Virus record (IMG/VR): IMGVR_UViG_3300008267_000147 | Location: 1-39,867 of that record | Origin: a virus | Reading direction: 5' to 3' (one strand) | Length of the DNA: 39,867 bases | In this document: piece by piece, positions 1 through 39,867 of the stretch | How positions within the stretch are numbered: position 1 is the stretch's first letter | How the letters are laid out: each line of letters begins with the position of its first letter | Program-made: the position numbers and the translations under genes | Notes under the pieces: generated by a model | Databases searched by the model: none | Told to the model about the DNA's origin: nothing | What the model saw: only the letters and a program-made list of their open reading frames with translations

Positions 1-149
1 AAAATAATTTTAAAATAATTTTAATAGAATTATTAATAGATACAAATTCTAAAAATAGAGGACACAGAAATAATTTATTAAATCCTAATAATAAATTTAT
101 ATCAGTGCATGTAAATGAGGGAATATATGTTCAAAATTTTGCTTACTAA
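1..149 (+). CDS. CAP/SCP-domain protein, C-terminal part (5' end outside window)
   Basis: An open frame enters at position 3 and stops with TAA at 147-149, giving 48 C-terminal residues. They contain the run LLIDTNSKNRGHRNNLLNP followed by FISV and end in GIYVQNFAY. This is the signature end of bacterial CAP (SCP/PR1-like) domains: an NRGHR-N-L-NP motif, a short beta strand, then a final strand ending near an FAG/FAY sequence. CAP proteins are usually secreted or surface proteins of varied or unknown activity. It is the only plus-strand gene I can support, and it converges on the OmpA-like gene with 10 bp between stop codons. The start and any signal peptide lie outside the window. Assignment rests on motif recognition in a short fragment. 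Confidence 0.7.
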   Translation, partial: NNFKIILIELLIDTNSKNRGHRNNLLNPNNKFISVHVNEGIYVQNFAY

Positions 150-159
150 ATATTATGGG

Positions 160-1218
160 TTAAAAAACAGGACATTGTACTGGATTTCCATTTATTTTTA
201 GTTTTTTACATTTGAATTGATGTGTTTTTTGATTTTCTCCTGATCCACCACCTGTAATTTTAGTAGTAGGGAGTGCTTTAGATATTAAAGTATATTCTAT
301 ATCTGTTACTATTTTTGTAGTGGGGCCAGGTTCGGGGATAATAGGAGTTACTTTAAAATCTATAATAACTTTAACATATCTGTATTTTTGGGTTGTTTTT
401 CTTAATTGGTCTAATTCACGGGGGTCGTTACTTGCTTTTTCAAAAGCACCAGTTGATGTTTTAGAGTCTTCTTTTCCTTGTTCAACTTTTAGTATAGGTT
501 CATCTATTACACTAGAATCAACTCCATTTTGAGATATGAATTCTATTATAGAATTTGCTCTTCTTTTTGCTAACTCTTGATTACTCATTTCTATACGCTC
601 AGCATCTGTGGAAGATTCAACAATAACTCGAGTAATTTCCCCATTTAAGTTGGAAATACTATCTATTACTTTTTTTAATTCATTTTTAACTAAATTGCTA
701 GGAGTATATTGGGCTGTTTGGAAAGCATTGCTTCCATATTTTAAATCTAAAGACCCATTCATTTCAACTTTAGCTCCTTTTGGTATAATATTAACAGTAT
801 CTTTTTTTACATTAACTCCAGCAATTGAATACCCTTTTTTTAGTTTAGTTTGTGCTAATTTTTTACTTTTTGTTTTAAATACTCTAAGATCCTCAGCATC
901 TATTTTTTTTAATTTTTGAAAATTTTCTTCACTTAATTTAAAATCAGCTGCGTTTAGCTCTTCTTTAAATTTATTAGGATCTGATTTGATTGTTTGGATT
1001 AATCTTTCAGCATTTTGTATATCAGATTCGCTGGCTACTCTTTGGGTTTGACCAATACCTGCTATGGAACCTAGAGTCATTAATCCTGCTAAAGCCCAAT
1101 TAGCTAATTTACCTTCTTCTAGTAATTCTTCAGCTAGTTTTTCTTCATTTAGTATTTCTTCAACCAATGTTGCTTTAATTTCTTTTTGAATTAATTTTCT
1201 AAGTGTTATTTCTTCCAT
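160..1218 (-). CDS. OmpA-like domain protein with targeting-like leader
   Basis: 352 residues. The N-terminus (about 1-37) is a charged amphipathic helix rich in Leu, Glu and Lys (LRKLIQKEIK), followed by a short hydrophobic segment, LANWALAGLMTLGSIAGIG. From about residue 150 to 295 there is an OmpA_C-like domain: strand VIVESSTD, then a helix with ELAKRRANSIIEFISQNGVDSSVI, which fits the family pattern of TD, then RA, then a GV-containing loop. The classical GHTD is SSTD here. OmpA-like domains bind peptidoglycan, so a virion or cell-wall contact role is plausible. The gene lies last in the minus-strand series. The leader resembles those on neighbouring genes and suggests packaging in the head (inference). 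Confidence 0.7.
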   Translation of the reverse strand: MEEITLRKLIQKEIKATLVEEILNEEKLAEELLEEGKLANWALAGLMTLGSIAGIGQTQRVASESDIQNAERLIQTIKSDPNKFKEELNAADFKLSEENFQKLKKIDAEDLRVFKTKSKKLAQTKLKKGYSIAGVNVKKDTVNIIPKGAKVEMNGSLDLKYGSNAFQTAQYTPSNLVKNELKKVIDSISNLNGEITRVIVESSTDAERIEMSNQELAKRRANSIIEFISQNGVDSSVIDEPILKVEQGKEDSKTSTGAFEKASNDPRELDQLRKTTQKYRYVKVIIDFKVTPIIPEPGPTTKIVTDIEYTLISKALPTTKITGGGSGENQKTHQFKCKKLKINGNPVQCPVF

Positions 1219-1239
1219 TTTAGGTATTTTTAATAAATA

Positions 1240-1500
1240 TTATTTATTTTTAGGTTCAAACCAGTTTGAACAATAGTTTTTTAAATTTTCTTTAGAAACC
1301 GGTTCTCTAGTTTCAGGGTCTAATAAGTAATGTGTTTTCATATACTCTTGATAATTAGTACTACCGCATGTGTATCTACTTTCATCTTTATTATAGTTTA
1401 AATATTTGCAAACATGACAGCCAAATCCTACAGATGAATACATGTATGGAGGAAGTTCTTCCGAAGAATGTTCTTTAAGTAAATCTATTAATTTAATCAT
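1240..1500 (-). CDS. Small four-cysteine protein with MIKLIDLL leader
   Basis: 86 residues starting MIKLIDLLKE, the same leader as the unrelated 77-residue protein at 4437-4670. The body has four cysteines, C28-x2-C31, C45 and C77, the last in the context NYCSNWFEP. The spacing could bind zinc or an iron-sulfur cluster. The C-x2-C, C, C pattern with a final Cys near an aromatic is faintly like high-potential iron-sulfur proteins, but I cannot confirm that. The start codon overlaps the stop of the upstream gene (ATGA at 1497-1500), so the two are translationally coupled. Function unknown. Confidence 0.6.
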   Translation of the reverse strand: MIKLIDLLKEHSSEELPPYMYSSVGFGCHVCKYLNYNKDESRYTCGSTNYQEYMKTHYLLDPETREPVSKENLKNYCSNWFEPKNK

Positions 1501-1955
1501 TTTGTTTTACCCCATTTTTTACCTTTACCAGGTGTTTTACATTGAGCCGGTGTAGGACGACATGATGGATATTTTGAACGTTTTTCGCCTTTTTTTCTAC
1601 CACATGCTTTACATTTACCATCTTTACAAGTGTTACAATCAACCCACCCACCTTCTTTACCTGATGGGCCTTGGCGTTTGAACCATTTACGAAGTGATTC
1701 GTCTTCTTGAATAATTTCTTGAATAATTTCTTTTAATGTTTCAAAAGTTTGATTATATCTAAATTCATAACTATCTATTAGTTGATTTAATTTATTTATT
1801 ATAAGTTGTTCTTCATTTAATGTTGTTGTAGATTCTATAGTTTGTAAAAATAAAGGAACTATAGAAGATATAACCCATTTATCTTTAGGATAATTGTCTA
1901 ATATATAGCGTGTTGTATTATCTAAACGTTTTCCTATTTTAATCAAAGGAGTCAT
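1497..1955 (-). CDS. Hypothetical protein with basic Cys-rich C-terminal module
   Basis: 152 residues. The first 80 look helical, with no recognised fold. From about residue 85 there is LRKWFKRQ, then a Lys-rich segment with CNTC, CKAC, YPSCRP and a last Cys, then a strongly basic tail. Small domains with LRKWF, CGR and a YPxCRP-type motif recur, as I recall, in T4-like phages and some giant viruses without known function. The module may bind metal and nucleic acid. It overlaps both neighbours by ATGA junctions (1497-1500 and 1952-1955). Two nearby proteins (2131-2370 and 3295-4422) end in comparable basic Cys-containing modules. Confidence 0.6.
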   Translation of the reverse strand: MTPLIKIGKRLDNTTRYILDNYPKDKWVISSIVPLFLQTIESTTTLNEEQLIINKLNQLIDSYEFRYNQTFETLKEIIQEIIQEDESLRKWFKRQGPSGKEGGWVDCNTCKDGKCKACGRKKGEKRSKYPSCRPTPAQCKTPGKGKKWGKTK

Positions 1956-2125
1956 TTTTGATATTTTTGTTGTTCTTTTTTAAATAAATTATCGTTTCGT
2001 AAAATATTATTTAAACGATCACATTCATCTAAAAATACTTGAACTTTTGGGGATACAACAGTTGAATCTTCTTTTAATGATTTTTTAGATTCAAGTTTTT
2101 TTAAATATTTTTCTATTGGACCCAT
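1952..2125 (-). CDS. Small hypothetical protein
   Basis: 57 residues from the chosen start, MGPIEKYLKKLESK. The frame is open further upstream (to an ATG at 2149), but that start would overlap the preceding gene by 19 bp. The ATG at 2125 lies five bases after the upstream stop at 2131-2133, so I prefer it. The protein is short, charged and probably helical, with one Cys. No family recognised. It couples by ATGA overlap to the Cys-rich gene downstream. Confidence 0.45.
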   Translation of the reverse strand: MGPIEKYLKKLESKKSLKEDSTVVSPKVQVFLDECDRLNNILRNDNLFKKEQQKYQK

Positions 2126-2130
2126 AATTA

Positions 2131-2370
2131 TTATTTTAAATCTTTCCAAATATCACCCTTACGACATCTAACAATGGCTCCTGATTTGTAAGCGGATGGT
2201 TTATCGTATTTGCGATCGGCAATGCGCTTACAGCGATCTGCTTTTTTCTTTTCTTCAGCTAGTTCAGATTCAATGTCGTAATTTTTGAGAAATTGACCCT
2301 TAGGTGTAGGAGCCAATTTAACACCTTTTTTATTTATTATTTCTCTTATTAAATCTTTTAATTTAGACAT
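2131..2370 (-). CDS. Small basic protein with leader and CRxxD / SAY..C module
   Basis: 79 residues. It starts MSKLKDLIREIINKK, a short amphipathic leader of the type seen on several neighbours. The second half contains KADRCKRIADRKYDKPSAY followed by KSGAIVRCRKGDIWK. This Cys-Arg, Lys-Tyr, PSAY, Cys-Arg-Lys pattern is one I recall from other phage small proteins of unknown function. The protein is strongly basic with two cysteines. With the neighbouring genes it looks like part of a set of virion-internal or DNA-associated proteins, which is inference from composition and leader. Confidence 0.6.
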   Translation of the reverse strand: MSKLKDLIREIINKKGVKLAPTPKGQFLKNYDIESELAEEKKKADRCKRIADRKYDKPSAYKSGAIVRCRKGDIWKDLK

Positions 2371-2387
2371 TTTGAATTTATATAATA

Positions 2388-2936
2388 TTATCCAAAATAT
2401 GTTTGCTCATAATACAATACTTCAAAATTATTTTCTACATTTACTAATTCAGCAGCATTTAATAAAGTAGCGTATTCAGCTACGGATGTTCTTTGGATGA
2501 TTCTTAATTCTTGTAAAAAATCAAATGTAGCTAAATCTGCTTCAAAAACAAAAGATGAATTTGAATTGTATGCATTGAATAAATTGAATTCCATATCATA
2601 TGCTTTATTCACAATATCAATAAGATTAACAAACGATGGAATCATTTTTACAGGAGGTATTACCGGTATTGCATTCCAGTCTGTTAGATATTTCTGAAGT
2701 TTTTCAGCGTGAGTTAATTCACTGGCGGCTTCTGCTGTAAAATAAGCTGCTGCTTTTAAATATCCTTTATCTTCACACCAATTAGCAGCATTTCTGTAGA
2801 AATAATGTGCTGTATATTCATCACCTGTTCTTTCAATAAGAATTTTAATTATTTCAGGAGATAAAGTATGAGGAATTCTAATTTCTGAACGTGATGCTGG
2901 TTGGATTTCGTTTAAATTATTTAGTTTGTTTGACAT
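2388..2936 (-). CDS. Ferritin-like diiron protein
   Basis: 182 residues, with the four-helix ferritin core from about 25 to 165. By eye it aligns along its length with bacterial FtnA. The ferroxidase ligands appear conserved: E40 (GDEYTAHYFYR), E73 and H76 (SELTHAEK), E116 (YDMEFN), and Q148 in FLQELRIIQ. The landmarks NWC (53-54) and KYLTD also match. Ferritins oxidise Fe(II) and store it as mineral in a 24-subunit shell. A phage copy could adjust host iron, limit oxidative damage or place iron in the virion. The first 24 residues are an extra N-terminal extension. No promoter is evident; the gene sits in a tight same-strand series. Confidence 0.85.
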   Translation of the reverse strand: MSNKLNNLNEIQPASRSEIRIPHTLSPEIIKILIERTGDEYTAHYFYRNAANWCEDKGYLKAAAYFTAEAASELTHAEKLQKYLTDWNAIPVIPPVKMIPSFVNLIDIVNKAYDMEFNLFNAYNSNSSFVFEADLATFDFLQELRIIQRTSVAEYATLLNAAELVNVENNFEVLYYEQTYFG

Positions 2937-2941
2937 TTATT

Positions 2942-3283
2942 TTATTTTTTCTTAGTTATCAATCGTTGTATATTATCAGGGAGATTTTTTTGTTTTCCTT
3001 TTAATTTAGGATCGTCATCATATTTTTTAGTAAATTCCATCTTTTCATCCAAATTTGAGCTTTCATAATTAATTAAAAAATTATATACTTCTTCAACATC
3101 GTCTTTTGAAGTAGCAATGTGATCATTTGCCCAATCGTGTCCATTAGATAAAACCATATTAACCACATTTTCATCCATCTTAAGTAATTCATCAACTGTT
3201 CTTTTGATAGTTTTAAGATTTTGAAAGAACATATAATTATTCAATTCTTCTTTAATTATTTGTTTTAATTGAGATTTATTCAT
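2942..3283 (-). CDS. Hypothetical protein with MNKSQLKQIIKEEL leader
   Basis: 113 residues from the ATG at 3283. A longer frame to 3301 would add six residues and overlap the upstream gene, and the internal start puts the leader MNKSQLKQIIKEEL at the N-terminus, as in neighbours. The rest is acidic and helical (MDENVVNMVLSNGHDWANDHIATSKDDVEEVYNFL in two helices) with a basic C-terminus. No family recognised. I infer from the leader that it may be a packaged protein. Confidence 0.55.
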   Translation of the reverse strand: MNKSQLKQIIKEELNNYMFFQNLKTIKRTVDELLKMDENVVNMVLSNGHDWANDHIATSKDDVEEVYNFLINYESSNLDEKMEFTKKYDDDPKLKGKQKNLPDNIQRLITKKK

Positions 3284-3294
3284 AATTGTAAATT

Positions 3295-4422
3295 TTACCA
3301 ATAACCACTAAATGTTGATTTTAATCCTAATAATTTAGCATAACGTGGAAGTCTACAACTCCAGTATGATGCTTTTGTTTTATCTTTTTTATTAGCACAA
3401 TCGTGTCTTTTAGCAAATGCTTGACGTGCTTTAGAATTGTTTATTTTTGCTGAAAGTCCAGTTGTATCTCCAAAACTAACTTTTTTAATTTTTTTGGTTT
3501 TAGGATTACGCACATAAACATAGAATTTTTTAGACCCACCACGTTTTGGTTTATTTAAAGGAGGATTTTTTTTCTTTTTATCAACTTCAGTTAAGTTTTC
3601 TTTTTTATATACTTCAATTTCTCTATTTTCATCATCAAAATCCATCTCATATTTTGAAGTATCTAAACTATTGTATATTAGAGCTCTAAACAGGCGATAT
3701 CTAGCCGCATTTAATGCTTTAAAATAGAATGAACCGTATTTAGGTAATATTACTTTAACAAGTATCCTACCAAAAGTATTCATTACTTTTTCATCTTCGT
3801 ATTTGCGTGATATATCATCTGTTGTCCATTCTTGAGTAGAGGGATTAAACCATAATAATTTAACACTATTTCCTTTAAAAAATTGAAGTTTTCTTTTAAT
3901 CCCGTGTTTATCAGTAAATATAAAATTATTACTTACTCCATCAGATTCGACATCCTTTACAGGATATGAGTTTTCTATATTTACCGATTCGTAAACTTTA
4001 CCATATATTTCAATATCTTCTAAAATAGGTTCATATGGATTTTTATATTCTAAAGGTAAATCTAAAGGAACTAGTTTTCCTTCAAACATTCCCCATTCAC
4101 CTAAATTAGTTTCAGTAATTATTTCTTTATCATCTTCAGATAAATGAATAAATTCACGAACATATAGATGTCTTGCTTCTTTCCATAAATCTAAAAAAGC
4201 TTGTGAACCATATCTAAATGTATTTTCAGTAAGCGATTTTTTATTGTCTATATGGTATTTAAGATTATTGGATATGGGTTTGGGTGAAATTAAATTTTCA
4301 TTTAATATAGGACCCTTATTTCCAACATTTTCACAGGTATTACAACCACACGAACATGATTTAGAAGGCAAATGATATCCTTCAATTAAATTTTCTATGA
4401 TAGATTTTATACGTGGTTTCAT
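3295..4422 (-). CDS. Hypothetical protein with Cys cluster and basic C-terminal module
   Basis: 375 residues from the ATG at 4422. The frame continues to a TTG at 4440, which would overlap the upstream stop, so the ATG is preferred. It starts MKPRIKSIIENLIEGY, then a cluster, SCSCGCNTC (about 16-26). The middle (about 55-280) has YGSQAFLDLWKEARHLYVREF and AARYRLFRALIYNSL, helical stretches typical of uncharacterised phage proteins. The C-terminal 80 residues are basic: FYVYVRNPKTKKIKKVSFGD, then KRHDCANKKDKTKASYWSCR. I recall this VSFGD / RHxC / ARYWSCR module as recurrent in T4-like marine phages, without known function. Likely virion-associated. Confidence 0.6.
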   Translation of the reverse strand: MKPRIKSIIENLIEGYHLPSKSCSCGCNTCENVGNKGPILNENLISPKPISNNLKYHIDNKKSLTENTFRYGSQAFLDLWKEARHLYVREFIHLSEDDKEIITETNLGEWGMFEGKLVPLDLPLEYKNPYEPILEDIEIYGKVYESVNIENSYPVKDVESDGVSNNFIFTDKHGIKRKLQFFKGNSVKLLWFNPSTQEWTTDDISRKYEDEKVMNTFGRILVKVILPKYGSFYFKALNAARYRLFRALIYNSLDTSKYEMDFDDENREIEVYKKENLTEVDKKKKNPPLNKPKRGGSKKFYVYVRNPKTKKIKKVSFGDTTGLSAKINNSKARQAFAKRHDCANKKDKTKASYWSCRLPRYAKLLGLKSTFSGYW

Positions 4423-4436
4423 GGTGATACATATTA

Positions 4437-4670
4437 TCAATTTTTGCTATGATATTTAAAATCACCTGATTTTAATCGAAGAAGTTGTTCGTATTGTCTA
4501 CGAGTTGCAAAATTATTTTGTTTTTTAATTGTATTAATTAAGGATTGAAAAAAATTTCTGTTAGAAATAGATAAACCATTAGTTATATTAAGCATTTGTT
4601 GATAATAGTTTATATTTTTTATTTCAATTTTATCTGTATTTTCGGAGAGTAGATCTATAAGTTTTATCAT
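4437..4670 (-). CDS. Small hypothetical protein with MIKLIDLL leader
   Basis: 77 residues starting MIKLIDLLSENTDKIE. Its first eight residues are identical to those of the four-cysteine protein at 1240-1500, although the bodies are unrelated. The rest is Asn/Gln-rich and probably helical, with RRQYEQLLRLKSGDF near the end. Its start overlaps the stop of the exonuclease gene (ATGA, 4667-4670). Function unknown; the leader suggests co-targeting with neighbours. Confidence 0.55.
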   Translation of the reverse strand: MIKLIDLLSENTDKIEIKNINYYQQMLNITNGLSISNRNFFQSLINTIKKQNNFATRRQYEQLLRLKSGDFKYHSKN

Positions 4671-5425
4671 GGTGATTCTTTAAAGAATTTTTCATAAGAT
4701 TTTTCAGGAACTGTATGGTATTTGTTGCAGTCTTTACATTTGAGTTGCAAACGGGTTATTCCTGTAGCTGTTGTTCTTTTAGATGCTTTTGCAAGATGAA
4801 GTCCACCACATTCAGGGCATGAGTATTTTCCCTTTCCTATTAGGGCCCCAAAATGAGTTTTATTGGGTAAATGTAAAGACATTATTTTATAAATTTTTTC
4901 TAAAATATTTATATCACCTTTACAATATTCAACCATCTTTTTAAGGGCTGTTTTATTATTATCTAAAACAATACTTTTCCATAAATCATAGTTAGTAGTT
5001 ATTTTGCCTCCTACACCTAAAAATTTTGAAATATAGTCTAATCTGTTACTATTGAATTTGAATTTTCTTCTAGCATGGTTTAAAGTATCTATTGTTGTAT
5101 AATTAGGAAACATATCTAACCTATGATATAAACAACGAGTACGAATCCAAGGAAGATCAAATCTATCACCATTGTGGGCTACAAGTTCATCAGCTGTGTT
5201 AGCTATGGAAATAAAATCTTTTAATAGTTTTTTATCATCTTGATTGTTATCCCAGGTTAAAGAATAAATAGTTTTTTCACCTTCCCATTTATAACATATG
5301 CAGATAATTGCTCTTTCTTTGATTATACTATCATAACCTATGTTAACTTTGTGACCAGCTTGCCAAAAAAAACCAATATTAGGACTAGTTTCAATATCAA
5401 AGTATAAACGTTTTATTTTTTTCAT
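4667..5425 (-). CDS. DEDDy 3'-5' exonuclease (RNase H-like fold) with zinc ribbon
   Basis: 252 residues. Exo I is D10-I-E12 in LYFDIETS. Exo II is H84-N85-G86-x2-F89-D90. Exo III is Y167-x3-D171 (EYCKGDINIL), so all four acidic ligands and the DEDDy tyrosine are present. The C-terminal 50 residues form a zinc ribbon (CPECGG, then CKDC). The layout matches the proofreading-exonuclease-like RNase_H_2 group, not a full polymerase: no polymerase domain follows. It would remove nucleotides from DNA or RNA 3' ends in repair, recombination or nucleotide recycling. It is coupled to the small gene downstream. Confidence 0.85.
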   Translation of the reverse strand: MKKIKRLYFDIETSPNIGFFWQAGHKVNIGYDSIIKERAIICICYKWEGEKTIYSLTWDNNQDDKKLLKDFISIANTADELVAHNGDRFDLPWIRTRCLYHRLDMFPNYTTIDTLNHARRKFKFNSNRLDYISKFLGVGGKITTNYDLWKSIVLDNNKTALKKMVEYCKGDINILEKIYKIMSLHLPNKTHFGALIGKGKYSCPECGGLHLAKASKRTTATGITRLQLKCKDCNKYHTVPEKSYEKFFKESP

Positions 5426-5494
5426 AAATTTAGTTAAGAATTATCAATCAATGTATAAAGAAAAATTAATAATCCAAATTTTTTATTAATAATT

Positions 5495-5992
5495 TTAAAC
5501 AGTCGGTATTTCTTCAGCTGGGGGTGTTTCTTCAGTTGGAGGAATTTCTGTAGGTATTTCTTCAGTTGGCTTTTCCGGGGTTGTTGGAGATGAAGAGGAG
5601 GATACTTTTCCATATTTTAGGATTCTAGATATAGCTTCTGCTGCTAATTCAGCATCTCTTAGTTCTAATAAATAGTATTTTTTTCCCTCTATCTGAGCAA
5701 TCCAACTCCTTTCAGAATAAATTAAAAAGAAATGTTGTCCATTGATTAGCATTAATTTAAATGTAGTGGGTTTAGGAGCAACCCAAAATATATCTTTTAA
5801 AAATAATTCAAAATCATTAGTCATCAAATCAACTAATACATTTATCAATTCAGGAAATTTAACTATTAGATCAAATTTAGAAATTTGAGTTTTAATAGGT
5901 AGTTTTTCTTCAGGAGTTGGTTCTTGAGATTTATTTTTAAAAGTATCTTTAACTAATCTTTTAATTATGTTTTTTAACTCAAGCTTAGTCAT
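5495..5992 (-). CDS. Hypothetical protein with leader and Pro/Glu/Thr tail
   Basis: 165 residues in three parts. The leader is MTKLELKNIIKRLVKDTF. A compact domain (about 38-130) contains FPELINVLVDLMTNDFELFLKDIFWVAP and strands LMLINGQHFFLIY. A low-complexity tail of Pro, Glu, Thr and Ser follows (PTEEIPTEIPPTEETPP). I do not recognise the domain. The 70 bp upstream is AT-rich non-coding. The leader matches that of the next gene, suggesting a shared destination. Confidence 0.5.
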   Translation of the reverse strand: MTKLELKNIIKRLVKDTFKNKSQEPTPEEKLPIKTQISKFDLIVKFPELINVLVDLMTNDFELFLKDIFWVAPKPTTFKLMLINGQHFFLIYSERSWIAQIEGKKYYLLELRDAELAAEAISRILKYGKVSSSSSPTTPEKPTEEIPTEIPPTEETPPAEEIPTV

Positions 5993-5995
5993 TTA

Positions 5996-6361
5996 TTAAA
6001 TATTTTGTTTAATAATTTTATTAATATAGTTTTTAAGCTCAGTTAAATTTGATTTTTCATCTGTTACAATATGAGCTCTAGTAAAATATGTAATAGTATT
6101 TCCTATTTGAGTTACTAATTTTTCATCATTCATTTCTTTAGCAGCGTCATATGCGGCTTTTAAAGCACTTTGCAATTTAGTAATTTTAGGATCTACCCCA
6201 AAATCATCAGAAGGAATATTATCATCAACAGGAACTTCTTCAGTTTCTTCATCTTTAATTTCTACTTCAGGAGTTTCTTCTGTTTCTTCTTTTTTCTTTT
6301 TTTCGTTTAAAGTAGATAATATTTCTTCTCTAATTTGTCTTTTTAACTCAGATTTTTTCAT
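5996..6361 (-). CDS. Hypothetical protein with MKKSELKRQIREE leader and acidic linker
   Basis: 121 residues. It starts MKKSELKRQIREEILSTLNE, the clearest form of the recurrent leader, then a Lys run, then about 35 residues rich in Glu, Asp, Pro and Val. The C-terminal half is helical (LQSALKAAYDAAKEMNDEKLVTQIGNTITYF). IRE within the leader fits the I/L-x-E pattern cut by T4-type prohead proteases, so the leader may be removed in the head (inference). The start lies inside the upstream gene, with a 14 bp overlap. No family recognised. Confidence 0.55.
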   Translation of the reverse strand: MKKSELKRQIREEILSTLNEKKKKEETEETPEVEIKDEETEEVPVDDNIPSDDFGVDPKITKLQSALKAAYDAAKEMNDEKLVTQIGNTITYFTRAHIVTDEKSNLTELKNYINKIIKQNI

Positions 6362-6677
6362 ATTGGTTGGTATTAATGTTGTATTTAAAATTTGATTTAA
6401 TATTAGTTAAATTATTTATTACTAGTAGGTTATCGTCTTGAGGTAAACCATCCTTTAAAGCTTTATCTATAGCTTTTAAATCACTTGTAGCTTTTACTTC
6501 TATATTATCATTATTACTAACAACAGTATAAGAATAAAGTAATTTATTAGGAGAATCTGAGTATTCAATACCTGATTTGGAAGCTAGATTAGATATAGCT
6601 GTTCTATAAGGATCTTGTTCTATTTCGTTTATATATCTGTCTCTATTCCATTTATGTATGTTAAAATTATCTTCCAT
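6348..6677 (-). CDS. Hypothetical protein
   Basis: 109 residues, hydrophilic, without a membrane segment or metal motif. It contains WNRDRYINEIEQDPYRTAISNLASK near the N-terminus and alternating strands and helices after it. No family recognised. The end overlaps the next gene by 14 bp; the start is five bases from the upstream stop. It has no leader of the type seen on neighbours. Confidence 0.5.
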   Translation of the reverse strand: MEDNFNIHKWNRDRYINEIEQDPYRTAISNLASKSGIEYSDSPNKLLYSYTVVSNNDNIEVKATSDLKAIDKALKDGLPQDDNLLVINNLTNIKSNFKYNINTNQYEKI

Positions 6678-6682
6678 TTATT

Positions 6683-7276
6683 TTATTTTTGTTTTAATAA
6701 GTATTGGGAAAGTATTCCTCCTATGATTCCTAATTTCTGACGTATAAATATGTATTGATCTTTGTTAAGAGCTATAGGGTTTTTAAATTCTAAAGCCATT
6801 ATTCCTATAAATCTATCTTCTGTGTCTTTAATAGAAAACATCTCCATTGAATTTATTTCTTGATTTTTAGAAAAAAAGTTAAAATCATATATTTTATCTT
6901 TGGATAAAGATAATTCTTGTTCTTTATAAATCTTAGATAAACATTTAGGGAATAAAGAAACAGGAATATTTTGAAAAGTATCCATCATTGAATCTGTTTC
7001 TAAAGTAGTTCTTTCATGAAAAATAGAGAATTTCTGGATTGATTTTCCTGTAGGGTAAAAATGTCCACCATTGTGGAACATAGCTATCCAAATTCTGTCA
7101 CCTTCTAATTCATTTAGAATAATTTCTAATTGGTGATTTATATCTTCATTATGCTTGATAGCTTCATTCAGAGGATCTGTCTTTTTGTTTACTATCTTAT
7201 TTTTAAACCATTCTACTACAATGGGGCTTATTAAAGTAGTAATAACAGCTATTGATACAGGTAACAAATATTCCAT
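6683..7276 (-). CDS. Membrane-anchored protein with GAF-like domain
   Basis: 197 residues. Residues 3-22 form a hydrophobic segment (YLLPVSIAVITTLISPIVVEW), followed by a basic stretch and a probable coiled coil (about 35-60). The rest looks like a GAF/PAS-type sensor fold: RIWIAMFHNGGHFYPTGKS, a helix, MEMFSIKDTEDRFIGIMALEF, and a final long helix. GAF domains bind small ligands or act as dimerisation units. The protein probably sits in the host inner membrane with the domain in the cytoplasm. It could modulate the host or take part in superinfection control, which the sequence does not settle. Confidence 0.5.
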   Translation of the reverse strand: MEYLLPVSIAVITTLISPIVVEWFKNKIVNKKTDPLNEAIKHNEDINHQLEIILNELEGDRIWIAMFHNGGHFYPTGKSIQKFSIFHERTTLETDSMMDTFQNIPVSLFPKCLSKIYKEQELSLSKDKIYDFNFFSKNQEINSMEMFSIKDTEDRFIGIMALEFKNPIALNKDQYIFIRQKLGIIGGILSQYLLKQK

Positions 7277-7277
7277 A

Positions 7278-7847
7278 TTATTTTTTAAGTCTTTTAAGAA
7301 ATTCTATAGATTCTTCTATATTTTTTTCAACTTGTTGTTTATTATTTCCTACCCATCGTTCTATAACTCCATTTTCGGTAATATAAGAAGAATTAGATTC
7401 TTTAAGTTCATCCTGAATCCAATTTTGGAATTCTTTAATTAAATTATCTATATGGTCATTATGGATTGATTTTTCATAACTATCCCATTTACCTTCTGCT
7501 TTTAATTTGGTTTCAAATTCTATAACACAGTTAAAGCATTTTTTATGTATATTGTAAAATGGTTTATCATTACGATTTTTCATTAACTTATTACAACAAG
7601 GACAAAATAAAGGAAGTAAATTTGTTTCTTTAGCTTTATCTAATTTAGTAATATTTTGTTTTATACCATTTTTAATAGTCCATTTTCTTCCATCTTCTTC
7701 CCATATATCTCCTTCACTATGGTCTTCGTGTTTTTTAGTGTAGCCAATACCCGTTGAAGTTTTTTCTCCATATTTACCTTGAACAAGATTACGAAGACGT
7801 TGAACATCTTTTTTATTGAATTCTTTATTTAAAACGGTATCTTTCAT
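7278..7847 (-). CDS. Conserved T4-like phage protein with zinc-finger-type Cys/His site
   Basis: 189 residues. The first 75 have KKDVQRLRNLVQGKYGEKTSTGIGYTKK and GDIWEEDGRKWTIKNGIKQNITKLDK. I recall this block as conserved among T4-like marine phages, with no assigned function. A metal site follows: C82-P-C-C85 and H101-x2-C104-x2-C107. The C-terminal half is helical. The start overlaps the upstream gene by 23 bp. Likely a nucleic-acid or assembly factor, not proven. Confidence 0.6.
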   Translation of the reverse strand: MKDTVLNKEFNKKDVQRLRNLVQGKYGEKTSTGIGYTKKHEDHSEGDIWEEDGRKWTIKNGIKQNITKLDKAKETNLLPLFCPCCNKLMKNRNDKPFYNIHKKCFNCVIEFETKLKAEGKWDSYEKSIHNDHIDNLIKEFQNWIQDELKESNSSYITENGVIERWVGNNKQQVEKNIEESIEFLKRLKK

Positions 7848-8349
7848 TTTTTAAAATTTCTTTAACAACAGATTTTACTTTAAAAATATCTTCATTAATT
7901 TCTATTTCATCTATTTTGTAATCAATATTAGCATTATCCAGTACTGTTTTAATTACCGATTTAGTAAATTTTTGATTTACATTTTGTTTTGAAGGAAAAA
8001 CAAGATAATTATCAACAACATAAAATTTCAGTAAATTAGGTTTAGATTTATAGGATTTAATAAAATCATCAATAGATTGTTTTGTCCTAATTGGGAAAGG
8101 AAATCCTCTTTTTTTTTCTAAAGATTTTTTTGTTTGAGGAGAAGATGGACCAAAATGGTTTTCAATAGCTTTTTGTAAATCAACTTGAGTACTTCTCATA
8201 GTAGATATATATGAACCATAATTATCTATATTTTCAAAAGCTTTTTCAGTATCTTCAACAGAAGCATTTAATGGAATAACAGATATGTTATATTCTGTTT
8301 TTTCATTTGAAAAATATTCATTATCTTCTATTTCATAAAAGTTTCTCAT
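7825..8349 (-). CDS. Hypothetical protein
   Basis: 174 residues without a recognised family. It contains a helical N-terminal half and KRGFPFPIRTKQSIDDFIKSYK, followed by strands LLKFYVVDNYLVFPS. Possibly an alpha/beta fold. The gene starts after a 58 bp gap that carries ATATTTATAA about 17 bases before the ATG. The same ten bases lie before four other gene starts, so transcription may begin here. Confidence 0.5.
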   Translation of the reverse strand: MRNFYEIEDNEYFSNEKTEYNISVIPLNASVEDTEKAFENIDNYGSYISTMRSTQVDLQKAIENHFGPSSPQTKKSLEKKRGFPFPIRTKQSIDDFIKSYKSKPNLLKFYVVDNYLVFPSKQNVNQKFTKSVIKTVLDNANIDYKIDEIEINEDIFKVKSVVKEILKNERYRFK

Positions 8350-8366
8350 TATATTTTATTATTTGT

Positions 8367-8376
8367 TATAAATATA
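8367..8376 (-). promoter_or_regulatory. ATATTTATAA element before 7825-8349
   Basis: On the coding strand ATATTTATAA lies 17 bases before the start at 8349, in one of the few real gaps of this region. Identical ten-base elements lie before the starts at 10357, 15252, 25624 and 32120. It may be a late-promoter element for the gp55-like sigma factor, but its core is the reverse complement of the T4 late box TATAAATA. Confidence 0.3.
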
Positions 8377-8407
8377 AACATATTAAAATTTTATTCAAAA
8401 ACCAAGA

Positions 8408-8785
8408 CTAATTTTTAAGTGAATCCTCCCAATTTCTAAATACCATGTTTCCTTTTTCATATGCTTCTCGTTCTAATTCTTGAAGAGGTCCATCTTCATT
8501 AGTATTATTAGTGTTGATTCCTTTTAATCTTCCTTCATTATCTTGCTGTCTGTGAATCATTTCATGTGAATATGAACGTAATATATCTTTTGGGTGGCGA
8601 TTTAAAGTATACAATGTGATTGAACAATCATTAGGATCATAATGTGCTGTTCTTCCTAATATATTAGAAGCATTTTCTTGATCGTTATTTATAAGTTTTA
8701 ATTTAGGTAAGGGTTTGATATCCATACCTTGATCAATCATATATTTGGTAAGTTGAGCTAATGCTGATTTGAAATTACTGTTCAT
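8408..8785 (-). CDS. Small zincin-type metallopeptidase-like protein
   Basis: 125 residues with the zinc-protease motif H74-E75-M-I-H78 in a predicted helix (SYSHEMIHRQQDNEG). Helix QELEREAYEKGN (102-113) follows and could supply the third ligand, a glutamate, as in gluzincins. The protein is only one compact domain, like other minimal zincins in phages. Targets are unknown; it sits just downstream (in transcription) of the tail-fibre gene, so processing or virion release is possible. No signal peptide is seen. Confidence 0.65.
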   Translation of the reverse strand: MNSNFKSALAQLTKYMIDQGMDIKPLPKLKLINNDQENASNILGRTAHYDPNDCSITLYTLNRHPKDILRSYSHEMIHRQQDNEGRLKGINTNNTNEDGPLQELEREAYEKGNMVFRNWEDSLKN

Positions 8786-8794
8786 AGTATTTTG

Positions 8795-10357
8795 TTATAG
8801 ATTAATAGTAAGTTGCACACCCCTCCAATCTCCATTAATATATGCTGCTAAATAATGATTAGTTCCGTCTGATCTTATTGCTATACTTCCCTCTTCAGGG
8901 CCGGGATTGGGTAAGGCGTTGGTGTTTATAGGAATAATCAATGATCCGGAAATGTCTAAAGAGCCTGTTATCTGTACAGTATTAGAAGCAGCCACTAGTA
9001 GATTCTTTCTGCCCAAAATAGTACCATCCCCTACTATGAAAGCGCCTTCAACAGAGCTTGATATGTTGTATTTTCCTACAATGTGTTGATAGCTGCCTGT
9101 TGAATAATTGTATGCTCCTCCTACATAGGAACCTTCAGCATTGCTAGAAGCGGTTGTGTATATTCCTGCTGTGTGGGAGTATCGTCCCATTGCCAATGTT
9201 GCGCCTCCTTCTGCATGGGATCCAGAGGCTAGTGCAGTTGTAAAATAACCCTCTGCATGTGCATAACCTGCTAAAGCTGTTGTTTCACTACCTTCAGTAT
9301 GCGATGCTTCACCAATTGCCTTTGTACCAAAACCCTCAGCATGAGAATACGTACCAACAGATGTAGATCCACCACCTTCAGCATGAGAAACTACTCCAAT
9401 AGCTGTTGTGTATTGACCTTCTGTATGTGAACCGACTCCGACGGCTGATGTTCTAAAGCCTTCAGCATGCGATATACTGCCTAATGCTAGTGTATCCTCT
9501 CCAATGTTTACAGATCCTAATACTGATAAATACACGCCAGAGCCAGAGACTATTACTGAGCCGGTGACTGCTGCAGGGCCTACTGTACTGGTAGAGCCAG
9601 TAACTCTTAAAGAACCTGTTAAAGTTGAGGAGCCTATTGTGGTGTTGGAGCCTGTTATTTTTAGAGATCCTGTTACTTGAAAATCACTACCTGAGGCAAA
9701 TACTAGATTTTTTCTATCGGAATTACTTGTTCCATTTCCTATAATAAAAGCAGATTGAGCAGAGCTTGATAAATTGTATTGACCTTGAACGTGTTGGTAA
9801 GATCCGGATGCTACGGTGCCCAATCCTTCAGCATGAGAGTATTGTCCAGATGCTGTTACCGCATTTCCTTGTTGTAAGCTGGAGGAGTCATATACATAAA
9901 TGAAATTGCTGTTTCCTGAGAATGAGCTAGCGCTGTTGAATTGTATTTGTTGATTTAATCCACCTGGTAAAGTTTCGTTACTACCTGTATTTACAGTGAT
10001 GGGAAATGTGGTGCCATTTCCTTTAGTAAAAGTTATAGTATTTTGAGAAACAGAAGCAGTAGTTAAAAGAGACCCAGTGTCGGTAGAAGTAGCAGCTCCA
10101 AGAGAATTTGAAGCCGTATATGTTATTAATCCGGTTGTAGTGTTATAAGTTAATACATTACCGTTTCCACTAGATTCAATAGTTTCATTTATAAATAATG
10201 AACCCGTTAAAGTAAGACTCCCACTTATTTTAATATCATAATCTTCTTCTCCAGTAAAAGCATCTATTGATTGAGATATATGCCAAGATTCAATTGTAAA
10301 ATTTTGATTTACTTCATCGGATCCTGTGGTAAATATTTGTTTTAACTTTTTAGCCAT
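8795..10357 (-). CDS. Tail fibre / adhesin with YadA-like SHAEG repeats
   Basis: 520 residues. The N-terminal part has repeated TGS-containing strands (SGSLTLTGSL, then TGSLKITGS) typical of trimeric phage fibres. From about residue 170 to 190 and from 290 to 400 there are 14-residue repeats of the form SHAEGxxTxAxGxx, with SHTEG and AHAEG variants. This is the left-handed beta-roll head repeat of YadA-type trimeric adhesins. A longer unit (YQH, GxYN, SSS, AFI, GxGT, RKNL, then QxTGSL) occurs twice, one copy after each repeat block. The C-terminus, with EGSIAIRSDGTNHYLAAYINGDWRGVQL, may be a cap or attachment tip. It probably binds the host surface. A gap with an ATATTTATAA element precedes it. 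Confidence 0.85.
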   Translation of the reverse strand: MAKKLKQIFTTGSDEVNQNFTIESWHISQSIDAFTGEEDYDIKISGSLTLTGSLFINETIESSGNGNVLTYNTTTGLITYTASNSLGAATSTDTGSLLTTASVSQNTITFTKGNGTTFPITVNTGSNETLPGGLNQQIQFNSASSFSGNSNFIYVYDSSSLQQGNAVTASGQYSHAEGLGTVASGSYQHVQGQYNLSSSAQSAFIIGNGTSNSDRKNLVFASGSDFQVTGSLKITGSNTTIGSSTLTGSLRVTGSTSTVGPAAVTGSVIVSGSGVYLSVLGSVNIGEDTLALGSISHAEGFRTSAVGVGSHTEGQYTTAIGVVSHAEGGGSTSVGTYSHAEGFGTKAIGEASHTEGSETTALAGYAHAEGYFTTALASGSHAEGGATLAMGRYSHTAGIYTTASSNAEGSYVGGAYNYSTGSYQHIVGKYNISSSVEGAFIVGDGTILGRKNLLVAASNTVQITGSLDISGSLIIPINTNALPNPGPEEGSIAIRSDGTNHYLAAYINGDWRGVQLTINL

Positions 10358-10372
10358 TTGGTATTATATATG

Positions 10373-10382
10373 TTATAAATAT
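10373..10382 (-). promoter_or_regulatory. ATATTTATAA element before the tail fibre
   Basis: The coding-strand sequence ATATTTATAA lies 16 bases before the fibre ATG, within the 43 bp gap between the RecB-like nuclease and the fibre. It could separate expression of the fibre from the replication genes upstream. Promoter function is inferred only from recurrence. Confidence 0.3.
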
Positions 10383-10400
10383 GGTAAAATTTAAAATAAA

Positions 10401-11177
10401 CTAATTACTAAGTTGTATAGTTAACGGAAAACTATCAAAGGTAGGTTTAGCATCAGGATTTTCTAGTTTATATAAAGCATGTACATGGTTAAAAAATTTC
10501 CAATTTTCTTCTATAGTTCTTGGGGATTCATATATTTCCCAACCTTTACCTTGAATTTTTTTATTAGATTTATCTGGTCCTCTTTTGCTGGATTTTAACC
10601 ACAATATACCAGTTTTGGTAACTTTTTCTTCAAATGACTCATTCCAACATACTGTATAAGCAGATGTTTGGAGATCATATATGTTTAATAAATGATTAGA
10701 GGTTTTTATGTCTAATATCCATAATTCTTTATTAAGTTCTATTACTAAATCACAAGTTCCTGCTATTTCGTGTTCATCAGAAAATAAATGAATTTCAGAA
10801 TGGATTAATGTGGGTTTATGGGTTTCCCAAAATTCAACAAATCTAAGAACCATACGCCAAACTTCTAAAGGGTATTTAGCAGATCCATCTTGATTTAACC
10901 ATTCTAATTTTTTTCCTTTAAGATAATCTTCAATTAATTCATGTGTCATTGTTCCATCCGCTGCTGATTTTTGGGCAATGTGATCTGCTGTCCAACCTAC
11001 ATCTTTTAACCAACTTTCAAATTGTTTTCCTTTAGGATAGTATTGTAAAACTGAAGTAATAGAAGGGTAATATTTGTCTTTTCTTTGATAAAATCGTTCG
11101 TCAAGAAAATTAATTTGTTTTGATTCAATATCTATTTGTGATATTCTGTTTACTACTTTTTTATAAATTGTATTCAT
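10401..11177 (-). CDS. PD-(D/E)XK nuclease, RecB/Cas4-like
   Basis: 258 residues. The motifs run in family order: H79 in GTMTHELIEDYL, E128 in HSEIHLF, D143 in IAGTCDLVIEL, D156-I-K158 in WILDIKTS, then Q and Y in LQTSAYTVCW. This is the active site of RecB-family exonucleases. There is no Cys cluster of the Cas4 type. It likely degrades or trims DNA in phage recombination or replication. Its ATG overlaps the primase stop (ATGA, 11174-11177), so the two are co-translated. Confidence 0.85.
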   Translation of the reverse strand: MNTIYKKVVNRISQIDIESKQINFLDERFYQRKDKYYPSITSVLQYYPKGKQFESWLKDVGWTADHIAQKSAADGTMTHELIEDYLKGKKLEWLNQDGSAKYPLEVWRMVLRFVEFWETHKPTLIHSEIHLFSDEHEIAGTCDLVIELNKELWILDIKTSNHLLNIYDLQTSAYTVCWNESFEEKVTKTGILWLKSSKRGPDKSNKKIQGKGWEIYESPRTIEENWKFFNHVHALYKLENPDAKPTFDSFPLTIQLSN

Positions 11178-12100
11178 ATTAATTGTAATTTTTTATCCAT
11201 TAATTTTTCATAAGTTAAAGGAAGTGTATTTTGTATTAAGTTAATAAATTTTTTAGTTCCCATTTCTGATGGGTCTTTGTCTTCTAGGTCTATTAGATAT
11301 ATTTCTTTCCCTTCATCCATCAATACTTCACAGTGTTTTAAAGAAGCTTTAATAGCATCTTTATCTAAAGCTATGTATATTTTTTTAACAGATGAATCAA
11401 TTAATTTTTTCATCAATTCAGTTTGTATATTTTTTCCTAATAACGGAATAGCATTTCGTTTAATAGCAATTGCATCAAACATTCCTTCACACAGTATAAC
11501 AGGAATATTCCAATTAATTAATAATTCAAAAGGTATAATGTTTCTTGATACAGATGGATTTTTGTATTTTATAAAAGGTTCTTTTTCAAATGATCTAGCT
11601 GTAAAGTAGTTTATGTTTCCTGTATGATCATAAGAAGGAATTATGATCATGTTTTTGTAGGGGCCATATTCACAATAACCTATATTATATTTGATAATAT
11701 CGTTTTCTGTTATTTTGCGAGATTTAAGATAGGATAAAGCATGTTTAAATATAATTCCATTTCCTGAAGTTAATGTTTTGTATTCTTTAGGGAGTTCTAG
11801 GATTTCTTGAGGGAGTAAATAGGAAGAATCTTCGCCTATTTTAACATATGATTTTAATTCAAGAATTTTATCAGAAGGGGCATTTACTTTTTTAAATAAA
11901 GTAATTAATTTTTTCCCTTTGTTATTACATACCCAACATGCCCATGGGTTTAAACCTTCTTTATTTTCAGTAAAATTTATTTCAAGTTTAGGTTTGTAGT
12001 GATTACAAAATGGACAATGGTATGCAAAATTACTGCGTGCTGTTGGTTTTCCAATACCTAAAACAGAATTGGTTAATGATAATAATAGTTGATTTACCAT
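11174..12100 (-). CDS. DNA primase, T4 gp61-like (zinc finger plus TOPRIM)
   Basis: 308 residues. The N-terminal zinc site is C29-x2-C32 and C55-x2-C58 (HCPFC, then CWVC). A core domain follows, then a TOPRIM domain from about 200 to 275: VILCEGMFDAIAI supplies the glutamate, and YIALDKDA the acidic pair. It would make RNA primers for lagging-strand synthesis with a replicative helicase, which is not in this window. Length is close to T4 gp61. Upstream on the coding strand, TATAAATA lies about 25 bases before the ATG, which matches the T4 late box in sequence and may be a promoter. Confidence 0.85.
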   Translation of the reverse strand: MVNQLLLSLTNSVLGIGKPTARSNFAYHCPFCNHYKPKLEINFTENKEGLNPWACWVCNNKGKKLITLFKKVNAPSDKILELKSYVKIGEDSSYLLPQEILELPKEYKTLTSGNGIIFKHALSYLKSRKITENDIIKYNIGYCEYGPYKNMIIIPSYDHTGNINYFTARSFEKEPFIKYKNPSVSRNIIPFELLINWNIPVILCEGMFDAIAIKRNAIPLLGKNIQTELMKKLIDSSVKKIYIALDKDAIKASLKHCEVLMDEGKEIYLIDLEDKDPSEMGTKKFINLIQNTLPLTYEKLMDKKLQLI

Positions 12101-12139
12101 ATTATCAATATATGAATTTATATTTATAAAACCTAATTT

Positions 12140-12580
12140 TTAAATAAAATCTTTAGTGAAAAAGCGTCCTTGTATATTATCATTAAACCATTGTTCCGGG
12201 GATTCTAACACACCATAACTAAATAGATATTTACACTCGTAATATGTGAGAAGTTTTTTATTATAAACCAATTGAAGAATCTCACGAGTAAATTCCTTTT
12301 GTTTACCATCCTTAATGAGTTCTAAAATTGGTTTAGCAGAACCATAATAGGTTTTCCAGTCCGATTCTTTTTGAATTTGTTTAGTTAAAGATTTACGACC
12401 AGGACCTGTTTGTTCATTTAGTTCTTTTTTAGTAAGTTTCTTTTTTATATTATGATAAAGAGATTTTTTTCCAAGATATGATTTATTTGAAGGGGTATGA
12501 GTTGTTTTATATATAAACCCAAATGTATTTTCAGGAAAATCTTCTATTTTATCTATAACTTTATTTTGATATAACCACAT
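12140..12580 (-). CDS. GIY-YIG family endonuclease-like protein
   Basis: 146 residues. It has the two defining strands of the fold: GFIYKTTH (about 20-27) and KSYLGKKSLYH (33-43). WKTYYGSAKPILELI and a helix with the likely catalytic glutamate, TYYECKYLFSYGV, follow. It resembles the Seg/Hef-like free-standing nucleases of T4-type phages. It may cut DNA in recombination or be a mobile homing enzyme, but no intron or disrupted gene is seen nearby. The end of the upstream virion gene touches its start at 12580. Confidence 0.7.
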   Translation of the reverse strand: MWLYQNKVIDKIEDFPENTFGFIYKTTHTPSNKSYLGKKSLYHNIKKKLTKKELNEQTGPGRKSLTKQIQKESDWKTYYGSAKPILELIKDGKQKEFTREILQLVYNKKLLTYYECKYLFSYGVLESPEQWFNDNIQGRFFTKDFI

Positions 12581-13539
12581 TATCTATCTAAATTAATTAA
12601 TATATTTAAATCTGTTGTATTAGATGAAGGTAAAGGTTGAGATAATTTAGCCACTGCTAATAAATCTTGATTTTCATTATATAAACCTATAGTTGTTATA
12701 TACGGTGAAAAATAAGAACCAGTAGCATAATCATATATTACTTCATTTGAACTACCTGAAAGTAGGCTGGGGTTTTGGCTGAAGGTGAATTCGCTTTCTC
12801 TAAGGGTGCATTTGTATTGGGTTTCATATATAGTATATGTGCTTTGGAAGGACATAGTGACATTAGACCCAGTAATAAACTCTATAAGAGAACTTCCGGA
12901 TAATTCAAGGTTAGTTAATGTTACTATACCATGAGAATATATAATATTTCCTACTTTACTTTGAGATAAATTGATAAAATATCCTTCATCTACATATCCA
13001 GAAAGAATATAAGGAGAACCTTCATCAAGATATATGTTTCCTTCTCCATCATCTAGTAAACTTCCACCGGGGGAATTAAGAGTAAAAGATTTAGGTTTTA
13101 TTTGTTCACCAAACAGTTTTGAAGGAATAGATATTACTCCTATTTGATCTTCAGATCCTGTTGGAAAATATCTATGTGGAACTAAAGTAGATTGTAAATA
13201 ATTTTCAAAACGTGGTTGATTGTTATTAGCAGTAATAGTTAACCCATTGATAACTAAAGATTTAGTAGCTTCATCACCTTTACTAGAAGATATAAAATTG
13301 GAATAGTATAATTCTTTAATTGAATTGTAAATTAATCTTTTATAAGAACCTGTAGTAAATTGCCCGGTAGTGGGGTCAGTTAATGGGTTAAATAGACTGC
13401 TTGTATTTGATCCTAGCAATCTATCTATCCCAACATCTGCACTAATTAATTCATTAGCTCCTGTAAATTGGAAATTTTTATTTACAATAAAAGGAGTAAC
13501 AATTATATCTTGAGCTAAAAATGGTTTAAAAGCACTCAT
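12580..13539 (-). CDS. Virion structural protein, paralogue of the next upstream gene
   Basis: 319 residues, rich in Ser, Gly, Thr and Asn, with many short beta-strand patterns. The last 75 residues are shared with the 343-residue protein at 13543-14574. They contain ESEFTFSQNPSLLSGSS, YITTIGLYNENQDLLAVAKLSQPL, and a final LNILINLDR. This end module suggests both proteins dock to the same partner. Position next to baseplate genes supports a tail role. I cannot assign a T4 equivalent. Confidence 0.7.
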   Translation of the reverse strand: MSAFKPFLAQDIIVTPFIVNKNFQFTGANELISADVGIDRLLGSNTSSLFNPLTDPTTGQFTTGSYKRLIYNSIKELYYSNFISSSKGDEATKSLVINGLTITANNNQPRFENYLQSTLVPHRYFPTGSEDQIGVISIPSKLFGEQIKPKSFTLNSPGGSLLDDGEGNIYLDEGSPYILSGYVDEGYFINLSQSKVGNIIYSHGIVTLTNLELSGSSLIEFITGSNVTMSFQSTYTIYETQYKCTLRESEFTFSQNPSLLSGSSNEVIYDYATGSYFSPYITTIGLYNENQDLLAVAKLSQPLPSSNTTDLNILINLDR

Positions 13540-13542
13540 TTA

Positions 13543-14574
13543 TTAGAAGTCGAGTTTAACTCTAACTAACATTTCTTTAGTAAAATCTTTTTTCAAAGGT
13601 CTTGATAACTTAGCAAGAGCTAATAATTCATTGTTATCATTATATAAACCAATAGTTGTAACAAAGGTTTGTGGGTTGTTTATAAAATCATTATACAATA
13701 CAACTCCATTACTTCCTGAGATAAAACTAGGATTTTCAGAATAATTAAATTCAGAATTTCTTGCTCTAACAAATATAAAATCAGAAGTAATAGTTTCTTG
13801 TGAATTTAATGTAAAATTGCTTCCACTAACAATGGATGAATAAAATCTAGAAGTATTACTTCCATCTAAATTGGAAGATCTATCTGTATAAAAATTTATA
13901 CCTCCTTCAAGATCTGTTCCACCTAAAGCGGCTGGGTTGATGATTAAGGTTGATATATCTGGAAGGAACCACCCATATGAACCTGAAATACCTGAGGCTC
14001 CACCAGCCCATCCTGAAGAGTTTATTTCTGTATAAACTGATCCTGCAGACCCACTGACTAAATTATATAGTCTACCAGCATCTGTAAAAACATTAGATGT
14101 AGTAATTCTAGAGTCATCTGTTAAAGAAATAGTATTACTGCCTGAACCTAATAATAAAGTTAGAGATCCAGGGAATAATGATTCTTTGTATCTGTTTCTG
14201 TTGATCGATATTATATAGAAATTTTCAGAAGTATAATTTCCAAAAGTAAATGATGATTCTTCATTTCCTAAAACTAAAGATCGATACTGTCCATAAATAG
14301 TTCTAGTAGGTGATAATCCATCAACTCCCGAATCATAGAGTATACTTCCGCTTCCTTTTAAATCACCATATGCTACATCAAATTGAATTTCAGCCTCAGT
14401 AAGAGTAGAGGAAGTTTGATATACACTAATATAGTAATTACCAGCATTACTGGCTACTTGGGTAGAAGAGGTATAAAAAGAGTTTAGGGTAGGAACATAT
14501 CCACTCCATAAGGCTGATGTTATAGATTCAGCTGAAATTAGGAAGTCTTGGGGGTCTAATCTACTAAATGACAT
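13543..14574 (-). CDS. Virion structural protein, paralogue of the downstream gene
   Basis: 343 residues of predominantly beta composition. The C-terminal region NSEFNYSENPSFISGSN, then TFVTTIGLYNDNNELLALAKLSRPL, aligns with the end of the protein at 12580-13539, while the N-terminal parts differ. The N-terminus has SLDPQDFL-like and SALWSGYVPTL segments. Probably a tail or baseplate component made in several related forms. Three bases separate the two genes. Confidence 0.7.
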   Translation of the reverse strand: MSFSRLDPQDFLISAESITSALWSGYVPTLNSFYTSSTQVASNAGNYYISVYQTSSTLTEAEIQFDVAYGDLKGSGSILYDSGVDGLSPTRTIYGQYRSLVLGNEESSFTFGNYTSENFYIISINRNRYKESLFPGSLTLLLGSGSNTISLTDDSRITTSNVFTDAGRLYNLVSGSAGSVYTEINSSGWAGGASGISGSYGWFLPDISTLIINPAALGGTDLEGGINFYTDRSSNLDGSNTSRFYSSIVSGSNFTLNSQETITSDFIFVRARNSEFNYSENPSFISGSNGVVLYNDFINNPQTFVTTIGLYNDNNELLALAKLSRPLKKDFTKEMLVRVKLDF

Positions 14575-14595
14575 ATTTTTAATTAATTATTTTTA

Positions 14596-15252
14596 TTATT
14601 GATTTTTCTTAATTGTTACAGGGATTGTTAATCGAGCTCCACTATCTCTTCCTACAACAACTAAAGAGGCATATAATTCGGTGGCTGTTCCAAATAGAGT
14701 ATTAATAGTAGTGGCTGTTAAATTAATAGTAGTACCAACAACTGTTTTAGAAACATTAGTACCTATTGTTGCTGTTGAATTTAAAGCAGCCGCATCTTGT
14801 GTTTGAATTCCTGTTCCTGTAAATGTATTAAATAATCTAATATCAGATATGGTTGCAGTATACCCAGAAGTTTCAAAAGTTTGATTATTGCCTAAATAAT
14901 TTAGAGTTTGAGGAGTGATAGCTAACGATGCACCTTGTTTTAATACTATAGAAGCATATCCTAGATCTAAAATTGGCATTTTTGAAGTACCTCTAGGTAA
15001 TGTTACTAATTTATATTTCATGTCTTGAGTTTCATCAGGAAATGCTTCTAGAAGAGGCATATTTTCTATAGCTTGTCCATAGTATGCTGATCCAGAAGGA
15101 TGGTTGGGATTATATAATGTATAATCAATTTCATCATCGGCTAAAGCAAATTGTGTAATTTTAAAAGATCCATCTCCTTTAGCTAAAAGTTCTCTACCTT
15201 TTTTAGTAAGAATAGCATCTACTGTTACTATTGAATTGTTTAAATATCCCAT
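14596..15252 (-). CDS. Conserved virion structural protein
   Basis: 218 residues. The N-terminal block, with NNSIVTVDAILTKKGRELLA then FKITQFALADDEIDYTLY and NPNHPSGSAYYG, is one I recall as highly conserved in T4-like environmental phages, always among tail genes. The second half is Thr-rich beta sequence. Function unknown beyond virion membership (recollection, not tested). The 28 bp upstream gap holds an ATATTTATAA element. Confidence 0.7.
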   Translation of the reverse strand: MGYLNNSIVTVDAILTKKGRELLAKGDGSFKITQFALADDEIDYTLYNPNHPSGSAYYGQAIENMPLLEAFPDETQDMKYKLVTLPRGTSKMPILDLGYASIVLKQGASLAITPQTLNYLGNNQTFETSGYTATISDIRLFNTFTGTGIQTQDAAALNSTATIGTNVSKTVVGTTINLTATTINTLFGTATELYASLVVVGRDSGARLTIPVTIKKNQ

Positions 15253-15268
15253 TTTACTATTTTATTTA

Positions 15269-15278
15269 TTATAAATAT
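15269..15278 (-). promoter_or_regulatory. ATATTTATAA element before 14596-15252
   Basis: The ten-base coding-strand element lies about 17 bases from the ATG at 15252, at the only real gap between 12.6 and 21.9 kb. This makes it a candidate internal late promoter for the downstream structural genes. Confidence 0.3.
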
Positions 15279-15280
15279 TG

Positions 15281-17986
15281 TTAAATTAAATTTTGTGTTT
15301 TTAGTTTTTCTATAATTTTAGGAAGATTATCGACTATGTTTTTACTCATGTATTCCGGAAAAGCAAATCCAGTTGATTGATTTACAGGTGTGTTAATTAT
15401 TATTTTAGATGGGTTTTTAATATATCTTCTAATTAAGAACCAATTTAAATCTAATCCATCCGGGATAGATTTATCTATAGATAATGCAATGTTTCCATCA
15501 TTGTCGTTTCCAATACTTGTTATAATATATGAAGTTGATTCATCATAATTAAATCTAATTTCATCTCCAACCAAAGGTTGAGAAATTTTTGTAAGAGGTT
15601 TATACCCCGATTCAGATATATTTTGCTGTGTGTATCCAAAAGCTTGAGCTAACCCAGAAGTAAGAGCAGGATCTAAAGAAGCTGAAGTTTGGTAAGCAAT
15701 TAAAGTATAAGGATCTCCAGAGGCGGTAGTAAAAAAAGGAGCAGGGTCCGGAACAATTAACATTGATGGGGGTGGATCTGAGAATACATTGAATGTTTTG
15801 AATCTTCTATTAGCATCATAATCAGTTTTAGTAGGAGTAGTTTTAAAGGTAAAAGCAGATCCTAAAGTTTGTGAATTCGGATGTTTTAATTCTATATTAA
15901 TTCCTATAACATCATTTATTTGAAGATCAGAAATAAATTGAGTTTCAATTCGACTCCAAAAATCTGTGTAATCTTGGTTCCAGCGGTTGAATAACCCATT
16001 AACAAAATCATTGTATGATTGGTTATACCCATTAGTAGTATATATAGTAGTGTTTGTAAGGGGATTATAATTACCCCCTGTCCATGAATCTGTGCTATTA
16101 GAAAGTTTAAAATCTCCCTTATAGATGTGTTGAGTTAAAATTTTAGTGGTAGTACTATTAATATCCCATATGTAATTCCCCGCTCCATCATCTGTAAGAT
16201 TATCTTTATTGTCTCGACATATTTTAACTTTTATTTCCCACGGTAATGAATTAAAATTAGGTAACTGAAAAAATAGATTGTAGGCAAATAAAGTTCCTAA
16301 ATAAAATTCATATACAAATTTTAAAGTAGTGTCGGGTCTACTATCTTTAATATGATATATGCTTCCTGTTAAAAATCTAGATAAAACACCCCCTTGGTAT
16401 CCTGCCGTATCATTTATAATAGTTCCTGAGGTTCCTTTTACTGGGAGGATATCTACTAAAGTTGGATCAAAAGAAGAAGCAGATGTTGGGTATCTAAAAA
16501 AGAAAGATCGTGCGTTATTATTGGGTTCACTTCCTCCTTTTACATTATATGTTCCTCCTGAGGATCCCCATATAGCTGGTTGCCAGGCATAATCTGTAGT
16601 TCCAATTCCATATCCTTGAAAGGTGGCATTATGTAAATAATTTCCTACTCCTGAATCAGAAAATGATAAAGTAGGTTCATAATAGGTTCCCATATCTGAG
16701 TGAAGTATAGGGATAACATCATATCCTGATTTAAAAATGGAACTACTAAAATTATTTCCTTCTGAGTCAGAAAGGGTTACTGTGTTGTTTTTTTCAAAAG
16801 TAAAAGTTGAATTAAAAAAAGAAATATTAGATGGATCGTTATTTAATTCATAAGTATTTCCTTGATTATCTACTAGAAATTTTAAATTAACTACACTAGT
16901 ATTGATTATTTCAGGAGTAGTTTCTTGTATATTATTTACAGCTGCGAAAAAAACATTTGTTCGTTCTACATTAGGTGCTACTCCTAACCCACCATCTATA
17001 GTATTTTGGTTAAAACCAAGGCTAGTAGATTTACTTCCCTTATATCTAGGAATTATTATTCTGTTAGCTTCGTAATTATATTGTTTAATTGTAGAATTAG
17101 TTCCACTTCCTGAAAGTATGAGTTGGAATTCGTTTTCAGGAATATTATACGTTATGTTATCTAAGGAAATATATCGAGGATTAAGGACTATTTCATCTAT
17201 ATTTCCCTGCAAAGGATTGTTTTCAGGAGCACCTGATGTGACTACTATTAGATCATCTCCCGATCCACTAACTCCAATATTGGGAGATATTGATTGAGTT
17301 ACTTTAAAAGTAGCTGAGGAAACGGTTAATGTGATGTCTCCTGGGGAATTGTCTGAGAGTCCTATTATGTATTTTTCTCCTTTTACTGGGGTTAAGCTTC
17401 CACTTAAATAAAGAGTAGTACTAGACAATGGAGATAAACTAGCTTTAGTGTTAGAAAACCCTGAGGCTAACTGAAAATTTCCAGGGGAAGTTTGTTTAAA
17501 AAGTCTAATCTGAGTGGAGGTGGTTCCGGTGGTTGAATATATATTAGCAGAAGCTGATATAATTAGGGGAATATTAGGAGTATTTCCTAATAGGTAATCA
17601 CCACTGGAAGCAGTGAAGTATCCAAGGTTGTTAGTATCTATATTATCATATGTTAAAACATTGATGCCTTGTTCTATTCCTGTAAGATAATTTTTGCTAT
17701 TAGCAGAAGCTGAGGTTTGGTAGTTTAAAATATTATTATTAGAACTACTAGCTAATAGATTTATATTAGAAGATTGATTATAAGCTGTTAATTTTATTTT
17801 AAACAAAAAATAATCAGAATATTCACTTTTATCTTCAATAATAAATTGAATTGGGTTTATATCAGTATATTTAAAAGTAAAATATAATAAATTTTCAAGA
17901 GTTGAAGTAACATCATCCCCATTGATATCTTTTTTTGATATTTTTACATATGTTATCCCATATGTATTATAACTAGGTAAACCCAT
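15281..17986 (-). CDS. Large virion structural protein (tail/baseplate region)
   Basis: 901 residues, rich in Ser, Thr, Asn and Gly, and mostly predicted beta. There is no signal peptide or membrane segment. Seen features are a SGSGTN-type linker region (about 290-300) and an aromatic-rich segment around 640-700 (YNDFVNGLFNRWNQDYTDFWSRI). The C-terminal 35 residues are helical (FPEYMSKNIVDNLPKIIEKLK). I do not recognise a named family. It is separated by three bases from the gp7/gpI-like gene upstream and is presumably assembled with it in the baseplate or as fibre-bearing protein. Confidence 0.6.
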   Translation of the reverse strand: MGLPSYNTYGITYVKISKKDINGDDVTSTLENLLYFTFKYTDINPIQFIIEDKSEYSDYFLFKIKLTAYNQSSNINLLASSSNNNILNYQTSASANSKNYLTGIEQGINVLTYDNIDTNNLGYFTASSGDYLLGNTPNIPLIISASANIYSTTGTTSTQIRLFKQTSPGNFQLASGFSNTKASLSPLSSTTLYLSGSLTPVKGEKYIIGLSDNSPGDITLTVSSATFKVTQSISPNIGVSGSGDDLIVVTSGAPENNPLQGNIDEIVLNPRYISLDNITYNIPENEFQLILSGSGTNSTIKQYNYEANRIIIPRYKGSKSTSLGFNQNTIDGGLGVAPNVERTNVFFAAVNNIQETTPEIINTSVVNLKFLVDNQGNTYELNNDPSNISFFNSTFTFEKNNTVTLSDSEGNNFSSSIFKSGYDVIPILHSDMGTYYEPTLSFSDSGVGNYLHNATFQGYGIGTTDYAWQPAIWGSSGGTYNVKGGSEPNNNARSFFFRYPTSASSFDPTLVDILPVKGTSGTIINDTAGYQGGVLSRFLTGSIYHIKDSRPDTTLKFVYEFYLGTLFAYNLFFQLPNFNSLPWEIKVKICRDNKDNLTDDGAGNYIWDINSTTTKILTQHIYKGDFKLSNSTDSWTGGNYNPLTNTTIYTTNGYNQSYNDFVNGLFNRWNQDYTDFWSRIETQFISDLQINDVIGINIELKHPNSQTLGSAFTFKTTPTKTDYDANRRFKTFNVFSDPPPSMLIVPDPAPFFTTASGDPYTLIAYQTSASLDPALTSGLAQAFGYTQQNISESGYKPLTKISQPLVGDEIRFNYDESTSYIITSIGNDNDGNIALSIDKSIPDGLDLNWFLIRRYIKNPSKIIINTPVNQSTGFAFPEYMSKNIVDNLPKIIEKLKTQNLI

Positions 17987-17989
17987 ATA

Positions 17990-20900
17990 TTATATTAAAT
18001 CTAAATATATTAATATTTCTCCTTGATTCGGAGAAGTATTACTGTTAAAAAATATTGAATCGCTTATTATTGTTGTTTTATATAAAATTGGAGTATATTT
18101 AAGAGCCAAAATGTTATCAAAACGATCATGATTTGCTGATAAATCTGGGTTGATAATTTTTAATTTGGTTCCCTTAAATTCTCCATTAAAAAATTCTTCT
18201 TTATAATCATGATTAATATAAGAAAGACCTTTAGGACCATCAAATTCTTCTATCCAACTTTGAGTAATATTTATAGCTCCAGGATAAGTAGCTGTACTAC
18301 TTATAGAGGGAAAATTAGGTAAAACACCACCTGTTTCTCCTTCTATCTTATATAAAATATTAGAACCTGTATAATCATGAGGAAAAGATTTTACAGAAGC
18401 TGTAAATTCATTATGAAATTCATATGTTGTTTGAGCAGGAGAGTATCTGTTTCTTTCTAATAAATGTTGTTTGATAACAACTCCTGAAGCTAGATTTGTT
18501 CTAGCTGGGATGAAATCTTTTATTAGTTTGAATAGAGAATTATCAAAATATTTTATTAGACGTATATAATCTTTTAGATTATATTTTCCTTGGTATTTTT
18601 TAAAATAATTATCTCTGATTTGGTTAAAATCCGGGTAAAAAGTTATATTGGTATTAACTAATTGTCTAGGATCTCCTATGTAATCACCGATGTTAAAATA
18701 TCCTAGTTGTGATATTATGTCATCATTAAGCTCATTTTGTGGGGAAAAGGCTACTTCAACATAATTAGTATCACGAGTATAACTTTCACTAATAGGAAAC
18801 TTTTGTTGAATAGATATAAATGGTGATAAAGTATCTCCTTCAGGTAAAATGTTATTAGTAATTTTTATTTTATCAGAAATAGCATTTTTTATACCTGCCG
18901 GGAATTGGTCTAAATATATTATTTCTTTATTAGGAATAAATGAATAAGATCCAGTTACATAATAATTACTACTACCCGATATTTTGAAAGATTGGGTAGG
19001 GGGATAATTAGTAATAGAAGGATGAACAGAGGTTCTAAAAGAAGATGAATAATTATCTAATACACTACCTAAAGGAGCTCTAAATATTAATGAATTTAAA
19101 GATGATTGAGAACCTATTAATTCATTTCCTTCAATAGAATAAGGATTCATTACATAGTCATCAAATACACTTTCACTTATAGCTGTTTTATAAAATCTTA
19201 ATTCTTGAAAAGAACCAGAAAATGGAGAATAAGTTTTTCCAGCTAATGTAAGATTAGTAGGATATGAAAGATAAAAAGTTTGACTATTTAATAAACTATA
19301 ATTGCTTCCTGTAATACTGCTAGATGCTTGAAATCCTAATTGAGATCCATCATTTCCATTATATATTTTATTTTTTACATATAATGTATTTGTATGAGGA
19401 TAATCCTCACTAGTTGTTACTAATATTGACCACCAGTCTTCATTAAATATAGGAAGATATACACTGGCTGAGTTTAGGTTGTTATCTATAAATTTTATAG
19501 TACCATATTGGTTTTGAGGATCAGGTATAGATCCACTATATGACCCACTATTATATTCACTTCCTGTGTATTCTAGTACTAAATTAAAATTCAAATCAGG
19601 AGAAAAATGGGCTAAAGATTGACTAAATCCGGAGGTTGTAGGAATTCCTGTGGTCTTGAATCTAAATTCTACAGAAAAAGAACTAGTTGGAAAAGATCGA
19701 CCTCCATAATATCCATTCCCATAACTAGAACTTCCATATCCTCCTAAAGAAGTATTTAAATCTATATCAAATTGTATATAACCTGAACTGGTGGTGAAAA
19801 AATTGTAATTAAATTGGTTTTGGAAATAATCCCAGTCATTTGAATTGTTTTTATCTTTCCCTCCATATTCATTTATTCTTAATATAGTATCAGGAATACC
19901 ATAAATGTTGATTAAAGTTCTTAACCCGTCTAAAGTACCTTTTTTCTTAAGTAAATAAGGAATATTATTGTATAAACGTTTATATATTTCAGTATTAACA
20001 TCATTAAGAGGAATTATGGAACCCGTAGCAGAAGCTGTTACATATGTTGTAATTAATTCACTACCGGTAATGGGTAATAATCCTCCTTCAGGGGTTATTC
20101 CTAAAAATGAAGAATATAAATCATCTGTTGAAAAATTATTTTGGTAAATTTTAATTCCAAAATCTTTTAAGGCATCCGAAATTAAATCTTTAGAAAGCCC
20201 AGCATTTACTCTATTATCACTGTTGTATTTATTAGATACTTCTTGATAATATAAGTAAATGTTATCAAAATGTTGACCCAACATTTGAACAAACAGTTTA
20301 TAAGGTTCATTTGCAGGATCTTCTCTAAGATATAAAGGAATGGTGTTTATTAATGAGTCTTTATTTTCATCATCATATAATGAGGCTGTTACTAGTTGAG
20401 ATGTTAACCATGTTTGTCCTTGAGATGAAGTAGGAGATACATTTATATAAGGAGGAATCGAATTAGATTTAGGCCATGTTTTACTTTCTGATGAAAAATA
20501 TAGGTAATATTCATATTCATCAAAATTTTTAATGATTTCTTCAATTTTATTATTCCAGGATAATTGGCTGGAGGAGATGAAAGAATTAGTATTTGATGAT
20601 ATTGAATTAGATTGGGATTGATAATTTTCTAAAAGTAATAATTTATAATAAAAATTTTCTAATCTAGTGTTTGCTGATGAGAAATGTATAAAATTAGAAT
20701 AATTAGAATAATCTGTGTTTAATTCTATTGATGTGTTTTGTAAAAAGCTATTTAATTGGTTAGATAAAAACGAAGATGTAGAAGAATTTATTAAGTTATA
20801 ATTTGTATATTTTGTGGGAGTATTTATTTGGTCTTTTAAAGAAATATTTAAATTAGGACCTTTTAAATTAACTATATCTAAAGTATTTTCTAATACTAAA

Positions 20901-21550
20901 ATAAATTCAACGGCATATGCTAATGAATTTGATATTTTATTTACAACCCATAATTGAGAATTTAAATCAAAATTAACAGAAAGTGGTTCATATAATTTTA
21001 TAAGAAGAGTAGATTCCTCTGGGAGAGAATCGTCTAATAATATATTATTGGATATTATTAAATTATTATTTCCAAAATTTAAATAGAAGTCTGAATAGTA
21101 AGGTAATTCAGATGAACTGGAAATAAAGTTGTTATATCCTTCTATAATTGCTAAAGAATTTAAAGCAGTACTAGAAAGTCTAATTTCAGTTCTATCAGGA
21201 CTTATTTCAGATATAAAATAAGTATTGGTAGGAGAAGAATTAAATAGAGGAGTTAAAAAATGATATAAGGTACAATATTGACCTTCTTCAAATCCATTTT
21301 TTTTTAAATTACCTTCAATATCTAAATTAACTTTATTATCAATAATAGAATAATCTTTTAAATTATAATTACTATTTATTAAAGTTTTATTAAAATCAAA
21401 TATATGATATTCTACTGTATTTGAAGTACTATCAAATAAAACATCAGTTAAATTAAATGAATTGATTAAATTAGTATCTAAGTTAGAATATTCTTGGTAT
21501 TCTAATGTAGATTCATCAATGGGTTTTATGTTGGTTATGTTAGTATTCAT
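17990..21550 (-). CDS. Baseplate wedge protein, gp7/P2 gpI-like, with LamG-like domain
   Basis: 1186 residues, the largest gene here. Residues about 400-570 hold a tail-protein-I pattern: NTIPLYLREDPANEPYKLFVQML, then YKRLYNNIPYLLKKKGTLDGL and LINIYGIPDTILRINEYGG. T4 gp7 and P2 gpI share this type of region. Residues about 625-790 look like a concanavalin/LamG jelly roll: SFSVEFRFKTTG, WWSILVTTSED, then FSGSFQELRFYKTAIS. The C-terminal third continues with an RYSPAQTTYEF segment. It lies next to gp6 and gp25 homologues, as expected for the wedge. The LamG-like insert could bind glycans on the host surface. T4 gp7 is of similar size (about 1030 residues) but I do not recall a LamG domain in it. 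Confidence 0.65.
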   Translation of the reverse strand: MNTNITNIKPIDESTLEYQEYSNLDTNLINSFNLTDVLFDSTSNTVEYHIFDFNKTLINSNYNLKDYSIIDNKVNLDIEGNLKKNGFEEGQYCTLYHFLTPLFNSSPTNTYFISEISPDRTEIRLSSTALNSLAIIEGYNNFISSSSELPYYSDFYLNFGNNNLIISNNILLDDSLPEESTLLIKLYEPLSVNFDLNSQLWVVNKISNSLAYAVEFILVLENTLDIVNLKGPNLNISLKDQINTPTKYTNYNLINSSTSSFLSNQLNSFLQNTSIELNTDYSNYSNFIHFSSANTRLENFYYKLLLLENYQSQSNSISSNTNSFISSSQLSWNNKIEEIIKNFDEYEYYLYFSSESKTWPKSNSIPPYINVSPTSSQGQTWLTSQLVTASLYDDENKDSLINTIPLYLREDPANEPYKLFVQMLGQHFDNIYLYYQEVSNKYNSDNRVNAGLSKDLISDALKDFGIKIYQNNFSTDDLYSSFLGITPEGGLLPITGSELITTYVTASATGSIIPLNDVNTEIYKRLYNNIPYLLKKKGTLDGLRTLINIYGIPDTILRINEYGGKDKNNSNDWDYFQNQFNYNFFTTSSGYIQFDIDLNTSLGGYGSSSYGNGYYGGRSFPTSSFSVEFRFKTTGIPTTSGFSQSLAHFSPDLNFNLVLEYTGSEYNSGSYSGSIPDPQNQYGTIKFIDNNLNSASVYLPIFNEDWWSILVTTSEDYPHTNTLYVKNKIYNGNDGSQLGFQASSSITGSNYSLLNSQTFYLSYPTNLTLAGKTYSPFSGSFQELRFYKTAISESVFDDYVMNPYSIEGNELIGSQSSLNSLIFRAPLGSVLDNYSSSFRTSVHPSITNYPPTQSFKISGSSNYYVTGSYSFIPNKEIIYLDQFPAGIKNAISDKIKITNNILPEGDTLSPFISIQQKFPISESYTRDTNYVEVAFSPQNELNDDIISQLGYFNIGDYIGDPRQLVNTNITFYPDFNQIRDNYFKKYQGKYNLKDYIRLIKYFDNSLFKLIKDFIPARTNLASGVVIKQHLLERNRYSPAQTTYEFHNEFTASVKSFPHDYTGSNILYKIEGETGGVLPNFPSISSTATYPGAINITQSWIEEFDGPKGLSYINHDYKEEFFNGEFKGTKLKIINPDLSANHDRFDNILALKYTPILYKTTIISDSIFFNSNTSPNQGEILIYLDLI

Positions 21551-21551
21551 C

Positions 21552-21887
21552 TTAAGATGAAGGTAATTGTTGTCTTAATAAATCCAAATTTTCTTGACGT
21601 AATGAAGCAATTTCATCTAATAGTGCTTGAATATCTTCATTTTCTTGTTGAAATCCTATATAAGCACTACTTTGCTTTATTAAATATTCATGTGAATTAG
21701 TTTCTCCAAATTCAGGAATATCATAGAATAAATCATTGTACATTTTAAAAAACTGTTCAATAGAAACATCTGCTGATAAAAAGGGAGGAGGAGTTGATTT
21801 TAAAGTAAGTTGACTAAATGAAGTGTCAATTACTTTATTATATTCTCTTTTTCCAAAAACAGTTTTATTTAAATTTACTTTATCCAT
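21552..21887 (-). CDS. Small tail/baseplate protein with C-terminal coiled coil
   Basis: 111 residues. It starts MDKVNLNKTVFGKREYNKVIDTSF, then Pro-rich STPPPFLSADVSIEQFFKMYNDLFYDIP. It ends in a Glu/Leu heptad helix (ALLDEIASLRQENLDLLRQQL). It overlaps the DNRLRE-like gene by eight bases and precedes the giant wedge protein by one base, so it is probably a wedge partner. In T4 such small proteins (gp53, gp8 and others) connect wedges, but no homology is evident. Confidence 0.55.
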   Translation of the reverse strand: MDKVNLNKTVFGKREYNKVIDTSFSQLTLKSTPPPFLSADVSIEQFFKMYNDLFYDIPEFGETNSHEYLIKQSSAYIGFQQENEDIQALLDEIASLRQENLDLLRQQLPSS

Positions 21888-23016
21888 TTATTACTTTAAA
21901 ATAATAATTATTATCTAATATTAAAATTTCATCATCTATGATAGTCTTAATTAATATCTGATAGTATCTCTCCGGTTGCAATCCGGACATAAATATTTTA
22001 AAATAATTTCCTTCACTATCAGCACTGATTTTGGTGTAGTTTTCATCAAAATCAATAATAAATTCATTTGTTGATAAATCTTTTAAAGCATAATATGAAG
22101 AAGTAGGTAAATAATAATTGACTGTATAAAAAGAACTTGTTTGAAAATTACGAGCCGGATACTGAGGTCGAGTATTGATTCTAAATTTTTGAATACTGTT
22201 TTGATTGTATGATTCTTTATTATTAGGGAATGAAATTACTAATTGGGAAGAACTTATAAACCCAATATTATTAGATCCAGTATTGAACACATAATCATCC
22301 CACTTAAATTCAAGTTGGGGAGGATATATAGTATGAGTATCTACAGAAAATAGATTCATATTAGGTTCAACAGATGATGTTAAATTATATTCTATATTAG
22401 ACCCCCATTTTATAACTAACCCATAATTATTAATGCTAGAAGAATACCAAGAATTAACAATATCAGTAATATCTGAGTTAATGTCTTTGATGGTTCGGGT
22501 GTCAAAAGATTGGGTTATTTCGTAAAGTAATCCGTTTGATGATCCTGTATACCATGTGCCTCCTCCTGGATTTGAGGGGATAAAAGATGCAGTTATATAG
22601 GCTCCAAAAGATGAAGTAACCCATGCTGTCCCGTTATTTATGTTACTCCAAGTCCAACTAGCTCCATTTTCTGTTTTAGGTTCATCATCTAATCTTCCTG
22701 TTCCGCTTGCCCAATCTTGAGCTAGAGGGTATATATAAAGATTAGTATTATTGACTATACCCGTAGTTTTAGCATTAAATAATTTAAGATTAGCTTGCCA
22801 TTGAAAATCATTAATTAAATTATCAATAACATCAGCTATTTCATTTGAATCAAAAGATATTAAAGTCCTTGCTATTTCAGCTGAGGAAATGTATGTAGGA
22901 TCAGTATTGTGGGTTCTATTATATATTTCTAGAATGGGGTCTAATCCTGTATTTTGATTAGGGTATAAAGAATATAATGTAGTATCTTTACTGGGGAATA
23001 TTTTGTATATAGCCAT
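21880..23016 (-). CDS. DNRLRE-like beta-sandwich virion protein
   Basis: 378 residues. The N-terminal 190 residues follow the DNRLRE pattern: AIYKIFPSKDTTLYS, RTLISFD, ANLKLFNA, then LYIYPLAQDWASGTGRLDDEP and WVTSS. In other proteins this type of domain is an adhesion or carbohydrate-binding module. The C-terminal half is a second beta region with FKWDDYVF and RYYQILIKT. It lies between gp6 and the gp7-like giant. A role as peripheral baseplate or receptor-contact protein fits, by inference. Confidence 0.6.
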   Translation of the reverse strand: MAIYKIFPSKDTTLYSLYPNQNTGLDPILEIYNRTHNTDPTYISSAEIARTLISFDSNEIADVIDNLINDFQWQANLKLFNAKTTGIVNNTNLYIYPLAQDWASGTGRLDDEPKTENGASWTWSNINNGTAWVTSSFGAYITASFIPSNPGGGTWYTGSSNGLLYEITQSFDTRTIKDINSDITDIVNSWYSSSINNYGLVIKWGSNIEYNLTSSVEPNMNLFSVDTHTIYPPQLEFKWDDYVFNTGSNNIGFISSSQLVISFPNNKESYNQNSIQKFRINTRPQYPARNFQTSSFYTVNYYLPTSSYYALKDLSTNEFIIDFDENYTKISADSEGNYFKIFMSGLQPERYYQILIKTIIDDEILILDNNYYFKVING

Positions 23017-23031
23017 TTGTGATTTTTAATT

Positions 23032-24885
23032 TTATAATCCAATAATTCTTCCGTTTATATCTTCATTAGGATATTTTATTTCAAAAATACTAGGATCTAA
23101 ACTAGGATATACCACATTATTAAAGGTTGCTCCTTTTATATCATATCCATATTTTGAATACCCTAAATTTTCTCCAGCTTTATTAATAATATTAACATTT
23201 TTAACAGTTTGCACGCCTTCTACTTTATCTAATAAAATATATAAATCCTTTAATAGAATTGGTTGATTTAATTGCCATTTATCTATATTAAAATAATCCT
23301 TTAAAGAATTAATACAATTTAATAAAACATCATTGCTGTTATAATCAGGAAGAACAACTATGTCAAAATCAATTCCTATATTGATTATAAAAGCATCTCT
23401 TATTCTAATTGAATCACCAATTATTCTATATTGAGATAAATAAGTTGATAAGTTTTGTTTTAATGTATTAGATGAAAAAGTAAGATTTTTGTTATAATCA
23501 TATGTTAACACATATAGATCTAAAATCGAAGGAATTTCCCCCAGATTTATATTCTCTACTTTAGTAGGTTCAATATAAGCTTTAGCAACAACACCAAATT
23601 GAGAAGGCATACTTAGTGCTCTAATCAAGTAATCATCTTGAGTAACATTTCTTAATTGAGTATTATAATTAGATATAATATTTTGTCTAAGTTCTTCTAT
23701 TGTGTCACCATCATTTCCTCCATTGGCTGCTTCCAAGTTATTAACAGCTAATGAATCTATTATAGTTTGGGCAGTAGTTGAGTTTAGATTATTTTTTAAA
23801 AATTTAATTTCCCCTTTAATTTGAGTTAAAGTATTAGAAGGTACATTAGATATCACACCACCCCCAGTTAAATACCTAATAGATAAAGTTGTGTTAGAGG
23901 GAGATATCCCATAAGTGTTGGTAAATACAAAATTAGTAGGACTGTAAGCTGTGGTTAATTTACTTTGTCCAAAAGGAAGTCCCAATCCAACATTATCTGG
24001 ATTAGGGGTTATTTCTTCATCTGAATCATTTGTTGTACCTGCGCCGAACTGTATTTGTAATGATCCGGAATTGATAAATTTAGATGTAAATCTTCTTTGG
24101 ACTTTTTTAAGTTTAAGAAGATATGGAGCATCTTGATTTAAATAACTATTAGGATCATTTATATTAGTATTTTTTATAGAATCATAAATACAATCTTGAG
24201 CTAAATGGTCTACTTCATACCATTCATTTCCCTCTGAGTCTGTTATGTCTGAAATCCCTATTATTCTATCAGCTGATATTTCTATGGTTGGGAATTTTTG
24301 AGGGGATCCAAATGAGAATGAAGTTGTATTTATAGTAGCTGATATAGCTTGGGTTGTTTTTTTTAATAAGAAAAAAGTAGGATTACCTGAAGATATTTGA
24401 TAGACTGTAATTTCAGTAGGGTCTATAGAACTGGATATGGTAAAATCTACATCATTTTGGGTTAAAAATGAAACAGATCCAACTAAATTTGAATTAATTA
24501 TAGCATTTCTGTTTATTTTAAGAGCATAATCGAAATCAGGTACATATAAACTAGCTGATAATTTAGAAGGAAGTAATTGATATACAGAAAGATCAACAGA
24601 AGCAACTCCTGTTACTTTAGGTTTATAATTAAACATGTAAGCCAATTCAAATAAATTATTTGATTGTCTAGCAAATTGTAAATAGGTTTCTTGTATTTGA
24701 TTATCTAAATAAAATGATAAAACATCTCCTACATAAGATGCCATCTCCATAATCATCATTCCTGGGGAGGATGGGCTAAAATCATTATAAGTTGTAGGAT
24801 AATAGGTTTTAGCATAATCTATTAATGCAGTTTTAAAAGAATTGAAATCTCTATTTAAATATTTTATATCTTTTTTATTAGCCAT
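23032..24885 (-). CDS. Baseplate wedge protein gp6-like (Baseplate_J-like)
   Basis: 617 residues, against 660 in T4 gp6. The start, with KDIKYLNRDFNSFKTALIDYAK, then PSSPGMMIMEMASYVGDVLSFYLDNQIQE, is the characteristic N-terminal signature of gp6/J-like proteins. The central region, with NGGNDGDTIEELRQNI then QLRNVTQDDYLIRALSMP and VAKAYIEP, is the Baseplate_J core. The C-terminal domain has LLKDLYILLDKVEGVQTV. gp6 dimers form the inner iris ring of the baseplate, joining wedges around the hub. The gene lies four bases from gp25-like, the order found in many contractile tails. Confidence 0.9.
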   Translation of the reverse strand: MANKKDIKYLNRDFNSFKTALIDYAKTYYPTTYNDFSPSSPGMMIMEMASYVGDVLSFYLDNQIQETYLQFARQSNNLFELAYMFNYKPKVTGVASVDLSVYQLLPSKLSASLYVPDFDYALKINRNAIINSNLVGSVSFLTQNDVDFTISSSIDPTEITVYQISSGNPTFFLLKKTTQAISATINTTSFSFGSPQKFPTIEISADRIIGISDITDSEGNEWYEVDHLAQDCIYDSIKNTNINDPNSYLNQDAPYLLKLKKVQRRFTSKFINSGSLQIQFGAGTTNDSDEEITPNPDNVGLGLPFGQSKLTTAYSPTNFVFTNTYGISPSNTTLSIRYLTGGGVISNVPSNTLTQIKGEIKFLKNNLNSTTAQTIIDSLAVNNLEAANGGNDGDTIEELRQNIISNYNTQLRNVTQDDYLIRALSMPSQFGVVAKAYIEPTKVENINLGEIPSILDLYVLTYDYNKNLTFSSNTLKQNLSTYLSQYRIIGDSIRIRDAFIINIGIDFDIVVLPDYNSNDVLLNCINSLKDYFNIDKWQLNQPILLKDLYILLDKVEGVQTVKNVNIINKAGENLGYSKYGYDIKGATFNNVVYPSLDPSIFEIKYPNEDINGRIIGL

Positions 24886-24888
24886 TTG

Positions 24889-25293
24889 TTAAAATTCAAT
24901 TTCTAATTTATCATTTATACCAGTATTAGGTATTTCATAAAATAAAACAACATTAATAGAATTAGTATCCGAGTATTGATTTATTTCTAAACTATTAATT
25001 TTTATATTTGAAAAATATTTATTAATTTTAGATTGGATATCTTCTTTTAAAAATGAAATATTATCATTAGTTATTTGTTCAAATATAAATTCTCTTAAAT
25101 TAGCTCCAAAAGTATTATTTAAATATCTTTCATTATTATTAGTAAGAAAAAAATTAATTAGATTAGCTTTTATAGCATCTTTAGTTAAATAATTAGAATT
25201 AAAAACAGCATCTCCATTAAAAGGAAGATTTATACCCACAGCTACACTAGGTTTAGTATCTATGGGATATATTTTTTTCTCATTAAATGCCAT
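24889..25293 (-). CDS. Baseplate wedge protein gp25-like
   Basis: 134 residues, almost the length of T4 gp25 (132). It has the family pattern: DAIKANLINFFLTNNNERYLNNTFGANLREFIFEQ as two helices and the turn, then VVLFYEIP in a late strand. gp25 seeds sheath assembly on the baseplate and contacts gp6. The 5' end overlaps the gene upstream by 11 bases, suggesting coupling. Confidence 0.85.
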   Translation of the reverse strand: MAFNEKKIYPIDTKPSVAVGINLPFNGDAVFNSNYLTKDAIKANLINFFLTNNNERYLNNTFGANLREFIFEQITNDNISFLKEDIQSKINKYFSNIKINSLEINQYSDTNSINVVLFYEIPNTGINDKLEIEF

Positions 25294-25624
25294 TAGTCAA
25301 TTTCATGATTTGGTTCAAACTTACCTCTCCAGGAGGAAGAGAAGATCCTTCAGTAGATGTATTTATTGAGTTTGGTTGAAAAGGAATTGAGTTAGTATTA
25401 AAATTAAATGTATCCCCACTTACATCAGGGGACATAGAATTTAATATGTCTGCATATGCTTTTCTTTGAGCTAAATAATCTGTTGAAGGTGGAGTAGATT
25501 GAAGATTTTCTTTTACTACTACTTTAGAAGATTTTAAAGCTTCCAATAAAATTTCTTTTAATTCTTCTTTAATAGCTTCTTTTACAGATTCTTTTACTAT
25601 TTTTTTAAAATCACTGGTTTTCAT
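25283..25624 (-). CDS. Hypothetical protein with leader, within the baseplate operon
   Basis: 113 residues. The first 35 form one long charged amphipathic helix (MKTSDFKKIVKESVKEAIKE, then more Leu, Lys and Glu), an extended form of the recurrent leader. The rest is Ser/Pro/Asn-rich and probably flexible. It lies between the hub-like protein and gp25. It could be a chaperone or a protein targeted to the virion. No family recognised. ATATTTATAA lies four bases before its start. Confidence 0.5.
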   Translation of the reverse strand: MKTSDFKKIVKESVKEAIKEELKEILLEALKSSKVVVKENLQSTPPSTDYLAQRKAYADILNSMSPDVSGDTFNFNTNSIPFQPNSINTSTEGSSLPPGEVSLNQIMKLTNGI

Positions 25625-25627
25625 TTA

Positions 25628-25637
25628 TTATAAATAT
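25628..25637 (-). promoter_or_regulatory. ATATTTATAA element before 25283-25624
   Basis: The coding-strand ATATTTATAA ends four bases before the ATG at 25624. If it is a -10 box, the transcript would begin at or inside the start codon, which argues either for a leaderless message or against a promoter role for this copy. Confidence 0.25.
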
Positions 25638-25644
25638 TTAGGGG

Positions 25645-26847
25645 TTAAGAAGATTTTAAATTATCTCTGTCTATTATGAATTTTAATTCTTCTATCAAAA
25701 TTTCAGTGGAAGAACTAAAAGAAGATTCTCCTTTAAGAACTATTACTCCAAAAGCATCCTTGGCTACAGCATATCTTTTAACATATTTGTTATTATCCTT
25801 TGTTTCTTCTTTTATTTCAAATGTGAATCCTTTATAAGAATATTCATTACTGTATACTTTGTCTGAAAATTGAGATATTGATACTATATCTGGGTTGAGC
25901 TGTTCTAAGGGGATGTTTTGGGATTGGGAGCATTCTTGAATTAGGGAATCTAGGAGTTTTAGTAGATCTATTACTTGTTTTAACAATGCTGCTAACATAA
26001 GAGTTAAAAAAGAAGCTCCTGCTATTAAATTGATAGTTTTTTCTATTTTGGGTTTTATAATATCTTCAGTATCTTTTGTAATAGATAGTGCTGATATTAC
26101 TGGACCTGGTACCATGGCTGGGGGTATTATCAGGGCTGTAGAAGTTGTTAGGGTCTTTCGGGTGGTTTGTACTATATTATACGTGGTTTTAACTATTTCT
26201 AGAAAACTAGATAAGGTAGTAAGTATTTTAGATAATCTATCTATGGATCTATAAAGATTGTTTAATTGGTTAACAATTTTGTTTCTTCTTTTTATAATAT
26301 TTAATAATTTATCTTTATCAGGACACTGTTTATTATTTATAGATTCTTGAATTTTTTTAGAAGCAGAATTAACACCAAATTGAGCTATTAATAGTATTAA
26401 TAAAGGAATTAGAGTTTTTTTAATAGTAGAAGATAAACCCGAAATAGATTTTTGTAGTTGGGCTTGCGCTCCTGAGGTTAGGTTCTTTTTGTTTATTTCT
26501 TTATTTAAAACATTTTTTTCTTCTTTACTATAAAGTTGAGCTTTAGTTTGTTCTTGTTCTGCTTGTAATAAAGTAGATTTCAATTCTATAACACCCAAAT
26601 CAGATTTCAGTTTATTATCTCCTGTTAAAGGATATACAGTGTTAGTATCATAGCCTTTTTTAGATACCACAACATATGTCTTAGTAGATATTAAATTTTT
26701 AATATCTTTTTCAAATATATTAAATTCAAAATCTCCATCTTCATCAGTTACTGTTTTGTAATTCCCATATTTGACTTTAACTCCAACTAATGGTGTCTTT
26801 CCGGAATAATCTATTATTTGCCCATATATATATTCTTTATTAGACAT
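25645..26847 (-). CDS. Hub-like virion protein with carboxypeptidase-regulatory-like domain and membrane helices
   Basis: 400 residues. Residues 5-70 look like a carboxypeptidase-regulatory-like beta sandwich (YIYGQIIDYSGKTPLVGVKVKY, then VTDEDGDFEF). A helical middle follows with two hydrophobic segments: LIPLLILLIAQFGV (about 147-160) and INLIAGASFLTLMLAALLKQVIDLL (about 270-295). Between them is a heptad-like helix (RRNKIVNQLNNLYRSIDRLSKIL). The last 70 residues are beta. Position between spike and gp25 suggests a hub or tape-measure-like protein; membrane helices in that place could insert into the host membrane during injection. This is inference. No lysozyme or peptidase motif is seen. 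Confidence 0.5.
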   Translation of the reverse strand: MSNKEYIYGQIIDYSGKTPLVGVKVKYGNYKTVTDEDGDFEFNIFEKDIKNLISTKTYVVVSKKGYDTNTVYPLTGDNKLKSDLGVIELKSTLLQAEQEQTKAQLYSKEEKNVLNKEINKKNLTSGAQAQLQKSISGLSSTIKKTLIPLLILLIAQFGVNSASKKIQESINNKQCPDKDKLLNIIKRRNKIVNQLNNLYRSIDRLSKILTTLSSFLEIVKTTYNIVQTTRKTLTTSTALIIPPAMVPGPVISALSITKDTEDIIKPKIEKTINLIAGASFLTLMLAALLKQVIDLLKLLDSLIQECSQSQNIPLEQLNPDIVSISQFSDKVYSNEYSYKGFTFEIKEETKDNNKYVKRYAVAKDAFGVIVLKGESSFSSSTEILIEELKFIIDRDNLKSS

Positions 26848-26848
26848 A

Positions 26849-28084
26849 TTAAAGTGTTTTGGAAATATTTGATTTTAAAGATTCTAATTGACTGTTTAAA
26901 GTTTCTATAACAGATTTAGTATTTAAAGCTACAGAAGAAACAATGGTGTTAGGAGCTGGGTTTCCTCCGGGCCAATCTTGTATTGATGATAAGGCCTGGC
27001 ATAATACATTAATAGATTCTAAGAGTGTATTTAATAATGTAATGGTTTTATTTCCTAATAATAAAGGTTCAGTAGCTCTAGGAGAACCTAAAAATATTTT
27101 TGGGGAATTTACTATAAAATCTCCAGAGGTATCAAAATTAAATCCTTTTATAGAATTAAAATTTATAGTAAGAGCTGATGATAATAGTATATGATCTTTG
27201 GTACTATTTAATAAGATTCTATCTGAATTAAGAATTATTTGAGGATTGTTATATTCTGAGGGGGATGTAGGAGGAGAAGATAGATAACTTCTGTAAAGAT
27301 TACTAGAAGAATTTAATGGGATTTTTTGGTTAGAAGTCATATAGATAGATGATAAATCTCTATTTATATTTTCTTCAATAGGAATCCATTCTTTTATAGA
27401 TGAATCTTTATATTGACCATTCCTTATAATAGTTAATGGATCTCCATTTGTACTACCAAATTTAAATGAATTTCCATATCTCCCTTCAATTATGTAATCT
27501 CCTATAGTTTGTTTTAATGGGTTTATTTTTAAATTGTTTACCCAAGGCGCTCCTAAATTTATTTTTATTTCTGAAGAGTTAGAAGTTCCTGGTGATCCGT
27601 TGGTGGACACAGATTCATATGATTTGTTAGAATTATTAGTATTTTGAGTGTCTGTAAAGAAGGGATTAGCATTATGTAAGGGGTGATTCCATATGTTTAT
27701 AATGTTAGAATAATAGAATTTTCTAGGAGAACTATTATTTTGAGAGCTAGTATCAGGAAATGAATATATGTAGACTAATTCTTCTAGTAAGGGAGGATTT
27801 TTAATATTAGAGTGTAGGGGTTTAGCTATTAATCCTGGTGATGAATTAGATCCATTTGTATCAATATTTTTAAATAGGATGTTTCCTATAGATGCCCATC
27901 CTTCTTCACCAATGGTTCCTTTTATTCCGAAAGATTGATGTTTATCATCTAAAATAATATCTTTTACTCTTCCTACTATTATATTTAATCCAGATGATTC
28001 TTTATTTACTCCAACATTATTGGATAAAGTAGTAAGATTGGAATTTACTCTAGAATTTAAAGCGCTAAACCCAAATTTACTCAT
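26849..28084 (-). CDS. Baseplate hub/spike protein, gp5-like, without lysozyme
   Basis: 411 residues. An OB-fold-like N-terminal domain (about 33-115) has NIIVGRVKDIILDD, GWASIGNILF and a LVYIYSFPD strand. A long Asn/Ser-rich linker follows. Then GDYIIEGRYGNSFKFGSTNGDPLTII, and a beta-prism region of repeated strands (ILNSDRILLNSTKDHILLSS, then FIVNSPKIFLG). The final 60 residues are helical. The OB domain and prism match gp5/VgrG-type spikes, but the T4 gp5 lysozyme domain between them is missing. Cell-wall cutting must come from another protein, or is not needed. Confidence 0.75.
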   Translation of the reverse strand: MSKFGFSALNSRVNSNLTTLSNNVGVNKESSGLNIIVGRVKDIILDDKHQSFGIKGTIGEEGWASIGNILFKNIDTNGSNSSPGLIAKPLHSNIKNPPLLEELVYIYSFPDTSSQNNSSPRKFYYSNIINIWNHPLHNANPFFTDTQNTNNSNKSYESVSTNGSPGTSNSSEIKINLGAPWVNNLKINPLKQTIGDYIIEGRYGNSFKFGSTNGDPLTIIRNGQYKDSSIKEWIPIEENINRDLSSIYMTSNQKIPLNSSSNLYRSYLSSPPTSPSEYNNPQIILNSDRILLNSTKDHILLSSALTINFNSIKGFNFDTSGDFIVNSPKIFLGSPRATEPLLLGNKTITLLNTLLESINVLCQALSSIQDWPGGNPAPNTIVSSVALNTKSVIETLNSQLESLKSNISKTL

Positions 28085-28422
28085 TTTTTATTATTTAGAT
28101 TTTCTAATTCTTTTAACAATTGGTTTTTCTCAGCTTCTGAAATTCCTAGGCTGTCTCCTGAGGGAGAGCTATTTGATTGGAGTAATCTTTGGATGATAGT
28201 GGTCATTTTTATGAGTTGTTCATCATTTTTAACTCCTATTTCTAAATATTCTTTTATTAAAGGAACAATCAAGGTAGCATCACCTATATCACTTATTAGT
28301 GGTTTTAGTTCAGAAATTAAAGAAGAAATCTGTTTTTCCTTTGTTTTTTGGTTATTATATATCTCTTCTAATATATCCGATACTTTTTTTTGTTTGAAAA
28401 TTATTTTATCAAAATCACTCAT
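28081..28422 (-). CDS. Conserved small helical protein next to the spike
   Basis: 113 residues, almost all helical: KQISSLISELKPLISDIGDATLIVPLIKEYLEIGVKNDEQLIKMTTIIQRLL. I recall the ELKPL, GDATLIVPLIKEYL pattern from similar genes beside gp5 in environmental T4-like phages, with no known function. The stop overlaps the spike start by four bases, suggesting it assists the spike or hub. No catalytic motif seen. Confidence 0.6.
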   Translation of the reverse strand: MSDFDKIIFKQKKVSDILEEIYNNQKTKEKQISSLISELKPLISDIGDATLIVPLIKEYLEIGVKNDEQLIKMTTIIQRLLQSNSSPSGDSLGISEAEKNQLLKELENLNNKK

Positions 28423-28449
28423 AATTGTTTTTTCTAATAAATATATATA

Positions 28450-29328
28450 TTATTCGAATTTTAATATCCCCGTAGCAGTATAGTCAATATATGATTTTTT
28501 AAATAATTTAGATAATATTTTAGATATTTTAGTTATCCTAGATGTTTTAACATCTATTATTTCTCTTATATAAATATATAATGCTTTTTTATTAAAAATA
28601 GTCAAGTGATTTCTTTTTCTAAATAATTCAAGAATAGCATCTGCTATTTTAGCATCATTCACATCAGGGAACAAAACATATATATTATCAGAACAATATT
28701 TAACAAATTTTTCAATAAAAAAATATAAATTTTCTTTTGAAGGAATATTTTCTACAAATAATTCATCTTGATCTAATTCATCTATAGGAGATGTAACTAT
28801 TTTTTTCTTATAATTTTTTTGGTTATACAATATTAACCATCTTTTAACAATAGTGCCAAAGTAAGAATAAGCTTTAGGTGGGTTTATTTTAAATAATTTT
28901 TCTTTACATTCATTAGATATATTTAAAGAATTTATAAAATCATTTATTTGTTTTTGGTTAACTCTATTTACATTCCCTACATATTCTTCAAAGTTTAAAT
29001 TATATTGTTCTTTAAATTCTTTAATTATTGTTTTTTTAAATTTATCTTCTATATTTTTTTTATGATCATACAAATGAATTTTAGATAATAAAAATATCAT
29101 TAATTCATGTTGAAGATTTTCTAAATCCTCTTCCTCAGTATGGTAAAATTTAAATGTATGAATTATATTTTCAGTTAATTTAAAAAAAGGATAATGTATT
29201 TTTCTTTCATATATTTTACTTTTTTCAAATGAATCAACAGTATTATTATATTCTATAATAGCATCCTCAGTTTCTTGAGTAAAGTATTTTTTTTTACTAG
29301 TAGTTTTTACAATAGGGATTAAACTCAT
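28450..29328 (-). CDS. Late-transcription sigma factor, gp55-like
   Basis: 292 residues. A region-2-like helix pair is visible: DLENLQHELMIFLLSKIHLYD (about 68-88) and, after an insert, PPKAYSYFGTIVKRWLILYNQK (about 150-171). This matches the phage sigma pattern of a helix with YD, then AYSYF and a basic tail. PIDELDQDELFVENIP and more helices follow. T4 gp55 is 185 residues; this one has an insert and a longer end. It would direct host RNA polymerase to late promoters with a sliding clamp and coactivator (not in this window). The gene lies directly before the tail block. Confidence 0.7.
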   Translation of the reverse strand: MSLIPIVKTTSKKKYFTQETEDAIIEYNNTVDSFEKSKIYERKIHYPFFKLTENIIHTFKFYHTEEEDLENLQHELMIFLLSKIHLYDHKKNIEDKFKKTIIKEFKEQYNLNFEEYVGNVNRVNQKQINDFINSLNISNECKEKLFKINPPKAYSYFGTIVKRWLILYNQKNYKKKIVTSPIDELDQDELFVENIPSKENLYFFIEKFVKYCSDNIYVLFPDVNDAKIADAILELFRKRNHLTIFNKKALYIYIREIIDVKTSRITKISKILSKLFKKSYIDYTATGILKFE

Positions 29329-29329
29329 T

Positions 29330-29635
29330 TTATTTTATTCTAAAGTTATTTAAAATTTCTTGCAATGATTTAATTTGAATAAAAAAGAATCCTATTTCAT
29401 CATCACTTTTAAAAATACCTTTTTCATCAATTTTTTTTAATTCTTTATCTGCAAATTCTATTGTAGAAGATAATTTAGAAATATAATCTTGTTGAGATAT
29501 AATAATATCTTCTGCTTTTTCATTTTTTCTTAAAAGATTCCATATTATAAAAAATGAAATAAAAAGCAACAATATTAATACGATTACCACCATATGTTTT
29601 TTTAAATAAAAAAGGTTATGAATTAAAAAACCCAT
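29330..29635 (-). CDS. Small single-pass membrane protein
   Basis: 101 residues from the ATG at 29635, which is preceded by AAAGG like the early genes. An internal ATG at 29593 is the alternative (87 residues). Residues about 15-37 are a transmembrane helix (VVIVLILLLFISFFIIWNLL) followed by Arg/Lys and a long charged helix (about 45-95). Topology is probably N-out, C-in. A hairpin at 29611-29642 covers the first start and its ribosome site, so the start choice is uncertain. It could be a spanin-like or lysis regulator, but nothing proves this. Confidence 0.5.
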   Translation of the reverse strand: MGFLIHNLFYLKKHMVVIVLILLLFISFFIIWNLLRKNEKAEDIIISQQDYISKLSSTIEFADKELKKIDEKGIFKSDDEIGFFFIQIKSLQEILNNFRIK

Positions 29636-29642
29636 AACCTTT
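29605..29642 (-). terminator. Hairpin after HD gene: terminator or start-site blocker
   Basis: A perfect 10 bp inverted repeat joins AAAGGTTATG (29633-29642) and CATAACCTTT (29611-29620) around a 12 base AT-rich loop. On the minus strand it is followed by a T run (TTTTTTA), as in an intrinsic terminator of the HD-domain gene that ends at 29662. The same hairpin also encloses the ribosome site and ATG of the next gene, so it could block translation instead. Both readings fit the sequence. Confidence 0.65.
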
Positions 29643-29661
29643 ATGAATTAATATTTATTAA

Positions 29662-30447
29662 TTATTTAAAAAAATCATCCATTAATTTTCCTAAGCTTTC
29701 ACTTTTTACACTACTTAAAGCTTTTTGTTTTACTGGTTGACTTTTTTTATCGGATTTTTGATTAAATGTATTAATTTTCTTTTGATTATCCCCGTTTTTT
29801 TTAAACTTTGGGAACCATTCTCTTTCAAATTCAATCCGGGCAGCCATAAAATCAGCCTGGTGTATTATTAGAGGTAGAGAACATCTAAGTTTTTGTTCTG
29901 GGAGCCATCCTATCAAATAGGGTTTATTAGCTTCATCGAATATACCATCATGGAGTTTAATAGATAGAAATTCATTTTTAGAATATTCAATCCCATGGGT
30001 TTGAAGAAGATATAATCCTCTATCTGGTACTGACATGAATTCTAATTTATTATTAAATGTATAATCTTCACCTAATTTTTCTTTCCTCCATTGGTCATTT
30101 TGGGGAAGATATGATTCATTATCTTCATCTCCAATCTTTCCCAGATCATGATTTAGAGCAGAAAAAACTAATTCTTCTTCAGAATAATTAGTCTCTACTC
30201 CTAGGTCAACCCAAACTTGATTAATTTTTAAAGCTGCTTCTACTACTCTATTAACATGCTCTACATACCCTCCTGGGAAGGCATTATGGTATTCTTTTTT
30301 ATGAGAAGCTGGCATTAGTATGATTCTATCCTGAAATTTGTTGTAAAATTCTATAAGATTAGATTTTCTGGGTTCTGATATATATGTGTTGATATATTCG
30401 GTTAATTTTTCCCAATTTCCTTGAAGTTGTTCAGCTGTAAGATTCAT
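29662..30447 (-). CDS. HD-domain metal-dependent phosphohydrolase-like protein
   Basis: 261 residues. The HD motif series is clear: H in YVEHVNRVVEAAL (about 70), HD in ALNHDLGKIG (about 100), H in IKLHDGIF, and H-x2-D in IIHQADFMAARIEFE (about 205). The C-terminal 50 residues are a Lys/Gln-rich tail ending in LGKLMDDFFK, which could bind a partner such as the sliding clamp (a guess). HD enzymes hydrolyse phosphates of nucleotides or nucleic acids; the substrate is unknown. The leader has AAAGTTATG. Confidence 0.8.
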   Translation of the reverse strand: MNLTAEQLQGNWEKLTEYINTYISEPRKSNLIEFYNKFQDRIILMPASHKKEYHNAFPGGYVEHVNRVVEAALKINQVWVDLGVETNYSEEELVFSALNHDLGKIGDEDNESYLPQNDQWRKEKLGEDYTFNNKLEFMSVPDRGLYLLQTHGIEYSKNEFLSIKLHDGIFDEANKPYLIGWLPEQKLRCSLPLIIHQADFMAARIEFEREWFPKFKKNGDNQKKINTFNQKSDKKSQPVKQKALSSVKSESLGKLMDDFFK

Positions 30448-30467
30448 AACTTTAATTTTATTAATTT

Positions 30468-30665
30468 TTAAATTTTATTTAATTCATTTGGAGATAAATC
30501 CTGTGATTCTATCAGACTTTTAATATCAGATAAGGTTTCTTCTGAAGTAGAAAGGTAGGAAAGATATGTTTCTAGTGGTTCTCTTCTTTCTACTATAAAT
30601 CTTAAAGTTTTCAAGAACCCCTCTAAATGTTCTATTTTATTAATTATTAAATTTCTATTTCTCAT
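30468..30665 (-). CDS. Small helical hypothetical protein
   Basis: 65 residues, with helix IINKIEHLEGFLKTLRFIVERREPLETYLSYL, then STSEETLSDIKSLIESQDLS. No Cys, no membrane segment. It lies 20 bases before the HD gene, probably in one transcript. Function unknown. Confidence 0.5.
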   Translation of the reverse strand: MRNRNLIINKIEHLEGFLKTLRFIVERREPLETYLSYLSTSEETLSDIKSLIESQDLSPNELNKI

Positions 30666-30700
30666 ATATTATTTATTTTTAAATTTTTCTTCTAACCCTC

Positions 30701-30716
30701 TCTCTAAATATAGAGA
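30701..30716 (-). other. Small inverted repeat after 30718-31176
   Basis: On the minus strand TCTCTA and TAGAGA form a 6 bp stem with a 4 base loop, starting two bases after the upstream gene's stop. It is not followed by a T run, so it is a processing or stability element at best. Confidence 0.3.
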
Positions 30717-30717
30717 A

Positions 30718-31176
30718 TTAATTTTTTACTTCCAAATTTTCTTTTAAATTGTTCACAACTTCTTCTTTTAGTTCAAAAAGAATTTTACATTTTTCATATT
30801 CTTCTAATTTTTCAAAATAAACAAGTGCTCTAGTTAAAAATTTCTCTAATTCTTCTGAAGAAACTGATCTAAGTGTCTCAGCATGAAATTCATCTTTTAA
30901 ATCCAGAAAACTAATATATTCCCAAGCTCTATAAAAAAGTAAATACTCTCCAGCTTTTTCAATATTTTTTGGGTCTAATTCTTCACTAATAGAAGAAAAA
31001 AAATCTATTAATTGTTTTTTATTAGTATAATAATTTCTCATTAATTTTTTAAACATCCCTATTTTTACTAAAGGATGCTCTTTAAACAAATCCACTAATC
31101 GTTGTGATTCCTCACTCACCTCAGAATATTCTTCTTTATTTATTGTAAATAAGCTAAATATGTTATCTAAATTCAT
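30718..31176 (-). CDS. Helical hypothetical protein
   Basis: 152 residues, wholly helical and charged, with SQRLVDLFKEHPLVKIGMFKKLMRNYY, then AGEYLLFYRAWEYISFLDL and ELEKFLTRALVYFEKLEEYEKCKILFELKEEVV. The last helices resemble tetratricopeptide-like packing, but I cannot claim the family. It follows a 100 bp gap with possible promoter sequence and a tRNA-like element. Confidence 0.5.
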   Translation of the reverse strand: MNLDNIFSLFTINKEEYSEVSEESQRLVDLFKEHPLVKIGMFKKLMRNYYTNKKQLIDFFSSISEELDPKNIEKAGEYLLFYRAWEYISFLDLKDEFHAETLRSVSSEELEKFLTRALVYFEKLEEYEKCKILFELKEEVVNNLKENLEVKN

Positions 31177-31275
31177 GATATGCTGTATATAGGTGTATTA
31201 TATAAACTAATATAAATGTTTTAACAAAACATATATTAAAGTTTTCTATTTATATATAACACTGTATTTTAAGTT
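31177..31275 (-). promoter_or_regulatory. Leader region with direct and inverted repeats
   Basis: On the coding strand GAAAACTTAAAATA and GAAAACTTTAATATA form a near direct repeat about 30 bases apart. ATGTTTT and AAAACAT form a 7 bp stem around GTT. TATAAATA, the T4 late box sequence, also occurs. This is the only gap upstream of the helical gene at 30718, so transcription of the HD-gene group may start here. Confidence 0.3.
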
Positions 31276-31341
31276 TTCTAGATTGGATTCGAACCAATAT
31301 TTTAATAAAAATTAATATTTTGCTCTATTAAATTACTAGAA
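31276..31341 (-). tRNA. Degenerate tRNA-like element (UUU in anticodon-like loop)
   Basis: 66 bases. The acceptor arms TTCTAG and CTAGAA pair perfectly. The T arm is canonical (ATTGG, loop TTCGAAT, CCAAT), and TAGAGC resembles the 3' side of a D arm. The expected GCTC partner is missing and the D loop lacks GG. The anticodon-like hairpin (TTAA, TTTTTA, TTAA) has a 6 base loop with UUU, which would fit lysine. No CCA is encoded. Its 5' bases are the T run of the terminator after the GIY-YIG gene. A decayed or highly unusual tRNA is likely; I doubt it decodes. Confidence 0.5.
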
Positions 31342-31359
31342 AAAACCACCTTTAGGTAG
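31341..31359 (-). terminator. Intrinsic terminator of the GIY-YIG gene
   Basis: On the minus strand CTACC and GGTGG form a 5 bp stem with one G-T pair around TAAA, directly followed by six Ts. It lies 12 bases after the stop of the T5orf172-like gene. The T run merges into the tRNA-like element. Confidence 0.65.
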
Positions 31360-31370
31360 CAGGATCTTTA

Positions 31371-31847
31371 TTATTTTGAATATCTAATTCCTAATGTTTT
31401 AATAGTAGATTTAGCTTTATCTAAATCCACTCTAAAAAATTCTCTTCTTGAATTTTCTCTATATTTGTCTAAACATTTATGAACTTCATATTCTAACATC
31501 TCACCATCAAAACATTTAAAAGCCCAAATAACTTCAAAGGGCATAGCTACTCCTGTTCCTCTACTAACTTCTTTTACTCTAACATCAAGATCTTCGTTCG
31601 TATATCCTATTTTATATAAATCAGGAATAGAAGGATTAGACATTATATAAACCCAAGAGTTTCCATCACCTTCTCTATCCAAATATTCTGTTTTTTTCTT
31701 AGCTGTATAGTAAGTTACGTCTTCCCAACCCTCCCATCCTGGTTTGGTATTAGGAGTTAATGTATAATAAACAGCCTCTCTTTCTGCAAAATCATCTTTG
31801 CATTTAATATATTGAATAGCTTCTTCTTCGGTAATTTGTTTTATCAT
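31371..31847 (-). CDS. T5orf172-type GIY-YIG-like nuclease domain protein
   Basis: 158 residues. The C-terminal domain from about 65 has SWVYIMSNPSIPDLYKIGYT (equivalent of GIY and YIG strands), DVRVKEVSRGTGVAMPFEV, EYEVHKCLDKYRENSRREFFRV. This is the pattern of the T5orf172 / MUG113 branch of GIY-YIG proteins, common in phages and sometimes DNA-cutting. The first 60 residues are an unrecognised extension with TPNTKPGWEGWEDVTYY. Likely a nuclease, substrate unknown. A terminator follows, and the holin-like gene precedes. Confidence 0.75.
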   Translation of the reverse strand: MIKQITEEEAIQYIKCKDDFAEREAVYYTLTPNTKPGWEGWEDVTYYTAKKKTEYLDREGDGNSWVYIMSNPSIPDLYKIGYTNEDLDVRVKEVSRGTGVAMPFEVIWAFKCFDGEMLEYEVHKCLDKYRENSRREFFRVDLDKAKSTIKTLGIRYSK

Positions 31848-31880
31848 ATTTAAAAATATGAAAAAATCTAAGAAAAAACA

Positions 31881-32120
31881 CTATTGTTGAGTATTCTCTT
31901 CCTCTTTAAAGAAATTAGTAATAAATTTACCAGTAACTCCTAATACAAAAGCAGCAGCAATAATGATTTTTACCTCTTGAGCAGTAAAGATCTCTTTCAT
32001 TTTATCATATTCTACCAATGCTCCTGCAGTCACAAAAGTCCCAGTTGCCAAAATAGCATCACCCATTTTTCTCCATTTTTTTGGAGTTGGTTTCCAATAA
32101 TTGTTTATTAAATGTTTCAT
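31881..32120 (-). CDS. Holin-like membrane protein
   Basis: 79 residues with two predicted transmembrane helices: AILATGTFVTAGALVEY (about 22-38) and VKIIIAAAFVLGVTGKFITNFF (about 50-71). The N-terminus is basic (NNYWKPTPKKWRKMGDA) and the end acidic (KEEENTQQ). Size and layout match phage holins, which open the inner membrane at lysis. I recall a similar KPTPKKWRK start in small phage membrane proteins. ATATTTATAA lies just before the start. No endolysin is evident in the window, but a zincin gene is adjacent. Confidence 0.55.
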   Translation of the reverse strand: MKHLINNYWKPTPKKWRKMGDAILATGTFVTAGALVEYDKMKEIFTAQEVKIIIAAAFVLGVTGKFITNFFKEEENTQQ

Positions 32121-32122
32121 AA

Positions 32123-32132
32123 TTATAAATAT
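32123..32132 (-). promoter_or_regulatory. ATATTTATAA element before the holin-like gene
   Basis: The element ends three bases before the ATG at 32120 and lies partly in the gap after the metallopeptidase stop. It is one of five identical copies at gene starts. As at 25628, its closeness to the start is a problem for a -10 role. Confidence 0.25.
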
Positions 32133-32759
32133 TTAATTTCTAAACAATTTTAAAATCTTTATAGGAATATTATCATAATCATTATACCACTTATCAGAAA
32201 ATTTTGTATATATTCTAGCATTATCATAATTAGGTAACACCCCATTTCTATCTATTTTAAGATAACTATAAAAAAATAAACAACAATTTGCTTTCCGTAT
32301 ATATTCTTCAACATTTATTGGAAGTTTATATTTTTTTATTTTGATAACAGCACGTTGCTCACAATCCAATTCCAACTCCCTACATATATCCAGAATTTTA
32401 TATATTTTATTTCTATTTACTTTTTTATTATTAATCCACTTATAATACAAATCAGTATCTTCGGTTATATACTTTCTCCAAACATCAGATTTTTCACTCC
32501 ATTGGTCCATATGACATGATTCATGAATTAAAACAGAAAGCCAATTATTAATAGATTTATAAGTAGCGGTAGCTAAAACACCTGGATTATTATTATATCT
32601 AGTTTGAAAAAAACCACTAAGAATAGAATTATTAGATGAGATTAAAAATTTATCATTAGTTAATTGGAGATTAATTTTAAGTTTTTTAGCTTTATATTTA
32701 ATAGATCTAATGAACCTTTGAATATTTTCTAAGTCATCAAATGTGTAGATTCTATCCAT
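32133..32759 (-). CDS. Zincin-type metallopeptidase-like protein
   Basis: 208 residues. Zinc motif H79-E80-S-C-H83 in LSVLIHESCHMDQW. A following helix, CRELELDCEQRAV (about 126-138), can supply the third ligand from Glu130 or Glu134. No signal peptide. It resembles phage-encoded Wss/zincin-like proteins of unknown target. It is the first gene downstream of the hairpin island, and its leader differs from the early promoters. Confidence 0.65.
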   Translation of the reverse strand: MDRIYTFDDLENIQRFIRSIKYKAKKLKINLQLTNDKFLISSNNSILSGFFQTRYNNNPGVLATATYKSINNWLSVLIHESCHMDQWSEKSDVWRKYITEDTDLYYKWINNKKVNRNKIYKILDICRELELDCEQRAVIKIKKYKLPINVEEYIRKANCCLFFYSYLKIDRNGVLPNYDNARIYTKFSDKWYNDYDNIPIKILKLFRN

Positions 32760-32980
32760 GGTTTTGTTTATACATATTTTCTATAGAAAACCCACAAACT
32801 AACATATAAGTATATATTTTGTCGATAGTAAAATTTTATTTTTTTCGTTGATTTAATGTTTTTTAATTTTTTTCTAAAATCCCTATAGTGAACTTTCAAT
32901 TTAATCGTGGTTGGATATAAAGATATACAATCGATGGGGTATGGGTATTGGGTGTGTGAATATAAATCGAATTCCTTCTC

Positions 32981-33021
32981 TACCACTGCCGTCCCCCGTA
33001 TGGACGGCGGCTCGCGTGGTA
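32981..33021. repeat. Two-tier inverted repeat
   Basis: TACCAC (32981-32986) and GTGGTA (33016-33021) pair outside, and GCCGTCC (32988-32994) and GGACGGC (33002-33008) form a perfect 7 bp inner stem around CCCGTAT. This is much more GC-rich than its surroundings and clearly structured on either strand. Confidence 0.6.
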
Positions 33022-33141
33022 GCATATCACGACTTACCCCGGTACCATATACGGCCGTATGCCCCCACTAGTACTAGGGGGATTCCTGTTTTGAAAAAAC
33101 GCGTTGTGAAAAGAAACGCGTGTTAAAGAACGCGTGAAAAT

Positions 33142-33173
33142 TTCCCGACACGTTTTTTAACACATGTCGGGAA
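33142..33173 (-). terminator. Strong hairpin ending the early gene block
   Basis: TTCCCGACA (33142-33150) and TGTCGGGAA (33165-33173) form a perfect 9 bp stem around a 14 base loop, 18 bases after the stop of the last early gene. On the minus strand it is followed by ATTTTC, a weak T tract. It probably terminates early transcription. Confidence 0.55.
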
Positions 33174-33191
33174 TTAATTCACTAAATTACC

Positions 33192-33437
33192 TTATTTAGG
33201 TTTATTAAAATTTACAGACATGCCCTCATATTTAAGTAAAGAATTACAAATATATTTTTGAATTTGAATTGCATTGCTACAATTATTAACACTGTTTATT
33301 ATCAGTTGTTTATCAGTATCTTTTATTCCTTTACTATTCACAAATTCAGTTACAAATGTTTTCATTTGACTAACATTATTCATTCTAAATACATTTGAAG
33401 CAATTTGTTCAAAAACAGATTTAATTTGAATTTTCAT
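33192..33437 (-). CDS. Small early hypothetical protein
   Basis: 81 residues, helical, with FEQIASNVFRMNNVSQMKTFVTEFVNSKGIKDTDKQLIINSVNNC and two cysteines (NNC, YIC). No family recognised. The ribosome site is the common AATCAAGGTTATG. The early promoter at 33483-33516 lies upstream and a hairpin terminator downstream. Presumably a host-takeover protein. Confidence 0.6.
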   Translation of the reverse strand: MKIQIKSVFEQIASNVFRMNNVSQMKTFVTEFVNSKGIKDTDKQLIINSVNNCSNAIQIQKYICNSLLKYEGMSVNFNKPK

Positions 33438-33482
33438 AACCTTGATTTTTAAGTTGTTAATTAATTATTTAATCTTATAATG

Positions 33483-33516
33483 TAAACATACGATTTAGTT
33501 TTTAACTAACATCGAC
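33483..33516 (-). promoter_or_regulatory. Early promoter copy 1
   Basis: On the coding strand GTCGATG, 16 bases, then TCGTATGTTTA. Both boxes match the consensus, 46 bases before the ATG at 33437. It overlaps the end of the 59-residue gene upstream, including its stop codon. Confidence 0.75.
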
Positions 33517-33681
33517 TTGCCTCTTTACCACTGATATGTAATTATTTAAAAGTTCATCATACATTGGTTTGTTTATTGGTTTTAGTTTATTTAACCATAT
33601 AATTACTTCCTTAGGTTGTTTGGTACCATTTTTAATACCCATTATACCACCTTTTATTTTTCTTACTATTGTGTCTTCCAT
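33502..33681 (-). CDS. 59-residue early protein
   Basis: An unbroken frame MEDTIVRKIKGGIMGIKNGT, then KQPKEVIIWLNKLKPINKP, ends in KRQVDVS and stops inside promoter copy 1. The leader AAAGGTTAAACACATG has a ribosome site, and it starts four bases after the upstream gene's stop, so it is coupled to it. Basic, no family recognised. The coding sequence overlapping the promoter box is a compact arrangement. Confidence 0.6.
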   Translation of the reverse strand: MEDTIVRKIKGGIMGIKNGTKQPKEVIIWLNKLKPINKPMYDELLNNYISVVKRQVDVS

Positions 33682-33685
33682 GTGT

Positions 33686-33868
33686 TTAACCTTTAAGTAT
33701 TACTCTTACACCCGGTTTATTTATTGTTTTGAGATAATCACTTGCTGCTTTTTCGGTTCTAAACCAATTGAAACAACTTACAATATCACTACCCCCATCT
33801 TGGGTATGGTTTATACAGTACCACTTTACTCCCTTTGGACATGTTTGTGTTTCTAATATTATTTTCAT
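33686..33868 (-). CDS. Small early protein
   Basis: 60 residues from ATG 33868. The frame extends to 33898, but that would place the start inside promoter copy 2, so the internal ATG is chosen. It has ILETQTCPKGVKWYCINHTQ and two helices (KAASDYLKTINK) with two or three cysteines. Looks like a compact alpha/beta fold; family not recognised. First gene of the pair driven by promoter copy 2. Confidence 0.6.
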   Translation of the reverse strand: MKIILETQTCPKGVKWYCINHTQDGGSDIVSCFNWFRTEKAASDYLKTINKPGVRVILKG

Positions 33869-33887
33869 ATGTTTTAATTTTATAATA

Positions 33888-33921
33888 TAAACATACAAAT
33901 TTATTTTTAATTATCTTCGAC
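33888..33921 (-). promoter_or_regulatory. Early promoter copy 2
   Basis: GTCGAAG, 16 bases, then TTGTATGTTTA: two box bases differ from consensus, and the spacing is unchanged. 20 bases before the start at 33868. It drives the 60- and 59-residue genes. Confidence 0.65.
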
Positions 33922-33936
33922 TAACCTATTTACCTA

Positions 33937-33971
33937 CCCCCCCCCCCTTAGTCTGCTTTCCTGGGGGAGGG
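33937..33971 (-). terminator. GC-only hairpin with 11-base homopolymer
   Basis: A run of 11 C (33937-33947 on plus) can pair with GGGGGAGGG (33963-33971), giving about 9 GC/GU pairs around a 15 base loop. It lies 16 bases after the stop of the AT-hook gene. No T run follows. It is likely a terminator or RNA-stability structure. The homopolymer is striking in such AT-rich DNA. Confidence 0.5.
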
Positions 33972-33986
33972 TTGTGTTCAATTTAT

Positions 33987-34256
33987 TTACTCCGCTTTAT
34001 TTTCTATTGATGCTTTACCTGTACCTTTAGGACGACCTCTTTTAATTTCAATTCCCGCTGCACGTTTTGCTTCAAGTGCATTTAACTTAGCTTGACGGGC
34101 TGATTCTGGGTCTACATGTCTACCTCTACCATCTACACCCATTGCTCTATTTTCTGCTTGTTTTTGTAAGCGGATTTGTCTTGGGCTGTTTGGATCTACT
34201 TTACGACCACGTGTTTCGATTTTTACCCCTGTTGTTTGTGCTGCTTGATTTTCCAT
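33987..34256 (-). CDS. AT-hook-like small basic DNA-binding protein
   Basis: 89 residues with three evenly spaced RGR-type motifs: TRGRKVDPNSPRQ, GRGRHVDPESARQ and KRGRPKGTGK, the last a textbook AT-hook core. The first two are internal repeats (VDPxSxRQ, then RAxG). AT-hooks bind the minor groove of AT-rich DNA. Such a protein could coat the AT-rich genome or act on host DNA. Early promoter copy 3 lies 44 bases upstream, with the AATCAAGGTTATG ribosome site. Confidence 0.7.
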   Translation of the reverse strand: MENQAAQTTGVKIETRGRKVDPNSPRQIRLQKQAENRAMGVDGRGRHVDPESARQAKLNALEAKRAAGIEIKRGRPKGTGKASIENKAE

Positions 34257-34299
34257 AACCTTGATTTTTAAATTGTTTGTATTACGTTTTTATTTGTTG

Positions 34300-34333
34300 T
34301 AAACATACGATTTTTTATTTAATATACCTCGAT
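34300..34333 (-). promoter_or_regulatory. Early promoter copy 3
   Basis: ATCGAGG, 16 bases, then TCGTATGTTTA. The inner box is perfect; the outer box is weaker. It lies 44 bases before the AT-hook gene. Confidence 0.65.
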
Positions 34334-34370
34334 ATGCTTTTATTCCATAATCGTTTATAACCACTATTCT

Positions 34371-34487
34371 TTACCATGGTGAGGAATAAACACCATATGT
34401 TATAGAATTGTAAATTGATACTACTATCAAAGTTGTTATAGCTGTAATAACAATTATTGCACCTAAATTAATTTTATTTGTTTTCAT
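34371..34487 (-). CDS. 38-residue membrane microprotein
   Basis: Frame from ATG 34487, with AAAAATAAAAGTC before it. It encodes MKTNKINLGAIIVITAITTL, then IVVSIYNSITYGVYSSPW and a TAA stop. Residues 8-26 are one transmembrane helix with a basic N-terminus. Small phage membrane proteins of this kind often affect host division or the membrane. Second gene of the pair driven by promoter copy 4. It has no known homologue that I recognise. Confidence 0.55.
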   Translation of the reverse strand: MKTNKINLGAIIVITAITTLIVVSIYNSITYGVYSSPW

Positions 34488-34505
34488 GACTTTTATTTTT
34501 TATAT

Positions 34506-34601
34506 TTAATTTAAACAAACTACAATGAATTCTAATAATTCACTTGTAAATATTTCCCCCTGGTAAGACCATGAGTATTGGTTTTGCTCTTGACTATTCA
34601 T
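34506..34601 (-). CDS. 31-residue early microprotein
   Basis: Frame from ATG 34601: MNSQEQNQYSWSYQGEIFTS, then ELLEFIVVCLN. It starts 28 bases after promoter copy 4, as other early genes do, with AAATAAATGTTATG at the start. The promoter position is the main support. The first half is Gln/Tyr-rich, the second hydrophobic. Confidence 0.5.
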   Translation of the reverse strand: MNSQEQNQYSWSYQGEIFTSELLEFIVVCLN

Positions 34602-34628
34602 AACATTTATTTATTTAATTATTTAAGT

Positions 34629-34662
34629 TAAACATACGATTTTATTTTTAACTAACATCGAC
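34629..34662 (-). promoter_or_regulatory. Early promoter copy 4
   Basis: Consensus GTCGATG, 16 bases, TCGTATGTTTA. It overlaps the last 15 bases of the upstream gene (34648-34905) and drives the 31- and 38-residue frames. Confidence 0.75.
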
Positions 34663-34905
34663 ATTCTCTAGTTCCACAACATACCAAATACTATCACATA
34701 TTGGTACTGGTATTATTCCTTTTACTTTGGAATAACGATAAGAAGGACCACTGATTTGTTTTAGTCTTATTAATTTGTATTTGGGGATTATTTCCATTAC
34801 TTCAAAGCAGGATGCTTCAATTTCTGAAAATTGAGATAGTGGGTTGAGGTCAAATATTATGTCTCCCACTGTTAGGTTGTAGGCTGGGGTTGGGTTTACT
34901 TTCAT
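34648..34905 (-). CDS. Small early protein, probable beta fold
   Basis: 85 residues: MKVNPTPAYNLTVGDIIFDL, then ASCFEVMEIIPKYKLIRLKQI and SIWYVVELENVDVS. The strand pattern suggests a small SH3-like barrel. No family recognised. It has the AATCAAGGTTATG ribosome site and promoter copy 5 upstream by 26 bases. Its last codons lie in promoter copy 4. Confidence 0.6.
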   Translation of the reverse strand: MKVNPTPAYNLTVGDIIFDLNPLSQFSEIEASCFEVMEIIPKYKLIRLKQISGPSYRYSKVKGIIPVPICDSIWYVVELENVDVS

Positions 34906-34930
34906 AACCTTGATTTTTAAATTTATAATA

Positions 34931-34964
34931 TAAACATACGAATAATGTTTATTAAATCAACGAC
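34931..34964 (-). promoter_or_regulatory. Early promoter copy 5
   Basis: GTCGTTG, 16 bases, TCGTATGTTTA. It lies 26 bases before ATG 34905. Confidence 0.7.
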
Positions 34965-35409
34965 TAACCTAATTTAGTACTTTTAGAGAACGGTAGCCGT
35001 TCATCCCTGAACAGCTTTTTTAAAAGGCAAAGAAAATTTCAGGTTAAAATAAACCAGTTTTTTTCTTTAATAAATAATTTCCACTTATTTTATACTGTTC
35101 GTGCTTCAGTTGTCATTGTATGTGAATTTAACTTTTCCTCTTCAAACGTTGCGGCAACTACTAGGTACTTCGTTTAATTCCGTTATACATATGTGGTTTT
35201 TCAAGAAAATTCATGAAAGTATATATTTTTTCGAGGAGAAGGGGGGAAGGTCGCAAAAAAAAGATTATGATCCCCAAACCTCCCAACCCCCCACCATTCC
35301 ACTTTATGTCACATACCATTTACCCACATTTATATTCAACTACATTGTATTATAACGCGTGTTCATCCTTTACATACATTCCTTCACCCTTACATTTTCT
35401 CGCATTATA
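34965..35409. other. Non-coding region with hairpins and a strand-biased G/C stretch
   Basis: No gene with supporting signals is seen in 445 bp; frames on the plus strand here (35101-35419) lack ribosome sites and look random. It has a perfect hairpin GAACGG, TAG, CCGTTC (34988-35002) and a second inverted repeat, GTTGCGGCAAC (35147-35157). An AAGTATATATTTT element next to TCGA (35218-35234) is nearly repeated at 32809-32825. 35270-35400 is rich in C on the plus strand (G-rich on the transcribed strand). ACGCGTGTT (35356-35364) also occurs in the 33.1 kb island. Possibly a non-coding RNA or origin-related. Confidence 0.4.
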
Positions 35410-35565
35410 CTACATTTGAATTAAATCTATTGCATATTCTCCTGTTCCCTTACCATTATACATTATTTCACAGTTAGGGTCCATTCCCGATTCCATCACA
35501 TATTCCATTAATTTTGTTAATGTTGGGAACATTGCATTGTTGTAGTTACAGTTTAGTGAGTACAT
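35410..35565 (-). CDS. 51-residue early protein
   Basis: Frame from ATG 35565: MYSLNCNYNNAMFPTLTKLM, then EYVMESGMDPNCEIMYNG and KGTGEYAIDLIQM, stop TAG. It starts 30 bases after promoter copy 6, like the other early genes. It has two cysteines and looks like an alpha/beta mini-domain. Not recognised. Confidence 0.6.
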   Translation of the reverse strand: MYSLNCNYNNAMFPTLTKLMEYVMESGMDPNCEIMYNGKGTGEYAIDLIQM

Positions 35566-35594
35566 GTTATTTATTTTATTTTATTATTATGGGT

Positions 35595-35628
35595 TAAACA
35601 TACGATCTGGATATTATTATTCATCGAT
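35595..35628 (-). promoter_or_regulatory. Early promoter copy 6
   Basis: ATCGATG, 16 bases, TCGTATGTTTA. It drives the 51-residue gene. Confidence 0.75.
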
Positions 35629-35657
35629 ATTCCTTCTTTCTTGTTTGTTTTTTTCTA

Positions 35658-35939
35658 TTAAGCTTCTTTAGACCATTTTGGGTGAAGATAGTACTTGGAT
35701 CTCTTTAGATATATAATTTGATATTCATCATTATCATCTATTTGAATATAACCTTTCTTAACTAGAGAAGAAAGCACTCCACGAAGTCTCATTGTTGGTA
35801 AATTTATTATATTACCTATGTCTGTAGCGGACACATCTGAGAATCCAGGTTCGGCATATAATTCATTAATAAGTGCTTGAAGGGTTTCTTTTTCAAAAAT
35901 GGTTAAATTTTCATTTTCTATAAGTTGATTAGTTTCCAT
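35658..35939 (-). CDS. Winged-helix DNA-binding protein
   Basis: 93 residues: helix EKETLQALINELYAEPGF, then VSATDIGNIINLPTMRLRGVLSSLVKKGYIQID as helix-turn-helix and wing, with YQIIYLK strand after. This is the winged-helix pattern of MarR-like and archaeal-type regulators. It probably regulates phage or host transcription. It has no immediate early promoter; the nearest is copy 7 at 36202, upstream of the tRNA-like element, so the transcript may run through that structure into this gene. Confidence 0.7.
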   Translation of the reverse strand: METNQLIENENLTIFEKETLQALINELYAEPGFSDVSATDIGNIINLPTMRLRGVLSSLVKKGYIQIDDNDEYQIIYLKRSKYYLHPKWSKEA

Positions 35940-35989
35940 ATTTTTTGTATTAAATTTATTTTATTATTATAGAAAAAATTTGTTATCGT

Positions 35990-36118
35990 ACAAATTCAAT
36001 AAAACGTATTCACATTCGGGTTTTATCCTAACCGGGCTAACACCGGTGATGCCACTGCCTTTTATAGCAGTCTTGCAGTCTAACTATTTCAGAGGATAAT
36101 ACACCTCACCTGCTGTGT
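35990..36118 (-). ncRNA. Structured leader between tRNA-like element and winged-helix gene
   Basis: About 130 bases of higher GC with several hairpins on the transcribed strand: GAGG with CCTC around TGTATTAT, ACTGC with GCAGT around TATAAAAG, and the palindrome CACCGGTG. GACTGC is repeated directly (GACTGC, AA, GACTGC). GGTGA and TCACC could close the whole region. Such density of pairing in AT-rich DNA suggests a functional RNA or leader; no known family was recognised. Confidence 0.4.
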
Positions 36119-36176
36119 AGTCAGGACAGGATTCGAACCTGCATTGCCATAGTGTTACCACTTACACCACCTAACT
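36119..36176 (-). tRNA. Short tRNA-like element lacking the anticodon arm
   Basis: 58 bases. Acceptor AGTTAGG pairs with CCTGACT (one T-G). The D arm is canonical: GTGT and ACAC with loop AAGTGGTA containing GG. The T arm is canonical: GCAGG, loop TTCGAAT, CCTGT. Between D and T arms are only nine bases (TATGGCAAT), whereas a normal tRNA has about 22 with the anticodon stem-loop. No CCA is encoded. It lies 26 bases after promoter copy 7, so it should be transcribed. It cannot decode a codon as written; perhaps a mimic or processing signal. Confidence 0.6.
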
Positions 36177-36201
36177 ATTTTATATTATTAATTTATTAAG
36201 T

Positions 36202-36235
36202 TAAACATACGAAATATTATTTTATAAACATCGAT
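36202..36235 (-). promoter_or_regulatory. Early promoter copy 7 (before the tRNA-like element)
   Basis: ATCGATG, 16 bases, TCGTATGTTTA. The first thing downstream is the 58-base tRNA-like element, not a protein start. Confidence 0.75.
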
Positions 36236-36248
36236 ATTCCTTTTTATT

Positions 36249-36344
36249 TTAATTTGGGTTGCTATTTTGTATTTGTTCGTAGTATTCTATTTGGTTCCAC
36301 CCCATTATTTGTCCTGTTGGTAGTTCAATTTGATTTGTTTTCAT
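36249..36344 (-). CDS. 31-residue early microprotein
   Basis: ATG 36344: MKTNQIELPTGQIMGWNQIE, then YYEQIQNSNPN, stop TAA. The leader AAAAAATAAAGGTTATG is identical to that of proven-looking early genes, and promoter copy 8 lies 27 bases upstream. That makes this tiny frame credible. Gln/Asn-rich, not recognised. Confidence 0.6.
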   Translation of the reverse strand: MKTNQIELPTGQIMGWNQIEYYEQIQNSNPN

Positions 36345-36370
36345 AACCTTTATTTTTTAATTTTATACTT

Positions 36371-36404
36371 TAAACATACGATTTATTAATTAAGTAACAA
36401 CGAT
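36371..36404 (-). promoter_or_regulatory. Early promoter copy 8
   Basis: ATCGTTG, 16 bases, TCGTATGTTTA. The outer box abuts the stop codon of the 61-residue gene. Confidence 0.7.
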
Positions 36405-36589
36405 TAATTTTTAGATTCTTCTATTTCATAATCAAAGTCATCACTGTGCTCATCTATAGTTTCATAATCGGTATTCTCTACTTCTCCACTTATAACCTTA
36501 TCAAGTGCTTCTTCTTCAGAGTTTGCTTCTACTTCATAGGTCCAAACAGCAAATACTGTTTTTATTTCCTTTACAGTGAATTTTTTCAT
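36404..36589 (-). CDS. Small early protein, DpnD/PcfM-like pattern; paralogue of 38223-38417
   Basis: 61 residues: MKKFTVKEIKTVFAVWTYEV, EANSEEEALDKVISGEVENTDY, acidic end. The beta strand, then ANSEEEALxKV and GE, is the pattern of DpnD/PcfM-like small domains of unknown role. The 64-residue gene at 38223 has the same plan, so the two are likely duplicates. Standard AATAAAGGTTATG leader. Confidence 0.65.
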   Translation of the reverse strand: MKKFTVKEIKTVFAVWTYEVEANSEEEALDKVISGEVENTDYETIDEHSDDFDYEIEESKN

Positions 36590-36620
36590 AACCTTTATTT
36601 TTTAATTTTATACTATACTT

Positions 36621-36654
36621 TAAACATACGATTTATTAGTTAAGTAACAACGAT
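36621..36654 (-). promoter_or_regulatory. Early promoter copy 9
   Basis: ATCGTTG, 16 bases, TCGTATGTTTA. It overlaps the last base of the 80-residue gene upstream and is nearly identical to copy 8 in its spacer (both have AACTTAAT-like or AATTAAT runs). Confidence 0.7.
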
Positions 36655-36896
36655 TAATCACTACTATCGACATTATAAACATATAAAAAAGTTTCTAATC
36701 CATCAGTTATATGAATTGAAGTTTTGCTATAACACCGGCCTAATTCTTTATTATTAATGGTTCCGGGAATGTAAAAATCTCTAAATTTGCGATGGGCTTC
36801 AAAATAATTTTTATTCCATCCATTCATGATCCCCATATTGATAACTTGATTGTTTACAGGTATTCCATGTTGTTCTAATATTTCTCTAATTTTCAT
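36654..36896 (-). CDS. Small early hypothetical protein
   Basis: 80 residues: MKIREILEQHGIPVNNQVIN, then MGIMNGWNKNYFEAHRKFRDFYIPG and HITDGLETFLYVYNVDSSD. Compact alpha/beta. Its first helix is leader-like but short. No family recognised. AATAAATAAAGGTTATG leader; promoter copy 10 upstream by 27 bases. Confidence 0.6.
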   Translation of the reverse strand: MKIREILEQHGIPVNNQVINMGIMNGWNKNYFEAHRKFRDFYIPGTINNKELGRCYSKTSIHITDGLETFLYVYNVDSSD

Positions 36897-36922
36897 AACC
36901 TTTATTTATTAATTTATTGAGT

Positions 36923-36956
36923 TAAACATACGAAACTTTATATATTAAGCAACGAC
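36923..36956 (-). promoter_or_regulatory. Early promoter copy 10
   Basis: GTCGTTG, 16 bases, TCGTATGTTTA. Confidence 0.7.
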
Positions 36957-36970
36957 TAACTTTTTTTAAA

Positions 36971-37168
36971 TTAATCAAAATAAAATACTTCACGTTGCCA
37001 TACACCGTTTACTCTAATTTCTACTTGGTAATCACCGTCATATGCTCTATTTTCTCTGTGTGTGAGCCATACTCTAACATTACCTTCTTCAATTTTTAAG
37101 TAATCACCACTGTGTGATTGTTCAATGGTATCCATGTCTTGCAGTTCGCGTTTTGTGAATGTGTACAT
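36971..37168 (-). CDS. Small early hypothetical protein
   Basis: 65 residues: MYTFTKRELQDMDTIEQSHS, then DYLKIEEGNVRVWLTHRENR and YQVEIRVNGVWQREVFYFD. Strands predominate in the second half. Not recognised. AATAAAGGTTATG leader, promoter copy 11 27 bases upstream. Confidence 0.6.
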   Translation of the reverse strand: MYTFTKRELQDMDTIEQSHSGDYLKIEEGNVRVWLTHRENRAYDGDYQVEIRVNGVWQREVFYFD

Positions 37169-37194
37169 AACCTTTATTTTTTAATTTTATACTT

Positions 37195-37228
37195 TAAACA
37201 TACGATTTGTTATTTATATAACAACGAC
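37195..37228 (-). promoter_or_regulatory. Early promoter copy 11
   Basis: GTCGTTG, 16 bases, TCGTATGTTTA. Confidence 0.7.
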
Positions 37229-37234
37229 TAATCT

Positions 37235-37540
37235 TTATCTACTCTTTACCTCTGATACTCGTTCTGTACCTGAATTAATCATTGCTATAACGCCTCCCCA
37301 TTCGCCTGCGTCTGCTTCCCATTCAATGTCGTGTTTTGGGTGTTTAAATTGCCAATTACTTAATGCAAATTTACCTCCATCCATTTTGAAGTCACCATTA
37401 CTATCTTTTTTAAATGTTATGTAATGGATGTTATCACACATACAAGATACTGTTGTAAATATCACTTCACGAGCATCTTTTTTTACTGTTAGTTTTGGTG
37501 GATTTAACCTTAGTTCTTGATATTTGCTTAATTTATTCAT
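37235..37540 (-). CDS. Small early hypothetical protein
   Basis: 101 residues, with an N-terminal basic helix, then TTVSCMCDNIHYITFKKD, KFALSNWQFKHPKHDIEWEADAGEWGG. Two cysteines as CMC. Mostly beta. No family recognised. AATAAAGGTTATG leader with promoter copy 12 23 bases upstream. Confidence 0.6.
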   Translation of the reverse strand: MNKLSKYQELRLNPPKLTVKKDAREVIFTTVSCMCDNIHYITFKKDSNGDFKMDGGKFALSNWQFKHPKHDIEWEADAGEWGGVIAMINSGTERVSEVKSR

Positions 37541-37562
37541 AACCTTTATTTTTTAATTTATT

Positions 37563-37596
37563 TAAACATACGAATTACTAATCTATAAACATCGAC
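37563..37596 (-). promoter_or_regulatory. Early promoter copy 12
   Basis: Full consensus: GTCGATG, 16 bases, TCGTATGTTTA. Confidence 0.75.
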
Positions 37597-37602
37597 TTGC
37601 TT

Positions 37603-37725
37603 TTATAACCCTCTTAATTTTAAGATTTTTAAGTATAATTCAACATTGAATGATTGCCTTACACTGTTTTCACTTTTTTTAGTCCAAAAATCAATAGCTG
37701 ATTGTAAACTGAATTGGGTTTTCAT
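37603..37725 (-). CDS. 40-residue early microprotein
   Basis: ATG 37725: MKTQFSLQSAIDFWTKKSEN, then SVRQSFNVELYLKILKLRGL, stop TAA. Promoter copy 13 lies 27 bases upstream, as for other early genes. Basic and helical. The start region differs (AAACAAAACAACATG). Not recognised. Confidence 0.6.
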   Translation of the reverse strand: MKTQFSLQSAIDFWTKKSENSVRQSFNVELYLKILKLRGL

Positions 37726-37751
37726 GTTGTTTTGTTTTTAAATTTATAATA

Positions 37752-37785
37752 TAAACATACGAAACTTTAATCTATAAATATCGAC
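37752..37785 (-). promoter_or_regulatory. Early promoter copy 13
   Basis: GTCGATA, 16 bases, TCGTATGTTTA. It drives the 40-residue gene. Confidence 0.7.
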
Positions 37786-37789
37786 TAAC

Positions 37790-38038
37790 TTAATCTTCAA
37801 TATCCTCATTTTTATTGATATTCAACATTTGTTCTTCAATACACCATAAATCATCATCCGATAATAAATCAACAATGTCTGTTTTCCCCCATAATACTTT
37901 ATGGATTTCAAATTCTGGAGGTGTTGCTGGGTAACCGGGGTCGCCATTTGAATAAGTCCATACACCTGGGTCTCCCGGAATGTATTTACCTTCTACTTCT
38001 ACTTCAATTTCGATTTGAATTTTAATTGTTGTTCCCAT
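37790..38038 (-). CDS. Small early protein with EVEVEGKY..GDPGVWTYSNGDPG motif
   Basis: 82 residues. A short strand (IKIQIEIEVEVEG) leads to YIPGDPGVWTYSNGDPGYPAT, then acidic helices. I recall closely similar GDPGVWTYSNGDPGYP segments in other phage small proteins of unknown function. Its leader contains the tRNA-like element at 38059-38114, with promoter copy 14 beyond it. It has the standard AATAAAGGTTATG start. Confidence 0.65.
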   Translation of the reverse strand: MGTTIKIQIEIEVEVEGKYIPGDPGVWTYSNGDPGYPATPPEFEIHKVLWGKTDIVDLLSDDDLWCIEEQMLNINKNEDIED

Positions 38039-38058
38039 AACCTTTATTTTTTAATTTG

Positions 38059-38114
38059 AAGCTAGGGTAGGACTCGAACCTACCATAACCATTACTATTT
38101 CTAGTAACTAGCTT
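38059..38114 (-). tRNA. Short tRNA-like element in a gene leader
   Basis: 56 bases. Acceptor AAGCTAG and CTAGCTT pair perfectly over 7 bp. A 6 bp hairpin with a GAAA tetraloop (TTACTA, GAAA, TAGTAA) occupies the D or anticodon position. Then comes TGGTTATG, and a canonical T arm (GTAGG, TTCGAGT, CCTAC). One arm of the cloverleaf is missing and there is one extra C at the acceptor junction. It ends 20 bases before the ATG of the 82-residue gene and lies 76 bases after promoter copy 14, so it is part of that gene's 5' leader. It may be a processing or regulatory signal. Confidence 0.55.
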
Positions 38115-38189
38115 GACCTAGTGGGGGTAATTAATTAACTTTTAAACTTTACATTTGTTATGAAAGTATCTTTATTTATTTTATTAATG

Positions 38190-38223
38190 TAAACATACGA
38201 GATTTTACTTAATAAACATCGAC
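38190..38223 (-). promoter_or_regulatory. Early promoter copy 14
   Basis: GTCGATG, 16 bases, TCGTATGTTTA. It precedes the second short tRNA-like element and the 82-residue gene. It overlaps the last base of the gene at 38223. Confidence 0.75.
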
Positions 38224-38417
38224 TATTCTTCATCTTTATCTTCATCTACTCTATATTTGAAACTACCAGAAACTTCATCTTCTGCCAATCCACATTCTAT
38301 TACTTCTGATTCTCCCCTATGTACTTTTTCTAATGCTTCTTCTTCTGAGTTTGCTTTCACTTCATGGAAGTATACTGCCAATATAGGTCTTGTTTCTGTT
38401 ACAATGTAATTTTTCAT
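38223..38417 (-). CDS. Small early protein, DpnD/PcfM-like pattern; paralogue of 36404-36589
   Basis: 64 residues: MKNYIVTETRPILAVYFHEV, KANSEEEALEKVHRGESEVIE, then acidic. Shares ANSEEEAL, KV and GE with the 61-residue protein 1.6 kb away. The duplicate has a similar leader (AAAGTTATG) and its own promoter copy 15. Role unknown. Confidence 0.65.
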   Translation of the reverse strand: MKNYIVTETRPILAVYFHEVKANSEEEALEKVHRGESEVIECGLAEDEVSGSFKYRVDEDKDEE

Positions 38418-38442
38418 AACTTTATTTTTTAATTTATTGAGT

Positions 38443-38476
38443 TAAACATACGAAATACAATTTAGTAAACATCGAC
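38443..38476 (-). promoter_or_regulatory. Early promoter copy 15
   Basis: Full consensus: GTCGATG, 16 bases, TCGTATGTTTA, 26 bases before ATG 38417. Confidence 0.75.
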
Positions 38477-38493
38477 TAACTTTATTTACAAAC

Positions 38494-38895
38494 TTAATTC
38501 AAATCAGGGTCTACTTCATCAGAGAAATTTTCATAGTATGAATCCATTAAATCAGCAGCACCCTCTTTTGTAATAGGAACATACCCTCCAGGAACTTCAA
38601 AGTTTTTTACAGATTCTACAGGATTTTTAATAAATTCTTTAAGTTCATCAACATCAATGTAAGTATAAATAGAATCTTCTCTAATATCCCATTCGAATTT
38701 TCTTAATTTTTCTTTAGTTTCTGAATCGATGTCATCGGTTTCCCAAGTTAACAGTATTTCTGAACTATCACTATAGTCACGATCTGCATCACCTAGATTG
38801 TATACAATATTTCCTTCACTATCAATTGTTGTTTCTTCTGTTAAGATTTTTTGTAATTCTTCTTTGATGATTTTTTTTAAATCTGATTTTTTCAT
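38494..38895 (-). CDS. Acidic protein with MKKSDLKKIIKEEL leader
   Basis: 133 residues. It starts MKKSDLKKIIKEELQKILTE, the recurrent leader also found at 5996-6361 and elsewhere. The rest is very acidic (DADRDYSDSSEILLTWETDDIDSE, DELKEFIKNPVESVKNF). It is the only early-region gene with this leader. If the leader means packaging in the head, its presence beside an early promoter is notable. Promoter copy 16 lies 26 bases upstream. Confidence 0.6.
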   Translation of the reverse strand: MKKSDLKKIIKEELQKILTEETTIDSEGNIVYNLGDADRDYSDSSEILLTWETDDIDSETKEKLRKFEWDIREDSIYTYIDVDELKEFIKNPVESVKNFEVPGGYVPITKEGAADLMDSYYENFSDEVDPDLN

Positions 38896-38920
38896 GGTTT
38901 TGGTTTTTAATTTATTGAGT

Positions 38921-38954
38921 TAAACATACGAAACTTTAATCTATAAACATCGAC
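38921..38954 (-). promoter_or_regulatory. Early promoter copy 16
   Basis: Full consensus: GTCGATG, 16 bases, TCGTATGTTTA. It drives the leader-bearing acidic gene. Confidence 0.75.
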
Positions 38955-38959
38955 TAACT

Positions 38960-39289
38960 TTATTTAACTTTATACATTGTTTTTAACTTCATCATATCTT
39001 TATCTGTAATTTGTTCTCTTGCAGCATCATCTATTAGTTTTTCTACATCAATACCTAGTTCTTTCATTTGTGCTTTGAACTTTTTGTATCCTTGATATCC
39101 ACCTTCAACGTCTATTCCTAGAAATTTAACATTTACTACATCACAGAAATCTAAATCGACATCTATTTTTCCTTCTTTGTTTTCAAACACATACGCTTGA
39201 TGTACTAGAGTTGCTTCAATAGCACCATTGTTTCCTACTTTAATATCATGTTCAAATGATACCATTAATGTTTTGCTTGTGATTTTCAT
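38960..39289 (-). CDS. Small early hypothetical protein
   Basis: 109 residues: strands MKITSKTLMVSFEHDIKVG, VHQAYVFENKEGKIDVDLDF, then helices (YKKFKAQMKELGIDVEKLIDDAAREQ). No motif recognised. AATCAAGGTTATG leader; promoter copy 17 38 bases upstream. Confidence 0.6.
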   Translation of the reverse strand: MKITSKTLMVSFEHDIKVGNNGAIEATLVHQAYVFENKEGKIDVDLDFCDVVNVKFLGIDVEGGYQGYKKFKAQMKELGIDVEKLIDDAAREQITDKDMMKLKTMYKVK

Positions 39290-39326
39290 AACCTTGATTT
39301 TTTAATTATTAATTAATTTATTGAGT

Positions 39327-39360
39327 TAAACATACGAAATTTTATACTATAAACAAAGAC
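39327..39360 (-). promoter_or_regulatory. Early promoter copy 17
   Basis: GTCTTTG, 16 bases, TCGTATGTTTA: the weakest outer box, with the inner box perfect. Confidence 0.65.
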
Positions 39361-39369
39361 TAACTTTAT

Positions 39370-39711
39370 TTAACAACTTTCACAAATGAAAAATTGATCA
39401 TTTGATTTGTTAGAATTTAGTAATTCTTCTAATTCGTCTTTAGCTCGCTCAGTGATAGCTCTACTCATTCCCCCTATATGAAATTCTATTGTTTCGTTCA
39501 TTCCTATAGGTCTATATTCTTTCCAGTCATATATAGTAAATATATCTCCTGTTTTTGTTTCGCAACTATAGTCTATATTTACTTTATCACTACCATCGTT
39601 TTGAAAACATTGTGGTTCACCCAACACTTTAATGAGTTCTGCTAGTGTTGTTTCAATTGTTGTGTCGTGGAAACTAGTTCCATATGCTGATTTGGTTGTT
39701 AATTTTGCCAT
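39370..39711 (-). CDS. Small early hypothetical protein
   Basis: 113 residues: KSAYGTSFHDTTIETTLAELIKVLGEPQ, then VNIDYSCETKTGDIFTIYDWKEYR, EFHIGGMSRAITERAKDELEELL and FFICESC. Alpha/beta, with three or four cysteines. The TLAELIKVLGEP start pattern is one I recall from small proteins of other phages, without known role. Promoter copy 18 lies 20 bases upstream. Confidence 0.6.
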   Translation of the reverse strand: MAKLTTKSAYGTSFHDTTIETTLAELIKVLGEPQCFQNDGSDKVNIDYSCETKTGDIFTIYDWKEYRPIGMNETIEFHIGGMSRAITERAKDELEELLNSNKSNDQFFICESC

Positions 39712-39730
39712 GTTATTTAATTTTATAAGT

Positions 39731-39764
39731 TAAACATACGAAATACTATTCTATAAACATCGAC
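39731..39764 (-). promoter_or_regulatory. Early promoter copy 18
   Basis: Full consensus: GTCGATG, 16 bases, TCGTATGTTTA. The series probably continues beyond the window. Confidence 0.75.
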
Positions 39765-39867
39765 TAATTCTCTATTAAGTAACTAAGTATTTGTTGATAA
39801 GCATCGTGTTCGTCCCAACCTCTATTAGTATAGAATGCTATTAATTCTTTAGGTGTTTGACATGAAT
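39764..39867 (-). CDS. Partial early gene (C-terminus only)
   Basis: An open frame enters from the window edge and ends in TAG at 39764-39766. The visible end is CQTPKELIAFYTNRGWDEHD, then AYQQILSYLIEN. Helical, no family recognised. It stops exactly at promoter copy 18, as other early genes do, which supports it. Confidence 0.5.
   Translation of the reverse strand, partial: SCQTPKELIAFYTNRGWDEHDAYQQILSYLIEN

Follow-up and report, generated by a model that had tools for sequence, protein, structure and literature searches.

What reads the short element that is repeated before almost every small gene at one end of this phage DNA, and what would such an element do? The DNA analysed here, a stretch of 39,867 nucleotides (the window), represents part of the genome of an Immutovirus-like phage of the T4 type. 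Its nearest cultured relative is Flavobacterium phage immuto, which infects Flavobacterium sp. LMO8, in keeping with the Bacteroidota host proposed in a preliminary description. The best explanation as a whole, to which we assign a probability of roughly 0.7, is that the 18 elements are predicted promoters for the vegetative (sigmaA) RNA polymerase of the host.

An 18-copy repeat with uniform spacing

The promoter-like repeat is real, and its count is confirmed. From 33483 to 39763 the minus strand carries TCG(A/T)TG-N19-TATGTTTA 18 times, always within intergenic DNA and with uniform spacing of the two boxes. A search for the outer and inner boxes together, allowing up to three mismatches, returned 18 matches against 0.42 expected, and zero outside 33483-39763. 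Both strands of the window were also scanned with a 44-bp weight matrix, for which the copies were scored leave-one-out; they reached 23.7-54.1 bits, compared with 11.8 bits for the top non-copy on either strand (8385, minus strand) and 1.1 for the runner-up. The inner box is exactly TCGTATGTTTA in 17 copies and TTGTATGTTTA in one (33888-33898), and the outer box is TCGATG in nine copies, TCGTTG in five, and TCTTTG, TCGATA, TCGAAG and TCGAGG in one each. The 16-base gap from GTCGATG to TCGTATGTTTA was described correctly and is the same in 18 of 18 copies; the box-to-box distance of 27 bases given with it is an arithmetic slip, since 7 + 16 places the starts 23 bases apart. Each spacer position carries 0.67 bits of information on average, and each inner-box position 1.54. 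Recent copying is an unlikely source of the identity among copies, because the spacers differ from copy to copy and the boxes do not.

An ORF of at least 40 aa follows 14 of the 18 copies, a 31-aa ORF follows two and a tRNA-like RNA the other two, and the first ATG lies 19-51 nt from the box end. The statement that almost each small gene has its own copy therefore stands for the 16 copies that precede ORFs and needs amending for the two that precede tRNA-like RNAs instead. The copy at 33483-33515 (TCGATG-N19-TATGTTTA, zero mismatches) is followed by ORF 33192-33437, with its ATG at 45 nt, the variant copy at 33888-33920 (TCGAAG and TTGTATGTTTA, two mismatches) by ORF 33686-33868, and the copy at 34300-34332 (outer box TCGAGG) by ORF 33987-34256. 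Behind the copy at 34629-34661 is a 31-aa ORF, read from the sequence, that opens near 34600. The copies with TCGTTG, at 34931-34963, 36371-36403, 36621-36653, 36923-36955 and 37195-37227, precede ORFs 34648-34905, 36249-36344 (the other 31-aa ORF), 36404-36589, 36654-36896 and 36971-37168, respectively; those with TCGATA (37752-37784) and TCTTTG (39327-39359) precede ORFs 37603-37725 and 38960-39289. Further copies at 35595-35627, 37563-37595, 38443-38475, 38921-38953 and 39731-39763 stand before ORFs 35410-35565, 37235-37540, 38223-38417, 38494-38895 and 39370-39711. The copy at 36202-36234 is followed by a minus-strand tRNA-like RNA without an anticodon arm (36118-36176; Rfam tRNA, 38.9 bits, gathering score 29). 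No ORF lies behind the copy at 38190-38222, which precedes a second tRNA-like RNA with a weak tRNA-Sec-like match (38059-38114).

Conservation in immuto and uncultured relatives

The per-gene arrangement also occurs in immuto and at least four uncultured relatives, in the general form of an outer box particular to each phage, 19-20 bp, and then TAnnTTTA. In the equivalent small-gene region the box pairs are AGTTGC-N-TATATTTA, TGTTTGGC-N-TATATTTA, TTTGG-N-TATATTTA and TTAGGCTTACA-N-TATATTTA, with a spacer of 20 compared with 19 in the window. Upstream occurrences of TTG-N17-21-TAnnTTTA in sense and antisense orientation number 29 and 4 in immuto, 17 and 0 in G006, and 10 and 2 in G004; phages FCL-2, 6H, phi38:1, phi19:1, phi10:1 and phi14:2 had too few sites for classification. 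Exact matches to the window motif in IMG/VR (32 contigs, one match each) look like chance or unrelated occurrences, because the outer boxes of the relatives differ. Single copies can contain a striking terminator hairpin within the promoter spacer, as in AAGTTGCCTCTTCGGAGGCAATTTCC of immuto (-12.1 kcal/mol). Such hairpins are found in 5 of 26 immuto spacers and in essentially none of the window (mean z -0.5), a minority of copies, and we therefore rejected them as a general promoter feature.

A promoter of the host sigmaA type

The sigmaA consensus of Bacteroidota is TTTG / TAnnTTTG, with transcription starting 4-5 nt downstream (PMC6847099), and the -7 box occupies -12 to -5 (PMC9723704). With this promoter (sigmaABfr; TTTG, about 19-21 bp, TAnnTTTG; PMC6847099, PMC9723704) the phage copies share the -33/-7 layout, a spacer of 19-20, T-12, A-11, T-8, T-7 and T-6, a short leader and an A-rich 5' UTR. 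The Bacteroidota layout first pointed out for these repeats is borne out by the spacer, which is 19 in every window copy and mostly 20 in relatives (host peak 19-21), and by the -7 core TAnnTTT, which is TATGTTT in 18 of 18 copies. At -33, TTG is present in 6 of the 18 copies and GATG or another sequence in 12, while most relatives have TTG or TTTG. The copies differ from the host promoter in that all have A at -5, in an outer box (TCGWTG) stricter than that of the host, and in both nn positions, which are fixed in the phages (TG in the window, TA or TC in relatives). In three flavobacterial sets, which do not include immuto's own host, the host form TTG-N17-21-TAnnTTTG is enriched (36/14, 12/7 and 38/10).

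That these repeats are promoters is supported by their intergenic placement, by scores far above background and by the arrangement kept in relatives. The host RNA polymerase is their likeliest reader, given the sigmaA-type layout and -7 core together with the outcome of a search for a crAss-type phage RNA polymerase, which gave no match in immuto, G002, G006, G004 or Mel-JY01 and matched its positive control. No DFDGD-type motif was found in immuto and no sigma region 4 in immuto, the window or six relatives; in the search for a T7-type RNA polymerase no control gave a match. Under host sigmaA reading, TCG(A/T)TG would stand in place of the -33 box and TATGTTTA would form the -7 box from -12 to -5. 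Transcription would be expected to start 4-5 bases past TATGTTTA and to yield leaders that are short (about 14-46 nt) and rich in A. Every small gene or small RNA of the 33-40 kb region would then have its own start site, and the small genes would probably be immediate-early, needing no phage protein to be switched on.

A hypothetical phage-coded appropriator or activator (compare T4 MotA/AsiA) could instead steer the host polymerase, with the outer box as its putative binding site. Such a factor would fit an A at -5 that falls outside the host class, and likewise a long outer box that is strict in any one phage but changes from one phage to the next (TCGWTG, AGTTGC, TGTTTGGC, TTAGGCTTACA), alongside an inner box that is TAnnTTTA throughout. 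We nevertheless regard it as unlikely: TTG or TTTG occurs in most outer boxes, at the distance expected of a sigmaA -33 element, and the unrelated Cellulophaga phage phiST, which has its own single-subunit RNA polymerase, also uses TTG-N20-TATCTTTA gene by gene.

Adenine at -5 and the remaining alternatives

It had been seen rightly that the -7 box does not end in the same base as in the host. A is present at -5 in 18 of 18 window copies and is fixed across the phage family, where G is expected for a sigmaA promoter; promoters of F. johnsoniae have G at -5 almost without exception (PMC6847099). Comparison of the motif among related genomes and with the Bacteroidota consensus finds TAnnTTTA kept in relatives against TAnnTTTG in the consensus, and in upstream regions of the three flavobacterial host sets there is no enrichment of TTG-N17-21-TAnnTTTA (16/17, 11/12 and 6/5). 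This base, family-wide and unenriched in host promoters, matters more than the preliminary description supposed. The fixed A, contrary to the host rule and also present in phiST, raises the question of sigmaA tolerance, a phage-factor requirement or a constraint of modified DNA.

The last of these would have host sigmaA read the sites, with A at -5 selected because 7-deazaguanine derivatives, the putative form of the phage guanines, would spoil recognition of G there. A is used in immuto, G002 and G006, which have both QueC and DpdA, the immuto DpdA is closest to those of Campylobacter phages CP220, CPt10 and CP21 (43-44%), and the QueC-negative Mel-JY01 and crAss001 use G. In CP220, CPt10 and CP21, dG is fully replaced. 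However, phiSM has QueC yet uses G, phiST uses A without a QueC match (only QueD, QueE and GTP cyclohydrolase), the -33 box retains its G, no DpdA was seen in the window fragment, and independent lineages are few; when the comparison of DpdA/QueC with A at -5 was extended to further phages, the correlation was mixed. We therefore think selection by modified guanine quite improbable, and it is correspondingly doubtful that 7-deazaguanine-modified Flavobacteriia phages rewrote the host promoter by changing the -5 discriminator from G to A. If they did, the modified base would not stop the host polymerase from reading phage DNA, and DNA modification could be read off from promoter sequence.

It is very improbable that the repeats are operators or other protein-binding sites (stoperators, start-associated sequences) rather than promoters: the copies are highly identical and the letters TCG..TGTTTA common to both boxes give a direct-repeat look, but strand and start-codon distance are fixed, relatives lack the resemblance between boxes, and the part conserved across phages is the inner box, which matches a -7 element. 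Reading by a host ECF sigma factor, raised because the -10 region of F. psychrophilum motif SM6 includes a CGT box (PMC9723704) and the inner box is TTCGTATGTTTA, is hardly credible, since CGT, present in 17 of 18 window copies, is not retained in immuto (TTC[ATG]), G006 (GATGT) and G002 (AACA), where TAnnTTTA is kept.

One promoter per gene in other viruses

The promoter is built on the plan of the host standard promoter with one fixed base changed, and per-gene use also occurs in T4-like phages and phiST. The view that phages rarely give each gene its own promoter does not hold, as the layout recurs in immuto, in four uncultured relatives and in phiST, which is unrelated. The phiST early region has the same per-gene TTG-N20-TATCTTTA, mostly with A at -5, although in some copies the last base is G. 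In RB69, 57 early promoters have been predicted, and T4-like phages also have such promoters in front of novel ORFs and tRNA genes (PMC1524935). The window resembles these phages in its many near-identical promoters of host-polymerase type before small unique or tRNA genes (PMC1524935, PMC6024815), in separate single-box late promoters with a (here putative) gp55-type sigma and in a T4-type baseplate, but its early boxes follow the Bacteroidota rather than the E. coli consensus and its late box is ATATTTATAA, not TATAAATA. SIRV2-like archaeal viruses likewise have a single conserved promoter before many small unrelated genes; its core is constant, its flanks vary from virus to virus, and these early regulatory sequences have been used to find anti-defence genes (PMC11065993); unlike them, the window has a promoter of bacterial sigma type, and the Aca8 repression proposed for SIRV2 has no known counterpart. 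Halovirus HF2 (PMC8707807) also has repeated intergenic elements bearing promoters, but it is archaeal, with long transcripts and a different element.

With one copy before almost every small, presumed-early gene, the early promoter could tag takeover genes, and the single small genes that it marks are candidates for host takeover or anti-defence (compare PMC11065993). The copies are also compact candidate promoters for Flavobacterium genetics. Together with the late box, they offer a sequence-based early/late promoter map for the whole T4-like family, of which immuto on Flavobacterium sp. LMO8 is a cultured, testable member. Few Bacteroidota phages, to our knowledge, have a transcription map.

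A late-type box and a gp55-like protein

Late genes carry a different, single box, ATATTTATAA. On the minus strand of the window, TATTTATAA lies at 10373-10381, ahead of gene 8795-10357, at 15269-15277, ahead of gene 14596-15252, and at 8366-8374, where it adjoins a weak 19th early-like copy (TATGTTTA at 8375-8382; 8366-8382 overall), the best non-site at 11.8 bits. In 80 related loci, the DNA upstream of long ORFs has ATATTTATA 158 times in sense and twice in antisense orientation, and neither the window nor immuto has TATTTATAA in its early region. In this phage family ATATTTATAA is found in place of the T4 late promoter TATAAATA.

A 292-aa protein encoded at 28450-29328 (minus strand) is a putative gp55-like sigma region 2 protein with an insertion of about 58 aa and a candidate late sigma factor. 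In its family, Sigma70_r2 scores above the cut-off in L134 (25.7 bits, cut-off 24) and three records, and matches to the PHROG late-sigma family are weak. The window protein itself gave no significant Pfam match, a PDB profile search for the sigma-like protein returned nothing, and neither did a structure search with the window's own protein; sigma matches came only from the model of a relative without the insertion, which retrieved mostly sigma factors, including T4 gp55 (7d7c, probability 0.84), at E > 0.01. Structural genes would use (A)TATTTATAA, and its reader is probably the core polymerase of the early promoters, carrying the gp55-like protein. Given the separate late box ATATTTATAA and the diverged gp55-like protein, the transcription programme resembles that of T4. 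The sequence TATTTATA is the reverse complement of T4 late TATAAATA; reading the late box as a T4 late promoter on the opposite strand is unlikely because of its orientation bias and its position relative to genes.

Putative promoter copies in the window

At 39.9 kb, the window covers part of a virus genome. Its baseplate wedge protein shares 48% identity over its full length with the counterpart in Flavobacterium phage immuto (160 kb), which infects Flavobacterium sp. LMO8, and 92% identity with that of an uncultured relative, L041. Immuto and the window share one gene order, with a phosphohydrolase gene and the baseplate genes downstream of the small-gene region. Between 33483 and 39763, motif searches identified a minus-strand element of two boxes that recurs 18 times, with the consensus TCG(A/T)TG-N19-TATGTTTA and identical spacing in every copy. 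The preliminary description correctly gave a 16-base gap between the boxes, but its 27-base period should read 23. Leave-one-out scores range from 23.7 to 54.1 bits, whereas elsewhere in the window the highest score is 11.8 bits. All copies are intergenic, with the first ATG 19–51 nt downstream. With simple ORF picks as gene calls, an ORF of at least 40 aa follows 14 of the 18 copies and a 31-aa ORF follows two. From their position, size and architecture, we infer that these small genes are early.

Two copies precede tRNA-like RNAs, both on the minus strand. The first (36118-36176) scores 38.9 bits against the Rfam tRNA model and lacks the anticodon arm, with 5 nt instead of 18 positions; the second (about 38059-38114) weakly resembles a tRNA. 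ARAGORN predicted no tRNAs for the window. In a related record (L126, 17204-17273), a more complete homologue has a short anticodon arm. Runs of at least 10 C (G on the coding strand) separate gene units in the window (33935-33950) and in the relative L131, and G001, a close relative, also has G-rich runs. A GC-rich inverted-repeat stretch (32980-33075; CCGTCCCCCGTATGGACGGCGG...) lies immediately downstream of the early region; it has a similar counterpart in L131 and is possibly a terminator or structured RNA.

Two-box architecture in related phages

In immuto, AGTTGC-N-TTC.TATATTTA occurs ahead of at least 22 small genes, and most copies are followed by a conserved leader, GGTATCAATAATTAAAAC. 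Most of the relatives compared are fragments. Five relatives (G006, G005, G004, G008 and G002) have an outer box of TGTTTGGC, TTTGG or TTAGGCTTACA, then 20 bp and TATATTTA. Sites exceed reverse-strand controls in G006 (30 vs 4), G002 (26 vs 4) and immuto (26 vs 7); G007, G008 and G001 each have too few sites to be judged separately. Given this shared layout and the low controls, the two-box architecture is a trait of the phage family. The exact letters differ phage by phage, so an exact-motif search of IMG/VR yielded nothing useful. In a minority of copies in immuto (67-76 kb), such as those ahead of the genes at 68018 and 70302, a strong intrinsic-terminator hairpin makes up the spacer, placing one gene's terminator inside the next gene's promoter.

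Probable reading by host polymerase, and the -5 base

The layout, spacer and TAnnTTT core match promoters of the Bacteroidota primary sigma factor, sigmaA (PMC6847099, PMC9723704). No crAss-type RNA polymerase was found in immuto, G002, G006, G004 or Mel-JY01 (the phi14:2 control was positive). Immuto also showed no motif of the DFDGD type, and none of the records tested yielded a sigma region 4. A search for T7-type RNA polymerase gave no signal in any control and is hence uninformative. Because the layout fits and these alternatives were not found, the host sigmaA RNA polymerase probably reads the window promoters (probability roughly 0.7).

The last base of the -7 box, TAnnTTT(A/G), differs between phages and hosts. 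In Flavobacterium sp. 11, a Polaribacter and mixed Flavobacteriales, none of them the true host of the window phage, TTG-N17-21-TAnnTTTG is enriched upstream of genes (sense/antisense 36/14, 12/7 and 38/10), but there is no such excess of the A form (16/17, 11/12 and 6/5). The phage family shows the reverse, with A-form counts of 29/4, 17/0, 10/2 and 13/1 and a G form of about 0. Pooled A:G ratios of 79:2 in phages and 33:86 in hosts are descriptive only, as copies within one genome are not independent and host A counts are at background level. The base is G in crAss001 and Mel-JY01, and A in most copies of Cellulophaga phage phiST, which is unrelated to the window family. As the host set favours G while the family and phiST favour A, the A at -5 represents a recurrent deviation of phages from the host pattern. 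It could possibly reflect tolerance or a useful promoter property, or possibly a phage factor. A modified guanine in phage DNA is a very improbable cause: DpdA and QueC are present in immuto, G002 and G006, but phiSM has QueC and yet G at -5, and phiST has mostly A without a QueC match.

Putative late promoters and a sigma-like protein

Among 9-mers upstream of long ORFs, the strongest strand skew across 80 related loci belongs to ATATTTATA (158 sense, 2 antisense). Outside the early regions, TATTTATAA occurs on the coding strand 17 times in immuto and six times in the window; within the early regions of both it is absent. A Sigma70_r2-like protein adjoins the phosphohydrolase in eight of the records searched, three exceeding the curated cut-off. 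The window homologue (28450-29328; 43-60% identity to these relatives) itself has no significant database match. It carries an insertion of ~58 aa, after YDHKKN and before PPKAYSYF, that is missing from most relatives; L041 has the same 292-aa length. For an insertion-free relative, most matches to the predicted structure are sigma factors, T4 gp55 among them (7d7c, probability 0.84, TM 0.55 on target), with a best E of only 0.015. The family probably encodes a gp55-like late sigma factor.

Comparison with known systems

One promoter per gene had been described as unusual, but T4-like phages (PMC1524935) and archaeal viruses (PMC11065993) are already known for this layout, and the window family shares their strategy of one promoter per small gene. 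In the T4-like phage RB69, 57 early promoters are predicted, some ahead of novel ORFs, and early promoters of T4-like phages also precede tRNA genes (PMC1524935); in archaeal viruses, a conserved early promoter served to find anti-defence genes (PMC11065993). What is new here is the form that this known strategy takes: the boxes are of the Bacteroidota type, the base at -5 is fixed as A, and the late box has changed.

PhiST (NC_020842.1; loci L284 and L286) has ~20-25 per-gene promoters, TGTTG-N20-TATCTTTA, and its own single-subunit RNA polymerase. Mel-JY01 (PP395634.1), annotated as a Microcystis phage, carries Bacteroidota-type TTG-N20-TAnnTTTG at 135-175 kb (locus L283; 11 sense, 0 antisense), and its baseplate protein is 44.7% identical to that of the window. 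The real host of Mel-JY01 may be a member of the Bacteroidota that accompanied the culture.
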